A DNA stretch of 64,000 bases from Hyphomicrobiales bacterium (GTDB taxonomy: Bacteria; Pseudomonadota; Alphaproteobacteria; Rhizobiales; Methyloligellaceae): NCBI GenBank assembly GCA_021775555.1, contig JAJFHP010000022.1:56627-120626 (forward strand), written 5' to 3'. The notes beneath the pieces are model-generated. The model saw only the letters and a program-made list of their open reading frames with translations, was not told the origin of the DNA and did not search any database. This document shows positions 1 to 64,000 of this stretch, piece by piece (within the stretch, counting starts at the first letter, position 1; the number at the start of each line of letters is the position of its first letter). The position numbers were made by a program, and so were the translations under genes.

Positions 1-1
1 T

Positions 2-481
2 GACGTCAACGCGATCATAGAAATCCCACTCGGTGGCGTGCCGATCAAATATGAACTCGACAAGGACAGCGGCGCCATGGTCGTCGACCGCTTCCTGCAC
101 ACGCCGATGCATTATCCGGCCAATTACGGTTTCCTTCCCCATACCCTGTCTGAAGATGGAGATCCGACGGACATTCTGGTGGTTGGCCAGGTTCCCGTTA
201 TGCCCGGTGCGATTATCCGCTCCCGCCCCATTGGTGTTCTGGTCATGCAGGATGAGAAGGGGCTGGATGAAAAAATTCTCGCCGTGCCCCACGACGATCT
301 TTCACCTTTTTACCGTGAGATTTCTTCCTACCGCGACCTGCCGGAAATCCTCATCGATCAGATCGGCCATTTTTTCGAACACTACAAGGACCTGGAAAAG
401 GACAAGTGGGTCAAGATCGTCCGCTGGGGTGAGGCGGAAGAAGCGCACAAGTTCATCCGCGATGCCATGGAGCGCGCCTAG
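2..481 (+). CDS. ppa: Inorganic pyrophosphatase (5' end outside window)
   Basis: Frame 2 reads DVNAIIEIPLGGVPIKYELDKDSGAMVVDRFLHTPMHYPANYGFLPHTLSEDGDPTDILV; class I PPase signature DGDPTD. Confidence 0.97.
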   Translation, partial: DVNAIIEIPLGGVPIKYELDKDSGAMVVDRFLHTPMHYPANYGFLPHTLSEDGDPTDILVVGQVPVMPGAIIRSRPIGVLVMQDEKGLDEKILAVPHDDLSPFYREISSYRDLPEILIDQIGHFFEHYKDLEKDKWVKIVRWGEAEEAHKFIRDAMERA

Positions 482-636
482 GTTAAGCGCAGCAGCTTCA
501 TTATTATACTTGTGGCTATTAGACAAAAGTAGTATAATTCATTCAGGCCAAAACTCAGATTTTGGTTTGCGGAACAACATAGTCGCGGGCCTTTCCGCGT
601 CGAAGCAGGCCCCCGCGCATCGGATTGGAGGACCAG

Positions 637-738
637 ATGGATACTCAATCCCCTGATGCCCGCGCCCTTATCTGGACAGGGTTATCATTGGTGGTGATCG
701 TCATCGCCGCTGCCATCGCACTCGCACTCTTCACCTGA
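637..738 (+). CDS. Small single-pass membrane protein (33 aa)
   Basis: MDTQSPDARALIWTGLSLVVIVIAAAIALALFT preceded by GGAGG; one hydrophobic helix; absent from ORF track because of length. Confidence 0.55.
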   Translation: MDTQSPDARALIWTGLSLVVIVIAAAIALALFT

Positions 739-939
739 AAAAGCGCGATGAGCCAAGCTCCGGGGCGTTAAGAAACCGGAGTCCCCTGAATGACACAACC
801 AACTTTCCTGCGGGGCCATATCGGGTCCCGCTGTTTTTTGTGCCGCCGGCACTTTTTCCGCCCAACCGCGCGCCGCGCTATTTGAGGGCAGTTTTTGGGG
901 TGGTTCTTAAAAGCGGGGGTATGGCAAATGTCAGGCCGT

Positions 940-1257
940 TCAGCCAAACAGTCTTTTGTCCAGCATGGTGTCAGTGATTGTTATGGATTGCGGGCGGCAG
1001 CGGATGCCGCGGTAGCGCTGGCGCAAATACTCAACCTGGCCCTTGAGCGTGAGGTGATATTCACCTCTGAAATCCTGCAGCAGGCCAAGCTGTATGAAGC
1101 GTTGTGCCCGGGCGGTCGTAAGCCGTCTCCGGTTGCAGCTTCCTTTCAGTTTCACAAGCTTGTTCAGTGCGGAACGCTCCGCACGGGTCAGCGGAATCGG
1201 TTTCATGCCGCACTGTCGCGCCTGGCCAGTTAAAATCTGATTAACCATGTTTTTCAT
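940..1257 (-). CDS. Hypothetical protein
   Basis: Compact ORF (MKNMVNQILTGQARQCGMKPIPLTRAERSALNKLVKLKG...), plausible composition; opposite-strand ORF looks like a shadow. Confidence 0.5.
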   Translation of the reverse strand: MKNMVNQILTGQARQCGMKPIPLTRAERSALNKLVKLKGSCNRRRLTTARAQRFIQLGLLQDFRGEYHLTLKGQVEYLRQRYRGIRCRPQSITITDTMLDKRLFG

Positions 1258-1336
1258 GTCTTCAGGCAATTGACTTCATGCGCCCCATTCGCCACACCCC
1301 TTGGCAACACACAGTCATGAGGGGGGCGCGCGTTCC

Positions 1337-2416
1337 ATGTCAGCCAGCACCAATGCAAATCGTATTGCCGTGATACCCGGAGACGGGATCGGCAAGGAAG
1401 TCGTGCCGGAAGGAATACGCGTGCTCGAAGCGGCAGCGAAGAAATACAAGCTCGACTTGCGCTTTGATGATTTCGATTTTGCCAATTGCGACTATTACGC
1501 AAAGCACGGCCAGATGATGCCTGACGACTGGAAGGCGCAGATCGAAGGTCACGACGCCATATTTTTCGGTGCGGTGGGCTGGCCCGAGACGGTGCCCGAT
1601 CATGTCTCCCTTTGGGGGTCTCTCATTCTGTTCCGCCGTTATTTTGACCAGTATGTGAATCTGCGCCCCGTGCGTCTCATGCCCGGTGTACCCGCGCCGC
1701 TGGCAGGGCGCACGCCTGGCGAGATTGATTTCTGGGTGGTGCGTGAGAACACCGAAGGCGAATATTCTTCCATCGGCGGACGCATGTTCGAGGGCACCGA
1801 GCGGGAGTTCTGCGTGCAGGAAACCGTGATGACGCGCCATGGGGTTGATCGTGTTCTGCGCTACGCATTCGATCTGGCTCAAAAGCGTGAGAAGAAACAC
1901 CTGACGTCGGCCACCAAGTCCAACGGCATCGCCATCACTATGCCCTACTGGGACGAGCGGGTGGAGGAAATGGCGAAAGAATATCCCGATGTGCTCCAGG
2001 ACAAGTATCACATCGATATTCTGGCAGCCCATTTTGTGCTGAACCCGGACCGTTTCGACGTTGTGGTGGCATCAAACCTGTTTGGCGACATTCTCTCCGA
2101 CCTCGGGCCCGCCTGCACGGGCACCATCGGTATCGCGCCTGCCGGTAATATTAACCCCGAGCGCAAACACCCCTCACTGTTCGAACCGGTGCATGGCTCG
2201 GCTCCGGACATTGCGGGGCAGGGCATCGCCAATCCGGTGGGACAGATCTGGACCGCGGCCATGATGCTCGAGCATCTGGGGCATGAGGAAGCCGCATCGG
2301 CTATCGTCAGGGCCATCGAGGTGGTTCTGGCTGAAGAAAAACTACGCACCCGCGATCTTGGTGGTCCCGCGGATATGCTGACTTGCTCCAAGGCCATTGC
2401 GGATGCTGTCGAGTGA
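1337..2416 (+). CDS. Isocitrate/isopropylmalate dehydrogenase family, tartrate dehydrogenase/D-malate dehydrogenase-like
   Basis: IAVIPGDGIGKEVVPEG and NLFGDILSDLGPACTGTIGIAPAGNINPERKHPSLFEPVHGSAPDIAGQG motifs. Confidence 0.9.
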   Translation: MSASTNANRIAVIPGDGIGKEVVPEGIRVLEAAAKKYKLDLRFDDFDFANCDYYAKHGQMMPDDWKAQIEGHDAIFFGAVGWPETVPDHVSLWGSLILFRRYFDQYVNLRPVRLMPGVPAPLAGRTPGEIDFWVVRENTEGEYSSIGGRMFEGTEREFCVQETVMTRHGVDRVLRYAFDLAQKREKKHLTSATKSNGIAITMPYWDERVEEMAKEYPDVLQDKYHIDILAAHFVLNPDRFDVVVASNLFGDILSDLGPACTGTIGIAPAGNINPERKHPSLFEPVHGSAPDIAGQGIANPVGQIWTAAMMLEHLGHEEAASAIVRAIEVVLAEEKLRTRDLGGPADMLTCSKAIADAVE

Positions 2417-2525
2417 CAGCACGGAGACAGATGCCGCGCCATTCGATTGGCGCGCGGACATCTTTTAAATAAATGGTAAAGGGATTGATCTGTAGCCCTG
2501 GCTGATCGGTGCGAGGCGTGCTGGT

Positions 2526-2786
2526 TCAGCGAGCTACTTTGTTGAGGTCATCTGACTCAACAGAATAATGGGCGGAATTTTCTGCTTCTTCTCTTGTTTG
2601 CTCAAGCGCCATATCGATAAAATATGTAAGCGTCCGCAATTCAAGACGGATTGCTTCGGCTTTTGCTTCCTTTAACAAATTTACGATTTTGAACATGGTG
2701 TTCGGTGAGTTCATTTTGCCCCACTCCAAAAAAATATGCCCAACCATAGAAATGGCCTCGCCCGGAGCCCTGATGGAAAAATCCAT
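2526..2786 (-). CDS. Hypothetical protein
   Basis: 86-aa isolated ORF, amphipathic helices. Confidence 0.45.
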   Translation of the reverse strand: MDFSIRAPGEAISMVGHIFLEWGKMNSPNTMFKIVNLLKEAKAEAIRLELRTLTYFIDMALEQTREEAENSAHYSVESDDLNKVAR

Positions 2787-3011
2787 ATTCTAACTAAGAG
2801 TGTGGGCATGCATTCGGTGCAATTGCTTGCCTATCCCTGACAAAATATTGACTCACCACGACATTTTGTCGGCGCGTGTCTCGAGTGAGAAGTTGTTGAA
2901 AAACTTATAAATTTGAATAATTGCGACAGAAACTTGATTGAACATGACATTTGTTTTGTTATGCTTTGAATTAACTCGGCAGTTTTGCATTTCCAACGCT
3001 GCGAGAAGGAG

Positions 3012-4028
3012 ATGGGCAGTAAGTTTCCTGACGATTGGATCCTGTCGCGCAATCTACGTGCGGTGGAAGGCTATGCGGTAGCGCATGGTCTTGATTGGAA
3101 TGAGATTGCAGGCAAATTTGGTATTGATCCGGATCTCGGGCATCAACGTGGTGCACGTGTCCCTATCAGGACTTTGTTCGCTATCACTGAACATACGGCC
3201 GCCATTTCAGGTGACGACGCTCAGGGCTTTACAACTGGTTCAGCAGTTCCCGTTGGTTTCAGCTCCACGTTTGATTATATCGCTATTTCCGCTCCATCCT
3301 TGCGCGTTGGCGTACAGAATTGGGTCCGGTTTATACCAATAATTACAAATGCCTTTGTCCTGCAGTACGAAGAGCGTGACGGGATCGGGTATCTTGAGTG
3401 GCAATTTTCCGACCGGCACGGACCCCGCTCGCAGTTTATGTTCGGAACAATGTCGTGGGCGGTGACACGTATTTTATATATCACTGCCGATCCTGATGCT
3501 CAGGTGAGTTTGGAATTCAGCTGCGCTGAGCCGAAATGCACGACGGAGTTCCAGAAAAAGATGGGCCATCGCATCAGATACAATCAGGCCCATGACCGGG
3601 TTCTGATCCCAGGCTGTTATCTGTCCTTGGCCCACAGTTCAGCAGAACCCAATCTCTACTCCATGGTTGAAGAAGCAGCACTCGGGGAGATGCAGGACAA
3701 CGAACAGAGTGACGATATGATGTTCGCTATTTCCGAACAGATTGGTGAGGCACTTAAAAACGGTAACAATACCCTGGAGAATATAGCCGGTGCTCTCGGC
3801 ATGGCCCCCAGGTCCTTGCAACGCAAACTTGCGGCTTCTGGCATCTGCTTCAGGGACCTGACAGATGAGATACGCAAGTCCATGGCAGCACACTATCTCA
3901 CCGATACGAATTTACCGATGACTGAAATAGCTTTCTTGCTGGGATTTTCAGATCTCAGCGCCTTCTCGCGTTCCGGGAAAAACTGGTTCGGTGTTGCCCC
4001 GCGTGAATATCGCCGCAAGATGAACTGA
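3012..4028 (+). CDS. AraC-family transcriptional regulator
   Basis: C-terminal HTH: LENIAGALGMAPRSLQRKLAASGICFRDL...LTDTNLPMTEIAFLLGFSDLSAFSRSGKNWFGVAPREYRR; AAGGAG before ATG 3012. Confidence 0.92.
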   Translation: MGSKFPDDWILSRNLRAVEGYAVAHGLDWNEIAGKFGIDPDLGHQRGARVPIRTLFAITEHTAAISGDDAQGFTTGSAVPVGFSSTFDYIAISAPSLRVGVQNWVRFIPIITNAFVLQYEERDGIGYLEWQFSDRHGPRSQFMFGTMSWAVTRILYITADPDAQVSLEFSCAEPKCTTEFQKKMGHRIRYNQAHDRVLIPGCYLSLAHSSAEPNLYSMVEEAALGEMQDNEQSDDMMFAISEQIGEALKNGNNTLENIAGALGMAPRSLQRKLAASGICFRDLTDEIRKSMAAHYLTDTNLPMTEIAFLLGFSDLSAFSRSGKNWFGVAPREYRRKMN

Positions 4029-4084
4029 CACCACTTGATGGAATGCTCATTGGTCTTGGTGGCATCTGTGCTTTTTGTCTTGAT

Positions 4085-4399
4085 CTAGAGCAGCCGGCAG
4101 GGTTTACCGCGTGCAATGCAGGTGGTGCGCTTGCCCCTGGTTTTGCAAATGAAGCGGTTATTGTCCGCCGCCCACCAGCTGTACCAGAGCAACCCGTATT
4201 TGTTGATTACCTTGAGTTCCCAGGCGAACTCGGCATCGATCTTGGCAATCCGCTGATGAATGACCGAGGAACCGGTCGCCACCATTTCCCGCTTGGCGCA
4301 TTTCATGCCACTGCTGGCAAGGCTCTCGCCCATTGGCAATGTCAGAGTGAACGCAAGTCCCAAAACACTCAGTGCAATGCCGGGAATGATCGCTTTCAT
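4085..4399 (-). CDS. Hypothetical secreted protein
   Basis: MKAIIPGIALSVLGLAFTLTLPMGESLASS signal-like N-terminus. Confidence 0.5.
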   Translation of the reverse strand: MKAIIPGIALSVLGLAFTLTLPMGESLASSGMKCAKREMVATGSSVIHQRIAKIDAEFAWELKVINKYGLLWYSWWAADNNRFICKTRGKRTTCIARGKPCRLL

Positions 4400-4663
4400 G
4401 ACCTGCCCTCCTGTGTTCTTCGCTGGTGCTGTCCCGATGGGAGCCAAAGCAAAAACGCGCCAGGCGCACACGGGGCCAGACAATGCAATCAGTGTGACAG
4501 GGCAGGAGGCGAGAAGAAGAAGCTCTTGTGACTTATCCCCACTATTCACTCTTTCCACAAGGGGCTGTGATGATGCGAAGGTTGTGCTAAATGTGACTGT
4601 AGAGTTGAGGCGGCAGTCGCGCGTATCCGTCAAATTTGCACCATACAGGATAAGGAGTTCGAC

Positions 4664-4744
4664 ATGACAACCATGGGCGTATTGATATGGTTTGTAGCGC
4701 TGATGATCGGGTTTTTCATCGGCTTGAAATGTGGCACGGACTAA
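4664..4744 (+). CDS. Small membrane protein (26 aa)
   Basis: MTTMGVLIWFVALMIGFFIGLKCGTD with AAGGAG 7 nt upstream. Confidence 0.5.
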   Translation: MTTMGVLIWFVALMIGFFIGLKCGTD

Positions 4745-4814
4745 GCATCGTTCGGGCTGACAATTGCGACCCGCGAACGGGTAAAATGTTCTAGATTTCA
4801 AGGGGTTTGAGAAA

Positions 4815-5210
4815 ATGTCATCTATACTGATTTTAGGCGCCATCGTGATGCTGCTGCTCGGCGTCGTGTTTGGCTATATCGCAAGTGGCGCTGGGGTGAA
4901 AATTACCAGTGATGCACCCAAGCCGAAACGGAAGACGGCCGCCAAAAAGGCACCGACAAAACGCAAAACCGCAGCGAAGAAAAAAGACGATCTGAAGAAA
5001 ATCTCCGGCGTTGGACCGGGCATCGAGAAAAAGCTGCACAAAATGGGTGTCACCACCTACCGGCAGATCGCCAACTGGAAGGCCGCCGATATCAACAAGG
5101 CGGACGTAGCACTCAACTTCAAGGGCCGCATCAAGCGCGAGAACTGGGTCAAGCAGGCCAAGACACTTGCCAGCGGAGGTCAGACAGAATTCTCCAAACG
5201 CCAGAAGTAG
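4815..5210 (+). CDS. Membrane-anchored helix-hairpin-helix protein
   Basis: N-terminal TM helix, Lys-rich linker, then DDLKKISGVGPGIEKKLHKMGVTTYRQIANW HhH motif. Confidence 0.75.
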   Translation: MSSILILGAIVMLLLGVVFGYIASGAGVKITSDAPKPKRKTAAKKAPTKRKTAAKKKDDLKKISGVGPGIEKKLHKMGVTTYRQIANWKAADINKADVALNFKGRIKRENWVKQAKTLASGGQTEFSKRQK

Positions 5211-5528
5211 GGGTGCGTTGCTGGTTTGGCAGCGAGATATGGTGTGCCGGGGTGCTGTGTTGCGTTTCAGCATCACTTCCCGGCAACCATAACCTTGCTG
5301 TGTAGTTGTTTTTGCTTGCACTTCTGGCGTGAGCACCCCATATGTCATCCATCGGCGCGTCGAGAAATTGGATAGACGCGCCCTCTCAAGCTATCAGGTT
5401 AGACGACTGCCGATCATGGACTGCCGACCTTTCCCGACATCTGAGAGACCTTTGCAGCACGCTGCGCGAAATGGCGCGGCGTACTCCCAACTATCCAATG
5501 CAAACTGACGGGAAAGGAATATCCCCTA

Positions 5529-5743
5529 TGTCAACCAATGGTGTTGTAAAATTCTTCAATCACTCGCGCGGCTTCGGCTTCATCACACCTGAAGACGGAT
5601 CCAAGGACGTTTTCGTCCATGTGACCGCGCTTGAGCGTGCTGGCGTTCCGAGCATCGACGAAGGCGACAAGGTCACCTTCGACATCGAGGACGATCCGCG
5701 CGGCCGTGGTAAGCAGGCGACAAATATCGCTATCGCTTCCTAA
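5529..5743 (+). CDS. cspA: Cold-shock protein
   Basis: [42 protein letters not shown]1/RNP2 motifs. Confidence 0.95.
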
Positions 5744-5768
5744 CTCGATTTAAGAGTTTTGTAATTGA

Positions 5769-5800
5769 AACCGCCGGGGTTCGCGCCTCGGCGGTTTTTT
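5769..5800 (+). terminator. Rho-independent terminator after cold-shock gene
   Basis: AACCGCCGGGGttcgcgCCTCGGCGGTTTTTT. Confidence 0.8.
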
Positions 5801-5900
5801 GATTCTGAGTTGTACTATCGCCTATCGACTATTTGAGCGCAGACATAGTTCGGTCCAGGACAGCTTGACTTGTTGAGGTGGCCAATGCTCACTCGCCGAC

Positions 5901-5960
5901 CATGGGGGATATGGAAACAATAGCCATTGTCATGGGGGATATGGAAACAATAGCCATTGT
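5901..5960 (+). repeat. Perfect 30-bp tandem duplication
   Basis: catgggggatatggaaacaatagccattgt at 5901-5930 and 5931-5960. Confidence 0.98.
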
Positions 5961-6678
5961 GGCAGCCGCCTTTGTTCTTGCTGGTTTCGTCAAGGGCGTT
6001 ATCGGCATGGGGTTGCCCACGGTGTCGCTGGCGCTGCTGGCCATCGCACTGGGCCTCAAGGAGGCCATGGCGCTGATGCTCATCCCTTCATTCGTCACCA
6101 ATGTCTGGCAGGGGCTCGTGGGCGGGAATTTCACTGCTATGGTGAAACGGCTCTGGCCGTTGTTGCTTGCGGCATGTCCCGCTATCTGGCTTGGGGCAGG
6201 TATCTTGGAGCAGGCGGATTCCCTGCAAATGGCCGCTATTCTCGGCATCATGATTTTCATTTATTCCGCGCTGGCGCTGGCGCGCATCACGGTACCGGCG
6301 CCGGGACGCCATGAGCGCTGGTTGTCACCGCTCGTAGGGGCTAGCACCGGCATCGTCACCGGGCTTACCGGCTCGTTTGTTATGCCGGCAGTGCTTTATA
6401 TGCAGGCCCTGAAGCTCGACCGGAACGAGCTCGTACAGGCCATGGGCATTTCATTTTCGGTCTCCACGCTTATTCTGGGCCTGGCGCTTGCCGGACATTC
6501 CCTGTTGCCCACGGAACTGGGGCTGATGTCCCTTGGCGCTCTCGTTCCCGCAACCGTGGGAATGATGCTGGGCGCATGGGTGCGCAGGAGCATGTCGGAG
6601 GAACGATTCAGGCAGGTCTTCTTTTTTGCCCTGCTGCTTCTTGGAGCGTGGCTCGCACTGCGGCCTTTGATACTTTAA
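5902..6678 (+). CDS. Sulfite exporter TauE/SafE (TSUP) family permease
   Basis: AGFVKGVIGMGLPTVSLALLA...GASTGIVTGLTGSFVMPAVLYMQAL repeats typical of TSUP. Confidence 0.88.
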   Translation: MGDMETIAIVMGDMETIAIVAAAFVLAGFVKGVIGMGLPTVSLALLAIALGLKEAMALMLIPSFVTNVWQGLVGGNFTAMVKRLWPLLLAACPAIWLGAGILEQADSLQMAAILGIMIFIYSALALARITVPAPGRHERWLSPLVGASTGIVTGLTGSFVMPAVLYMQALKLDRNELVQAMGISFSVSTLILGLALAGHSLLPTELGLMSLGALVPATVGMMLGAWVRRSMSEERFRQVFFFALLLLGAWLALRPLIL

Positions 6679-6791
6679 AAAAACCGAGCAAAACGAGACA
6701 AGCGCGAACACACCAGCAGTTCTGGCCGTCCCCACGGCGTCCCGCGCCGAAAGCGCAATGGCGTGAGCGAAAAGACTTCGAGCGAAATCTC

Positions 6792-7433
6792 TTACTGCGA
6801 TGCCCAGATGATGCGGGCCATCCAATCTATACGGTTGAGCGGCAGCACCAGCGGAGAATGTTCCTTGTTGAGCGATTCCAGTTCCACCGTCTTGGCGGTG
6901 CGGCGGATGAGCACCTTGGCCAGCACCTGGCCGTCGAGTGTGCGGACCACCACGCGGTCGCCACGGCGCACTCCAGAATTTGGCGAGACCACAATGATAT
7001 CCCCCTCCCGGTAGAGCGGGAACATACTGTCGCCCGTGATCTCAAGCGCGTACGCGTTTTCGTCCTTCACCTCGGGGAAACGGATTTGTTCCCAGCTACC
7101 GCCAACAGGAAAGCCGCCATCGTCAAAGAAGCCACCGGCACCGGCTTGCGCAAAACCGATGAGCGGGATAGGTCCGGCGGGTTCGTACTGGTCCTTGCCC
7201 GCCTTGCGCACCAGCGCCATGAGCTCATTGAGATCAGCATCCGTGGCATCGAGTATCTTGGACAGGCTTTCGGTGCTGGGCCATCGCTCGCGCCCCTTGG
7301 ATGTGACACGTTTGGAACGGTTGAACGTGGTTGGATCGAGGCCCGCACGCTTCGCCAGTCCCGAAGGCGAAAAGCCATAGCGAGCCGCAAGGGCATCGAT
7401 CGCAGACCAGACCTGATGGTGTGTAAGTCTCAT
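6792..7433 (-). CDS. XRE-HTH plus S24/LexA-like repressor
   Basis: HTH N-terminus; ALEITGDSMFPLYREGDIIVVSPNSGVRRGDRVVVRTLDGQVLAKVL peptidase S24 signature. Confidence 0.9.
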   Translation of the reverse strand: MRLTHHQVWSAIDALAARYGFSPSGLAKRAGLDPTTFNRSKRVTSKGRERWPSTESLSKILDATDADLNELMALVRKAGKDQYEPAGPIPLIGFAQAGAGGFFDDGGFPVGGSWEQIRFPEVKDENAYALEITGDSMFPLYREGDIIVVSPNSGVRRGDRVVVRTLDGQVLAKVLIRRTAKTVELESLNKEHSPLVLPLNRIDWMARIIWASQ

Positions 7434-7473
7434 ATCTCCTCCGAGTGATTGATGATGTGACTTCACTCGAATC

Positions 7474-7508
7474 GGAATTTAAACCTTACAATAGGAATTT
7501 AGACCTTA
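7474..7508. promoter_or_regulatory. Candidate tandem operator of the S24 repressor
   Basis: GGAATTTAAACCTTA (7474-7488) and GGAATTTAGACCTTA (7494-7508), 14/15 identical, 20-bp period. Confidence 0.55.
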
Positions 7509-7583
7509 AATGTCACGCATTCAAAGTTGCCCAATCTGTTCAGCTGTTGCATGACCTAGGCTGCGCCACAGGACACAGGCCCA

Positions 7584-7934
7584 ATGGACGAGATCATCTA
7601 CAAAATTTCCCCGCGCGATGTCTGGCAAAAAGCGGTCGAGGCGGGCGTATTTCTGGGAGCGCCTGTCGATGAACAGGACGGCTTTATCCATTTCTCCACC
7701 GCGGCACAGGTGGTTGAGACGGCCGCCAGGCATTTCGCCGGACAGGACGACCTGATGCTAGTGGCGGTGGATACCGCGCGTCTTGGTGATGCGTTGAAAT
7801 GGGAACCTTCGCGCGGTGGCGAACTGTTCCCGCATCTCTACAGTTCCTTGCCCTTGGAGGCGGTCCGATTGGCTGAAGACCTGCCGCTTGGGCCGGATGG
7901 AGCACACCTCTTTCCGGAAAGTGTCATGCCATGA
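7584..7934 (+). CDS. DUF952 family protein
   Basis: MDEIIYKISPRDVWQKAVEAGVFLGAPVDEQDGFIHFSTAAQV. Confidence 0.85.
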   Translation: MDEIIYKISPRDVWQKAVEAGVFLGAPVDEQDGFIHFSTAAQVVETAARHFAGQDDLMLVAVDTARLGDALKWEPSRGGELFPHLYSSLPLEAVRLAEDLPLGPDGAHLFPESVMP

Positions 7935-9016
7935 TTCCCGGGCTTACAGATCTTGCCATGCCGTTCCTGCGTACGTTCGATCCTGAACGCGCGCATGAGA
8001 TCACATTGCGCGCCATGGAAGCGGGGTTGTATCCGCGCCAGTGCAATGTCGATGATCCTCGCCTAGCACAGAAAATAGGCGTGCTGGAGTTTACCAATCC
8101 CATTGGCATCGCGGCGGGGTTCGACAAGGATGCACGCGTGCCGGGCGCCATACTCGCCTCCGGGTTCGGTTTTGCTGAAGTTGGGACCTTGACCCCTCGC
8201 CCTCAGAGCGGCAATCCCACCCCGCGCGTATTCCGGCTCAGCCAGGATGGCGCGATGATTAACCGCCTGGGGTTCAACAATGAGGGGCATAGTGCGGCTC
8301 TCGCGCGGCTGAAACAGCGCAAATGGAGCGGTGTTGTGGGCGTGAATATTGGCGCCAACAAAGACAGCCCGGATCGCGAAGCCGACTATGTGGCTGGGCT
8401 GGAAGTGTTCTCGAGCGTGGCCGATTATTTCACGGTCAATATTTCCTCACCCAATACGCCAGGCTTACGGGATTTGCAGGCGCCCAAAGAGCTGGACAGT
8501 TTGCTGACAAAGCTGATGGCGAAGCGCGTGGAGCTGGCTTCAAGCGGTGTGCCGCAACGTCCCATCGCCGTAAAGCTGTCTCCAGATATCGCGAATGATG
8601 ACATCGCGCCCATTTGCGAGCAGATCATGGCTCATGGCCTTGATGGCCTCATCATCTCAAATACAACTCTTGATCGAGATGACCTCAAAGCCCTTACGCA
8701 TGTTAACGAAGCCGGTGGATTGTCCGGTGCGCCCTTGTATGAGCGCTCGACAGCGCTGCTGGCCAAGGTGTATGTGCTCACCAAGGGTCAGATACCGCTC
8801 ATCGGCGTTGGTGGGATCAATTCAGGTGAAACCGCGCTTGGCAAGATAGAAGCCGGAGCGTCGCTCATCCAGCTTTACACCGGGCTTGTCTATGAGGGTC
8901 CTGGTCTTGTTGGCCGGATCAAGTCAGCCCTGATAAGAGGGATTGAACGCGCGGGAGCGAAATCAATTACTGAACTTATCGGAACCAGGTCAGACGACTG
9001 GGCCGCGAAAACATGA
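7931..9016 (+). CDS. pyrD: Quinone-dependent dihydroorotate dehydrogenase
   Basis: GIAAGFDKDARVPGAILASGFGFAEVGTLTPRPQSGNPTPRVFRL; SPNTPGLRDLQ. Confidence 0.96.
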   Translation: MIPGLTDLAMPFLRTFDPERAHEITLRAMEAGLYPRQCNVDDPRLAQKIGVLEFTNPIGIAAGFDKDARVPGAILASGFGFAEVGTLTPRPQSGNPTPRVFRLSQDGAMINRLGFNNEGHSAALARLKQRKWSGVVGVNIGANKDSPDREADYVAGLEVFSSVADYFTVNISSPNTPGLRDLQAPKELDSLLTKLMAKRVELASSGVPQRPIAVKLSPDIANDDIAPICEQIMAHGLDGLIISNTTLDRDDLKALTHVNEAGGLSGAPLYERSTALLAKVYVLTKGQIPLIGVGGINSGETALGKIEAGASLIQLYTGLVYEGPGLVGRIKSALIRGIERAGAKSITELIGTRSDDWAAKT

Positions 9017-9032
9017 ATGGAAAGAACACGAT

Positions 9033-9380
9033 ATGACAGTCACCATCCTGCATAACCCGCGTTGTTCGAAATCGCGCGCGACTTTGAACATGCTGCGCGA
9101 GAAAAATATCGAACCGAAAATCATTGACTATATCGAGACGCCGCCGACAGCAGAGGAGTTCAAGGAAATCCTGCTCAAGCTTGATGTTGGCCCACGTGAT
9201 CTGCTGCGCAAGGGTGAGAAAATATACAAACAGCTGGAGCTGGCCGACACGGCCCTGTCCGATACCGCACTCATCACCGCAATGGTGGGCAATCCCATCC
9301 TGATAGAGCGGCCCATCGTCGTGAATGGCGACAAGGCAGCTGTAGGCCGACCTCTGGAGAATGTGCTGGAAATTCTCTAG
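9033..9380 (+). CDS. arsC: Glutaredoxin-dependent arsenate reductase
   Basis: MTVTILHNPRCSKSRATLNMLRE...NPILIERPIVV. Confidence 0.93.
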   Translation: MTVTILHNPRCSKSRATLNMLREKNIEPKIIDYIETPPTAEEFKEILLKLDVGPRDLLRKGEKIYKQLELADTALSDTALITAMVGNPILIERPIVVNGDKAAVGRPLENVLEIL

Positions 9381-9483
9381 TGTGAGCGTAACCTGACACT
9401 GGTTTTATCGAAGCCACTCTAGCGGGTATTGTTCTCTTCTACTGAGGTATCCGGTACCGGATATTGGAAATTGCGGGGGTGAG

Positions 9484-10482
9484 ATGAAAATTTCCAAACC
9501 ATATTTGCTGTTTCTTGGCGATGCAGCGGACCAGTTGGCCGCTAAGACGGCGCAAGGTGTCAAAGACTGGCGCGAGGAAGATTGCGTTGGTCAGCTGCGC
9601 ATGGATGGCTGTAATGCCGACACCGGCCTTGATGATGTAACTATCGAGGAAGCGCGCAAGGCAGGGGCGAAGACCCTCGTCGCTGGTGTTGCCAACCGGG
9701 GCGGTATCATATCCCAGGCCTGGATAGCCGTTCTGCTTGAGGCGCTTGAAGCCGGCCTCGATCTGGCCGCCGGGCTGCACAACCGGCTGGCGGATATTCC
9801 CGAACTGAAAGAGACTGCCGACAGGCTGGGACGCAGCATTTTCGATGTGCGCCATCCAAGCGGTACCTACCCCGTGGCGAGTGGTGAAAAGCGTGAAGGC
9901 AAACGGCTGCTACCTGTTGGTACCGACTGTTCCTGCGGCAAGATGTATACCGCTCTTGCGATGGAACGCGAGATGCAAAAACAGGGAATGAAGGCGACGT
10001 TTCGCGCCACCGGCCAGACTGGTATTCTCATCGCCGGGGAAGGTGTCTCGGTGGATGCTGTCGTGGCCGATTTTATATCCGGAACTGTGGAAGTGATAGC
10101 ACCCGCCAATGACCCGGACCATTGGGATATTGTTGAAGGGCAGGGGTCACTCTACCACGCATCCTATGCGGGCGTTTCAACCGGCCTGCTGCACGGTGCG
10201 CAGCCCGATGTGCTTGTGCTGTGTCACGAGCCAACGCGCACCCATATGCGCGGGCTGCCGCATTACCCTCTGCCAGAGTTGGAAGAGTGCATGGAAGCCA
10301 ATTTGAAGGTCGCGTCCCTGACCAATCCTGAAGTCCGTTTTGCCGGTGTGGCGATCGATACATCACGGCTGGATGAAGACAAGGCGCTTGGCTACCTTGA
10401 GGAGACACAGAAACGGCTTGGTCTGCCCGCGGTCGATCCCGTGCGCACGGGTGCCGCGGCGATCATCAACGAACTTGCGTGA
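9484..10482 (+). CDS. dgcN: DUF1611 family, DgcN-like N-acetyltransferase
   Basis: LLPVGTDCSCGKMYTALAMEREMQKQGMKATFRATGQTGILIAGEGVSVDAVVADFISG; coupled to racemase-like gene. Confidence 0.8.
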   Translation: MKISKPYLLFLGDAADQLAAKTAQGVKDWREEDCVGQLRMDGCNADTGLDDVTIEEARKAGAKTLVAGVANRGGIISQAWIAVLLEALEAGLDLAAGLHNRLADIPELKETADRLGRSIFDVRHPSGTYPVASGEKREGKRLLPVGTDCSCGKMYTALAMEREMQKQGMKATFRATGQTGILIAGEGVSVDAVVADFISGTVEVIAPANDPDHWDIVEGQGSLYHASYAGVSTGLLHGAQPDVLVLCHEPTRTHMRGLPHYPLPELEECMEANLKVASLTNPEVRFAGVAIDTSRLDEDKALGYLEETQKRLGLPAVDPVRTGAAAIINELA

Positions 10483-11462
10483 TGATTACGCTTTCGGTTT
10501 CACATGAAACATGGCCGGTTCGCGGTGCCTTCACCATTTCGCGCGGCAGCCGGACCGAGGCCGATATTGTGGTCGTAGAGCTTATTGATGGTGAGCACAG
10601 GGGCCGGGGCGAATGCGTGCCCTATGCCCGCTACGGCGAAACGCCTGAAAGCGTTATGGCGCAGATCAAGGGTCTGGAGGAGGCGCTGGCCGCGGACCTC
10701 GACTCCGATAAGCTGCAGGATGTGCTTGGCCCGGGTGCGGCGCGCAATGCGCTTGATTGCGCCTTCTGGGACCTTGACGCCAAATGTGCCGGCAAGCGCA
10801 TGTGGAATCTGGCGATGCTACCCGCGCCAAAACCCCTCACCAGTGCTTACACGCTCTCACTTGATACGCCTGAAAAGATGCAGGCCGCGGCCCGCGAGAA
10901 TGCATCACGGCCCCTGCTCAAGCTCAAGCTCGCAGGACCAGACGATTTGCAGAGGGTTGAGGCGGTGCGTTCAGGTGCACCGGAAGCCGCCATTATCGTC
11001 GATGCCAATGAGGGTTGGACGTCGGAAATCTATACTGATCTCGCGCCTAAACTCGCGGCGCTCGGCGTGCGGATGATCGAGCAGCCACTGCCGGCAAAGG
11101 ATGACGCCGCGCTTGGCGAGATTGCACGTCCCGTTCCCGTATGCGCGGACGAGTCCTGCCATGACCGGGCATCACTTGCAGCGCTCAAGGGGCGCTATGA
11201 CATGATAAATATCAAGCTCGACAAGACGGGCGGTCTGACCGAAGCACTGGCGCTCAAATCGGAAGCGGAACGGCTGGGATTCGGTGTGATGGTCGGGTGT
11301 ATGCTCTCGACGTCGCTTGCCATGGCGCCTGCGCTGCTGGTCGCGCAGGGCGCGCAGATTGTTGATCTTGACGGGCCTCTCCTGCTGGCCAAGGACCGCG
11401 AGCCGCCTATGCGTTTTGAAGGGAGTTTGATTCACCCCGCGGATGCAGCGCTGTGGGGCTGA
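10482..11462 (+). CDS. dgcA: Enolase-superfamily dipeptide epimerase / DgcA-like N-acetyl-D-Glu racemase
   Basis: LLKLKLAGPDDLQRVEAVR...IIVDANEGW...MINIKLDKTGGLTEAL; ATG overlaps dgcN stop. Confidence 0.82.
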   Translation: MITLSVSHETWPVRGAFTISRGSRTEADIVVVELIDGEHRGRGECVPYARYGETPESVMAQIKGLEEALAADLDSDKLQDVLGPGAARNALDCAFWDLDAKCAGKRMWNLAMLPAPKPLTSAYTLSLDTPEKMQAAARENASRPLLKLKLAGPDDLQRVEAVRSGAPEAAIIVDANEGWTSEIYTDLAPKLAALGVRMIEQPLPAKDDAALGEIARPVPVCADESCHDRASLAALKGRYDMINIKLDKTGGLTEALALKSEAERLGFGVMVGCMLSTSLAMAPALLVAQGAQIVDLDGPLLLAKDREPPMRFEGSLIHPADAALWG

Positions 11463-11475
11463 GGGCGTGCCCTAG

Positions 11476-12039
11476 CTATCGCACATATCGCAAGTAACTC
11501 TGGTTCACCCAGCCGGATATCTGTTCGGAGTTGATTTGTACCCAGTTGCCGCTCCTGCCGCCACTTAGCGAGATGCCACAATCACCAGGCTGGAATATTC
11601 CGACGATACTGTAATTTGAGCCGGGGCCTGCGCGCATGTTCAAAACGTCATTGCTGGCCACGCCATACACCTGCCATGTGTTGGAGCATGGATTACCATG
11701 ACCGGGGCCGGGTGCCACCGGGCCCTGAAAGTATTGCAGATATTTTTGATTCACCCGTCCCGAACCGCCACCGGCATTGATGCGAACCCAGTTGCCCTGG
11801 CGTTCTCCGGTCTTGGTTATGCAGCCTTCGTCAGAAGCCAGTTTCTGGGTGATTGCGTAGCCAGTGCCGGGACCGGACCTGACATTGAGCGTGTCCCAGG
11901 TCGCGACACCTGAAACGCTGTAGGTGCCGCAACAGGCACAGGCCAGCGCCTTGGCTGCGGGAAGGCCGACGGTAATCGCTGTCACTGCCATAATCAGAAA
12001 AACAAAGCGAAGGTCAAAAAAATGCCTGTGCGTGTTCAT
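11476..12039 (-). CDS. Secreted protein with two bacterial SH3 domains
   Basis: Two repeats: LNVRSGPGTGYAITQKL...GNWVRIN...GRVNQKYL and LNMRAGPGSNYSIVGIF...GNWVQIN...GWVNQSYL. Confidence 0.82.
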   Translation of the reverse strand: MNTHRHFFDLRFVFLIMAVTAITVGLPAAKALACACCGTYSVSGVATWDTLNVRSGPGTGYAITQKLASDEGCITKTGERQGNWVRINAGGGSGRVNQKYLQYFQGPVAPGPGHGNPCSNTWQVYGVASNDVLNMRAGPGSNYSIVGIFQPGDCGISLSGGRSGNWVQINSEQISGWVNQSYLRYVR

Positions 12040-12237
12040 GACGAATGCCTTTCAACCAGAAGGTCCTGAACCTGAGTGTGAGTCACGACTTCTTCGACGG
12101 GTTCAGGGTGTTCTCCCGTACAATGACTTATAGTGGGACAAGTTTATTGCCTGAGAAAGGGTGAGCTGGTTGTTGGGCTGAAACCCGTCTCGCACCTGTT
12201 TATTATCGGTAATTTAAAAACCAGGATTGGAAATCAA

Positions 12238-13803
12238 ATGGGTCTCCGAATTTACTACAGATTTTGTCAGGCCCTGCTGTTGGCCGCGGGCCTTTTCCCG
12301 GTTCAGGCCCTCGCTTACGACGCTACCTGGTACAAAACTGATTTCTGGTCAGGTGAATATCCTCATGGCTTCACCTTGAATGAGGATGTAACGACACAAA
12401 TCCGTGCCGATCATGACCCCAAGGCGCAGAAGGATATTGCTTGCACCATGGAAAAGGGAGCGACCTACCATCCGTGGAACGGAGACCGGGTCAAATCCTC
12501 CAAGCTGGAATTCCTCAGCTTCGTGCCGATCGAGACCTATGTCATCAAGGCTCCCGTCACATTCACTCTCCACGATGAGCAAACCAAGTCCGACGTGACC
12601 GTGTCCTTCAAGCAGGGAGATGAATGGACCTACCTGACCTATTACGGCGAAGGCGCGTTCCGGATGAAATTCCAGGACAAGGTCTATGCGGCGGAACAGG
12701 ATTTGTTCGAGGCTTCGAAGGAAAAAGACGGCAAGAAAACGGACACGCAAGTAGACGAGTGGTTGAAGCTGACCTGCGCCAATGGAGCGACCGGATGGCT
12801 GCTGCTCGGCGATGTTCTCGGACAGCCCGGATATGACAGTCCCAAATATGTCGAATATGGGGTCGCTGTGGACAAGGTTATTGCCGCGACGGACCCCGGG
12901 CCCGCTCCAGTCACCCTCAAGGCCGCCATGTGGCCGGTTGGCAAGTGGCCAGAAGGCATTGTCCATGATGGGAAATCATTGTGGTACGCCGAAGCTGCCC
13001 GGCGCCGGATCGTGCAGATAAACGCATCCAATGGCCGCGTCATCAAGCGCGTGAAGGTCGGGCGCTACCCTTCGGCCATGGTGGCCAACTCAAAAGGAAG
13101 CGTGTTCGCCCTGGCCATCTATAGCGACCTGGTGTGGGTACAGCCTAGAAAGGGGCGCGGAAAAAGGCTGACCAAGCTGCCGGACTATTCCGTGGATATG
13201 GTGGGTGACGACGAAACCCTGTGGGCCATTACGCAACTCACCAAACAGAACAATGTGGAACAGGTGGTGCGCATTGACCAGAATAGTGGCAAATCAACCA
13301 AGTCAGAACCACTTTCCGGCCAGGGCTTCAATCTCACACAGGGTTTCGGCAAGGTCTGGGTTTCGCATGGCGATTATATGTCGGTGCTCGATGCAAAAAC
13401 CCTTGGCGATGTCCGCGAACTTCCGCTGGACGGTTTCATGTACCACCTGGCGGCCAATTCCCACGGCGTGTTTACGTCGGCGGGAAAGGACAAGGGCAGG
13501 GAGACGATGATCTCGGTTGTGAAACTCGATGGCGAAACGGGCAGGGAAGCCGCGCGTCGTGATCTGCCGGTCCCCGTTTTCTCCCTCGCTGTCGATGATG
13601 ATCATGTCATTGCCGCCAGTGGCGAGGGAAAGATATGGGTTCTTTCGCCTGAAGATCTGTCCATCCAGCGGATTATCGAGTTGAACGTGGGCAAATTCGA
13701 ACCCTTCACGATCCTGCCTCTCAAGGACACGCTCTACATCACGACCTATAAAGGGCGCGGCGTGAACGGATCAGTGGTCGTGGTCAAAGACTGGCGGCCA
13801 TAA
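12238..13803 (+). CDS. Secreted beta-propeller-like hypothetical protein
   Basis: Signal peptide then PVGKWPEGIVHDGKSLWYAEAARRRIVQINASNGRVIKRVKVGRYPS-type blades. Confidence 0.6.
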   Translation: MGLRIYYRFCQALLLAAGLFPVQALAYDATWYKTDFWSGEYPHGFTLNEDVTTQIRADHDPKAQKDIACTMEKGATYHPWNGDRVKSSKLEFLSFVPIETYVIKAPVTFTLHDEQTKSDVTVSFKQGDEWTYLTYYGEGAFRMKFQDKVYAAEQDLFEASKEKDGKKTDTQVDEWLKLTCANGATGWLLLGDVLGQPGYDSPKYVEYGVAVDKVIAATDPGPAPVTLKAAMWPVGKWPEGIVHDGKSLWYAEAARRRIVQINASNGRVIKRVKVGRYPSAMVANSKGSVFALAIYSDLVWVQPRKGRGKRLTKLPDYSVDMVGDDETLWAITQLTKQNNVEQVVRIDQNSGKSTKSEPLSGQGFNLTQGFGKVWVSHGDYMSVLDAKTLGDVRELPLDGFMYHLAANSHGVFTSAGKDKGRETMISVVKLDGETGREAARRDLPVPVFSLAVDDDHVIAASGEGKIWVLSPEDLSIQRIIELNVGKFEPFTILPLKDTLYITTYKGRGVNGSVVVVKDWRP

Positions 13804-13910
13804 CGCTGGCCTCCAGGTTGGTGCAGCGGCCCTATCAGGGTGTATGGAGCAGGACAAGCCGCTTTTAAACTCCAACAGCCCTGTGGCAGATGGACGATCC
13901 CGGGGGCGCC

Positions 13911-15284
13911 TTATTGGCGCACTGACGGGAACGAACCGCGCACCAGCGCGGGGTAGCGCAGGCCCAGTGTAAGAGCACGCAGGGACAGGAATATCACGAT
14001 GGCTGCCCACAGGCCGTGATTGGCGAAGATCGGCGTCAACGTCGCCCACAGCAACAGGTAACAGGCAAGGCTTATGAGCATCATATTGCGCATGTCTGCA
14101 GTGCGGGTCGCGCCGATAAAAATGCCGTCAAGCTGGTAAGCCATGACGCCGGTAATTGGCACCAGTGCCGCCCAGATGAGATAGGTGCGAGCCATTGCCC
14201 GAACCTCTTCATTCACGGTCAACAAATCGATGATCATCCCGCCGCCGAACCAGAAAATGGCGCTGGCCACGGTGCTGAATACTATTGCCCACAAGGTGGA
14301 GAGGCGCACCGCGTCGCGGAAGCGGTTGATCCGTTGCGCGCCGATGGCCTGACCGGAGAGGGTTTCAGCAGCAAAGGCAAAACCATCGAGAAAATAGGCT
14401 GCCGTATGGGTGAGCGTCATCAATACGGAATTGGCCGCGAGGAGTACGTCTCCCGCTTCGGCTGATTTTGCCGTGAACCATGTGAAGGCGAAAAGCACAC
14501 TCAAGGTCCGGATCATGATGTCGCCATTGATGCCGAGCATGCGGCGGATCGAGTTGCGGTCCAGGATGCGCACGAGGTCGAATGCGTAGTTCCGGCGTTT
14601 CAGCAGGGAAATGGCCAGCCACAGCCCGGCAATCGCGGCGATACTTTCGGAGATCAGCGTGCCGTAAGCGACGCCTGCCACTTCAAGGCCAAGCCCGAGA
14701 ACGAACCAGGCGTCCAGAACGGCGTTTGTTCCGTTGAGCAGCAATTGCAGTATGAGCGCGGTGCGGGCGCGGCCAATCCCGATGAACCAGCCGAGAAATG
14801 CGAAATTGGCGAGCCCCGCGGGTGCTGCCCAGATGCGGATGTCGAAATAGTCCTCCGCACTTGTCTCAACGGCTTCTGACCCGCCGATCAGCTCCAGGAA
14901 AGCCGTCAGCAAGGGGACCTGGAGGGCAACCAGTATCAGGCCTGCCACCCCGGCGATGAGCAGGGCGCGCATCAGGATGGCGCCGGTCTCCTGGACGTCG
15001 CCGCTGCCTTCGGCCTGCGCCGTCAGGCCAGTCGTGCCCATACGCAGGAAGCCGAACCCCCAGTAGAGGAGGTTGAACATCATGGCGCCGAGCGCCACGC
15101 CGCCGATATAATGCGGGTCGCCGAGCTGTCCGAGTACTGCGGTGTCGATCAACCCGATGAGCGGTGTCGTGACATTGGCGAGAATGATCGGGACGGCAAT
15201 GGCCAGGACCTGTCCATGGCCAAGCCGGTCCAGATCAACTTGGCCAGGTTCGTTGCTTGCCCCCGGTACCAGCGGCGCGGTCAT
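13911..15284 (-). CDS. MATE family efflux transporter
   Basis: ILANVTTPLIGLIDTAVLGQLGDPHYIGGVALGAMMFNLLYWGFGFLRMGTTGLTAQA. Confidence 0.94.
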   Translation of the reverse strand: MTAPLVPGASNEPGQVDLDRLGHGQVLAIAVPIILANVTTPLIGLIDTAVLGQLGDPHYIGGVALGAMMFNLLYWGFGFLRMGTTGLTAQAEGSGDVQETGAILMRALLIAGVAGLILVALQVPLLTAFLELIGGSEAVETSAEDYFDIRIWAAPAGLANFAFLGWFIGIGRARTALILQLLLNGTNAVLDAWFVLGLGLEVAGVAYGTLISESIAAIAGLWLAISLLKRRNYAFDLVRILDRNSIRRMLGINGDIMIRTLSVLFAFTWFTAKSAEAGDVLLAANSVLMTLTHTAAYFLDGFAFAAETLSGQAIGAQRINRFRDAVRLSTLWAIVFSTVASAIFWFGGGMIIDLLTVNEEVRAMARTYLIWAALVPITGVMAYQLDGIFIGATRTADMRNMMLISLACYLLLWATLTPIFANHGLWAAIVIFLSLRALTLGLRYPALVRGSFPSVRQ

Positions 15285-15306
15285 GGTATCACGCGCCGTG
15301 ATGCGC

Positions 15307-15612
15307 TCACGTGTCCGCGCGGCCTGACGACGAGTAGGGTGAATTCGCCCTGTCGCCTTTGCCCGCGAATTTAAAGATGCGGGAAATCAGCCAGATCGGG
15401 AACACCACGACAGCGCCGAGCAGGAAGTAGCGGAACACCCATTCGATGGCGTCGAAGCCCATGTCGTAGATACGCTGGAGCAGGGTTTTGATGGAATTGA
15501 TGATGTCATAGGGGCTCAGGCCCATCGCCGAGAGCACGACTCCCACGATGAGGGAAATGACTGCCAGGCGGATAAAAACCACGCCCGGATTGCCGCCAAA
15601 AAACCGTTCCAT
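15307..15612 (-). CDS. Small membrane protein, conserved hypothetical
   Basis: MERFFGGNPGVVFIRLAVISLIVGVVLSAMGLSPYDIINSI, two TM segments. Confidence 0.7.
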   Translation of the reverse strand: MERFFGGNPGVVFIRLAVISLIVGVVLSAMGLSPYDIINSIKTLLQRIYDMGFDAIEWVFRYFLLGAVVVFPIWLISRIFKFAGKGDRANSPYSSSGRADT

Positions 15613-15900
15613 CTTGCACCTCGTCAAATTTGCGTCGCGTATACCGTGCTAAAGGACGCAGGCTTACCATACTGAATGTGGGAATGCGATGGCTGCCGTC
15701 AAGTCATCTAGAGACTGAATATGGCTGAAGAACGCTGGTTTTACCGGACCGGAGGCGCAGCCTGGGGTGCGGCGAAAAATTCCTGAAACGTGTTTGTGTC
15801 CGAATCAGGCATAGTGCGAACGATCACATCCCGCCGCTCGCGGGCAAGCGCAAGGGGGTGCGCAAGGAAGCAGACTATTTGGTCAAGGAGGCACTGCGCT

Positions 15901-16641
15901 ATGGCTCGACAAGCTGATTTGGGATTTGAAGCCCCCCTCCCGCTTGCCGGTGAGCAATCAGAAGACATCCTGGTGTGCGGCAACCATTTTAATACCGACC
16001 CGTCGGGGGCGCTCTACTGGCCCGGGTACAAGACCTTGATCGTCGCTGACCTTTGTCTTGAAAAGGGTTCAGCAAAGGCGGCAAAGGGTCGTGTGCTTCC
16101 CCCCTATGACACGCGTTCCACTTTGCGCCGGCTGGCGGCGGTGATGGATCGCTATGACCCTGATCGCGTGGTTGTACTGGGGGACAGTTTTCATGATCAG
16201 GCTGCTGCTGAAGCAATGCCGCGCGCTGACAGGAACAAGCTTTCCATCCTGCTTCAGGGTCGTGAATGGTACTGGATTACAAGAACTTTAGGGTCCGACC
16301 TGCCGGATTGGCTGGGCGGTATTGTGTGCCCTGTGCTAACTCTGGAGGGCATCAAGTTCCGCTACGAACCATCCAGCAGTCCCCAATCCCATGAGATCGC
16401 CGGGCAATTGCACCCTGCATCCCGGCTCATCCGCCATGGCAAGACTGTGCGGAGAAAATGCTTTATCTCCAACGGCGCCAGGCTGATCGTCCCGGCCTTC
16501 GGCGTCTATGAGGGCGGGCTCAATGTACTGGACAAGACCTTCGCTGAGTTGTTTCAAGACGGCGATTTTAACGTCTGGATGCTGGGGCGAAATCAGGTTT
16601 ACCCGGTCCCAAAACGGAAATTGCTGAGCGATACTGACTGA
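15901..16641 (+). CDS. pdeM: Ligase-associated DNA damage response endonuclease PdeM
   Basis: LIVADLCLEKGSAKAAKGRVLPPYDTRSTLRRLAAVMDRYDPDRVVVLGDSFHD; metallophosphatase motifs. Confidence 0.88.
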   Translation: MARQADLGFEAPLPLAGEQSEDILVCGNHFNTDPSGALYWPGYKTLIVADLCLEKGSAKAAKGRVLPPYDTRSTLRRLAAVMDRYDPDRVVVLGDSFHDQAAAEAMPRADRNKLSILLQGREWYWITRTLGSDLPDWLGGIVCPVLTLEGIKFRYEPSSSPQSHEIAGQLHPASRLIRHGKTVRRKCFISNGARLIVPAFGVYEGGLNVLDKTFAELFQDGDFNVWMLGRNQVYPVPKRKLLSDTD

Positions 16642-16666
16642 GTGTCGCTAACGATGGGAACTGGTA

Positions 16667-17464
16667 TTAATCCCGCCGGGCGAGGGTGGAAGCGAGCAAT
16701 CCCGCAGTTACCGCGATAATCACGGCTATGATGCCATAGAGAAGCGGGTGGTCGAAAGCGGCTGAATAAACAAACCGCTCAAAACCCTGCTTGTTGATGG
16801 TGAGCTGGCTGCGGTTATGGCTCAGCACAGTGCCTTCTCGTAACAGGTAGACATCGGTCGCATATTGGCCTACGGGCACATTGGCGGGCATATCAACCGT
16901 AGCCCTGAACAGGTTGCGGCCTACGAAGATGACGCCTTCCGGGTTATAAACATACAGACCATCCGACTGCTTAATCCGAACAACGGCTTGGCTGAAATCA
17001 CTCAGGCCCTCGGCCACCCGGCTTGAGGTTTGTGCGCCGAGAGGCCTGAATCCTAAATTCTCGAAACCCAGGCCGTAGGTGGTGAGTGTTGTTTTATTGG
17101 AAATATCCTTCAGGGACCGCGTAGACAGCACCGCATAATAACCCGGTGCATTGGCAAAGGTTTGCGCTTCACGATTGATCCAGATGCCAGCGACTTGCGA
17201 CTTCCGCCGCGCTACAATTTTTTCTTTGGGTCCCCGAATGGCGACGACCACATCATACAGCCCGGGCTCGAATTCCGTCTGCTGGCTGTTCTCAATCGTG
17301 CCAAAGATGACGATGCGCTGACCGGTAAAGTTCGACTCGATGGCAATAAAACGCGATGAGATATCCGACTCGATTTGTTCGGACGCCTGTTTTGTCTGCG
17401 CTGCAATGGATGCACAGGAAAGCCAAAGCGCGAAAAGAGTGGTGAATAGCAGGCGCCAGGTCAT
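16667..17464 (-). CDS. TIGR02186-type conserved membrane protein
   Basis: GQRIVIFGTIENSQQTEFEPGLYDVVVAIRGPKEKIVARRKSQVAGIWINREAQTFANAPGYYAVLSTR; coupled to TSUP gene. Confidence 0.8.
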   Translation of the reverse strand: MTWRLLFTTLFALWLSCASIAAQTKQASEQIESDISSRFIAIESNFTGQRIVIFGTIENSQQTEFEPGLYDVVVAIRGPKEKIVARRKSQVAGIWINREAQTFANAPGYYAVLSTRSLKDISNKTTLTTYGLGFENLGFRPLGAQTSSRVAEGLSDFSQAVVRIKQSDGLYVYNPEGVIFVGRNLFRATVDMPANVPVGQYATDVYLLREGTVLSHNRSQLTINKQGFERFVYSAAFDHPLLYGIIAVIIAVTAGLLASTLARRD

Positions 17465-18393
17465 CAGTGACCCCCGAACGCCGGGCCGATGCTGAACAGC
17501 TCGTCCGGCTCGAGAACGAGATCGAACGCCAGGCGCAAGCATACGCCAAGCACCATCAGGGCCAGCAGGGCGCGCAACTGTTCACCCTTGAGATTTTGAC
17601 CAGCCCTGGCGCCGAATTGGGCGCCGATAACACCGCCGATCATCAACACAAGCGCTAGCAGCACATCAACCGTTTGGTTGGTCGCTGAATGAAGGATCGT
17701 GACCATGGCGGTGACGAAGATGATCTGAAACAGGGACGTTCCGATCACCACATTTGTCGGCACGCGCAGCAGGTAGATCATCGCCGGCACCATGATAAAC
17801 CCGCCACCAACGCCCATGATGGCAGCGAGCAGACCAACAAAGGCACCAATGAGGAGTGGTGGAATGGCACTGATATAAAGCTTGGAGCGCTGGAACCGCA
17901 TCTTGAACGGCATTCCATGGATCCAGTTATGCTGGCCGGGGCGGCGCGCAGGCACCGGGTTTCCGGCTCTGGCGCGGCGGATGGCGCGCAGGCTTTCAAT
18001 CATCATCAGGGACCCGATGATGCCAAGAAACGTCACGTAACTTAGTGAAATGATGAGGTCGACCTGGCCGGTCTGGCGCAGCACCTTGACCAATTGTACG
18101 CCAACGATTGCGCCGGCGATGCCGCCCACGAGCAGCACCGTACCCATCTTTATATCCACATTGTTTCGCCGCCATTGCGCCAGCGCGCCCGACACGGAAG
18201 AGGCGACAATCTGGTTGGCCTCGGTGGCGACGGCAACGGCAGGCGGAATGCCTGAAAAAATCAGCAGGGGAGTCATGAGAAACCCGCCACCCACACCGAA
18301 CATGCCCGAAAGGAATCCGACCGCTCCTCCCATCCCCAGAATGACCAGGAGATTCACCGACATTTCGGCGATTGGAAGATAAATTTCGAACAT
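17464..18393 (-). CDS. Sulfite exporter TauE/SafE (TSUP) family permease
   Basis: GGAVGFLSGMFGVGGGFLMTPLLIFSGIPPAVAVATEANQI; second copy GFVGLLAAIMGVGGGFIMVPAMIYLL. Confidence 0.93.
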   Translation of the reverse strand: MFEIYLPIAEMSVNLLVILGMGGAVGFLSGMFGVGGGFLMTPLLIFSGIPPAVAVATEANQIVASSVSGALAQWRRNNVDIKMGTVLLVGGIAGAIVGVQLVKVLRQTGQVDLIISLSYVTFLGIIGSLMMIESLRAIRRARAGNPVPARRPGQHNWIHGMPFKMRFQRSKLYISAIPPLLIGAFVGLLAAIMGVGGGFIMVPAMIYLLRVPTNVVIGTSLFQIIFVTAMVTILHSATNQTVDVLLALVLMIGGVIGAQFGARAGQNLKGEQLRALLALMVLGVCLRLAFDLVLEPDELFSIGPAFGGH

Positions 18394-18619
18394 GGATCGG
18401 CGCTTGTCTTGCGGGCGCATTGCCTTGGGCGCGGAACTTTTCCAAGACAGGGTGAGTATCACCCCGACCGGTCATAGCCGAGTGTCCGGGCAATGCCTGA
18501 CTGACGCTTCTTAAACGCCCGGTACGGCCATAAGTCAATGGGCCGATCGTGTTAATTATTGAAACTAAGTGTCTCGTCTGGTGGGACGCCTGGAAGCGCG
18601 ACTTCAACCAGGAAGACCG

Positions 18620-21514
18620 TTAACTGCTGAGAGCCTCAAGTTTCTTCAACAGGACAGGCGTGACTTTGCCAGTTTTCGAAAATCCCGAACGCTGCTCGAA
18701 CCTGCGGATAGCAGTCATTGTCTGGGGGCCGAGTTTGCCATCCGGCACACCTGCGTCATATCCGAGCTTGTTGAGCAGAAATTGCGCCCTGGCGATCAGT
18801 GCGGGGTCACCGCTATTCAGTTTTGTATCCGTTCGGGCATTGCTCCAGCCGCCGCGCGGCGGGCCTGAGCGGTTCGCGGCTTCATTTACAGCGGCCGGCT
18901 TCCAGCGCTGAATGATCTTTTTGACGGCAGCGAGGGAGCGTGCCGGCAAACGCGTGTGGAGTGCTTCGCGCCGCTTCCGGGCCTCCGTGTCTCCCTGACG
19001 TGCAGCGAGGGTAAACCACTTATAGGCTTCGGCGGTGTTCTTCTTCGTGCCCAGGCCGCTTTCATACAGGATACCCAGATTGAACTGGCTGTCAGCCAGG
19101 CCGCGGCGCGCCGCTTCGAGGAACCAGTTCTTCGCCGAGGCGTAATCAGGGCTGCGGGGCTCGGGCCGCGTATAGAGGACCGCGAGATTGTGCATGGCCC
19201 GGACATTGCCGAGTTCTGCGGCACGCCTGTACCAGGTCCGCGCCATCCCAAGATCCTTTTTCACGCCCTGTCCTCGTTCATACAGCGCGGCAAGCCGGTA
19301 CTGAGCTGGGGCGAACCCGCTGGCCGCGGCGCGGTTGTACCACTTCGCTGCCTTTTTCAGACTTTTGGGTACGCCGGTTCCCTTGGCAAAACGTGAAGCA
19401 ATCTCGACCTGGGCCGCGGGGTTGCCGCGTGTGGCTGCAATACGCAGCGAGTGCGGGCCAATACGCGCCGGGGGCATTACTGTTTGTCCGGCGCCGGACT
19501 CCCGGGTGATCTCGTTGGCACGTGCGCTGTCAACCGGGCTGGTGTTGGCGGGTGTGGGCCTTGGTTTGACACCTAGCGCCGGGACTCTTTTCGGCAATTG
19601 CATCAGCGCCTGTCTGGGTTCGGTTTGAGCCGGGGGGACAAGAGCGGGTGCAGTTGCATTCGAAGATGTTTGCGAGCGTGGCGCCGGGGCACGGCTGGCT
19701 GGCTCCTTGATTTCCACTGAAACGCCGGGTAATTGCTGACGTCCGGCATTTGGCGGCAGGGAAGCCAGCAGCGTGGCGGTGGAGATTGGCTGCGCTGACG
19801 GGTACAGCACTGATGTTGATTTTTGAGCAGGGGCTGAGGCCGGGATTAGCTGGCTTGTCCGGGTTTCGGTCGCTGCCGGGTGGGTGGCCTGAGCAGGTGT
19901 CTCAGTCCCGTTCATCAAGCGCTGGGAATTCTGCTTGGGTGCTGCCGCCTTCGGTGCGGGCGCAGGTGTGGCGGTTTTGTTACCCGGAGCCGTGCCGGGT
20001 ACCATTGCGGGTGATTGCGGCGTGATAATTTGCGACGTGCCAACCACAGGTGCGCGTGAATTTGATTTCAGCCGGGCATAAAGCAGTCCGGCGCTCACAA
20101 GCAGCAGGCCGACTGCCGCCATGACAAGAACGGGCCGTGGACGTTTGGAGTCGGTAGACTGTGCTTGCGCGGGCATTCCAGCCATGCGCGCTTTGGAGCG
20201 GCTGGACGATTTGACTGGCCGTGGTGCGGGCTCCTGGGCAGAGGCCGCCGCAGCAGCTCGGCGCGCAGAAGCGATAAAGTCATTTTCAGCCTCGAAAGTC
20301 GGCTCTACACGCCTCTGGGGCGCCGCTTGACGAGCTGCTTTGTGTCTTGCACCAGGTTTGCCCGGCGCGGGCTGATAGTCGGGTATTGTGGCGCCGAGCT
20401 GGTCTGTTGCGGTTGCTGGCTGGCCCGGTTTTGTGACAGGCGCTTTTTCCGGTGCCGGTGGTTCATCTATCCAGACTTCGGCATAGTCTTCCGGAGCAGG
20501 TTGCGCCGGCAAATCCGGTAAGGACACTTCATGGTCACCAGCCATTGCCGTGTCATCCGGGTGGTCATGGGGTGCGTCACCCGTTTCCATGTTGGCTGCC
20601 AGCGAATGCAAAGCGTCATTCATGGCCTCGAGTGTGCCAACGGTACGGGCGTCCATCGCGCTGGCATTTTCGTTCAACGCGTGCAGGGCCTGTTCAATGG
20701 CATCAAGCCGGGCATGGTCACTGCCATTTCCCGGGGCACTGGCGGATTGGGCCCAGTTCATGAGGCTAGCCAGATGACTTTCAATGGCCTCGACTCTTTC
20801 GTAATTCTGCCGCGCATCGGAAAAACCTGCGGAGAGCGCATGCAGCTGGGATTCAATCCCCTGCAGCGCAGCTATGTCGTTTTTGGTGGCAAGCGCTGAA
20901 TCGAACTTGCGCGCAAGATCGTCCATGCGGTGGGTCAGAACATCAAATTCGCTTACCGGTGCACGTTCCGCGAGCGAGCGCTCCAGCCGTGCAGTGACAT
21001 CGGCAAAATCGTCGTTGAGCCGGGCATTGCCGAAATAGGATTCCGGACCGTCATCATTGGCGCTGGAAAAACCGGTCATACGGTGCTCAAGACCCTCTAA
21101 AGGCACCTCGTTCTGGGCCCTGTGCGCGGCGCCGGCTTCATTAACCTGCGCGGCGAGTGAAGACGCCTGCTCACGCACGCGGTCCAATGCATCGCCCGTA
21201 TTCTCCGGTTGCGTACCACGCGCGGTGTTCGCCCTATGTGAGAGGTCGTGAAGTCGTTGGTTTAAATCGTCCAGCGCGTTGGTATAACGCTGATCACTTT
21301 CATCGAGACGGCCCATGAGTTTCCCCAAAAGTGCCTCGACCTTATCCATCGATGTTGCTTGTGCTGCCGGTTGTGCAGAAGCCTTCCGGCGTGTGTCCTG
21401 CTTGGGCATATTGATCTGGATTGCGGGTGGTTCTGAGGGACGAGCCGGTTTGTTTCTGACCTTAGGCGGCCTCTGGCCGGGTCTCCCGGTAGTCAAATCT
21501 GATTTAGTGGTCAT
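18620..21514 (-). CDS. PodJ-like/SEL1-repeat protein with C-terminal peptidoglycan-binding domain
   Basis: Coiled coil, TM, Pro/Ala linker, Sel1 repeats (GNPAAQVEIASRFAKGTGVPKSLKKAAKWYNRAAASG...), PG_binding_1 (LNKLGYDAGVPDGKLGPQTMTAIRRFEQRSG). Confidence 0.88.
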   Translation of the reverse strand: MTTKSDLTTGRPGQRPPKVRNKPARPSEPPAIQINMPKQDTRRKASAQPAAQATSMDKVEALLGKLMGRLDESDQRYTNALDDLNQRLHDLSHRANTARGTQPENTGDALDRVREQASSLAAQVNEAGAAHRAQNEVPLEGLEHRMTGFSSANDDGPESYFGNARLNDDFADVTARLERSLAERAPVSEFDVLTHRMDDLARKFDSALATKNDIAALQGIESQLHALSAGFSDARQNYERVEAIESHLASLMNWAQSASAPGNGSDHARLDAIEQALHALNENASAMDARTVGTLEAMNDALHSLAANMETGDAPHDHPDDTAMAGDHEVSLPDLPAQPAPEDYAEVWIDEPPAPEKAPVTKPGQPATATDQLGATIPDYQPAPGKPGARHKAARQAAPQRRVEPTFEAENDFIASARRAAAAASAQEPAPRPVKSSSRSKARMAGMPAQAQSTDSKRPRPVLVMAAVGLLLVSAGLLYARLKSNSRAPVVGTSQIITPQSPAMVPGTAPGNKTATPAPAPKAAAPKQNSQRLMNGTETPAQATHPAATETRTSQLIPASAPAQKSTSVLYPSAQPISTATLLASLPPNAGRQQLPGVSVEIKEPASRAPAPRSQTSSNATAPALVPPAQTEPRQALMQLPKRVPALGVKPRPTPANTSPVDSARANEITRESGAGQTVMPPARIGPHSLRIAATRGNPAAQVEIASRFAKGTGVPKSLKKAAKWYNRAAASGFAPAQYRLAALYERGQGVKKDLGMARTWYRRAAELGNVRAMHNLAVLYTRPEPRSPDYASAKNWFLEAARRGLADSQFNLGILYESGLGTKKNTAEAYKWFTLAARQGDTEARKRREALHTRLPARSLAAVKKIIQRWKPAAVNEAANRSGPPRGGWSNARTDTKLNSGDPALIARAQFLLNKLGYDAGVPDGKLGPQTMTAIRRFEQRSGFSKTGKVTPVLLKKLEALSS

Positions 21515-21840
21515 CCCAACTCCAGATGGCTCAACGCCTCGGCTGCTGCTCCGCTACTCATCTTTTTCAGGGATGACGGAAGCTGCATGTTCACGTGGTT
21601 GCCCTGCCGCATGAGCAGCGCGAAATCTCAAATGTCCGGAACGCGGTACCTGGATGGACGTATTCAGTGCCCCACGGTTTCAGTTGCCGGTAAATATTAA
21701 GTTAAGTCCGATGCCATTCTGGGACGGGATCGAGCGGATTGCAGGCTTGCCAAGAGGGTCCCGGGCGGTCACTTTTCAAGGCGGGACGTACAGAAGTTTA
21801 CCCGCGATACCCGGACTGACCGTTTGGAGAGAGGTTAGAA

Positions 21841-22281
21841 ATGCGCACAAGCATCGCCATTTCAGTAGTGCTCACGATGATTGCCGCTGTTCCTGTGATA
21901 GCGCAGGAGACAACTCCCGGGCGCTTCACCATGACGCCTTCAGGAGAGGACATGCTGCGCCTCGATACGAAAACGGGCGCGGTTTCACGTTGTGCGCGTG
22001 AAGCAGGCAACTGGGTCTGCAAGGGTGTCGCCGATGATCAGAGCGCGCTGCAGAATGAGATCGATCGCTTGAGTGTTGAGAATGAGCGTTTGCGGGCGGA
22101 ACTTGCGCGAGCCGGGCTTGAAGCGGCGCCTGGTGAGTCTCCGCAGCCCGATGCCTCGCGATCCTGGCTTCCCGATGACGTCCAGGTGGAAGAATTTATG
22201 AGTTTCTTCAAAAAAATAATGCGCCGGTTCAAGCAAATGGCCGATGATATGCAGGGCGAGGCCTCGCCGGACCGGCCCTGA
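21841..22281 (+). CDS. Secreted hypothetical protein with coiled coil
   Basis: Signal peptide MRTSIAISVVLTMIAAVPVIAQE; ALQNEIDRLSVENERLRAELARAG. Confidence 0.65.
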   Translation: MRTSIAISVVLTMIAAVPVIAQETTPGRFTMTPSGEDMLRLDTKTGAVSRCAREAGNWVCKGVADDQSALQNEIDRLSVENERLRAELARAGLEAAPGESPQPDASRSWLPDDVQVEEFMSFFKKIMRRFKQMADDMQGEASPDRP

Positions 22282-22282
22282 C

Positions 22283-22726
22283 ATGATCAAACCCGTTACG
22301 CAGCATGCCGGTCACGAATTGATTTTCGAAACCCGGCGGCCCGGCTTCACCGACATAACTGGTGAGATCAACGCCTGGCTTGCATCAGAAGGCGTGCATG
22401 ACGGGTTGCTCACGCTTTTTATTGCGCACACGTCTGCTTCGCTCACGATCCAGGAAAATGCCGACCCTGACGTGCTGCATGATCTCACTGATGCGCTGGA
22501 GCGTATCGCACCGCGTGGCCATACGTATCGACACTCACTTGAGGGCAGTGACGACATGCCCGCACATATCAAGGCTATGGTGACATCGACAAGCCTGTCA
22601 GTACCCGTGCAGGGGGGGCGTATGGCGCTTGGCACATGGCAGGGGGTCTACCTGGTGGAGCACCGGGACGCGCCGCACCGCCGCCGGGTCGTGCTCACTT
22701 TTTTGGGAACTGTGTCTGGCGAGTGA
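22283..22726 (+). CDS. YjbQ family (secondary thiamine-phosphate synthase-like)
   Basis: GLLTLFIAHTSASLTIQENADPDVLHDL...GGRMALGTWQGVYLVEHRDAPHRRRV. Confidence 0.92.
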   Translation: MIKPVTQHAGHELIFETRRPGFTDITGEINAWLASEGVHDGLLTLFIAHTSASLTIQENADPDVLHDLTDALERIAPRGHTYRHSLEGSDDMPAHIKAMVTSTSLSVPVQGGRMALGTWQGVYLVEHRDAPHRRRVVLTFLGTVSGE

Positions 22727-22734
22727 GCATTTTC

Positions 22735-23697
22735 TCAGGACGCTGCATCGGGTCCAAATGCCCGGGTGGCACTAACCAACTCATGGATAATACCGGGTTC
22801 GGTCATGGCATGGCCTGAATCCGGCACAATCTTCAATTTTGCATCCGGCCAGGCTTTTGCCAGTTCCCAGGCGCTCTTGAGCGGGGTCACCACATCGTAA
22901 CGGCCATGCACGATGATGCCGGGAATACCCTTGAGAAGATGGGCGTTGGCAATCAACTGACCGTCCGTTTCCAGAAATCCTTCATTCACGAAATAGTGGC
23001 ACTCGATCCGGGCAAAGGCGAGGGCATAGTTGTCTGAAGCAAAATTCTTGACCCGCTCTTCGTTGGGAAGCAGTGAAAGCGTTGTGCCCTCCCACACGCT
23101 CCAGGCGCGCGCCGCTTCAAGCTGTATATCAGGGTCATTGCCCGTGAGCCGTTTGTGATAGGCACTGAGCATATCGTCGCGCTCTTCTTCAGGGATCGGC
23201 GCCAGGTAGGCCTCGAAGGCATCTGGGTGAATCCAGCTTGTGCCTTCCTGGTAGAACCATTCGATTTCACTGCGTCTCAGCGTGAAAATACCGCGCAGTA
23301 TGAGTTGATTCACACGCTCGGGGTGAGTTTGCGCATAGGCAAGCGAGAGGGTCGACCCCCACGAGCCGCCAAGCAGCTGCCAGCTCTCAAGCCCCAGATT
23401 CTCGCGCAACCTCTCCATGTCTGCCACCAGATCCCATGTGGTGTTTTCTTCCAGCTCCGCATGGGGCGTAGAGCGGCCGCAGCCGCGCTGGTCGAGCAGG
23501 ATAATGCGGTAATGGGCAGGGTCATGATACCGGCGCATGGTAGGATTCGAACCGCCACCAGGCCCCCCATGAACCATCAGGACAGCCGGACCTTCCGGAT
23601 TGCCGCATTCCTCATAATAGATTTCGTGGAGGTCGGAGACCTTGAGCCGCCCTCTGTTATAGGGCGCTATTTCAGGATAGAGGCTAAGTTGAGACAT
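22735..23697 (-). CDS. pip: Prolyl aminopeptidase (proline iminopeptidase)
   Basis: PAVLMVHGGPGGGSNPTMRRYHDPAHYRIILLDQRGCGRSTPHA; WQLLGGSWGSTLSLAYAQ. Confidence 0.95.
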   Translation of the reverse strand: MSQLSLYPEIAPYNRGRLKVSDLHEIYYEECGNPEGPAVLMVHGGPGGGSNPTMRRYHDPAHYRIILLDQRGCGRSTPHAELEENTTWDLVADMERLRENLGLESWQLLGGSWGSTLSLAYAQTHPERVNQLILRGIFTLRRSEIEWFYQEGTSWIHPDAFEAYLAPIPEEERDDMLSAYHKRLTGNDPDIQLEAARAWSVWEGTTLSLLPNEERVKNFASDNYALAFARIECHYFVNEGFLETDGQLIANAHLLKGIPGIIVHGRYDVVTPLKSAWELAKAWPDAKLKIVPDSGHAMTEPGIIHELVSATRAFGPDAAS

Positions 23698-25576
23698 CTT
23701 GAGAACCTTCACGCTCCGTCATAGGCAGTTCAGGCCGGTTCCTGAGAGGTGCCAGCCGCATGGCCTTGTCAAACAGGGCCTCGCCGCTCGGGTCGCGCAT
23801 GTCGTCGGCAAGAGCTTCCATCTCGGGTGTGGGTTTTGGCGTGGCAAGGCTAACCGCGATACCCGAAACGAGCCCTGCTGGAACGCCAAGCACGCCAGCG
23901 AGCAAACCGCTCAGTTCGGGCCACAGCGCTCCGCTGCCTGAAAGCTGAAGCGCCATGTGTGCACCGGCTATGCCGGCCCCCACCAGCATGGCCGCCAGCA
24001 CGCCCCACTTGGTCGTGCGTTTCCACCATATAGAAAGCAGTAGGGCCGGGAGAAAAGCCGCACCTGCGAGAGACATCGCACTGATGGCGGCCCGCAGTAC
24101 GTCAAAATCATTCGTGGTTACGAACCACGCCGTACCCAGGGCGAGCGTTGCTATGGCAACGCGGGCGACGATCATTCTCTTGCCGGGTGTCGCGGTTCGG
24201 TGAAGCATGCCGTAATAGAGATCATCGCTGATCGCCGTACCAGCAGCAAAGGCATGGGCTGCCCCCGCTGCCAGGGTTGCCGCGATACCGGCCGTGGCGG
24301 CGAACACCACCAGAATAAACGGAAGCCCGGCCATGATCGGCAGCGCCAGGGCTACGCCATCACGCGATACCAGCAACTCCGCGGCGCTGATCACACCGTC
24401 CCCATTCCGGTCTGAGAAATTCGCAAGCCCGGCGTCCCGTAAGCCACCAATCCAGCCCGGCAACTGCGATGGAGTGACTCCCACGATTTGCTGAAGGGTA
24501 AGGTATTTCGCGAATACTGCGTAGGCCGGTGCGGTAATCAGGAACAGGCCGAGAAACAGGGTGCCCCAGCCCATCAACCGACGCGATTGCAGGGTATGGG
24601 TCGCCGTACCCGACCGCAGCAGCAGGCTAGGCATTGCCGCAGTACCGGCCAGAAGGCAAAATACGAGCAGCACAAAATTTGTTCTGGAGATAGCTCCAAA
24701 AGCCTGCAGGAACGGTTTTGTCGCCGGCTCGGGGCGCTCACCCGGGAGCCCGCCCAGAAGAGGCGCCGGAGATGTGGGAGAGGCGCCCAGCGTCACCTCG
24801 TTGATGGAAGTTTGCTCCAGCAATCCGCCATAGGTGAGTTGCGGCAATGGCAGGTTGGTGACCTGTATGGACACAACGACCAGTGGCACCATCAGCCCGG
24901 CCAGCACCACCAGATATTGAACACTCTGCGTCCAGGTGAGCGAGCGCAGCCCACCCAGGACGAGGGTGAGAATAATGAAGCCCGCGCCGCAGATCACCGC
25001 GATTTCAAAGGAGACGGATGCGAACAAAGACGTCACGAACGCACCGATGCGCAATTCCGCTGCCAGAAGAATGATTGCAGGTGGCATCAGTAACAGCGCT
25101 CCGACTGCACCCAGCAGCGGGCTTTTGAAACGCAGCCGGAAGAAACCTGGCAAAGTATAAGCGCCCGTTTTGCGCAAATAGGGCACGAACAGGACAGCGG
25201 CAAGTGCGAATCCGGAAATCCAGCCAATGGCCAGCGCCAGCGCGTCAAAGCCGATGAGGTACAGGCAGCCGGTAAGCGCGAACAACCCGACGCCTCCGAT
25301 GGCAGTCACCGCAAGAGCAAGGCCGCCGAACACCGGCGGGATGCGCCGGCTCACGGAAAAAAACTCGTGCAGGTCCAGAGTTCGCGTCAAGGCAGCGACA
25401 ATGAGATACAGCAGCAGAGGCACCAGGATCATCGTGTGGCTCAGCCAAAGCTTGCGTGCACCGAGTTGTTCCAGCAGCGCCAGCACCAGCAGCAAAGCCA
25501 GGAAAGCGCTTGCGAAGATTGCGTAATGGGTTCCCAGGCGCGGGTTCAGTGGTCGGTATTGACTTTGTAGTGACAT
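23684..25576 (-). CDS. Sodium:solute symporter, VC_2705-like subfamily
   Basis: SSSF fold; EF-hand-like loop SDRNGDGVISAAEL; paired with DUF4212-like gene. Confidence 0.9.
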   Translation of the reverse strand: MSLQSQYRPLNPRLGTHYAIFASAFLALLLVLALLEQLGARKLWLSHTMILVPLLLYLIVAALTRTLDLHEFFSVSRRIPPVFGGLALAVTAIGGVGLFALTGCLYLIGFDALALAIGWISGFALAAVLFVPYLRKTGAYTLPGFFRLRFKSPLLGAVGALLLMPPAIILLAAELRIGAFVTSLFASVSFEIAVICGAGFIILTLVLGGLRSLTWTQSVQYLVVLAGLMVPLVVVSIQVTNLPLPQLTYGGLLEQTSINEVTLGASPTSPAPLLGGLPGERPEPATKPFLQAFGAISRTNFVLLVFCLLAGTAAMPSLLLRSGTATHTLQSRRLMGWGTLFLGLFLITAPAYAVFAKYLTLQQIVGVTPSQLPGWIGGLRDAGLANFSDRNGDGVISAAELLVSRDGVALALPIMAGLPFILVVFAATAGIAATLAAGAAHAFAAGTAISDDLYYGMLHRTATPGKRMIVARVAIATLALGTAWFVTTNDFDVLRAAISAMSLAGAAFLPALLLSIWWKRTTKWGVLAAMLVGAGIAGAHMALQLSGSGALWPELSGLLAGVLGVPAGLVSGIAVSLATPKPTPEMEALADDMRDPSGEALFDKAMRLAPLRNRPELPMTEREGSQDVST

Positions 25577-25604
25577 GATTAAAAGTCCGGAGCCCCAGGG
25601 TTGC

Positions 25605-25865
25605 CTACAGATCTTCCGTGGCGCCAAATTTGCGGTCGGTTTCAGCTTGACGGCTGCCAGACCAGTAGACTGAAACAATCAGAACTAACATCACACCTTG
25701 CGCGGCGAAGAAATAGCCAAGTGGAAAGCTCAGCAGGGTATCCGTGTTGAGTTCAGCCGTGAACAAGGGCAGCACGAAGGCGCATATTACAATTAATGCC
25801 ACCATGCCGAGAGCCAGAAGAAACGTTTGCAGCCAGTAGCGCGGGCGTTGTTCATCATCGATCAT
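25605..25865 (-). CDS. DUF4212-like small symporter subunit
   Basis: YWLQTFLLALGMVALIVICAFVLPLF...FPLGYFFAAQGVMLVLIVSVYWSGSRQAETDRKFG. Confidence 0.85.
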   Translation of the reverse strand: MIDDEQRPRYWLQTFLLALGMVALIVICAFVLPLFTAELNTDTLLSFPLGYFFAAQGVMLVLIVSVYWSGSRQAETDRKFGATEDL

Positions 25866-26110
25866 GACGGACCTTTGAATTTGTCCCTTATATTTTTCAC
25901 CGGATCGGGGCGGGAGTAAGGTCCTAACAGTCTTGTCTCTGCATGCATAGCTTTCATGAAAATTGCCAGACAGGTGCAGAAACGGGCAGATCACAAGACA
26001 AGCCGTTTTGACCATTGAATTTGCTGAATTTTACGATTTACATTGTCATGATATACGTGACTTGGGGGAAACGGGACGGATTGCCCCGTCAAGGTGTCAG
26101 CCGTCCTGAG

Positions 26111-26791
26111 ATGAAAGGCCGAGAAATGGCCGCTTACACTATCATTATTGTCGACGACCACCCGCTGTTCAGGGATGCGCTGCGCCAGACGCTAAGCGAC
26201 AAGTTCAGTGACCTTGTCATCACTGAAGCCGGATCTCTGGATGGGCTCTCAGGCGCACTTGAAGGAAAATCTGAAACTGATCTGGTGTTGCTTGATCTTG
26301 CGATGCCCGGTGTTAAGGGATTTTCCGGGTTGATGTATCTGCGTGCACAGTATCCCGAAATTCCCGTGGTCGTCGTGTCAGCCAATGAAGAACCTTCCGC
26401 CATACGCCGTTGTATCGAGTTCGGCGCATCGGGATTTATCCCCAAGTCACTGCCTGTGGAAACCATCCGCGAGGCTGTCCGGACCGTGCTGGAAGGTGGT
26501 GTGTGGACTCCGCCCGACCTTGATCTCGGTGATGTAGGCGATGACGAGACCACGGATCTAGTGGCCAGGCTGGCAACGCTCACCCCACAGCAGGTGCGCG
26601 TGTTGATGATGTTGAGTGAGGGCCTACTCAACAAGCAGATCGCCTACAAACTGAGTGTCTCAGAGGCGACGATCAAGGCCCATGTGTCGGCAATCCTGCA
26701 GAAACTCGGGGTCGACAGCCGCACCCAGGCGGTCATCGCCGTCAACAAAATTGAAGGCCAGGAGTGGCAGGGTTCTGTGGAACAATCCTGA
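26111..26791 (+). CDS. LuxR/NarL-family response regulator (CrbR-like)
   Basis: IIVDDHPLFRDALRQTL receiver; LTPQQVRVLMMLSEGLLNKQIAYKLSVSEATIKAHVSAILQKLGV HTH. Confidence 0.92.
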   Translation: MKGREMAAYTIIIVDDHPLFRDALRQTLSDKFSDLVITEAGSLDGLSGALEGKSETDLVLLDLAMPGVKGFSGLMYLRAQYPEIPVVVVSANEEPSAIRRCIEFGASGFIPKSLPVETIREAVRTVLEGGVWTPPDLDLGDVGDDETTDLVARLATLTPQQVRVLMMLSEGLLNKQIAYKLSVSEATIKAHVSAILQKLGVDSRTQAVIAVNKIEGQEWQGSVEQS

Positions 26792-26808
26792 CTGACCTAT
26801 TCTCGGGA

Positions 26809-29800
26809 TCATTCCGCCGCGGCCTGGCGAATGCGCGATTGCGCCATCACCGCCCTGAGGGCCGCCGGGCGCAGCGGTTTTCGTAACAGTTGCAAGCCTT
26901 CACTCCGGATCAGTTCCTGCACCTCGGGTGAGTGGTCCGCCGTTATCACCACAGCGGGAACCTCGTATCCCAGTTTGTCCCTGATTGCCCGAACCGCATC
27001 GAGACCGGTTTCCTCGTCGAGATGGTAGTCGGCGAGGATAATCTCAGGTGGTCTAGGTGAGGTGCGAATTTGCTCCAATGCTTGAGCGGTGTCTGTCGCC
27101 TTCAATACGGAACAATCCCAACCCGCCAGCAATGTTTGCATTCCCTCAAGAATGGCCGGTTCATTGTCGAGACACAGCACCTGGCACCCTGCGATTTTCC
27201 CCGCGCCTATGCGGGTCGGTGTTGTGCGTTGCGTGACGCGCGGTTCGGCCACGGGCAGCATGACTGAGAAGACCGAACCGCTCTGTGTCCGCGACTCGAG
27301 GTTCACCTTGTGTTTGAGAATACGGCCAATGCGCTCAACGATGGACAGGCCCAGGCCGAGGCCGTGCGTGCCGTCACTGTTTGTCGCCAGCCGCTGAAAT
27401 TCCTTGAAGATGAGTTTCTGCTTGTCTTTTGCGATACCGGGGCCAGTATCGAAAATCTGAACTTCAAGCTGCCTTTTTGGCCGACGCCGGCAACCGAGCA
27501 CTACCCGGCCGCTCTCGGTATATTTGATGGCGTTTGAAATGAGGTTTTGCAGGACACGGCGAAGCAGGCGCCTGTCGGAGCTCACCGACAGAGTTGACGG
27601 ATGCACCCTGAAATCGAGCCCTTTGTCCTTGGCGATGGGTTCAAATTCCAGTTTCAGCTGCATCAGCAATTCGGCCACCGGGAACACCGTGATTTCCGGC
27701 TTCATGGCGCCGGTATCAAGCCGCGAGATATCAAGCAGCGTGCCGAGAATTTCCTCGACCGCTTCCAGCGACGCGTCAACATTGCGGATAAGACGGCCAT
27801 CCTCTCCGCGCCGCTTGCGCTCAACAAGGCTGGTCGTGTAGAGACGCGCTGCGTTGAGGGGTTGCAGGATGTCATGACTGGCGGCAGCCAGGAATCGGGT
27901 CTTGCCCAGATTGGCATCGTCCGCCTTGGCCTTGGCCTTGGCAAGTTCGCGGTTCACCTTGGTGAGCTCAGCGGTGCGCTCGCGTACGCGCCGTTCGAGA
28001 TTTTCGTTCGCCCGGGCCAGGGCTTCCCCGGCTTCCATCCTGTCGGTGATATCAGTGAAGGTGGTCACGATGCCGCCCTGCGGCATGGAGTTGGTGCGCA
28101 CTTCGAGTACCTGGCCGGCGTCGCGCCGCCGTTCCTGGAAAGTCTCCTGGGTGATGATGAACTTGTTGATGCGGTTGGACACCAGGTCTTCAGTGTTGCC
28201 GGGTCCATAGTCTCCCCGCTCGGCGGAGTAGCGGATGATCTCATCGAGCGGCACGCCGACCCGGCCAAATTCTGAAGGCAGGTCGAGCACCTCGCGGAAT
28301 TGCCGGTTCCAGCAAATGAGCCGCATGTCCTTGTCATACACCGAGATGCCCTGGCGCACATGATCAAGTGCGGATTGCAGCAGGTCGCGATTGTACTGAA
28401 TGGCTTCAGATGCGTCATCGAGCAGCTTTTGCGCCGATTTGATGCCGACCGCGCGCCGACGCAGCAACAGCGAGAGCACGAGCCGCGACGATGCCGTACC
28501 AATGGCGCTCGCCAGCAGATGTTCGGTATATCGCAGCAGGTTGATGTCGGCTTCACCCTTGGGGTGCAGCTCTTCGGTCAGGTTCGAGGCGTATTCCTCG
28601 AAGGAGCGCCTGGCGCGTTCCTCGCCCACATATCTACCGGCGGTGTTCTGCAACTCTTCCACGGTGATCGACGTCCGCCACAGGCGGAATCCCGGTGTCT
28701 GTGGTCGCACCAGCTCATCTTGAATGAAAACATTTGCCTGCAACCGTTCGATCGGTTCTGGTTCCCTGAACAGGGACACGGTGACATAGGCCACCATGTT
28801 GAACATCAGGCTCCAGAATACGCCGTGGGGAATGGGTTCGAATTCAAGGTTAAACAGCATTTGAGGTCTTAGTAGACCAAGCCCGAACGGACCATGGATC
28901 AGGATATCGTTTGCGAGCCATCCTGAATTAACAAACGCGGGCAGAAGCAACGTATAGCCCCAGATTGTGAACCCCGCGAGAATACCGGCGATGGCGCCAC
29001 GGGCAGTTGCACGCCGCCAAACGAGACCACCGAAAAATGCAGGTGCGAATTGCGCGATTGCCGAGAAAGACAGCAATCCAATTGACGCAAGTGCAACCGT
29101 ATCGCCGATCATCCGGTAGAAAACATAGCCGAGGATCAGTATGGCGAAAATTGCCGAGCGGCGAATGTTGAGCAGCAGGGTGCTCAAATCTTCGCGTTCC
29201 GTCACATCGAGCAGACGACGGCGCAGCAGCAGCGGCACCACCAGATCGTTTGACACCATTATTGACAGTGCGACCGTTGCCACGATGACCATGGCAGTGG
29301 CGGCGGACAGCCCGCCGATAAAGGCCGCGAGGGTTACGAATTGGGCGCCCGCGGAAAGCGGCAGTGCGAGCACGAACATGTCGGCAGATATCTTGCCATC
29401 GGGAAAAGTGAGCAGTCCGGCCACGGCAATGGGCACCACGAATATATTGATGGCGATGAGATAGAGCGGGAACAGCCAAGCCGCCAGTCGGACCTCGTTC
29501 TCAGAGTTGTTTTCCACCACGGCCACATGAAACTGGCGCGGCAGGAGTATGATGCAAACCAGAGACAGGAAGGTGACGGAAATCCATGCACCACCATTGA
29601 AACCGCGATTGAACAGCTCATTAATTTCAGGGCTTTGTGCGGCTTGCTCAAGCAGGGGCCCAAGTCCCCCGAACATCTCGAAGGTGATGTAAGCGCCAAC
29701 CAGCAGAAAGGCCAGAATCTTGACGACGGATTCAGTCGCAATGGCCAGCATAAGGCCTTCCTGATGCTCGGTGGCGTCGATGTGGCGGGTGCCGAACAGG

Positions 29801-30336
29801 ATTGCGAAAATCGCCATCAGGACGGCCACTATGAAGGCGATGTCTCCGAGTGGGGATTCGAGAAGCGAAAAATTGTGGCCGGTGCCAACGGGACCAATCA
29901 GGGTCGTGACTGACTCCGACACCGCTTTGAGTTGCAGTGCGATGTAGGGCAGCGTGCCAGCCACCGCGATCACCGTGACGATGGCGGCGAGTGATGAATT
30001 CTTGCCATACCGTGCGGCGATGAAATCAGCGATCGAGGTAATATTCTGGGTCTTGGACAGGCGGATGATGCGAATAACGAGTGGCCAGCCGACCGCGAAC
30101 ATGATGATCGGCCCCAGATAGACCGGAATAAAATTGAACCCGGTGGTGGCCGACAGCCCGACGGAACCGAAAAATGTCCAGGATGTGCAGTATGCCGCCA
30201 GCGACAAAGCGTAAATGGCCGGGCGCCCTCTGCTCGACATTTCGGGCCGGGCCTGCCGATCGCCGAAATAGGCCACTGCGAACAGGAACCCGAGATAGGC
30301 CAAGGCTGCCGTTATGATGATCCAGCCGTCAATCAT
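26809..30336 (-). CDS. SSSF-PAS-histidine kinase-receiver hybrid sensor (CrbS/CbrA-like)
   Basis: 1175 aa: N-terminal Na+/solute symporter-like region, PAS, AAASHDILQPLNAARLY H-box, C-terminal REC (ILADYHLDEETGLDAVR). Confidence 0.92.
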   Translation of the reverse strand: MIDGWIIITAALAYLGFLFAVAYFGDRQARPEMSSRGRPAIYALSLAAYCTSWTFFGSVGLSATTGFNFIPVYLGPIIMFAVGWPLVIRIIRLSKTQNITSIADFIAARYGKNSSLAAIVTVIAVAGTLPYIALQLKAVSESVTTLIGPVGTGHNFSLLESPLGDIAFIVAVLMAIFAILFGTRHIDATEHQEGLMLAIATESVVKILAFLLVGAYITFEMFGGLGPLLEQAAQSPEINELFNRGFNGGAWISVTFLSLVCIILLPRQFHVAVVENNSENEVRLAAWLFPLYLIAINIFVVPIAVAGLLTFPDGKISADMFVLALPLSAGAQFVTLAAFIGGLSAATAMVIVATVALSIMVSNDLVVPLLLRRRLLDVTEREDLSTLLLNIRRSAIFAILILGYVFYRMIGDTVALASIGLLSFSAIAQFAPAFFGGLVWRRATARGAIAGILAGFTIWGYTLLLPAFVNSGWLANDILIHGPFGLGLLRPQMLFNLEFEPIPHGVFWSLMFNMVAYVTVSLFREPEPIERLQANVFIQDELVRPQTPGFRLWRTSITVEELQNTAGRYVGEERARRSFEEYASNLTEELHPKGEADINLLRYTEHLLASAIGTASSRLVLSLLLRRRAVGIKSAQKLLDDASEAIQYNRDLLQSALDHVRQGISVYDKDMRLICWNRQFREVLDLPSEFGRVGVPLDEIIRYSAERGDYGPGNTEDLVSNRINKFIITQETFQERRRDAGQVLEVRTNSMPQGGIVTTFTDITDRMEAGEALARANENLERRVRERTAELTKVNRELAKAKAKADDANLGKTRFLAAASHDILQPLNAARLYTTSLVERKRRGEDGRLIRNVDASLEAVEEILGTLLDISRLDTGAMKPEITVFPVAELLMQLKLEFEPIAKDKGLDFRVHPSTLSVSSDRRLLRRVLQNLISNAIKYTESGRVVLGCRRRPKRQLEVQIFDTGPGIAKDKQKLIFKEFQRLATNSDGTHGLGLGLSIVERIGRILKHKVNLESRTQSGSVFSVMLPVAEPRVTQRTTPTRIGAGKIAGCQVLCLDNEPAILEGMQTLLAGWDCSVLKATDTAQALEQIRTSPRPPEIILADYHLDEETGLDAVRAIRDKLGYEVPAVVITADHSPEVQELIRSEGLQLLRKPLRPAALRAVMAQSRIRQAAAE

Positions 30337-30586
30337 GCGCGTTCATACTTACCTGTTTGTCCCTCACGCAGGCGTACTGCGAGGGAATTCAAGGATTGAA
30401 TAAAGCTTACAGGCTGTTAAAGCCGGGGGCGAGTCTTGAGAGTTGCGCTTGGTTTACGGGCCGGGACATGGAAGACGCCCAGATACCGCGAATAGGCATA
30501 TCAATTCGGGGTTGTAAAAGCGTTTTGACAACACGCCGATTGGCGGCTAAAGCCGGAGATGATTTGAGAAAAGGGAGGGACTTTCC

Positions 30587-31003
30587 ATGCTCAAGGAATT
30601 CAAGGAATTCGCCATGCGCGGCAATGTTGTCGACATGGCCGTCGGCATTGTCATTGGTGCCGCATTTACCTCGATCGTCAAATCGTTCGTTGGCGACATT
30701 ATGATGCCGGTGATCGGCCTGTTGACTGGCGGGGTCGATTTTTCGGATGTTTTTATCACTTTGAGCGGGGGACAATTCGATACCCTCAAGGCGGCCAAGG
30801 ATGCTGGTGCGGTGACGCTGAATGTCGGGCTTTTCCTTAATGCCGTCATTGCCTTCATCATTGTTGCATTTGCGCTGTTCCTGCTCATCAAAGGCATGAA
30901 CCAGATGAAGCGCAAACAGGAGGAGAAACCTGAAGATGCTCCCCCGCCGCCGCGCGAGGTGCAGTTACTGGAAGAAATCCGCGACGCGCTGGTGAAGAAA
31001 TAA
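30587..31003 (+). CDS. mscL: Large-conductance mechanosensitive channel
   Basis: [44 protein letters not shown]. Confidence 0.97.
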
Positions 31004-31098
31004 AGATAGGGTGGTCCCGTTTGGCCTGAAAGGCTGGAGCCTGGCGCTGAACTGCCATTACAAATTTCATGCTGTCGTGGTTTTCAACTCCTCGACTT

Positions 31099-31962
31099 CT
31101 ATTCGGCGAGCCGGCCAGGTGTTTGGCGAACATATCCAGATCCTCCAACGGTGAAATGATTGATCCCGAGATTGGCCTGCAGCGTGCCTCCATCGATGAG
31201 CCGGACCTTGTTCGTCGCGTAGCTCAAACGATATTCGCTGAAAATTGAGCCAGGCCTTGCGAAGCGGTATTCGACACCGACGAAAGCGTGAAATGCAAAC
31301 CCGGCCCACTGGTAGGAGGAGGTTTTTTGAGAAGCTCCATCCTGGCGCTGAACTTCCGCATGCGGCAAAGATAAACCGGCCCCGATCCCGAAATAGGGCA
31401 TAACCCGCCCGAAAAACGGCATCCGGTATATGACGCTGCCTGTCAGCAAATTGAGTCCATCTGTGAACTCAAGACGCCGGAACGTGGCAGAGGCCGGTTC
31501 TTTTTCAGGCACAAGACTGCCATCACGCGTCCCTGACTGGCGCACAATTCGATCCCGGTCAGCTACAACCTTGACGTAGGCAAGATCAGCCATGACACCC
31601 AGCGAACTCCTGAGCGGGAGCCACCATGTTCCACGGAAACCGTGATATGGCGGCATCTTTGCGGCTTCAGAGTTCCAGCTGACATCTTCGAGCAGCATGT
31701 CCGTGCCGTTGGGCTGTTGCAGGATGACATTGCTGTTGCGCGCAACGGAATATCCGCCATACACGCTGCCCGCGATATCTGGAACATCAGATCCTGTCCT
31801 GAATATTCCTGAGAACAGGCCGGTCAGCCCTGTGCGGGCCTTGCCTTCACCGTCATGACTGTCATGGCCCGGGCCTACAATCAGTACACCTGCCGAAACC
31901 ACGATCAACATGATACCGGCCAGTGATGCGGTGCTTGCTTCAAAGCGATCTACAACACGCAC
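31099..31962 (-). CDS. Outer-membrane beta-barrel-like protein
   Basis: Alternating hydrophobic strands; MPYFGIGAGLSLPHAEV...FHAFVGVEYRFARPGSIFSEYRLSY. Confidence 0.65.
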   Translation of the reverse strand: MRVVDRFEASTASLAGIMLIVVSAGVLIVGPGHDSHDGEGKARTGLTGLFSGIFRTGSDVPDIAGSVYGGYSVARNSNVILQQPNGTDMLLEDVSWNSEAAKMPPYHGFRGTWWLPLRSSLGVMADLAYVKVVADRDRIVRQSGTRDGSLVPEKEPASATFRRLEFTDGLNLLTGSVIYRMPFFGRVMPYFGIGAGLSLPHAEVQRQDGASQKTSSYQWAGFAFHAFVGVEYRFARPGSIFSEYRLSYATNKVRLIDGGTLQANLGINHFTVGGSGYVRQTPGRLAE

Positions 31963-32001
31963 GGAAATTCAATCCTCTCGTCAGGGCACTATCAATTCAT
32001 A

Positions 32002-33015
32002 TCAGTGCATGTTTTCCGGCTGCTGCATTTTCAATTCGGGCGTCATGTCAGAAAACCGGGTTTTTTTACCAAAGCGCCAGCGCCGGTGAAACCATATCCA
32101 CTGTTCGGGATATTCGCGTATCCAGGATTCCACGATGTTCTGAATCACTGCCGTTGTCTTGGTGACATGGATATGCCCTTCCGCATCCCGAGGTAAATTG
32201 ATGGGGTCGGTGATCTCTAGACGGAAACGGTGGTTCGGTAATCGTATCGCACGTGCACCATAGACGGTGCAGTCATATTGCCGTGCCAGTTTGGCAATAA
32301 GTGGATTTGATTCCACCAGGTGGCCAAAAAAGGGAACCAGCACGCCCCCCTTGTATCTCTGATCCGCGAGCAGTCCGACACGACCACCCCGTTCCAGCGT
32401 GGCCGCAAGCTCGAATAGAGAACCATTGCCTGAAGGTACCAGGGGCCCCATGAGTTTTGATCGTGCCTTGATCAGAGAGTTTGCGAAGAACTGGTTGTTT
32501 GGCGCTCGAAACATGGACGTCACGTCGAGGCCGTTTTTCGCGGCACATATTGAGAGCAGTTCCCAATTCGCCATGTGGCTGGTGAAAATGATCGCGGGCT
32601 TTTTCTGGTCACGCAGCCTGATGAAATTTTCCTCGCCTCTGACCTCTATATTGCCAGCCTCCAGATCGTCAGGATCATAGCTGAAGACCTGATCCAGATA
32701 GGCGTATTCCAACCCTGTACGGGCCAGATTGTCCCAGCTCCCACGAAGAATCTCCAATCGCTCTTCCCTCGTTTTTTCAGGGAAAGCCCTTTCCAGGTTT
32801 TTCATGGCTGTTCTGTAGCGCGGCAAAACAAAAGTTGATGCGCGCAGCACCTTCCCGGCAAGATCAATACTCGTGTCATGAGGAAACAGCCGAAGGACTT
32901 TCAGGCAAGCGCTGGCAATTGCCGCCAGCGACCAGTCGGCAATCAGGGGTGCAAGATGTCTATTACCGCGCCGCACCGCTTCAGCCCTTAATATCCGCAG
33001 TGCTGCCTGCGGCAT
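32002..33015 (-). CDS. lpxXL: Lipid A acyltransferase (LpxXL-like)
   Basis: IIFTSHMANWELLSICAAKNGLDVTSMFRAPNN HX4E family motif; terminal gene of acpXL-type cluster. Confidence 0.85.
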   Translation of the reverse strand: MPQAALRILRAEAVRRGNRHLAPLIADWSLAAIASACLKVLRLFPHDTSIDLAGKVLRASTFVLPRYRTAMKNLERAFPEKTREERLEILRGSWDNLARTGLEYAYLDQVFSYDPDDLEAGNIEVRGEENFIRLRDQKKPAIIFTSHMANWELLSICAAKNGLDVTSMFRAPNNQFFANSLIKARSKLMGPLVPSGNGSLFELAATLERGGRVGLLADQRYKGGVLVPFFGHLVESNPLIAKLARQYDCTVYGARAIRLPNHRFRLEITDPINLPRDAEGHIHVTKTTAVIQNIVESWIREYPEQWIWFHRRWRFGKKTRFSDMTPELKMQQPENMH

Positions 33016-33057
33016 ATGTAAAGAAGCGATCGGAAGCTTGGTGCATGTCTGCTTGTC

Positions 33058-34137
33058 TCACAGGGTCACCAGGAATTTGCCGAAGACCTGCCTGTCTCTC
33101 AGCCGCTTCAGACCTGTTTCCAGATCATCAAGTTCCAGCACCGTATCAATGACCGGCTTGATGGTTCCCGCGGCCAGCTTTTCCAGTGCGTCTGAAACAT
33201 TTCGCTTCGAGCATCCGAAACTGCCGAACAACCGAAGTTGCTGCTGGAACAGCTGGTAGAGATTGGTTTCTGCCGTGACACCTGTCGTCGAACCACAGGT
33301 GACCAGCCGGCCTCCTTTGCGCAGGCTAAACAGGCTGCCTGCCCAGGTGTCGGCCCCAACATGTTCGAAAACAACATCCACGCCCTTCTTGTTGGTGAGC
33401 TTGCGGACAACACCCTCAAAGCGATCCTCCCGGTAATTGATTGCGTGATCGGCGCCAAGCTCAAGCGCCTTTTGCGCCTTCTCATCGCTGCCTACGGTTG
33501 TGATAACGCTGGCCCCAACGGCTTTTGCCATCTGTATGGCAGCCGTGCCGATACCGCTACCACCTGCCTGAATGAGGATCGTTTCGCCGCGTTCCAGTTT
33601 GGCATTGTCGAACAGCATATGCTCAACAGTGCCGAAGGTAACCGGAGCGCAGGCGGCAGTGACCGCATCGACACCGTCAGGCACGGGAATGGCGAGACGC
33701 GCCGGCATGTTCACCAGCTCCTGGGCAAAACCGTCAATGTGAAATCCGTGTATGCCCCCGACATCTTCGCAGAGATTATCCTTGCCTGCCCGGCAAGCCA
33801 CGCATGTATTACAGGTCTCTGCACCATAGAGGGCGACGAGTTGACCTGCCCCGAGCCTTTTTACACCGCTTCCGGTAGCTACGATTTCACCGGCGGCTTC
33901 GACACCGATGGTGATTGGCAATTTCCTGCGCGCGAAAGCCATGCCGCGCCATCCCCACACGTCGATATGGTTCAGGGCAACAGCCCTGATCCGAACCTGC
34001 ACCTCGTCTTCACCAGGCGGTGGAGGCGGGTCTAAGTGTACGATCCGGATGTCCTGCTCGGCCTGGAGCTGAAGAGCACGCATAGACTTTGCTGATCCTT
34101 GGGAAACCTTTTCAGGACGAATGAGGGTGTCAGCCAT
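33058..34137 (-). CDS. Zinc-binding alcohol dehydrogenase/quinone reductase family (Adh2XL-like)
   Basis: GVEAAGEIVATGSGVKRLGAGQLVALYGAETCNTCVACRAGKDNLCED; position within acpXL cluster. Confidence 0.88.
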   Translation of the reverse strand: MADTLIRPEKVSQGSAKSMRALQLQAEQDIRIVHLDPPPPPGEDEVQVRIRAVALNHIDVWGWRGMAFARRKLPITIGVEAAGEIVATGSGVKRLGAGQLVALYGAETCNTCVACRAGKDNLCEDVGGIHGFHIDGFAQELVNMPARLAIPVPDGVDAVTAACAPVTFGTVEHMLFDNAKLERGETILIQAGGSGIGTAAIQMAKAVGASVITTVGSDEKAQKALELGADHAINYREDRFEGVVRKLTNKKGVDVVFEHVGADTWAGSLFSLRKGGRLVTCGSTTGVTAETNLYQLFQQQLRLFGSFGCSKRNVSDALEKLAAGTIKPVIDTVLELDDLETGLKRLRDRQVFGKFLVTL

Positions 34138-34876
34138 GGAGTGTCATCCCCGCACTCATTCCGCCATCAATGGGGAGAATGCTTCCCGTAATATATTTGG
34201 CCGCAGGCGACATGATATGGCTCACCAGCGCTGCAACCTCGAAAGGCACTGCGAACCGGCCGATGGGTATCTGTTTTTCCATCTGCTCGCGGTGGTCCGC
34301 ATAGGCTGACATCATTTCCGTATCGACATAGCCGGGTGCGATGAAGTTTGCGGTTACGCCCTTGCGGGCCAACTCAACCGCAACCGTGCGTAAATAGCTG
34401 AGCATCGCACCCTTGGTTGCCGCGTAGACCGAGTTGCCTGGCATGGCATGGAGAGCGGCCATTGAGCCAATGCCGACAATCCGGCCGGAGCGCGCCCGCA
34501 TCATTGGACGGATGGCGCCGGTGACCAGTCTCGTCAAGGACCAGAAATTGACCTGCATTGTCTTTTCCGCCTCGTCTTGGTCAATCATTGCAGCAAGCGC
34601 GTCACAGGACTGGCCGGCATTGTGCACCAGGCCGTAAAGCGTATCGGTTTCCGACAGGCGCTCTGTGAGTTCGTCAACCTGAACGCGATTGGCAAGATCA
34701 AGGTGACAGGTGCTGAATTCCTGCCCAGGCCAGTTCGATCTCAATTCGACAAGCAAGGCTTCAGCTTCATCAAGCGAATTCCGATAGGTGAAATTGATAT
34801 CAAATCCGGCCTCGGCAAGGGCGCAGACAATCTGCCGGCCAATGCCCCGGCTTCCCCCGGTAACGGCTACCAGCAT
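34130..34876 (-). CDS. SDR family 3-oxoacyl-ACP reductase (FabG-like)
   Basis: VAVTGGSRGIGRQIVCALAEAG; YAATKGAMLSYLRTVAVELARKGVTANFIAPGYVDTEM. Confidence 0.92.
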   Translation of the reverse strand: MLVAVTGGSRGIGRQIVCALAEAGFDINFTYRNSLDEAEALLVELRSNWPGQEFSTCHLDLANRVQVDELTERLSETDTLYGLVHNAGQSCDALAAMIDQDEAEKTMQVNFWSLTRLVTGAIRPMMRARSGRIVGIGSMAALHAMPGNSVYAATKGAMLSYLRTVAVELARKGVTANFIAPGYVDTEMMSAYADHREQMEKQIPIGRFAVPFEVAALVSHIMSPAAKYITGSILPIDGGMSAGMTLHG

Positions 34877-34916
34877 GGAGCGCTCCTCAACCACTTTTCA
34901 CCTCACTCATAAAAAT

Positions 34917-36200
34917 TCAGGCGGGTTCCGCTGACAGCACCAGGCACACATTCTGGCCGCCAAACCCGAACGAGTTGGACAAAACCATATTGACCGGGGC
35001 GTCCCGCTTTTCGTTGGGCACAACATCGAGCGGCATATCAGGGTCGGGGGTATCGTAGTTGATCGTCGGCGGGATCGTTCCGGTTTCAATTGTCATCAGC
35101 GAAAATGCAGCCTCCACCGCACCAGCAGCCGTCAGGGTGTGCCCGACAATCGATTTATTCGAACTGATTGGTGTCCCGGCGAGACGATCTCCAAACACGG
35201 TGGCAAGCGAAAGATACTCGATCTTGTCGTTTTCGGGCGTGCTGGTCCCATGGGCGTTGATGTAGTCAATTTGCCCGGGCTCTACACATGCATCGTCAAG
35301 CGCGTTTTGAATTGCACCGATTATCGGTGTCCCGTCAGGCGTCGAGCGCGTGCGATGGAAGTTATCGGCGCGCTCACCGCAGCCGCGCACGACACCGAGT
35401 ATCTTTGCGCCACGCGCCTTGGCGGCATCATATGATTCCAGCACCAACGCTGCCGACCCTTCCGCCATGACGAAGCCATCACGATCCTTCGAGAATGGCC
35501 TCGCGGCAGCTTCAGGAGGCTCATTGCGGGTCGAGAGGGCCGAGAGCAGCGAGAAGCGGATAAGCGATTCTGCATGAACCGAACCATCGGTTGCCACGCA
35601 CAGTGCGGAGTCCGTTTCACCGCGACGGATGGCTTCCACGCCGAGCTGAATGGCCGTGCCACCCGATGCGCAAGCGGTTGACAGAGAGACAGGCTGACCC
35701 CGGGTTCCGAATTTGTCCGCGAGATATTCTCCCACTTGGCCAAACAGGAAGAGAGCATGCCTGTCCTCAAAACTGCCCCGACGGGCAGCTTGCTTCAGTT
35801 GTGGCTGGGTTACCGGTGAGCCGTTTCTCGCACTTTCATAGACCTCTATGCGCGTGGGCCATTCCACTTCCGCCGGGGGCGTTGCAAGAAATAGTGGACC
35901 CGGGAATGAGGCAGCGGATCCGATACCCGATTGCGAGATTGCCTCGGTAACGGCCTCCGCTGCGAAGGCCTTTGCCAGCCCCGGCGCTGAAATCTTATCA
36001 AGCGCAAAATCATCAATGGTACCGGCGATCCTGGTACTCAGCCCATCGGTAGGAAAACGCTTGATCTCGTGTACCCCGGAACGGCCTGCAGTCAGGCCCG
36101 CCCAGTTGTCTGCCATACCCCTGCCGAGCGACGTCACAATACCGATGCCGGTGACTACGACGACTGGCCGTCCATTCCCGTCTCTCATTGCTCTCGCCAT
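34917..36200 (-). CDS. Beta-ketoacyl-ACP synthase II-like
   Basis: VVVTGIGIVTSLGRGM; STACASGGTAIQLGVEAIRRGETD; YINAHGTSTPENDKIE; SNKSIVGHTLTAAGAVEA. Confidence 0.93.
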   Translation of the reverse strand: MARAMRDGNGRPVVVVTGIGIVTSLGRGMADNWAGLTAGRSGVHEIKRFPTDGLSTRIAGTIDDFALDKISAPGLAKAFAAEAVTEAISQSGIGSAASFPGPLFLATPPAEVEWPTRIEVYESARNGSPVTQPQLKQAARRGSFEDRHALFLFGQVGEYLADKFGTRGQPVSLSTACASGGTAIQLGVEAIRRGETDSALCVATDGSVHAESLIRFSLLSALSTRNEPPEAAARPFSKDRDGFVMAEGSAALVLESYDAAKARGAKILGVVRGCGERADNFHRTRSTPDGTPIIGAIQNALDDACVEPGQIDYINAHGTSTPENDKIEYLSLATVFGDRLAGTPISSNKSIVGHTLTAAGAVEAAFSLMTIETGTIPPTINYDTPDPDMPLDVVPNEKRDAPVNMVLSNSFGFGGQNVCLVLSAEPA

Positions 36201-37448
36201 TTATTCACCTGCCATGTGGGTTGCGGGTTGCTGCACGCTTTCAACCAGCGCCATGCCTTCGCCGCGCCAGTGGCCCCAGCTGGTCACGAGAATACGTTCA
36301 GGATTTCCAGTAAGCGGTTTCTCAAAATCGGAAGGCCCAAAGGGTTCAAAGAAATGTTTTTTGGAGGCAGCAATTGCTGCCAGTGCCAGTCCAGCAGGAA
36401 ATTGAGCCTCAACTGCGTGGCCAAGCATGGTGCTGACGGCGCGTGCCGAAACTTCAAATCCTTTTTCAGAGAGGCCCTCCAAAAAAGCACGTTCTTCGCC
36501 CGTTGCCGGCTCTGCGCCACAGGCACCCGACAAGACGGCGAGCGGGCCTGGTTCCAGCCTGCCATTGAGGGCGTCAATTTGCTTTTCAGCATTTGCCGTC
36601 GCCTTGCCCGGAGCCCTGTTGCACCGATCCGACAGCACTTCAGTCAGCCGGGCGTATGCGGTTGCACCGCGGTTCAATGCATGCGAGCGGCTTTCCAGTA
36701 CAAGGAACGCGCCCACGCTGCCATTCACGATGCCGCCGCCTTTTGTCTTGCGCTCCCACAAGGGCTCGAATTCACCCGGCCATAAACATTTGCCCAGCTC
36801 GAACATGAATTGCATGTCGTCACGCTCGGCGCTGTATGCCCCACCGATGAGGCAAAGCTCCGATTGCCCGTGCCGGATTTTCTGAACGGCAATCTGGGCC
36901 GCGGACACGCCCGCCATTTCCTCGCCCATGAAGGTTCGCGATGATCCGCACACCTTGTGAACAATGGAGATGTTTCCGGACATGAGGTTTGGCAGCTGGG
37001 AGAGAAACAGCGTTGGCCGCAACTCAGTGGAAAGCGTTTCGTTTAAAAAGACTTCCGGATCGTTTCGCTTGCCGATGTCCTCGAGAATCTTTCCATCCAC
37101 CTCCATATCGCGTTCACCGCCATCGGCGGCAATAATCATATCCATCTTGTCCAGATAGGTATGGTCTCCGGCAATCCCGGCATCTGACAGTGCCAGTCCG
37201 GCTGTGTAAGTTCCGAGCCGCTGCCAGGGACCCATTTGCCTCAGGTCACCGCGTTTGGGTATTTGACTTGAAAAGTCGACTTCAACAAGCGGGTGAACTG
37301 CATATGGTGCAAATGACTGCGCATCAATCACCGGTTCACGGCACTTGCCATTTCCCAAGTGATGCCAATGCTCCTCGCATCCTTCGCCAAGGGAGCTAAC
37401 CAGGCCAATGCCGGTGATCCAGACTTCCTCTTCGTGCCGGGTGTCCAT
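36201..37448 (-). CDS. Divergent beta-ketoacyl-ACP synthase-like protein
   Basis: VWITGIGLVSSLGEGCEEHWHHLG; KS-like fold; active-site Cys region VHKVCGSSRTFMGEEMAGVSA. Confidence 0.85.
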   Translation of the reverse strand: MDTRHEEEVWITGIGLVSSLGEGCEEHWHHLGNGKCREPVIDAQSFAPYAVHPLVEVDFSSQIPKRGDLRQMGPWQRLGTYTAGLALSDAGIAGDHTYLDKMDMIIAADGGERDMEVDGKILEDIGKRNDPEVFLNETLSTELRPTLFLSQLPNLMSGNISIVHKVCGSSRTFMGEEMAGVSAAQIAVQKIRHGQSELCLIGGAYSAERDDMQFMFELGKCLWPGEFEPLWERKTKGGGIVNGSVGAFLVLESRSHALNRGATAYARLTEVLSDRCNRAPGKATANAEKQIDALNGRLEPGPLAVLSGACGAEPATGEERAFLEGLSEKGFEVSARAVSTMLGHAVEAQFPAGLALAAIAASKKHFFEPFGPSDFEKPLTGNPERILVTSWGHWRGEGMALVESVQQPATHMAGE

Positions 37449-37449
37449 A

Positions 37450-37914
37450 TCAAACCTCCAGAGCCAGGAGACCGGCATCTTCCGCGCTGGTCATGATGTG
37501 GCGGTGCAGTTCTTCATTCGGGAACGGCATCGTCTTCATTTTGATCGTGCCCTTGCAGGCCTGCGATCCGTCGTGAAGCACTTGTGCTTTCATAACCGAG
37601 AAACCGGAGCCGGCATGCTCAACCCAAGCCTCAATGATGAGTTCGGACTCTGGTTCCACCGGCTTGCGCAGCTTTGCTTCGTCCACGCTGATGAGCAGGG
37701 GCAGCAGGCTGAACTCATTCAGCGCCATGATCAGAAATCCTGAAGCCTGCGCCATGGCCTCTATGAGAAGGACGCCGGGCATCAGAGGATAACCCGGAAA
37801 ATGCCCCTCAAATACCGGGCTTTTCCTGGGCACTTTCGAGCGGGCCACCAGCGACTGCTCATCGGTGCTGAGCGCCAGGACTTCATCGATCATCTTGAAA
37901 TATTCGAGGCGCAT
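37450..37914 (-). CDS. 3-hydroxyacyl-ACP dehydratase, FabZ-like
   Basis: VPRKSPVFEGHFPGYPLMPGVLLIEAMAQASGFL. Confidence 0.9.
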   Translation of the reverse strand: MRLEYFKMIDEVLALSTDEQSLVARSKVPRKSPVFEGHFPGYPLMPGVLLIEAMAQASGFLIMALNEFSLLPLLISVDEAKLRKPVEPESELIIEAWVEHAGSGFSVMKAQVLHDGSQACKGTIKMKTMPFPNEELHRHIMTSAEDAGLLALEV

Positions 37915-37921
37915 GTCGCGG

Positions 37922-38203
37922 TCACGCCGCTTTGGCAGCTATGAGCTCGTCGACCCGCGCGCACAGGTTACTCATGATGAAGTATTTGTCCGAGGAAGCC
38001 TGACCTTCATTGATATCCTTCGTCCAGGTCTCGAGCGGGATCTTGATTCCGAATGTTTTATCGATGGCGAAAACGATATCGAGAAAATCAAGGCTGTCTA
38101 TTTCGAGATCGTTTATCGTATGGCTGTCAGGAGTGATTTCCTCAAAAGGGATCTGACCGGTATCTGCAATTATTTCTGCAACACTGTGGAATGTGGACGA
38201 CAT
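37922..38203 (-). CDS. acpXL: Acyl carrier protein AcpXL
   Basis: [45 protein letters not shown]; matches recalled AcpXL pattern. Confidence 0.92.
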
Positions 38204-38332
38204 AGCGCCTTCAACCTCCATCAAATTTCATACCTCGGGGCATCCATCACGGGGGCCCTCTTGCATGGGAAACGCTTAAAATCGGCATCTCTCATCGGGC
38301 GAAAACGTATCGCAGAATTCGTGCGCCAAAAT

Positions 38333-38346
38333 CTGATCTAAATCAC
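38333..38346. promoter_or_regulatory. FNR-type box 1
   Basis: cTGATctaaATCAc between acpXL and the 38422 gene. Confidence 0.6.
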
Positions 38347-38421
38347 AAAACATGAAAATTGAGCGGTCTAAGAGTGCGGATCAGGACAGATCATTTGCCA
38401 TTCGGAAAGAGGCTGCTGAAC

Positions 38422-39582
38422 ATGCAAGACCAACATGGAATTTCGACGAGCAGCTTTTGCGGTAAAAGCGGTGGCACAGAACATTTCATCTCTGTCACGC
38501 CGCCATCTGATGCAAGCTTTGAAGACCAGGTTGCCCATGTCGATACGCATTACCGGGAAACCGTCGCGGCGTTGGGTCTGGAGCCTGAGACAGCAGTTTT
38601 CCGGCGTCTTTTCCTGAGTGACGTTATCAACCAGGCACCCCAGATTGTGGATTCCGGGCTTGCCAGCAATCCCGAAGAAGGGCCCGTAGCTGTCTCGATA
38701 GTTCAGCAGCAACCTCTGCCCGGTTCCAAGATATCTGTACTGGCCTATCACCTGGAGAGCGAGAAACCAGTCGCGAAAAAGCGTCTTTCAAATAAGCATG
38801 TAATGATCGAGAAAAATGGTTTGCGTCACCTGTGGAGCACGCGTCTTTGTGCCAGTGATGACCACGGGACTTTCTGTGCTGAAGATCAGACGCGCCAGGT
38901 ATTCGATAACCTGATAGGGACAATCGAGGGCGAGGGAGGAAAGCTCCGCGAGGATTGTGTCCGCACCTGGATTTACGTCAAGGACGTCGATGTCTTCTAC
39001 CAGCCGATGGTCGACAGCCGGCGCGAGCTTTTTGTCCAGCAAGGGATGAATGGAAATTCTCATTACATAGCCAGCACTGGTATTGAGGGGGCTTGCGCAC
39101 ACCGTCATGACCTTGTGGCCATGGATGCCTATTCCGTACTTGGTCTTGGCGCGAACCAGGTATCCTATCTGAACGACTTTGACCGCCTGTGCCCGACCAA
39201 GGACTATGATGTCACGTTCGAGCGTGGCACCCGGATCGCTTATGCGGACCGCTCACATCATTTCATTTCAGGTACGGCAAGCATCGATCGCAAGGGCCAA
39301 GTGCTTCACCTCGGCAATGTCATGCGCCAGCTCGACCGGGCGCTGGACAATGTCAACGCATTGCTCATGTCTGGCGATGCATCTCTTGAGGATATGAAAT
39401 ACCTCATTGTTTATCTGCGCGATCCCACTGACTACCAGAAAATCAGCCAGTACCTTTCCCGTCAAATTCCCAACATACCGGCCCTCATTGTGGAGGGTGC
39501 AGTCTGTCGTCCTGAATGGCTCGTCGAGGTTGAAGGTGTCGCGGTGGCACCCAATGAGGATCCGGCACTGCATGCATTCTAG
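38422..39582 (+). CDS. YjgF/RidA-superfamily, chorismatase (FkbO/Hyg5/XanB2)-like protein
   Basis: NSHYIASTGIEGACAHRHDLVAMDAYSV...IPALIVEGAVCRPEWLVEVEGVAV. Confidence 0.7.
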   Translation: MQDQHGISTSSFCGKSGGTEHFISVTPPSDASFEDQVAHVDTHYRETVAALGLEPETAVFRRLFLSDVINQAPQIVDSGLASNPEEGPVAVSIVQQQPLPGSKISVLAYHLESEKPVAKKRLSNKHVMIEKNGLRHLWSTRLCASDDHGTFCAEDQTRQVFDNLIGTIEGEGGKLREDCVRTWIYVKDVDVFYQPMVDSRRELFVQQGMNGNSHYIASTGIEGACAHRHDLVAMDAYSVLGLGANQVSYLNDFDRLCPTKDYDVTFERGTRIAYADRSHHFISGTASIDRKGQVLHLGNVMRQLDRALDNVNALLMSGDASLEDMKYLIVYLRDPTDYQKISQYLSRQIPNIPALIVEGAVCRPEWLVEVEGVAVAPNEDPALHAF

Positions 39583-39610
39583 GCGCGTATACAAAGAGAA
39601 GGACCAGGAA

Positions 39611-40294
39611 ATGATTGCACATACAGAGCCCCCATTCCTTGTGCTGGACGAGGGTGCCATCTCAGCCAGCAAGCTTTGCAAAGACCCGTATGACTATGCC
39701 TTTGTCGATCAGGCTTTGCCCCTCTCAATGAGGGACGAGGTATTGACTGATGCGCCGGAAATACCCTGGCGTGGCAGCTACGCCATGAAGCAACTCGATT
39801 ATGGTCCGCGCTTCGACCAGATCCTCACGGATCTCTATTCTGACCGTTTCCGGAGATTGGTCGAACGCAAGCTGGAACTGGATCTGGAAGGCTGTCCTCC
39901 AAGCATCGTGATGATGGGCAATACGACGGGCGCCTATAATGAAGGCTACGCGCATCCTGATTCCCCGCACAAAATTGCGACCGTGATACTGGGTTTTAGT
40001 GAAGAGTGGCCTTACGAGAGGGGCAAGTTCCGTGTCCTGAGAAGTGATGATCGGGAAGACTGCGCGTTCGAGTTTCCTCCCCTGTACGGCAAAATGCTGA
40101 TGTTCCGGGTGTGTGATCATTCCTGGCATGGCTTCCTGCCGCAGAAGGGCAAGCGTATGAGCCTGCAGCTTTGTTACGTGGACTCGGAAAAGTACGCACG
40201 GCGCGAGGACTGGCGCCATGGCATCAGTGCATTGGCGAAATCCAATGCGATTACCCGCAAGGTTTTGCAATGGGCACCACGCCGCTTGTTCTGA
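39611..40294 (+). CDS. 2OG-Fe(II) oxygenase
   Basis: AHPDSPHKIATVILGFS (HxD)...DHSWHGFLPQKGKRMSLQLCYV (distal His/Arg). Confidence 0.8.
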   Translation: MIAHTEPPFLVLDEGAISASKLCKDPYDYAFVDQALPLSMRDEVLTDAPEIPWRGSYAMKQLDYGPRFDQILTDLYSDRFRRLVERKLELDLEGCPPSIVMMGNTTGAYNEGYAHPDSPHKIATVILGFSEEWPYERGKFRVLRSDDREDCAFEFPPLYGKMLMFRVCDHSWHGFLPQKGKRMSLQLCYVDSEKYARREDWRHGISALAKSNAITRKVLQWAPRRLF

Positions 40295-40343
40295 ACGGTC
40301 CCACCCTGATCATCAAAGAACATCCAGCGGCCCAATTGCATTG

Positions 40344-40383
40344 GCCCCCGGCAGCCCCCCTAAATATTACTGCTGCCGGGGGC
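40344..40383 (+). repeat. 12-bp perfect inverted repeat between two oxygenase genes
   Basis: GCCCCCGGCAGC(40344-40355)...GCTGCCGGGGGC(40372-40383), immediately before AAGGAGG. Confidence 0.9.
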
Positions 40384-40399
40384 TAAGGAGGAAACAAAA

Positions 40400-41101
40400 A
40401 TGACCTATCCACCACTTCCCGACGCCGCAACGGTTGCGAGTCATTTCTGCAAAGCCTTGAGAGATGCCGGGCGCTCTGAGGATCCTTATCTTCACTGGAA
40501 ACTTACCGATGTATTTCCGGTGGAGATGTGTACCGGAATTCTCACTCTGCCGATTGCCCCCGCGATTATCGGGGAAACAGACGGCACGCGTGACACCTAC
40601 AATGACAGCCGGGCCTTCGTTACTCCAGAACGCAGGGAAGATTTTCCAGCTTGTGCGGTGCTGGCCGAGGCTCTTCAGAGGCCTGAGGTCGCGCAGCAAT
40701 TCGAGGCCACCACCGAGATCGATGCCGAGGGGAGTTTTTTGCGGATTGAATATATTCAGGATATCGACGGTGCGTGGCTGGAACCGCATACAGACATCAA
40801 GGAGAAGCTGTTTTCCATGGTGATTTATCTGTGTACCGGTCCTAAAGCCGATGATTGGGGAACCGATATTTATGATGCTGATCAAAAATGGGTTGGGCGT
40901 GCGCCAGCCACCTTTAACTCAGCCGTCATCTTCGTTCCTGGAGAAAATACCTGGCACGGTTTTGAGCCACGCCCGATCAAGGGGGTGCGCCGCCTCATGG
41001 AGATCAATTATGTCCGTGACTGGCGCGATCGTGAACAGCTTGTCTCGCCGGAAAAAGCCATCACAACCGGCCGGAGTGCTCCGTTGGCGGCAACCGGATA
41101 A
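40400..41101 (+). CDS. 2OG-Fe(II) oxygenase
   Basis: LEPHTDIKEKLFSMVIYL...GENTWHGFEPRPIKGVRRLMEINYV. Confidence 0.85.
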   Translation: MTYPPLPDAATVASHFCKALRDAGRSEDPYLHWKLTDVFPVEMCTGILTLPIAPAIIGETDGTRDTYNDSRAFVTPERREDFPACAVLAEALQRPEVAQQFEATTEIDAEGSFLRIEYIQDIDGAWLEPHTDIKEKLFSMVIYLCTGPKADDWGTDIYDADQKWVGRAPATFNSAVIFVPGENTWHGFEPRPIKGVRRLMEINYVRDWRDREQLVSPEKAITTGRSAPLAATG

Positions 41102-41163
41102 CCATGAAAGGTTGACCGGGCTCAGGATCCATAAATGAATGGTGGCTGGGCCGCACTAATAAT

Positions 41164-41601
41164 TCAAGGCGCCCACAGGGCATGCTGGCGCCAGGGTGGC
41201 GGCACGGAAAGTTCTCCGTGGAGATGAGACTTGCTGCTGCGTAGACAGAGCGATTGCCATGCACCGCGCCATTCCTCTGGCAGAGAATATGGTGGAGTGA
41301 CGTTATCATCGGGCTGAAAACCAAAGCGCTTGTAATAAGTAGGATCGCCGAGCACGTAAACTTGGCTCACTCCGGCATTTTCCAACCATCGCAAGCCTGC
41401 GCGGACAATTGTGCTACCAATGCCTTGCCGTTGCCAAGCGGGAGCAACGGCGAGAGGCCCAAGGAGCACGACCTTGTCAGTTCTTCCAGCAATGCTGCAT
41501 GTCGTGAAGATGACATGCCCTACCAGAGCATTGTCAGCAGTCCCGAGAAGCGAGAGAACAATTGGTTCAGATCTTAGCAGTTCTCTCACAAGAGGCAGCA
41601 A
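41164..41601 (-). CDS. GNAT N-acetyltransferase; coding continues 5' without a canonical start
   Basis: LLGPLAVAPAWQRQGIGSTIVRAGLRWLENAGVSQVYVLGDPTYYKRFGF; in-frame extension DIRQSLPNDVIWIEKLYPSAFPDED lies upstream of the TTG at 41601. Confidence 0.8.
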   Translation of the reverse strand: MLPLVRELLRSEPIVLSLLGTADNALVGHVIFTTCSIAGRTDKVVLLGPLAVAPAWQRQGIGSTIVRAGLRWLENAGVSQVYVLGDPTYYKRFGFQPDDNVTPPYSLPEEWRGAWQSLCLRSSKSHLHGELSVPPPWRQHALWAP

Positions 41602-41757
41602 ATCCTCATCGGGGAATGCGCTCGGATAAAGCTTCTCGATCCAGATAACGTCGTTCGGCAGGCTTTGGCGGATGTCGATTTTATCGATGGTGTCCTCGTC
41701 ATCAAATAGATCGCAGGAAACGCAGCAAGTGTCATATTTTGGTTATGAGTCCTGACT

Positions 41758-42432
41758 CTAGGCGAGTTCCCAGGTGTCGCGCCATTGGGGTGCAACATAA
41801 TTGATGATGATGGATTTGCGGATGCCCTTCACCGGATGGTGGCCCACGCCGTGCCAGCTGTTTTTACCGGGAATAAAAATGACACCCACATTTTTGCCAT
41901 AAGGTGCTGAATGTACATAGCGGAAATCAGGCGGTCCTTCATGAATGTCGGTGCCTGCATTCACCAGTGTGGGATCATCGGACAGGTACACCAGCATGGT
42001 GAACTTCTTAACAAAAATGTCCGTATGCGGTTCCAGCCAAAACCCTTCGGTGTCCTGGCAATATTCGATCCGAAGACGTGTATCCGACAAATCCGTGCCT
42101 GTCTTATGCTCGATTGCCCGGATCACGCGTAAATCCTTGAACCCTGATACGACCTGTTTGCAGGCATCGAATCGTGCCTGGTTTTCAGGAGTAAAATAGA
42201 CCCGAAGCTTGTTGTTGATCTCTCGCTTGCCCCCGAAAACAGCGCCCTTTGGAGGATCAAAGGGAAGGTTGAGAATCTCATCGCAAAGAGTGTCGGGCAG
42301 GGGCTTCTCCAGAAGCCAGTGATCAAACGGGCTTGTCATGTGTCCTGCCTTGCCCAGGCAGGACAGGAACGCGCTGGCAACCGGATTATCAGATGCGGCG
42401 GGTTTCAGGTCGAGTTCGGCTGTTTGTCCCAA
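41758..42432 (-). CDS. 2OG-Fe(II) oxygenase
   Basis: LEPHTDIFVKKFTMLVYLSDD...GKNSWHGVGHHPVKGIRKSIIINYV. Confidence 0.85.
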   Translation of the reverse strand: MGQTAELDLKPAASDNPVASAFLSCLGKAGHMTSPFDHWLLEKPLPDTLCDEILNLPFDPPKGAVFGGKREINNKLRVYFTPENQARFDACKQVVSGFKDLRVIRAIEHKTGTDLSDTRLRIEYCQDTEGFWLEPHTDIFVKKFTMLVYLSDDPTLVNAGTDIHEGPPDFRYVHSAPYGKNVGVIFIPGKNSWHGVGHHPVKGIRKSIIINYVAPQWRDTWELA

Positions 42433-42444
42433 GCTTCACATCCT

Positions 42445-43125
42445 TTATGCAAATGGGTTGATCCGTTTCAATGTCGCTGAAAAACGATGCCGTCCCAGCT
42501 CCCGCTCCATAGCTGTGTGGCTCGTCATCCAGTTGAACATCAGATAACGCCGCTCCCCGACATAGGGTTCATGGCCATGCCATGAGTTTTCCGCGCGCAG
42601 GAAAGACGCGAGCGTGCCACCGCTTGGTGGAACTTCGGCGAGGTAATCCTCAAGGTTGTCGGGGTTTTTCAGCATGCGAAGCCGTCCGCCCCCTTCGTCC
42701 CAGACATCATTGAGATAGAGCAGGCAGGTGACGAACTTTGCCTTGGTATCCGTGTGGATACGGCCGTCCTTGGCCTGGGCATGACCACGCACGGTAATCA
42801 TCAGAGGCTTATCGGAAAGGTCGACGCCATACTTGTCGGCGATAACATCCTCAAACTCCGTGCTCCTGATGTCTTCGACCAGCTGGGCAAGTGCTGGCCC
42901 GTAGGACAGTTCTGAAAGCGGAAATATCCCCGGCTTCTGAATATCTGGAAAATCGGCCCTTATGGCTGCCAGGTCGACGGCACTCAATACGCCGGATGCT
43001 GCAAAGAACTGGAATGGTTTGCGTGTCACCTTTGCCTTTTTGATGGCATCAAAATCGATCATAGCCGCGCTCACTTCTTGCCGGGATGCCACGAAGTTTC
43101 GCGTCATCGCTTTAGAATGTTTCAA
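42445..43125 (-). CDS. 2OG-Fe(II) oxygenase
   Basis: GRIHTDTKAKFVTCLLYLNDVWDEGGGRLRML...AENSWHGHEPYVGERRYLMFNWM. Confidence 0.85.
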   Translation of the reverse strand: MKHSKAMTRNFVASRQEVSAAMIDFDAIKKAKVTRKPFQFFAASGVLSAVDLAAIRADFPDIQKPGIFPLSELSYGPALAQLVEDIRSTEFEDVIADKYGVDLSDKPLMITVRGHAQAKDGRIHTDTKAKFVTCLLYLNDVWDEGGGRLRMLKNPDNLEDYLAEVPPSGGTLASFLRAENSWHGHEPYVGERRYLMFNWMTSHTAMERELGRHRFSATLKRINPFA

Positions 43126-43157
43126 GTGTGATTTAAGCGGTCAGTTGAGGGGGGACT

Positions 43158-43171
43158 CTGATCTGGATCAC
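43158..43171. promoter_or_regulatory. FNR-type box 2
   Basis: cTGATctggATCAc upstream of 43125 minus-strand oxygenase pair. Confidence 0.6.
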
Positions 43172-43206
43172 AAAAATTACGCACCTAAAACTTCTGCCCG
43201 GGCGGG

Positions 43207-43929
43207 CTAACCGGCAGCTTTGGCAAGCGCTTCGGTATCTGGTACCGAGAAACGCCGCCGGCTCGGTTGCTGAATGAGACCCTTGTTCTTCAGGGCGGTG
43301 AACTGCCTGCAGACGGTTTCGTAGGTCAGCCCCAGAAAATCAGCTATCTCGTGTCGTTTCAGATGCAGATCCAGCGCAACCGGCCGCGAGCTCCCATTGT
43401 GGGCGGTCCCGGTGATTGCGGTTCGTGTGGCGAGCATTAGCAGAAGGCTTGCGACCCTCTCTTCTGCTGTTTTCCGCCCAAGCAGAACCATCCAGTCCCG
43501 GGCGGAGTCGAGATCATCCAGTGTCTGCTCCAGGAACCGATGCTTCAAATCTGGAAACTCTTCCAGCATTTGCTCAAAGCCTGAATAAGGAAAACAGCAG
43601 AGCTCGACCTGGGTTGCAGCCTGAGCGTAGTAGGAACTCCTTCTGCCGAACACCTGTCCAAGGCAATCGACGGGGAGGAGCAAATCGACCACTTGCTGAC
43701 GCCCGTCGAACAGGACTTTGGTGAGTTTCACAACACCGGAAATGACGGCGGCAAAGAAATCCGGGTCATCATCGCTTTGCAGGATATTTTCTCCCGGCTC
43801 GAACTTGCGCCTGTTTGCAATTCTCCGGAATTGCAGGAGTTCGTCCTGTTTCAGGGCACCGCACAAACCCTCGCGACGTATGACACAGGAGGCACAGCGC
43901 CCCAGTTCAGATGCTATTTCGGCATCCAT
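43207..43929 (-). CDS. Crp/Fnr family regulator, FNR-like with Fe-S cysteines
   Basis: CASCVIRREGLC N-terminal Cys cluster plus VDCLGQVFG; HEIADFLGLTYETVCRQFTALKNKGLIQ HTH. Confidence 0.92.
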   Translation of the reverse strand: MDAEIASELGRCASCVIRREGLCGALKQDELLQFRRIANRRKFEPGENILQSDDDPDFFAAVISGVVKLTKVLFDGRQQVVDLLLPVDCLGQVFGRRSSYYAQAATQVELCCFPYSGFEQMLEEFPDLKHRFLEQTLDDLDSARDWMVLLGRKTAEERVASLLLMLATRTAITGTAHNGSSRPVALDLHLKRHEIADFLGLTYETVCRQFTALKNKGLIQQPSRRRFSVPDTEALAKAAG

Positions 43930-44159
43930 AGACAACTCCCCGTTTGCAGCCACCCAACACACTCTGGCGGCATGAACACAATCGCCGTGTCGTGGCAATC
44001 ATAAGACCGCTAACTCAGAAAATTGAGCAGATTATGTGCCCGGCGCTGAGACCAATTGACGCTTTGTTGTAAATCCATTTGCGGCAGCTAAGGCTCTAGG
44101 AACAGTGCGTATTCCACCAGCCGTAACGACATGCATATGGGAGGCACATCGCGCTGCAT

Positions 44160-44173
44160 ATGATCCAGATCAG
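44160..44173. promoter_or_regulatory. FNR-type box 3
   Basis: aTGATccagATCAg upstream of 44301 oxygenase. Confidence 0.55.
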
Positions 44174-44225
44174 TAAATTGAGTGCTTCCGGTCTCTAGGG
44201 TGGGGTTCCGGTATCATTTCACTGG

Positions 44226-44239
44226 CTGATCCACATCAG
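44226..44239. promoter_or_regulatory. FNR-type box 4
   Basis: cTGATccacATCAg upstream of 44301 oxygenase. Confidence 0.55.
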
Positions 44240-44300
44240 CCGGGGAATTCCGATTGACGCGTCGAATGTGATCACGCACCAGCGACAAGGACCGTTTCTC

Positions 44301-45110
44301 ATGAGTAGTGCCCAGGCTGAAATTCAAGAAAAGGCCGGATCGCCGCGCGCCTCATCACCGCGCGCTTCCAAGTCGATTGAGCAGAAAATCATCAAACATC
44401 TCATCCACGCGATCGAGGGCACGGACGCAAACGAAGAGCCTTACTGCCACTATTATCTGGAAAATGCGTTCCCGCCAGATGTCTATGAGGAGATGCTCGA
44501 CCGCCTTCCCGAACCTGAAGACTATCGCCCCCTGAACCTCAAGGAGTGGTCGCGCGAAAACGGAGAAAGCACCCGCGACAGGTTGTTCCTGTCAGAGGAA
44601 GGGCTTTCCGGTTTGCCGGCGAAAACGCGCAAATTCTGGCAGTCAATTGCAACGGCACTCACGAGTGAGTCCCTGAAGCTGGTGATTTTCGCCAAACTCG
44701 CCAAGGATATCGCGTTGCGTTTCGACTGTGATGAGAGAGAGGTGCCTGACATCAAGGGATATCCCAGGGCCGTTTTGATGCGCGATACGGAAGGCTACCG
44801 CATCAAGCCCCATCCCGATGGCACCAACCGGATTGTCACGATGTTGTATTACCTGCCCCACGACAGGAGCCAGGAGGATCTCGGGACATCGGTTTATGTG
44901 CGCCAACCCTGGACGAAACGCCTGCTTGGAGACAAGTTCAAAGAGGTTGCCCGGTTCCCGTTCCGCCCCAACAGCTCATGTGCCTTCGTGGTCAACCGTC
45001 TGCCCGAGAAAACCAGCTGGCATGGCAGGGAGTTGGTCAGCGCCGATGCCGGAGTGCGCAATCTCATCCTGTGTCAGTACCGGGTGAGCGACGACGAGCA
45101 TCATTACTGA
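44301..45110 (+). CDS. 2OG-Fe(II) oxygenase
   Basis: IKPHPDGTNRIVTMLYYLPHD...EKTSWHGRELVSADAGVRNLILCQYRV. Confidence 0.82.
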   Translation: MSSAQAEIQEKAGSPRASSPRASKSIEQKIIKHLIHAIEGTDANEEPYCHYYLENAFPPDVYEEMLDRLPEPEDYRPLNLKEWSRENGESTRDRLFLSEEGLSGLPAKTRKFWQSIATALTSESLKLVIFAKLAKDIALRFDCDEREVPDIKGYPRAVLMRDTEGYRIKPHPDGTNRIVTMLYYLPHDRSQEDLGTSVYVRQPWTKRLLGDKFKEVARFPFRPNSSCAFVVNRLPEKTSWHGRELVSADAGVRNLILCQYRVSDDEHHY

Positions 45111-45177
45111 TAAGGCGCTGAAAAAAAATCTAGGCTACGCTGGTGAAGGAGAAGTAAGGGCGCAAGCGATAATAGTA

Positions 45178-45232
45178 GCTGGTGCCCACGAGTTGAATTG
45201 AAACGCTGGCCTCTCCCTTACCAAGGGAGTGC
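45178..45232 (-). repeat. Degenerate 3'-portion copy of tRNA-Thr (putative att site)
   Basis: gctggtgcccacgagttgaattgaaacgctggcctctcccttaccaagggagtgc, 3 mismatches against 47882-47936, same orientation. Confidence 0.88.
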
Positions 45233-45355
45233 GGATCATTGAATTTATTGAGAAAATTATTTTTTCCCCGTGTTTTCCCCGTACTGTAATCTAAATGTGT
45301 CCAAAAATGGAGATTGTCGGAATGGTTTTGGTGTCCCATTTGATAGAGCGTTGAT

Positions 45356-46108
45356 ATGGCTAAGCTAGTTCGATTTATATACCGGTTCGATTTTAGCGAA
45401 GTCTGCAGTCGATATCTCAATTGTCCAGGAACCGCTTATGAGATTCTGAATTCCGTTGAAGAAAAGTTTTGGGACACCGTATCCGACAACGTACAAAATC
45501 GAGCTTTGTCCGCTGTCTATAAATCGGAAAATAAGGTGTATCGAGAACTAAACTTTCTGCCTTTTAACGTGAATGGTTCAGTAGAATTCCTCAGTGGCGG
45601 CATTGATATTGATGATCTTCGTAAAGATCCCAGTTTTGTTGCCATCAGCAAGCTGACAAATGATTTTTGTCATAAGTTCGAGGTCCACGGTCTTGCGCGC
45701 GCCGGCATTCGTTTGTTCCTTGTCGAAAGTGCGGCAGGTGATCAGGAAACATTTTTGGGAAGAAGCAAAAGGATCGTCCGCGATGATGTGATCGTTGCTG
45801 TCAATGACAACTTGGGTGAACTGACAGATATCGCGTTTAGTTTGGAGGGTAAGGGAGAGGATCAAATTTTCTACCGCGTCTCCTTCGGTCCGTTAGTAGA
45901 AGAAGACACGGATAAATATCTGTTTCCTAAAGGTAAACCGGAAAAAAAGGACTTGTTCATCGAAAGTGGTTATAATTTTATGAGCGATATGGATTTCTAC
46001 GAGAAAGATTTTTCCATCCAAGAATTTACATTGGAAAAATGGGCTCGTACTAAAGTGGGTAAGGCTTCAATTTTCATGACTGAGTTCTCTAAGCTTATGA
46101 TCAGTTAG
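45356..46108 (+). CDS. Hypothetical protein (islet gene 1)
   Basis: 250-aa ORF, first of a tight three-gene set. Confidence 0.75.
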   Translation: MAKLVRFIYRFDFSEVCSRYLNCPGTAYEILNSVEEKFWDTVSDNVQNRALSAVYKSENKVYRELNFLPFNVNGSVEFLSGGIDIDDLRKDPSFVAISKLTNDFCHKFEVHGLARAGIRLFLVESAAGDQETFLGRSKRIVRDDVIVAVNDNLGELTDIAFSLEGKGEDQIFYRVSFGPLVEEDTDKYLFPKGKPEKKDLFIESGYNFMSDMDFYEKDFSIQEFTLEKWARTKVGKASIFMTEFSKLMIS

Positions 46109-46118
46109 CGGAATCACA

Positions 46119-46595
46119 ATGGTTACTAACCCAACTGCATTTTTGGATTCGGGCCTGGCGCTAAAGCAAAATAGTCCGGTAACTAACCGACGCTCTGAAA
46201 CTAATGTCGGCCATGACGAAGACGGTGAGCTGACTAAGCTTGAGACCATCGAAAAAGCTGACATCTATTACAAAAAAGAAATGGTTAAGTTGGACGTGAA
46301 ATTGCCGCTGGCGGACCCAATCCACGTGGAACGCGTCAAAGGTGTCATCACTCAGGTCGACGCTGTTGTCATTACATTGAAATGCAAGCTGTCCAACGAT
46401 CATGAACGGCTCATCGAAATTCCCACAGCGTTAGTGCCCCATAATTTGTCTCACTTTGGCGCTCCGGTTTGGATTTCAGTTGATACGGATGGTGGAATTC
46501 GACGAATTTCAATAACTGAGAGGGAGGAGATCGATCCCATTGCTCCTCCAGAAGATGCAGATGTGATTGATGCGTGGATCAATAAGCAGGACTAA
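46119..46595 (+). CDS. Hypothetical protein (islet gene 2)
   Basis: 158-aa ORF, 10 bp after gene 1, stop abuts next ATG. Confidence 0.75.
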   Translation: MVTNPTAFLDSGLALKQNSPVTNRRSETNVGHDEDGELTKLETIEKADIYYKKEMVKLDVKLPLADPIHVERVKGVITQVDAVVITLKCKLSNDHERLIEIPTALVPHNLSHFGAPVWISVDTDGGIRRISITEREEIDPIAPPEDADVIDAWINKQD

Positions 46596-47708
46596 ATGCT
46601 ACGTTTTCACGTCCTGAATGTAGGACAAGGCGACTCAATAATTGTCGAGCACATAGGGTCAGACGGCCATTCATTTGGACTGATCGATTCTAACGCCGAA
46701 CGCGGTACGCCACCGAAAGCTCTTACAAAACTTGTAGAACTCGGCGCGAAACAACTTTCATTCATTTGCATGACTCATCCCCACCGCGACCATTATCGCG
46801 GACTACACGCTGTGCTAAAATATTTCTCAGGAGGAATCGATCAATTCTTCTCTTTTCCAGCAGGGGAGTTTTTTGGCCAGAAGGCGAGGCAGCTTGCAGG
46901 GCGATACCGGGAATTGGCAAATAGTCAGGATGATCAGTCAGTCGCGAGTGATGCGTACGAATTCATCCGAATTCTGATGGAGATGGACGATCAGTTCGGA
47001 TTCGCAAATATTGTCCAATTGTCAGGTCCCTACAACGAAGTTCCAGTCGTAGGCTTCGACGATGTCGAGATCTTTAGCGCATTGCCGTATTTGTTTTACA
47101 AAGATGCCTACCTCAGACGAGTGAGAGATGGCGATCCATCAATCTTTGAAAGCGAGAAAGAAAATGATCTGAGCGTGGTGCTGGTGTTCCGCTACAAAGA
47201 TATCAACGTTCTTTTGGGGGGGGATGCGACGGCCAAAAATTGGACCAGACGGCTAGGACATGAAGTGACTCGCAATCTTACAAAGATTGATAGTACCGCA
47301 GTTAAGTTGCCTCACCATGGCTCCAAGCATGATTGCACGGATGATGCTTTTGAGGTCGCTTTCTCGTCCGAGGCTGACGGCATGAAATACGCACTTATTT
47401 CAGCTAACGGCGTAAAGTTGCCAGATCATGAGGTGCTCCAGTCTTTAGAAGCGAGGGGCATCCGTCCATACTGTACGAATTTGCATCCTGCTTGCGGCAA
47501 TAATATTCAATTGTTGCTCCAGAAATCTGACCTTGATCCGGTCTTGGCTTCGTACATAAATCAGCTCTCTGTCGACGCCGTTTCTCAGCCCTGCCAAGGT
47601 GACATAACATTCACAATCAAATCAGACGGTACGCAACAAATTGATCGAGAGTACCAAGTGCCGTGCGGTTTTCGTGGTGAACTAGAAATGTTCAGTAGCA
47701 GTAGCTAG
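46596..47708 (+). CDS. MBL-fold metallo-hydrolase, ComEC/Rec2-like (islet gene 3)
   Basis: FHVLNVGQGDSIIVEH...FICMTHPHRDHYRGL...VVLVFRYKDINVLLGGDAT...AVKLPHHGSKHDC. Confidence 0.9.
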   Translation: MLRFHVLNVGQGDSIIVEHIGSDGHSFGLIDSNAERGTPPKALTKLVELGAKQLSFICMTHPHRDHYRGLHAVLKYFSGGIDQFFSFPAGEFFGQKARQLAGRYRELANSQDDQSVASDAYEFIRILMEMDDQFGFANIVQLSGPYNEVPVVGFDDVEIFSALPYLFYKDAYLRRVRDGDPSIFESEKENDLSVVLVFRYKDINVLLGGDATAKNWTRRLGHEVTRNLTKIDSTAVKLPHHGSKHDCTDDAFEVAFSSEADGMKYALISANGVKLPDHEVLQSLEARGIRPYCTNLHPACGNNIQLLLQKSDLDPVLASYINQLSVDAVSQPCQGDITFTIKSDGTQQIDREYQVPCGFRGELEMFSSSS

Positions 47709-47800
47709 TTCGAATATGAACTGAACATGCGCATGCCCCAGGAATACACTGCGAACATCTTCCCCGGGTTTTTCCCCGGTTCTGTGCGCATGTTCGTGCA

Positions 47801-47830
47801 GTGTTCTGCAGTGTTCTGCAGTGTTATGCA
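47801..47830 (+). repeat. 10-bp direct tandem repeat, 3 units
   Basis: GTGTTCTGCA GTGTTCTGCA GTGTTATGCA. Confidence 0.9.
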
Positions 47831-47883
47831 GAATTGAGATTTTCCAAAAGCCGGAAATTCTCTTTGTTTTCTAAGGGGTAAGC

Positions 47884-47958
47884 TGGTGCCCACGAGTGGA
47901 ATTGAACCACTGGCCTCTCCCTTACCAAGGGAGTGCTCTACCCCTGAGCTACGTGGGC
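47884..47958 (-). tRNA. tRNA-Thr(GGT), CCA encoded
   Basis: GCCCACGTAGCTCAGGGGTAGAGCACTCCCTTGGTAAGGGAGAGGCCAGTGGTTCAATTCCACTCGTGGGCACCA; loop TTGGTAA. Confidence 0.95.
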
Positions 47959-48289
47959 GAAAAGTGACGGGCTGAATTAGCCGGTCAAGTCGCGGGGACA
48001 CTGCCATAGGGTTCACCCTTGTGCAAGATGCGTGAAGCAGCCCGGGGCTGGGATGAACACCGATCATGGCCAACCCTGTTGTAGTTCCGTCACATCGGCC
48101 AAAAAAACATCTGAATTCAAACGCTTTTGCCTTTTACACGCCGCAATTTTGACGCCAGCATGGGGCCCTCCGTGGGCTGAACATGTTTTTTTTGGCCCGC
48201 TGGGCATGAAATTACGCGCTGCACGCCCTATCTCCTAGGGGTTGGACTGATTCCTGGGAGGGCGGTGCCGTGTAACAGCGCCAACGCCG

Positions 48290-49471
48290 ATGGCTATATG
48301 CATGCGTAATATGCGCAATAAAAACAACACGGTATCAGGCCTCTGGCGCGTGCTCGCCATGGCCGCACTGGCTGTCTTCGCGACGCCTGTGATCGCGCTT
48401 GGCGATGAGATCACGGCCGTTTTTGATCAGCTTTTATCCACTCCTGATGATCCCGCCCTCAATCTTCGCTATGCGGAACTGGCCATGGCGCAGGGCGAAA
48501 CGCGAAAAGCGCTCGCCGCCTATGAGCGGGTCCTGGCGCGCGATCCTGAAAATGCCGAGGCGCGGCGCGCCTACCGGAAAGCCAAGCTGCAATTGCAGCC
48601 CAGTGTGAGAGCGTTCACGCTCACCACTGGCCTTTCTTTTGAATCCAATCCGCGCCAGGTGCCCGGCGGTTCCGCGCAACATAATGAAGATGTTTCGCTT
48701 GAAGCAAGCATCCTCATGTATGACGAGCGCACGCTTGCGGGCCGCCGCTGGCGCACGCTGGGCCACGCCAGCGGTCATCTGCTGCTGGAGACGGATGATC
48801 TGAACGACGCCACTTTCTCCCTCGCCTCGGGGCCAATCTTCGACATCTCCAAAAAGACACAGCTTCATATCGCGCCGGGCGCGGCGATGGCCATTCTCGA
48901 TGACGACTGGCTCTACCAGGATGGCCTGGTGCGCATTGCGCTTGAACGCCGCAACAAGGGCAACGGGCAAAGCGTGACGACCACGGTCAAGTACCGCGAT
49001 ACAAATTCCAGTTTCAATGGCGATGACGGGTTGATCGTGAAGGTGGACGGGCGCTTTCTCCAGACCAATCGGTTCCGGGCGGGCGATGCGTTCTATTTTC
49101 TGCCGCGGTTCACATATTCCGAACCCGGCGGCAACGGGCCGGGGCGCGTCTTCCAGAGTGCGCTGTTTCCCGGCAATTACATCGAGTATGGCGCGCGCCT
49201 GGCCTATTTTATGCCGGTGGCGAACAAGCGGGCCTTTCTCGGAGCCGGCATTGGTGTGTACCAGCGTGATTACGACCAGAATGTCGCCTTTGGCACCAAG
49301 GATCGCTCTGACGTGATGTTTGTGCCGACAGCGCATTTCCTGGTGACGAATGTGCGTGGCTCCAAGTTCGATTTCCGGCTGGATTATCGATTTGAGAATA
49401 ATGACTCCAATGATTCCCTTGAGGATTTCGACAATCACGTGGCTTCGGCCAGAATCGTGAGGAAATACTGA
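48290..49471 (+). CDS. TPR plus outer-membrane beta-barrel-like protein
   Basis: Signal peptide; LRYAELAMAQGETRKALAAYERVLARDPENAEARRAYRKAK TPR; C-terminal strand-rich region. Confidence 0.72.
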   Translation: MAICMRNMRNKNNTVSGLWRVLAMAALAVFATPVIALGDEITAVFDQLLSTPDDPALNLRYAELAMAQGETRKALAAYERVLARDPENAEARRAYRKAKLQLQPSVRAFTLTTGLSFESNPRQVPGGSAQHNEDVSLEASILMYDERTLAGRRWRTLGHASGHLLLETDDLNDATFSLASGPIFDISKKTQLHIAPGAAMAILDDDWLYQDGLVRIALERRNKGNGQSVTTTVKYRDTNSSFNGDDGLIVKVDGRFLQTNRFRAGDAFYFLPRFTYSEPGGNGPGRVFQSALFPGNYIEYGARLAYFMPVANKRAFLGAGIGVYQRDYDQNVAFGTKDRSDVMFVPTAHFLVTNVRGSKFDFRLDYRFENNDSNDSLEDFDNHVASARIVRKY

Positions 49472-50514
49472 TGCTGCGCTTTATTTCACTCATGTTGCTA
49501 GTCTTCGCGCTGCTCTCGGGCGCGGGCGAAGCTCAAGCAGCGCGTATCGGTGTGGCATCAGTGGTCAAGAACCAGGTCAGCGGTTCTGGTGGCGGCACCC
49601 ATGTCATCAATGTGGGCACGGGCATCTTTCAGAATGAAGTGATCTCGACAGGCCCTGAAAGCTCGGCCCAGCTCCTGTTCCGCGATGAAACCAGCATGAC
49701 CATCGGGGCGAGCGCAAAGGTGAAGCTGGACAAGTTCGTTTATGACTCGCACAGCAAGTCCGGCGATGTGGTCGTCAATGTTCTGCAGGGCACGTTCCGT
49801 TTCGTTTCCGGCTCGGTGAAGCCAGGCGGCTATACCATCAAGACACCGGTCGCCACGGTGGGCCTGCGCGGAACCATCGTCGAAGGGTTCATGAGCGCCA
49901 ATAGTCTTCTGCTGGTTATCGTGGAGGGTTCGGTTGTCGTGACCACCGCCAGCGGTGCTACGGTCACGCTGAATGCCGGGCAATATATTACCGTGGCGAG
50001 CAATGGCGCCATAACGGGCCCCAGTCCCTGGACCGGCCGCACGCTTGATATTGAAAGCGGGCACGAATTCATCCTGGATACGGAGAAAGCGACCGAGGAT
50101 CAGCGCAACCAGTTTAACGATGCGATCGACAGCCGCGATATCGATATCACATTTCCGGACACCTCCACCACTGGAGGTGGAGGTGGTGTGATAAAATCTG
50201 ACATTCGTCTCAAACACGACATCCGTCAACTCGCGACCCTCGAGACTGGCATCAAGGTTTATTCCTTCAAATATCTGTGGAAGGACACGGAATATGTCGG
50301 CGTGATGGCACAGGATCTGTTGCGCGACCCAGTCTTCAAGCAAGCAGTGTTGCTGATGCCCAATGGCTTCTACGCGGTAAACTACACGATGCTTGGCCTG
50401 AAAATGACGACGCTGGCTGAGTGGAAAAAACACGGGGCTGCAACTGTTTTTTCACGGGGACGGGCGGTCCCGTTTAAGGCGAGCGTGAGCGTGCAACCGG
50501 CTCCTGGAAACTAG
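49471..50514 (+). CDS. FecR-domain protein with C-terminal S74-type chaperone domain
   Basis: SSAQLLFRDETSMTIGASAKVKLDKFVYD...TPVATVGLRGT; C-term SDIRLKHDIRQLATLETGIKVYSFKYLWKDTEYVGVMAQDLL. Confidence 0.85.
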   Translation: MLRFISLMLLVFALLSGAGEAQAARIGVASVVKNQVSGSGGGTHVINVGTGIFQNEVISTGPESSAQLLFRDETSMTIGASAKVKLDKFVYDSHSKSGDVVVNVLQGTFRFVSGSVKPGGYTIKTPVATVGLRGTIVEGFMSANSLLLVIVEGSVVVTTASGATVTLNAGQYITVASNGAITGPSPWTGRTLDIESGHEFILDTEKATEDQRNQFNDAIDSRDIDITFPDTSTTGGGGGVIKSDIRLKHDIRQLATLETGIKVYSFKYLWKDTEYVGVMAQDLLRDPVFKQAVLLMPNGFYAVNYTMLGLKMTTLAEWKKHGAATVFSRGRAVPFKASVSVQPAPGN

Positions 50515-50540
50515 ATGCATTTGGCAATATCGGGGCAAGG

Positions 50541-50690
50541 GTGAGCAGCAAGGACAGAAAAAACACCGGCGAGGAACGAAAGAACCGCCTTGCGGCTGAA
50601 TTGCGCGCCAATCTGAAACGGCGCAAGGCGAAGACAAAGGACGCCGTTACAACCCAGATTACAAAGGCAAACGAGGATGGTCACCGGTAA
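50541..50690 (+). CDS. Small basic protein upstream of murA (49 aa)
   Basis: GTG start: [49 protein letters not shown]. Confidence 0.6.
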
Positions 50691-50803
50691 CGCTTTTGCC
50701 GAGCCCGTGTTGCGATCTGCTGGCAGCGGCATTAGATCAGGGTATAGAATTATCACCGCGCCTTCTGGAAGCGGAATCTCAGGACAGAATTGGTGTTGGC
50801 ATC

Positions 50804-52093
50804 ATGGACAGAATTAAGGTCATAGGCGGTTCGCGGCTCGAAGGAACGATCCCCATCAGCGGTGCGAAGAACGCGACGTTGCCACTGATGATCGCCAGCT
50901 TGCTGACGTCCGGTACGCTCACCCTTGAAAATGTGCCCCAGCTGGCGGACGTGGTGCAGCTCGGGCGGATCCTGGGCAATCATGGCGTCGACCTTGCGAT
51001 TGCCGGAAAACGGCCGGGCCAGAGTGATGGACATTCGCAGACCTTCCGGCTCACGGCGCATGAAATCGTTGATACGCTCGCGCCTTACGAGATGGTGTCG
51101 CGTATGCGCGCCAGCTTCTGGGTGCTCGGACCGCTGGTGGCCCGCATGGGAGAAGCTAAGGTTTCTCTACCCGGCGGCTGCGCCATCGGTACGCGCCCTG
51201 TTGATCTGCATCTCGATGCCCTGCGGGCACTCGGCGCTGAGATCGAACTGGAAGGCGGTTATGTCATCGCCAACGCGCCATCGGGCCTGACGGGAGGTCG
51301 CATAACCTTTCCCAAGGTCTCTGTCGGCGCGACCCATAATGCCCTGATGGCTGCGACGCTGGCCAAGGGTGAGACCATCATCGAGAATGCCGCGCGCGAG
51401 CCCGAGGTAGGCGACGTTGCCGAGTGCCTCGTTAAAATGGGTGCCCGAATTGAGGGTATCGGAACATCAACGCTCAACATCCAGGGGGTGGATGAACTCA
51501 AGGGCGCGGTTCACAGCGTTCTGCCGGATCGGATTGAAACGGGCACCTACGCGATGGCCGTGGCGGCTACAGGTGGGGATGTCATGCTCGACAATGCCCG
51601 CGCGGACCTGCTGGAGGCAGCGCTCGATGTTCTGCGCGAAGCTGGTGTCGAGATCACCGTCACCAATTCCGGCATCCGGGTTTCGCGCAACGGCGCCGGC
51701 CTCAAGCCGATCAATGTTGAAACACAGCCCTTCCCGGGCTTCCCGACCGATCTCCAGGCGCAGCTCATGGCGCTGATGACGATCGCCGACGGCACATCCA
51801 ATATTCGGGAGACCATTTTCGAGAACCGCTTCATGCACGTGCAAGAGCTGGCACGGCTGGGTGCAGAGATCGATCTGGATGGTGACCTGGCGCGTGTTTC
51901 AGGCGTGAGAAAGCTGCATGGGGCGCAAGTCATGGCGACCGATCTTCGGGCTTCGGTTTCCCTTGTCATCGCCGGACTGGTGGCGGAAGGTGAGACCGTC
52001 ATCAACCGGGTCTACCACCTTGATAGAGGGTTTGAGCGGATCGAGGAAAAGCTCGGCCGTTGCGGCGCGCAAATCGAGCGCTTGTCATCCTGA
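50804..52093 (+). CDS. murA: UDP-N-acetylglucosamine 1-carboxyvinyltransferase
   Basis: [36 protein letters not shown]. Confidence 0.97.
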
Positions 52094-52198
52094 ACCGCAC
52101 TATCCACACTCGTCCCCGTTGCCAGAACGCTTCTCCACCGCTATCACAGGCGCGGACCGGCGAACACGCGCCGGCTACAAGACGCCGTGAATTGAGAA

Positions 52199-52678
52199 AT
52201 GGTTGAAGCCATGGAGCCTTTGAAACTTTTAGCACTGGATACTGAAGATCTGCAGATCATGTCCGCGCATCTTCAGGATGCGGTGCTGCGCGTTGCCGAC
52301 ATTGCCTATGTGCCGGCCGAGAAGCGTTTTGCCATGATCGCCAACCGGTTTGATTGGGAAGGCGTCAGCGATGACAAGGGCTCATCGAAAGAAGGTTTTC
52401 AGCGCCGCCGTTCCGCGTTTCGGTTTGACCGGGTGCTGGGCGTGCAAATCCAGGGCGTTGAACAAAATGCAAAAGACGCCGTGCTGGAATTGCTGGCGGT
52501 GCAGTTCGAGGAAACCGATAAGCCCGAGGGTCATGTGACGCTGACCTTCGCCGGTGATGGTGCGATCCGGCTCCATGTTGAGTGCATCGAAGCGGAATTG
52601 AGGGATCTCGGTCCGGTGTGGAAAACCAAGCTCAAGCCCGAACATGCAGACGACGGCGACCAGGCCGCCGGAACTTGA
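52199..52678 (+). CDS. DUF2948 family protein
   Basis: LKLLALDTEDLQIMSAHLQDAVLRVADIAYVPAEKRFAMIANRFDWE. Confidence 0.9.
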   Translation: MVEAMEPLKLLALDTEDLQIMSAHLQDAVLRVADIAYVPAEKRFAMIANRFDWEGVSDDKGSSKEGFQRRRSAFRFDRVLGVQIQGVEQNAKDAVLELLAVQFEETDKPEGHVTLTFAGDGAIRLHVECIEAELRDLGPVWKTKLKPEHADDGDQAAGT

Positions 52679-52696
52679 CGCACAAGGAATACCCCC

Positions 52697-53995
52697 ATGG
52701 TCATGCTGCTGGACAGCACTGCTGGCGATTTCGAGGAACGCTTCTCCGAATTACTGGCGGCCAAGCGCGAGGTCTCTGAAGACGTAGACGCCGCCGTGCG
52801 CGTCATTATTGATGATGTGCGTGAGAGCGGTGACGAGGCCCTGGTTGAACTGACAAAGCGTTTCGATCATATGGATTTAAGCGAAAGCGGGATCGCTGTC
52901 AGCGTGGCCGAAATCGACGCGGCGATGGCGAAGGTCGATACTGATACCTACAAGGCGCTCGAATTCGCCCATGATCGCATTGTTGCCCACCATCAGCGCC
53001 AGGTGCCTGCCGACGATCTCTATCAGGATGCATCCGGTGCGATGCTGGGACATCGCTGGACGGCGGTTGAGGCGGCGGGGCTGTATGTGCCCGGCGGCAC
53101 AGCGAGTTACCCCAGTTCCGTTTTGATGAACGCCGTGCCTGCCAGGGTGGCCGGCGTGGCGCGTATCGCCATGGTGGTGCCGACGCCAAGTGGCGAAGTG
53201 AACCCGCTGGTGTTTGCCGCGGCCCGCCTGGCCGGTGTTGAGGAAATTTACCGGATAGGCGGGGCGCAGGCGGTGGCAGCCCTTGCATATGGCACGCAAA
53301 CCATTGCACCGGTGTCCGTGATCGTGGGCCCCGGCAATGCCTATGTGGCAGCCGCAAAACGCCAGGTGTTCGGCGCCGTCGGCATCGACATGATCGCCGG
53401 GCCATCTGAGGTTCTGGTGGTGGCGGATGCGGAAAATGATCCGGACTGGATCGCCGCTGATTTGCTGGCGCAGGCAGAGCATGACACCTCCGCGCAATCA
53501 ATCCTGATTACCGATAGTGCCGGCTTTGGCGAGGCTGTAGCCAATGCGGTTCAGCGTCAGCTCGGGCAGTTGCCGCGTGGTGAAATAGCTGGTGAAAGCT
53601 GGCGACAATTCGGCGCGATCATTGTGGTAAAATCACTCGATGAAGCGCCGCCGCTTATTGACCTCGTGGCGCCGGAGCATCTCGAAATCGCTACCGGCGA
53701 TCCCGAAGCGCTGATGGACAAAATCCGCAATGCCGGAGCCATTTTCCTGGGGCGCTACTCGCCTGAAGCGATTGGCGACTATGTGGCCGGGTCGAACCAC
53801 GTCCTGCCGACTGCGCGCAGCGCACGGTTTTCTTCAGGCCTTGGTGTTCTCGATTTTATGAAACGTTCCTCGATCCTGAAGCTCGGCCCTGACAGCCTCG
53901 CTGCCCTGGCCCCGAGCGCCATGGCCCTGGCGAAGGCGGAAGGGCTTGATGCGCATGCCCGTTCGGTGTCCATCCGCCTCAACAAGGAGCGCTGA
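52697..53995 (+). CDS. hisD: Histidinol dehydrogenase
   Basis: VPGGTASYPSSVLMNAVPARVAGV...GPSEVLVVADAENDPDWIAADLLAQAEHD. Confidence 0.97.
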   Translation: MVMLLDSTAGDFEERFSELLAAKREVSEDVDAAVRVIIDDVRESGDEALVELTKRFDHMDLSESGIAVSVAEIDAAMAKVDTDTYKALEFAHDRIVAHHQRQVPADDLYQDASGAMLGHRWTAVEAAGLYVPGGTASYPSSVLMNAVPARVAGVARIAMVVPTPSGEVNPLVFAAARLAGVEEIYRIGGAQAVAALAYGTQTIAPVSVIVGPGNAYVAAAKRQVFGAVGIDMIAGPSEVLVVADAENDPDWIAADLLAQAEHDTSAQSILITDSAGFGEAVANAVQRQLGQLPRGEIAGESWRQFGAIIVVKSLDEAPPLIDLVAPEHLEIATGDPEALMDKIRNAGAIFLGRYSPEAIGDYVAGSNHVLPTARSARFSSGLGVLDFMKRSSILKLGPDSLAALAPSAMALAKAEGLDAHARSVSIRLNKER

Positions 53996-54032
53996 GGGAT
54001 GGCGTTATCACTGGCCGGTACGGGGTGGCGCC

Positions 54033-54527
54033 ATGACCAAGGGCGCTGACACACCAGAAGAAATCTCGCGTCTTGTTGAGATTACGCTCGACGACAAGTC
54101 GGTTGGGCACACCACGTCCGATATCGAGCATGAGCGCAAGGTCGCCATATTCGATCTGCTTGAAGAAAATGTTTTCGCGCTGGAAGGCCGCGAGGAGGGG
54201 CCTTACAGCGTGCGTTTGTCCATAGCGGAAAACCGGCTTGTGTTCGCCGTGGGTGATGCAGAACAAAAACCAATCACCAGTTTCATGCTTTCTCTTTCGC
54301 CTTTCCGCAAGCTGGTGAAGGACTATTTTCTCGTTTGCGAGAGCTATTACGACGCCATCAAAACCGCGCCACCGAGCCGCATCGAGGCGCTCGACATGGG
54401 TCGGCGCGGGCTGCACAATGAAGGCAGCCAGCTGCTGATGCAGCGGCTTGAAGGCAAAATCACGACCGACTTCGATACGGCGCGCCGTCTGTTCACACTG
54501 ATTTGCGCGCTGCATTGGAAGGGTTAG
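54033..54527 (+). CDS. UPF0262 family protein
   Basis: ERKVAIFDLLEENVFALEGREEGPYSVRLSIAENRLVF. Confidence 0.9.
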   Translation: MTKGADTPEEISRLVEITLDDKSVGHTTSDIEHERKVAIFDLLEENVFALEGREEGPYSVRLSIAENRLVFAVGDAEQKPITSFMLSLSPFRKLVKDYFLVCESYYDAIKTAPPSRIEALDMGRRGLHNEGSQLLMQRLEGKITTDFDTARRLFTLICALHWKG

Positions 54528-54530
54528 AAA

Positions 54531-54989
54531 GTGGCGGCGCTCAAATCTGCCGAATTGCCGGGCGCGGTGCTTTTCGCATGCAATATGAATGCAATCCGCT
54601 CGCCTATGGCGTCGGCACTCATGCGGCATCTGACGAATATGAAGGTCTACGCCAAATCGGCAGGGGTGCGGTCCGGGGAGAACGACCCATTCGCTGTTTC
54701 GATCATGGAAGAGATCGGCATCGATATTTCGGCCCACGAGCCGATCAGGCTTTCGGAGTTGCACGACACCTCGTTTGATATGATCGTTACACTTACACCC
54801 GAAGCGCATCACCAGGCTTTGGAATTGACGCGGACCATGGCAGTGGATGTGGAATATTGGCCGACACTTGATCCCTCACTGGCCAGCGGCAGCCGGGACC
54901 AGATCATGGGCGAGTACCGAGCCTGCCGGGACCAGTTGATGCAGCGGATCAAGACGCGTTTCGCCCTGTCAGGCGGACCGGTGGTCTGA
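54531..54989 (+). CDS. Low-molecular-weight protein-tyrosine-phosphatase-like protein
   Basis: AVLFACNMNAIRSPMASALMRH (CX5R-type loop). Confidence 0.88.
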   Translation: MAALKSAELPGAVLFACNMNAIRSPMASALMRHLTNMKVYAKSAGVRSGENDPFAVSIMEEIGIDISAHEPIRLSELHDTSFDMIVTLTPEAHHQALELTRTMAVDVEYWPTLDPSLASGSRDQIMGEYRACRDQLMQRIKTRFALSGGPVV

Positions 54990-55088
54990 GCATCATGAAA
55001 CAAGTGTCACTAGAGACGCGCAATAACCTTGATTTTGCACCGTTCCGCGCCCATTGTCGCGCCGGCAAGTCTCAAGGAAGGGAGATAT

Positions 55089-55307
55089 ATGGCAAAGGAA
55101 GAACTACTGGAGTTTCCGGGCTTGGTAACCGAACTGCTGCCCAATGCGACGTTCCGGGTTAAACTCGAGAACGAGCATGAAATTATCGCTCACACCGCTG
55201 GACGTATGCGCAAGAACCGGATTCGCGTCCTTGCGGGCGACAAGGTTCTGGTCGAAATGACACCCTATGATCTCACCAAAGGCCGCATTACTTACCGCTT
55301 CAAGTAA
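55089..55307 (+). CDS. infA: Translation initiation factor IF-1
   Basis: [72 protein letters not shown]. Confidence 0.98.
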
Positions 55308-56013
55308 GGCTTTCTCGCGTGGCGCGAAGCCTAAGCGCGGCGCGAAAGCGTCTTCGCGCAAGGGCAAACGCGTGGCGCCGGGACGCCCGAAGCTTGTTCT
55401 GGCCAGCGCCTCGCCCCGCCGGCTCGCTTTGTTGCAGCAGGCGGGTATCGAGCCTGATTATCTGCGCCCGGCGAGTATCGATGAAACACCGAAGAAGGGT
55501 GAAGTGCCGCGTACGCTGGTGCGCCGGCTTGCCCGCGCCAAGGCTGAAGCCGCTTACGGCCTGGTGAACAGCGATGAACAATTGCGCGGCTCCTTCATTC
55601 TCGCCGCCGATACCACAGTGGCTGTCGGGCGCAGGGTGATTGCCAAAACGGACAGCCTGGATGAGGCGGCGGCAGGGCTCCAGTTGGTATCAGGACGCTC
55701 GCACCGTGTTCATACGGGGGTCTGCCTGGTGCTGCCCACGGGTGAGCTGCGCCAGTTCGTGGTGGAGACGCGGGTGCGCATGAAACGGCTGAGCAATGAT
55801 GAAATCGAGAGTTACCTGGCATCGGGAGAATGGCGTGGCAAGGCCGGTGCTTACGCAATCCAGGGTATCGCGGGGGCTTTCGTGCACAAGCTTGTCGGTT
55901 CCTACACCAACGTGGTGGGCCTGCCGCTGACGGAAGTTGTGAACCTGCTGAGAGGCGAAGGTTTTCCCATCTATTTCAACTGGCTGAATTCGGCCGAAGT
56001 GGACGAAACATGA
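55267..56013 (+). CDS. maf: Maf-like nucleotide pyrophosphatase
   Basis: [43 protein letters not shown]; exact start uncertain. Confidence 0.93.
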
Positions 56014-56237
56014 AACCGGTGGACAAGGGCCCGGGCGGGGGTAGCATCGGTGGCGGGCCCAATAAGAAGAACGGCAAGTCCAAATGCGCGCTTTGTGATA
56101 AGCCGGTGGTGGAGAAATACTCGCCCTTTTGCTCAAAGCATTGTGCGGACGTTGATCTTGGCCGCTGGCTCAAGGGTCAATATGCGGTCCCTGCGACGCT
56201 TGGCGGGGCTGAGGGAACGGCAGAAGACGAAGAATGA
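56010..56237 (+). CDS. yacG: DNA gyrase inhibitor YacG (zinc-binding)
   Basis: [36 protein letters not shown]. Confidence 0.95.
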
Positions 56238-56396
56238 AAGGGCCTGAAAAATTATTAGTATTTATGCCGGTAATGAGTGCCAAATCGGCGACTCGACACA
56301 CCTTGAACGATTGCTTATAAGCCAAGCCGTCTTGACCGGTTTGCGGGGAAATTGGCTTCAGCCGATATGCCTTGAGAGACAAACGCAGAGCGGTGT

Positions 56397-56472
<76 letters not shown>

Positions 56473-56860
56473 TTAATTTATATGAAAAATCAATATTTTA
56501 ACCTCTTTCGAAGCGGCCTTGCGGAACCGTTGAAGTGCTCAACCAATTTAGGGAATGTCCGCTTTACCCTTGTGACCTCAACCGGTCGTAGTCATCCTGC
56601 GTCAACTCGATGGACTTGGCTACTGCCTTAGACAACCAGTGGTCGTGCGTGCCGGTCGGCAGAATGAGTTAAGTTGTTGACCGGTCCTGACAGGGTTCTG
56701 GTGATCTCGGCGGTTTATGTTGTGCTGGGTGACGACGGTCGCGCTTGTACTATTGACTTCCATCAAATCACACCGACGCATTCCGGGTTACAAACGAGCA
56801 TTATCATTATTTTGGCCCGATGCGATGTGGGCGAAATGTGATGTCCTGAAAGGACCAAAG

Positions 56861-57069
56861 ATGCTTATCGAGATCAGCACGGACAGCAACATAAACGGGA
56901 GTGATACCGTTACAAACCACATTAAAGAATTTGTGCAGAATACACTTGGCCATTTCGCCGACCGGATCACAAGGATTGAAGTCCACCTAAGTGACGCAAA
57001 CGCCGACAAGAGCGGTCAAGATGATAAACACTGCATGATCGAAGCCCGACTCGAGGGACGACAACCCTA
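56861..57069 (+). pseudogene. Truncated HPF/RaiA-like ribosome-associated protein
   Basis: MLIEISTDSNINGSDTVTNHIKEFVQNTLGHFADRITRIEVHLSDANADKSGQDDKHCMIEARLEGRQP then similarity is lost. Confidence 0.65.
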
Positions 57070-57276
57070 TACGCCATGGCGCTCTTTTAGATCAGCAATG
57101 ACCTCCTCGGCAGGTATCCCCTGTCCTGCGTCGAGCTCCGCCTCGGCGCGTTTAAGCTGGTCATTGAGTTTTCGGTGCCGCGCTGCGGTATCGAGCATCG
57201 ATTGACCGATGCTCTCTTGCGTGGTTTCAGGCAGCGAGCGGATCAGCGTAACGGCTTTATCGAACGTCTTGGTCAT
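57067..57276 (-). CDS. Orphan antitoxin-like protein
   Basis: MTKTFDKAVTLIRSLPETTQESIGQSMLDTAARHRKLNDQLKRAEAELDAGQGIPAEEVIADLKERHGV; no adjacent toxin. Confidence 0.6.
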   Translation of the reverse strand: MTKTFDKAVTLIRSLPETTQESIGQSMLDTAARHRKLNDQLKRAEAELDAGQGIPAEEVIADLKERHGV

Positions 57277-57465
57277 GATGCAGCTAGTCTAGCATGGTGA
57301 GCGAAATTTGCATCCTCTCCTGCCCAGGTCGGAGTTGGCAATTTCTGGTTTGCGCTCCAAAACAGTCGCTCTGTGGTCGTCATTATTATTGTCCAAGTCG
57401 GAAGAATTCATACTCCGTATGGTAGCAAGAGGCAGAGCGATAACGCGTGCTGGTTATCCACATTT

Positions 57466-57975
57466 TTAATTTCGGCTAAAATAATCATCTACCTTTATTT
57501 TAGCTATATTATATAGATATTTGTCCCCCTCAGATAATACCTCAAGGAGTGCGCGCATTTCTTCCATAAATATCATCGCAAAATGAGGATCATTACATAC
57601 GATTGTTTTTGCGTTATCGATTAAATCGGCAAGTTTTATTGTTTTTGCAGCTGGGCTAGCTGCTCTAATATGCTCTCGATCAATTTCCTTTCGAACAGAC
57701 CTATTACCATCTGAAGGCTTTGATATATCTGTCAATTCCAAAACAAGTTGCGCTACGCGTTCTCCAAATTGGAATTCGATGTCTTCCATATTAGTGTTTG
57801 TGTCCTCTAAAACATCGTGCAGCAACGCAGCAACTATGGTATGCAAATCTTCGGTAACTGTTGAAACCAATTTGGCAACAGTTATTGGGTGAGTCATGTA
57901 TGGTTCGTCAGTGTACTTTCGTTGTTGCCCCATATGGGCCTTTGCCGCAAAGATTTTTGCTTTTTCAAGGTCCAT
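57466..57975 (-). CDS. HD-domain protein ((p)ppGpp hydrolase-like)
   Basis: AHMGQQRKYTDEPYMTHPITVAKLV...IVAALLHDVLEDTNT...IKLADLIDNAKTI. Confidence 0.88.
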   Translation of the reverse strand: MDLEKAKIFAAKAHMGQQRKYTDEPYMTHPITVAKLVSTVTEDLHTIVAALLHDVLEDTNTNMEDIEFQFGERVAQLVLELTDISKPSDGNRSVRKEIDREHIRAASPAAKTIKLADLIDNAKTIVCNDPHFAMIFMEEMRALLEVLSEGDKYLYNIAKIKVDDYFSRN

Positions 57976-58737
57976 CGCGATGACTCCAGGACAGTCGCTC
58001 TCTATTTCAATTGCTCTACCCGCAAACCCATCCCTAAGCGTTTAAAATCTACCTAACAACAAGTTAAAACTCAATGTCCCAACAAAACAACCGAATACCT
58101 GTAGACATGACGGTTGAAGATGTGAAGGCCTATCTTTCGCAAACTGAATATAATGCAGCGAGAGCAAAAATAACAGAGGCCGAGGATACACTTGAAGAAG
58201 TGAAAACAATTATCACCAAGACACTCATATTAAATAATGATGGAATTCTTCTGACCGGTGCAATTGAATATGCGGCTTTTCGCGTGGAAACATTATCATT
58301 GATATTTGAATTGGCTAGCAGGCAGTTCAGAAAATCTGCAAAAGATGGGGAAGGCGCATATGATGACTTTTTAAGAAATTTAGGCGTTGAGGTGGGTTTT
58401 ACATTTGCTCGCGATATGTTGAATCGATTGGAGGAGAATAAACTATTTACTCGTTTGAATACTGTTTCTGATTTTATTAGGCTGTGGATGCTGTATGAAA
58501 ATGATACAGGCGCAGGGTATACAACATTAAGAGGATCTGATGATGAAAAGTTTGTTATACAGATAAATGGTAATCCTCTTAGGAAAAATGAAAGCATCCC
58601 CCATCGCCATTGTGGTTTTTATAAGTATTATATCCGAAGTCTTCTTAATGAGTTGATGGGATCTAGGGCGAGAATACTTAGTAAAAAATTAGATATCCCT
58701 TTTTCTGGTAGTGTCTCAGTTTGAAATATCTCGTGTG

Positions 58738-59421
58738 TCAGATGCCTGGCCAAAGGTCCGCGATGTTATGGCATTCGGCTTCAATATCTTTCAGCCGCTG
58801 CTTCGTCGCTTTGACGCCTGGAAACACAGTTCCGGAAGCAACGTCGATGACTTGGCAGAGCGCGGGGTTTACCACGTCATCAGCTCCAGCTAGATGTAGC
58901 CTGCAATATTCGTTCATTGCCGCCGACACATAACCAGCGGACTCCTTCGTATGGGGGTGCGTCTTGGAAAAATGAAGCTTCCATGCCCCGACATAAGATT
59001 TGTTCTTTACCGTCGAACGCAAAACTATTTCGGGGCGCACAGAAACCGCGACGTTGAATAAAGTCAGTTTGGGCGGACTGTGTACGCCCATTTCCGGGTC
59101 GGCTCCCGAGATGTCGATGTCGTCGAGCATTATATTGAAGCGCTCAAGGGAATCGATATTCGAGTTGATGCGCCGGGCTGTTCCAATTTTTTCTGGCGTC
59201 AACTGTTCCAGGGCGTGAAGCACATTGTCCAGTGGGGATGTATCAATCGCGCCTCCAGCAATGTAGGACGTGACTGCTTCCGTCGCCTCGCGGTAGTACA
59301 TTCCGGGGTTAAAATCTTCATCGGGGTATTTCCGGTCGCGCAGTATCTTGCGCTGCCGGGCACCCCTGCTGATGATGTATTCGCCAAGCTTGTTGACCGA
59401 AATTGACGGTTTGTTAACCAT
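58738..59421 (-). CDS. Hypothetical passenger protein
   Basis: 227-aa ORF inside element. Confidence 0.7.
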   Translation of the reverse strand: MVNKPSISVNKLGEYIISRGARQRKILRDRKYPDEDFNPGMYYREATEAVTSYIAGGAIDTSPLDNVLHALEQLTPEKIGTARRINSNIDSLERFNIMLDDIDISGADPEMGVHSPPKLTLFNVAVSVRPEIVLRSTVKNKSYVGAWKLHFSKTHPHTKESAGYVSAAMNEYCRLHLAGADDVVNPALCQVIDVASGTVFPGVKATKQRLKDIEAECHNIADLWPGI

Positions 59422-59452
59422 AGAATTGAATCCTCAAACAGGGAGACGAATC

Positions 59453-59701
59453 ATGACCTTTCAAGTTGTAGCTACTTTATCTAATAAAGAAAGTTTCTGC
59501 ATCGGTGAGATTACTGATCAGGAAGCTGAAATAGCTCGGCAGGATAACCCAGCTTTCGATGGGTATGGTCTTTATCTCCTAGCTGTGGATAACCAGTCTC
59601 CAAGGTCACCCGGCAGAGTGCTTGCTAAATTCGCTTCGGAGGATGCTGCAAAAAGCCTAGCGCAATTCTTCCGCATTCGCGGGGCGCTGGAGGCCGCATA
59701 G
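59453..59701 (+). CDS. Hypothetical passenger protein
   Basis: MTFQVVATLSNKESFCIGEITDQEAEIARQDNPAFDGYGLYLLAVD; GGGAG upstream. Confidence 0.6.
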   Translation: MTFQVVATLSNKESFCIGEITDQEAEIARQDNPAFDGYGLYLLAVDNQSPRSPGRVLAKFASEDAAKSLAQFFRIRGALEAA

Positions 59702-59706
59702 CGCTA

Positions 59707-60591
59707 CTACTGCGCTTTCTGCTTCTTGTAAGACCCGCGCCGTCCCGGCTTTGGTGCGCGGGCGTCAATCAAACCAACAATCCATTCCATGTCATGCAGC
59801 GTATCGCTGACACCTGCGGCCATTGCCGGTGAGATACCGCCAAGGCTCTTGTGCTGGCGGCAAAAATTGTAGAACACAAAATACAATGCCAGAGCGTGAC
59901 AATGGTTCTCAAACTTCTTGCTGAACGCATTGGTCAGCCGCGTGAAGCGGCGAAGGCCCATGCGGATGCTCAGGTTCATACGCTCGGCATATGACGTGTT
60001 CACATGCTTTTCGTCGGGGCTACCAATCCGGTTTTTCTTCTTGATGCCGGTGCAGGTTGCCGGGCTGTAGCGGCCCTTGGCGCTCTCAGGTGTGGAGCCA
60101 AACAGCTTGATCAACTGGGCATAGTCGATGTCCGCACCGAACGCACCTTCAATGGCGTTCAGATACGCCTTGTGACCGTCTGTCGTCATCTGGACACGGT
60201 GCGCCAAACGGTCGGCCAAGTCCTGCATGAAGATGTTGGCAAACTCCGCATTGCGACCACCAACGAACCAATTGCAGATCAGCTTTGAGTCAGCGTCGAT
60301 ACTGGTCCATGTCCACACGTCCCCGGAGAAAGTCTGAGTGTTCTTGGCGCTATCGACGCTCTTCTGTTTGCAGCCGATAAAACTCCAAATTTCATCGCAT
60401 TGAACACGCTCGCAGTTGAGGTTGCGGACATGCTCATCATGGTACACTGCACAAGCCTGACCGGCTTGCACAAGCAGCTTTGAGACGGTGTTGATGGACA
60501 CGCCCACCACGCGGGAGATTGACCGCATGGATGAGCCTTCAACCAGCATTGAGAGAATTTGAACGCGCTTATGAAGGGGCAATTTGTTCAT
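59707..60591 (-). CDS. IS1-family transposase
   Basis: MNKLPLHKRVQILSMLVEGSSMRSISRVVGVSINTVSKLL...VQCDEIWSFIGCKQKSV...TSYAERMNLSIRMGLRRFTRLTNAFSKKFENH. Confidence 0.9.
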   Translation of the reverse strand: MNKLPLHKRVQILSMLVEGSSMRSISRVVGVSINTVSKLLVQAGQACAVYHDEHVRNLNCERVQCDEIWSFIGCKQKSVDSAKNTQTFSGDVWTWTSIDADSKLICNWFVGGRNAEFANIFMQDLADRLAHRVQMTTDGHKAYLNAIEGAFGADIDYAQLIKLFGSTPESAKGRYSPATCTGIKKKNRIGSPDEKHVNTSYAERMNLSIRMGLRRFTRLTNAFSKKFENHCHALALYFVFYNFCRQHKSLGGISPAMAAGVSDTLHDMEWIVGLIDARAPKPGRRGSYKKQKAQ

Positions 60592-60632
60592 GCCTCTTAT
60601 ATATGAACTATTATGCTTAGCGTCAAGCACTT

Positions 60633-60711
60633 TGCAAGCACCTTCTCGAAAATGCTTGCATCCGAACACGAGCCGAGATATTAAGCAAGCATCAAAACGG
60701 AGATGCTTGCA
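60633..60711. promoter_or_regulatory. Four-site ATGCTTGC(A) operator-like array
   Basis: TGCAAGCA 60633-60640, ATGCTTGCA 60652-60660, GCAAGCAT 60685-60692, ATGCTTGCA 60703-60711 between divergent genes. Confidence 0.6.
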
Positions 60712-61797
60712 ATGTCTGATTTTTCCGATCCAGCTGATGTGCCTGGCAGGGCAAAGGGTGGGCACGCTAGGGCGGCCAAGTTGAGTCCCGAAGAGCGTTC
60801 ATCAATTGCGAAAAAGGCTGCCAACAAAAGGTGGGCGGATAAGGCCGAGCCCGACGATGGTTCAACGCGCGTACTTGAAAGCTTTAAGAGTAAACTCGTA
60901 ATTGCTGGTTCGCCTATCCCATGTGCCGTTGTCGTTGGGCCAACAGGTGTTCAGCGGGTTCTTAGCGAGACTGGCCTGACCAATGCGGTCTTAGGAGATC
61001 GTAGCGGCGCATCAAAACGCAAGAAAAAGGCCACAGCTGAAGCCGGGGCCCCATTGCCAATTTTTTTGGCACCGCGTCAGCTTTATCCCTTTATTTCTAA
61101 TGAGTTGCTTGAAGGGCCCCTCAAGCCAATAGACTACTACGATGGAAGCCGTCTTGTGCGCGGGTATGATGCCCAAGTCCTCCCGGCTGTATGCAATATC
61201 TGGCTCAAGGCGCGTGAAGCCGGGGCCCTTCAAGATCAGCAATTGGACAAAGCTCAGAAGGCAGAAATTTTACTGCGGGCGCTTGCCGAAACCGGCATCG
61301 TCGCGCTGATCGATGAGGCTACGGGCTATCAAACTGTTCGGCCCCAGAACGCGCTTCAGTCCTATCTCGAACTAGTTATTCGACGGGAACTGGCGGTTTG
61401 GGCAAAGAAGTTCCCTGATGAGTTTTATGAGAACATCTACAAGCTCAAGGGCTGGAAATGGCCCGGGATGAGCAAAAACCGTTTCAGCGTTTGCGCGAGC
61501 TATACAACGAACTTGATCTATGATCGCTTAGGGCCAGGCATTACAGAAGAGCTGATCAGCAAGACGCCGAAGAATGAAAAAGGGTATCGCCCCAACAAAC
61601 TGCATCAGTGGTTATCGGACGACATCGGCGACCCGATGCTTGCAACGCACATGCATTCCATTCTGATGTTCCAGCGGTTGGCCATTGCCAACGGCTACAG
61701 CTGGAAACGGTTTTTGCACATGGTAGACCAAGTGCTTCCTAGGCGGGGCAACACGCTGGAACTGCCATTTGAATTCAGCGAGCCCAACGAGCCTTAG
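60712..61797 (+). CDS. P63C-domain-containing protein
   Basis: YRPNKLHQWLSDDIGDPMLATHMHSILMFQRLAIANGYSWKRFLHMVDQVLPR. Confidence 0.85.
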   Translation: MSDFSDPADVPGRAKGGHARAAKLSPEERSSIAKKAANKRWADKAEPDDGSTRVLESFKSKLVIAGSPIPCAVVVGPTGVQRVLSETGLTNAVLGDRSGASKRKKKATAEAGAPLPIFLAPRQLYPFISNELLEGPLKPIDYYDGSRLVRGYDAQVLPAVCNIWLKAREAGALQDQQLDKAQKAEILLRALAETGIVALIDEATGYQTVRPQNALQSYLELVIRRELAVWAKKFPDEFYENIYKLKGWKWPGMSKNRFSVCASYTTNLIYDRLGPGITEELISKTPKNEKGYRPNKLHQWLSDDIGDPMLATHMHSILMFQRLAIANGYSWKRFLHMVDQVLPRRGNTLELPFEFSEPNEP

Positions 61798-62005
61798 CCG
61801 CTTTCTTCGCAATTTCGGCTCGGCGCTCGGCTGACATCTTCTCAGCACGGGCCTTGCCGCCCTTGCGGCCAAGCTCGACAGCAGCCTTGGACTTGCCTTT
61901 ATGGTCCAGTTCTTCGGCTTCTTCGCCGGTCGCAATCTTCGCAACCTTGATAGCTGCACCTATTACATCGCCGGGGCGCTTTTCGCCTTTGGGGCCTTTA
62001 GGCAT
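61775..62005 (-). CDS. Basic histone/RNA-binding-like small protein
   Basis: AVELGRKGGKARAEKMSAERRAEIAKKAAKARWAR. Confidence 0.8.
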   Translation of the reverse strand: MPKGPKGEKRPGDVIGAAIKVAKIATGEEAEELDHKGKSKAAVELGRKGGKARAEKMSAERRAEIAKKAAKARWAR

Positions 62006-62220
62006 CAGAGCTTGTGGCCCTTAATGAAGGATCCAAGCTGCTGGCGCAGCTGAACAGTTTGATGGCGGTCATGTACGAAGTTGGCTTGGTCGAGAATTAG
62101 CTTTTGCGCTTCTGGCGCTAATTTATCCCATTGAAGAACAACCGCCCCTCCGAGCCTCCGTAAGATATGCTCGTCGTCTTCGTCGTATTTGATTGTTTCG
62201 GACTTCACTTGCACGGTCAC
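62005..62220 (-). CDS. Hypothetical passenger protein (71 aa)
   Basis: Coupled to 61775-62005; upstream TATGCTT...AAGCATA palindrome. Confidence 0.65.
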   Translation of the reverse strand: MTVQVKSETIKYDEDDEHILRRLGGAVVLQWDKLAPEAQKLILDQANFVHDRHQTVQLRQQLGSFIKGHKL

Positions 62221-63106
62221 AACTCCTTATGCTTTCCGCTAAGCATACAGGAATTCCGAGTCAGATTCTACAGGGGTCAAGAGGGTGAGATTTCAAACTG
62301 AGACACTACCCTTTTTCTGCTCCCGATAAGGTGTACAATGTTGAAGAAAGGGATGATATTGATGGCTCATGTGTATTTTATGCTTATTTTAGAAAGGAGC
62401 GTCTAACAAAATCATTTGACGAGCTACATAATGCTTATAATCAGTTTTATGCGCTGCAACCAGAAGACGATTACTCAGCCTGCGCGATGTTTGCGCGCAG
62501 TGCACTTGTTTCAGCACAGGAAGAAACGATTTGCTCTAATGGAGAAAACGTCCCAAGGAATCTCTATAAAGTGTTCAAAGGCCTCCTAAAGCCGGATACT
62601 TATAGGAGAATGCATGAATCCTATCAGATCACAAGTAAGTACGTTCATAAAGAGGCCAGTAAATCTGGGAAATTGAATATAAACCGTTGTAAAGAAATTT
62701 TAAGGGATATCAGGAGGGCCATAATAGATTTAGAATTTTTAGTGTTATCTGAAGAAGAAAGGATTTCGCACCTTAACAAGGCAAAGGCGCTTGATGTTGC
62801 GAGTGATCTGGATAAGCTAATTGGTGGAGAATTAGAATTATCTGAAGAAGTTTTAAATGAAATAAGGTCATCGATCAAAAAATTGAAGAAAGGCGAGCAG
62901 ATTGATGAAATTCAACAAACAGTAATACTTGAGGGAATAAAAAATGCAGGTGGGAAGGTGTGGGAGTTCACCAAGCCAATTCTAAGAGAAATAGCAACAG
63001 AAGCATTAAAGAAACAATATGATTTATAATTTTAAGGTATGGCAAGCGATAGAAATCTAATAGGATTTGCACCAACTGAATCGATTGGATTGAAGTCTGG
63101 AAAAAT

Positions 63107-63137
63107 AAAGCCCCTGTATAAAAAACACAGGGGCTTT
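63107..63137. terminator. Bidirectional Rho-independent terminator
   Basis: AAAGCCCCTGT ataaaaaac ACAGGGGCTTT between convergent genes. Confidence 0.85.
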
Positions 63138-63153
63138 CTTGTTGGTGAGAATC

Positions 63154-63516
63154 TCACGCCGTAATCCGCCTAGCCGCATACGCGGCCTTGGCGTATTCCG
63201 ATATAGGTCTATCCGCCTTGAAATGGTGATCCGGCTCGACAGTGAGGCCGAGACGGCCGCGCATCGCTTTTATCTCGTGTATAAACACAGAGCCAAGCCC
63301 AGGAAAACCCAATCCTAAATCGCATAAACCAAATGCGATTCCTGGCGCATCTGGATTAATTTCGGTGAGCAACCAGGTCGCTTGCGCGTCCGGCGTAAAC
63401 AACTTTACGACGGGATGAGGATCAAAAAGCGTGCCCCGCCGTTGTGCCTCTCGCGATAGGCGACCGTTTTCAAGGAGCGCATCCATTTGCACTTTTGTAA
63501 TGAGCTTTGATGTCAT
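63154..63516 (-). CDS. DUF2958-family protein (commonly on conjugative/integrative elements)
   Basis: FDPHPVVKLFTPDAQATWLLTEINPDAPGIAFGLCDLGLGFPGLGSVFIHEIKAMRGRLGLTVEPDHHFKADRPISEYA. Confidence 0.88.
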   Translation of the reverse strand: MTSKLITKVQMDALLENGRLSREAQRRGTLFDPHPVVKLFTPDAQATWLLTEINPDAPGIAFGLCDLGLGFPGLGSVFIHEIKAMRGRLGLTVEPDHHFKADRPISEYAKAAYAARRITA

Positions 63517-63844
63517 GAGTCTTCCTCCTGGACGCAACGCCGGAACCATGATTGACGCCGGCATCGCGGACAGGAACAAAACAAGAACAATATTGTAAAT
63601 TGTGCATTAATGGGGAGTGATAAGCAAGACTGTGAGACGATCAGCGTTTCCCATTCATAGCGGCGGCAACAGACTTCTCCGGCGAAACAAAAATGCCGCA
63701 ACAGTGGGGCATGCTCGCATGCCTGAGCGAGACCTCGCATCTGTGGAATCTAAATAGCAGTTGAATTGCAGCAAGTTAAACAGAAACTGGGAACGTTATT
63801 CCCGTGGAAATTAAGCAAGAAATCAGATAACAGATTTAGATAGT

Positions 63845-63893
63845 GGCTGCGGTATTGCTGCGCGCCACGACGGTGAGCAGCAATACCGCGGCC
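63845..63893. repeat. 17-bp inverted repeat (1 mismatch)
   Basis: GGCTGCGGTATTGCTGC (63845-63861) vs GCAGCAATACCGCGGCC (63877-63893). Confidence 0.9.
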
Positions 63894-64000
63894 GCTACAA
63901 GGACAGGGTCGCTGACGACTCCGGCATGGTCTACCCGTGGGCCGATCATCCGGTTGTGCGGACCCACCCCGAAACAGGCCGGAAATGCCTGTTTGTCAAT
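63887..64000 (+). pseudogene. 5'-truncated TauD/TfdA-family dioxygenase, continuing past window
   Basis: RGRYKDRVADDSGMVYPWADHPVVRTHPETGRKCLFVN without an upstream N-terminus; frame open only to 63815 and lacks ATG. Confidence 0.75.

Follow-up and report, generated by a model that had tools for sequence, protein, structure and literature searches.

An FNR-box-associated chorismatase/dioxygenase operon, conserved in proteobacteria and apparently induced at low oxygen

Organization of the locus

The locus lies within a 64,000-nucleotide stretch of DNA (the window) and carries five 2OG-Fe(II) oxygenase genes, each intact, together with genes for an FNR-type regulator and a protein of the chorismatase fold (Table 1). 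All five oxygenase reading frames are genuine. They had been proposed, from the sequence alone, to form a single five-enzyme battery; instead, the cluster is three separately inherited units. Module A comprises the chorismatase (CHORIS) with OxyA1 and OxyB1, a combination termed here the triad, module B comprises the regulator and a separate OxyA2-OxyB2 pair, and OxyB4 is a fifth oxygenase under its own promoter. OxyA1 and OxyA2 fall in separate 100/100 clades, thus OxyA1-OxyB1 and OxyA2-OxyB2 are pairs of separate ancestry. Start codons were assigned from relatives: ATG 38422 was preferred over TTG 38359 for the chorismatase, and 43929 over TTG 43998 for the regulator, each of these frames being able to begin at either position.

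Table 1. Features of the locus, in window coordinates
Feature	Position	Strand	Remarks
acpXL-fabZXL-fabF2XL-fabF1XL-SDR-MDR-lpxXL operon	32002..38224	-	lipid A very-long-chain fatty acid operon; adjoins only in this family; not judged a system member
FNR-like operator CTGATCTAAATCAC	38333..38346		upstream of module A; among 6 TGATYYRRATCA sites in the genome
Module A	38422-41101	+	chorismatase, OxyA1, OxyB1
Chorismatase (CHORIS)	38422..39582	+	predicted hydroxybenzoate-forming; full chorismatase fold (model); Hyg5 catalytic Glu and Gly/Gly/Cys
OxyA1	39611..40294	+	2OG-Fe(II) oxygenase; triad clade; PolD/PasI-like fold
OxyB1	40400..41101	+	2OG-Fe(II) oxygenase; triad type
Module B	41758-43929	-	regulator, OxyA2-OxyB2
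OxyB2	41758..42432	-	2OG-Fe(II) oxygenase; paired with OxyA2
OxyA2	42445..43125	-	2OG-Fe(II) oxygenase; start probably 43062 (from relatives)
FNR-like operator CTGATCTGGATCAC	43158..43171		upstream of OxyA2-OxyB2
FnrL-type Crp/Fnr regulator	43207..43929	-	CxxCx7C plus VDC; recognition helix ETVCR
FNR-like operator ATGATCCAGATCAG	44160..44173		upstream of OxyB4, in the intergenic region shared with FnrL
Second FNR-like site CTGATCCACATCAG	44226..44239		upstream of OxyB4
OxyB4	44301..45110	+	longer 2OG-Fe(II) oxygenase; own promoter

The chorismatase and the oxygenases

The chorismatase gene product is, as modelled by AlphaFold (pLDDT 86), a full-length chorismatase fold, with Foldseek matches to 5ag3, 4bps and 5a3k (E ~1e-19, TM 0.61-0.72). 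The first description of the gene as 'YjgF/chorismatase-like' was correct as to chorismatase, but the gene belongs to the core of the operon and is not a mere neighbour. The catalytic glutamate (E334 of Hyg5) corresponds to E390 (407-aa numbering) in 35 of 35 sequences, and was also aligned in the PDB profile match. The Gly, Gly, Cys signature of the 3-HBA-forming (CH-II) chorismatases (PMC7170507), mapped by alignment to G241, G305 and C383, is likewise invariant in the 35 sequences. Because these four Hyg5-type residues are kept throughout, the enzyme is predicted to convert chorismate to hydroxybenzoate. Its score with the curated subfamily model TIGR04444 is 30.3 bits against a cut-off of 325 bits, and the protein is thus a divergent branch outside that subfamily.

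The fold, the catalytic Glu and the Gly/Gly/Cys residues are shared with FkbO, Hyg5 and XanB2, chorismatases of 3-HBA and 4-HBA pathways (e.g. xanthomonadin, neoantimycin); however, identity to these is only ∼15% over the aligned structure, the score is far under that of the curated family, and the window locus has 2OG oxygenase partners and predicted FNR control, with no PKS or NRPS genes. A xanthomonadin or aryl polyene cluster was considered and rejected, since no ketosynthase or carrier genes travel with the chorismatase; the KS and ACP genes close to it in the window are the acpXL lipid A set.

Each of the five oxygenases retains HxD...H (the second His being that of WHG) and the 2OG-binding Arg, and these four columns are invariant across 29 OxyA-type and 25 OxyB-type sequences, the window five included. 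Judged by these residues the active sites are intact, as had been suggested. Matches to Pfam PF13640 were mostly under the curated cut-off, with only OxyA2 above it and no match for OxyB2. OxyA1, the one oxygenase modelled, gave a confident 2OG fold (pLDDT 87) with the double-stranded beta-helix. The nearest solved structures are PolD and PasI, 2OG enzymes that act on octosyl acid phosphate in nucleoside antibiotic synthesis, both for OxyA1 (Foldseek E 5e-13) and for OxyA2 (phmmer 8e-11), but OxyA1 is only ∼19% identical to them and no nucleoside biosynthesis genes were recognised nearby. An apparent 615-aa OxyA-OxyB fusion at one other locus (L109) turned out to be an overlong open frame.

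Conservation of the triad and its FNR-type setting

Across the 85,462 species genomes scanned, the chorismatase turned up at 51 further loci in alpha-, beta- and gammaproteobacteria, with OxyB nearby in 45 and OxyA in 42. Five of the nine genomes in which OxyA was not found beside the chorismatase carry it elsewhere; three of these, from a single lineage, have it behind NrdD/NrdG together with FNR boxes. In one lineage OxyA and OxyB lie apart from the chorismatase. No OxyA1-type match was obtained in 29 UbiV-positive, chorismatase-negative genomes, and the distance matrices of chorismatase, OxyA and OxyB correlate (r 0.47-0.62), consistent with co-inheritance. Since the arrangement recurs across many genera, it is not due to chance; the refuting outcome named at the outset, homologues scattered without co-occurrence, was not obtained, and module A is syntenic across classes. 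Plasmid pACMV3 of Acidiphilium carries UbiT-UbiU-UbiV-CHORIS-PdxS-PdxT with OxyA-OxyB. The triad is accompanied by no recurring transporter, ligase or carrier that would indicate where its product goes, which speaks against the biosynthetic reading given below.

The regulator has all four cysteines of an FNR-like Fe-S cluster, as noted earlier (C-x2-C-x7-C and the VDC cysteine); in the FnrL of three other genomes (G007, G012 and G026) the fourth is not at the usual position. It is FnrL-like, scoring 235 bits with NF045989, under the 300-bit cut-off. In place of the FNR-type combination of an E-x2-S-R helix and TTGAT half-sites, the window has a shifted version, ETVCR with G/C/A-TGAT. Relatives with the ETVCR helix also have a G/CTGAT-type operator, so that the Ser to Cys change in the recognition helix and the loss of the outer T from the operator make a small case of possible co-evolution.

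FNR-like palindromes (TGATYYRRATCA) are present at all three cluster promoters, which account for three of only six such sites in the 3.54-Mb genome. These sites surfaced only with the TGAT core; a window scan with TTGAYNNNNRTCAA, allowing up to one mismatch, gave none at the three promoters and a match at 42458, inside the end of OxyA2. Outside the window, perfect FNR boxes occur at 27 of the 51 triad loci; their density is 0.66 per kb close to triad starts and 0.031 per kb elsewhere in the flanks (21-fold; Poisson p ~2e-26). FNR control of the cluster promoters is predicted, and the proposal of an oxygen-responsive type of regulator now rests on operators as well as adjacency. FNR boxes and co-location with HemN, NrdD and NarK are features shared with FNR/FnrL regulons of O2-independent isozymes (HemN, NrdDG), but here the targets are oxygenases, and the operator of the window genus begins G/C/A-TGAT, not TTGAT.

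UbiV, of oxygen-independent ubiquinone synthesis, was found in 47 of 53 chorismatase-positive genomes, compared with 31 of 289 Alphaproteobacteria (10.7% background); it was not found in the window genome (a 97.5% complete MAG, G000) or in G002. Genes for the oxygen-independent synthesis of ubiquinone, heme and DNA precursors often lie close to the operon: UbiT/U/V, NrdD or HemN adjoin the triad in some loci, and at least one UbiTUV gene is near it in about 11. The 20-kb triad neighbourhoods gather other FNR genes too, so this linkage may reflect shared regulation rather than a shared pathway. Although the triad resembles the UbiT-UbiU-UbiV pathway in its FNR-type setting and strong genome co-occurrence, its enzymes are unrelated, its oxygenases require O2, and most UbiV genomes lack it. 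The low-oxygen link of the operon is strong, in line with the adaptation first proposed.

Possible function and alternatives

We give about even odds (probability ∼0.5) to module A being a microoxic biosynthetic operon for a compound that derives from hydroxybenzoate and is modified by two dioxygenases. As oxygen falls, an FNR-type regulator would switch module A on; the chorismatase would split chorismate into pyruvate and hydroxybenzoate, most likely 3-hydroxybenzoate; and OxyA and OxyB, as paired 2OG/Fe(II) enzymes, would oxidise the hydroxybenzoate or a conjugate using the residual O2 of microoxic habitats. From gene linkage, we infer that OxyA and OxyB act on the chorismatase product, and what substrate and product may be. 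The window lineage would have added, beside module A, the FNR-controlled OxyA2-OxyB2 pair with a local regulator, and OxyB4. O2-requiring 2OG oxygenases are odd members of an anaerobic-type regulon, and this pairing of O2-consuming enzymes with a scarce-oxygen regulator is found in several proteobacterial classes. The operon looks undescribed: the open-access literature gave no relevant paper joining a chorismatase with 2OG oxygenases or Fnr, and open-access papers on PDB codes 9BLQ and 9EI6 held nothing useful. If the reading is true, low-oxygen physiology gains a further chorismate-derived product. A more specific version is tentative and rather unlikely, namely that chorismate is turned into a redox-active aromatic (an electron shuttle or the precursor of a quinone ring) by a microoxic, dioxygenase-dependent route, FNR-switched as oxygen drops, that has moved between proteobacterial classes along with O2-independent biosynthesis genes.

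The triad might instead serve low-oxygen synthesis of ubiquinone or a related quinone. In genomes without the chorismate lyase UbiC, the chorismatase would then provide the hydroxybenzoate, and the oxygenases would hydroxylate a ring precursor. This is favoured by the UbiV enrichment, by the direct UbiV-CHORIS adjacency in Acidiphilium, Acidocella and others, and by the lack of UbiC in the family of the window and in the majority of the alphaproteobacterial triad genomes that were searched. The triad is a testable candidate for the hydroxybenzoate supply of alphaproteobacteria, which is unexplained, for instance, for 4-hydroxybenzoate in Hyphomicrobium denitrificans (PMC12423496). We nevertheless consider this role in quinone synthesis unlikely, as the active site carries the signature of 3-HBA formers, chorismatase-negative relatives also lack UbiC, and the window genome, in which UbiV was not found, has the triad. 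Plain replacement of UbiC was rejected because ten triad genomes have UbiC besides. Only 2 of 31 UbiV-positive class genomes have the chorismatase, which is thus not needed for the UbiV pathway, and its distant relatives were found in Bacteroides and Parabacteroides, which produce menaquinone. That OxyA and OxyB are protein hydroxylases or oxygen sensors, tied to the chorismatase only by shared regulation, is quite unlikely: FNR co-regulation, the lineage with the pair on its own and Foldseek matches of OxyA1 to PHD2 and a Pseudomonas prolyl hydroxylase (E ~1e-6) fit, but the small-molecule enzymes PasI and PolD match far better and the tight co-occurrence of the chorismatase and OxyA1 argues for one pathway.

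The sequence-only reading, which is partly supported overall, had left a choice between biosynthesis or tailoring and peptide or lipid hydroxylation; the biosynthetic flavour stands, whilst the peptide/lipid option has no support beyond the lineage-limited lipid A neighbour. That the oxygenases tailor the very-long-chain fatty acid of lipid A, or in module B an acyl chain carried on an ACP, is very improbable. The acpXL operon does directly adjoin in the window and its relatives, and in one genome (G004) two P450s, an FMO and three genes for short ACPs accompany module B, but among the 51 loci acpXL is next to the triad in only three (L081, L082 and L128), all from the same family as the window. 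No role of a chorismatase in fatty acid chemistry is known, and LpxO, which hydroxylates lipid A, comes from a different 2OG family. Finally, the five oxygenases could reflect the ordinary expansion of a family rich in paralogues and share no function, and the further paralogues elsewhere in the genome (at C21, C30 and C56) and the single copies elsewhere in other family members would agree with this. It is an improbable account, as one type of FNR-like operator is found at all three promoters, the pairs are conserved across families and the triad is conserved across classes.

Gene cluster and its two oxygenase pairs

The triad of a chorismatase-like protein with OxyA1 and OxyB1, members of two classes of 2OG-Fe(II) oxygenase, is a real and conserved system and apparently an undescribed one: its components belong to known families, and no precedent for combining them turned up in the open literature searched. 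In the window, it opens a cluster within a 3.54 Mb MAG of a Hyphomicrobiales-type alphaproteobacterium. All five oxygenases retain the iron-binding triad and the arginine that binds 2OG, in agreement with the sequence-only reading that all look catalytically intact. The single five-oxygenase battery proposed there was not borne out; the genes instead form two OxyA-OxyB pairs plus OxyB4, with OxyA1 and OxyA2 in separate clades of the tree (support 100/100).

Features of the cluster and its left flank, in window coordinates
Feature	Position	Strand	Remark
acpXL lipid A very-long-chain fatty acid operon	left of cluster		PRK06508, PRK06519, PRK06501, lipid A acyltransferase
Cluster	38.3 to 45.1 kb		eight genes, in the order below
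Chorismatase-like protein	first in cluster	+	
OxyA1	starts 39611	+	class A oxygenase
OxyB1	starts 40400	+	class B oxygenase
GNAT acetyltransferase	between OxyB1 and OxyB2	-	
OxyB2	41758	-	class B oxygenase
OxyA2	42445	-	class A oxygenase
FnrL-type regulator	43207-43929	-	between OxyA2 and OxyB4
OxyB4	44301	+	class B oxygenase, last in cluster

A genome scan with a chorismatase alignment found 51 further loci, an overcount of independent cases because several are near-duplicates (e.g. L104/L106, L093-L095 and L100/L102/L107); since the scan was built on two peptide motifs, distant members are missed. The loci lie in Acetobacteraceae (Rhodopila, Acidiphilium, Acidocella), Rhodospirillales, Azospirillum, Hyphomicrobiales, Sulfuriferula and other beta- and gammaproteobacteria. 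By tblastn, OxyB is present at 45/51 and OxyA at 42/51; of nine genomes with no OxyA next to the chorismatase, five encode it elsewhere, and in G423, G434 and G447 it is placed after NrdD/NrdG. Gene order varies, with the chorismatase first or last, and the distances of the three proteins are correlated. OxyA1-type matches were found in 0/29 genomes positive for UbiV and negative for chorismatase. The chorismatase is the travelling companion of OxyA1-OxyB1. The OxyA2-OxyB2 pairing recurs in several families of the window's order, and among the genomes examined the sole ones with FnrL beside it are G026 and members of the window's family.

Predicted FNR control

Control of the triad and of the window promoters by an FNR-type regulator is predicted from operator sites. 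At 27/51 loci, triad genes have perfect FNR boxes upstream (for example TTGATCCAGATCAA), with a density of 0.66 per kb, compared to 0.031 per kb in the remainder of that DNA. The strict FNR box is absent from the window; the core palindrome TGATNNNNATCA is present at 38334, 43159, 44161 and 44227, giving predicted operators in all three promoter regions (six observed window-wide, 0.69 expected). The low-oxygen link proposed for the cluster from sequence has a strong signature. The pattern TGATYYRRATCA has six sites in the whole genome: three are the cluster's promoters, two lie within genes and one is upstream of a polyphosphate-kinase-like gene.

In family relatives and G026, predicted operators of the same G/CTGAT type lie upstream of OxyA2 or the chorismatase or, in some, of an ACP, P450 or CoxA gene. 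All FnrL proteins of these genomes carry ETVCR, with a cysteine where FNR has serine. Where OxyA2-OxyB2 occurs without FnrL (G083, G119, G230), the upstream box is the canonical TTGATNNNNATCAA. For the window FnrL and loci L065-L072, the Ser to Cys recognition helix accompanies operators minus the outer T (G/C/A-TGAT). The fourth cluster cysteine is absent from its usual place in FnrL of G007, G012 and G026.

Low-oxygen setting and proposed chemistry

UbiV, which acts with UbiT and UbiU in O2-independent ubiquinone synthesis, was found in 47/53 chorismatase-positive genomes versus 31/289 genomes of the class (phylogeny ignored, background Alphaproteobacteria only), and in 0/16 chorismatase-negative family members. 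About 11 loci have one or more of UbiT/U/V close to the triad, five have NrdD there and three HemN; Acidiphilium plasmid pACMV3 has the order UbiT-UbiU-UbiV-chorismatase-PdxS-PdxT, with OxyB-OxyA nearby. HemN, NrdD, UbiTUV and PdxST replace oxygen-dependent enzymes, which places the triad within a kit for life with little or no oxygen.

The modelled chorismatase structure is matched along its full length by FkbO and Hyg5, and the protein's score, far under the curated TIGR04444 cut-off, marks a divergent branch. The catalytic Glu334 of Hyg5 and the three residues characteristic of 3-hydroxybenzoate (3-HBA) formers (PMC7170507) are invariant in 35 sequences. The nearest structures to OxyA1 are PasI, solved with octosyl acid phosphate, and PolD, a likeness that favours a small-molecule substrate.

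Most likely, FNR would induce production of a hydroxybenzoate, which the OxyA/OxyB pair would then oxidise at low oxygen. The strongest rival, a role for the triad in ubiquinone synthesis, is favoured by the co-occurrence with UbiV, the adjacency to ubiquinone genes and the lack of the chorismate lyase UbiC in the window's family; however, some triad genomes do carry UbiC, the chorismatase has the 3-HBA signature, and UbiV is absent from the window genome, which with G002 is an exception among triad genomes. Protein hydroxylation and lipid A tailoring by the oxygenases are weaker alternatives to induced hydroxybenzoate oxidation.

Related loci and a neighbouring gene run

Elsewhere in the window's genome, an ELM1-family gene (PF06258) is followed directly by a core OxyA paralogue, and DUF2336 genes lie close by (L062, contig C30, 9664-11268); the pairing with ELM1 is also seen in G001, G007 and G037. 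On contig C56 (L063, 9705-11218), a sulfotransferase (PF03567) comes after a core OxyB4 paralogue, suggesting hydroxylation and then sulfation of some substrate. In G004, an FnrL-linked relative of the OxyA2-OxyB2 module (L070, contig C125, 2085-13862) is more densely stocked with oxygenases and has FNR-like sites; besides OxyA2/OxyB2/OxyB4 it encodes two P450s and an FMO, together with HemN, three short acyl carrier proteins and a CDGSH-like protein. In G011 and G026 (L071, L072), a cytochrome c oxidase subunit I gene (CtaD/CoxA) adjoins the FnrL/OxyA2 module, that of G026 with an FNR-like site upstream.

Chorismatase relatives also occur in Bacteroides, Parabacteroides and a deltaproteobacterium (L155-L157, 37-40% identity across most of the length; L158, 27% over part of the query only), with no 2OG genes annotated beside any of the four. 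Neighbours in the Bacteroidota include c-type or di-heme cytochromes, hemerythrin or a YncE/cytochrome d1-like protein.

Between OxyB4 and tRNA-Thr (47884-47958), an AT-rich run of three genes (45356-47708) encodes products of 250, 158 and 370 aa, the last with a metallo-beta-lactamase fold. This third protein matches the PADLOC models LmuA, RTasMBL, PDC-M48B and Avs1a, and the run is a candidate small defence operon.
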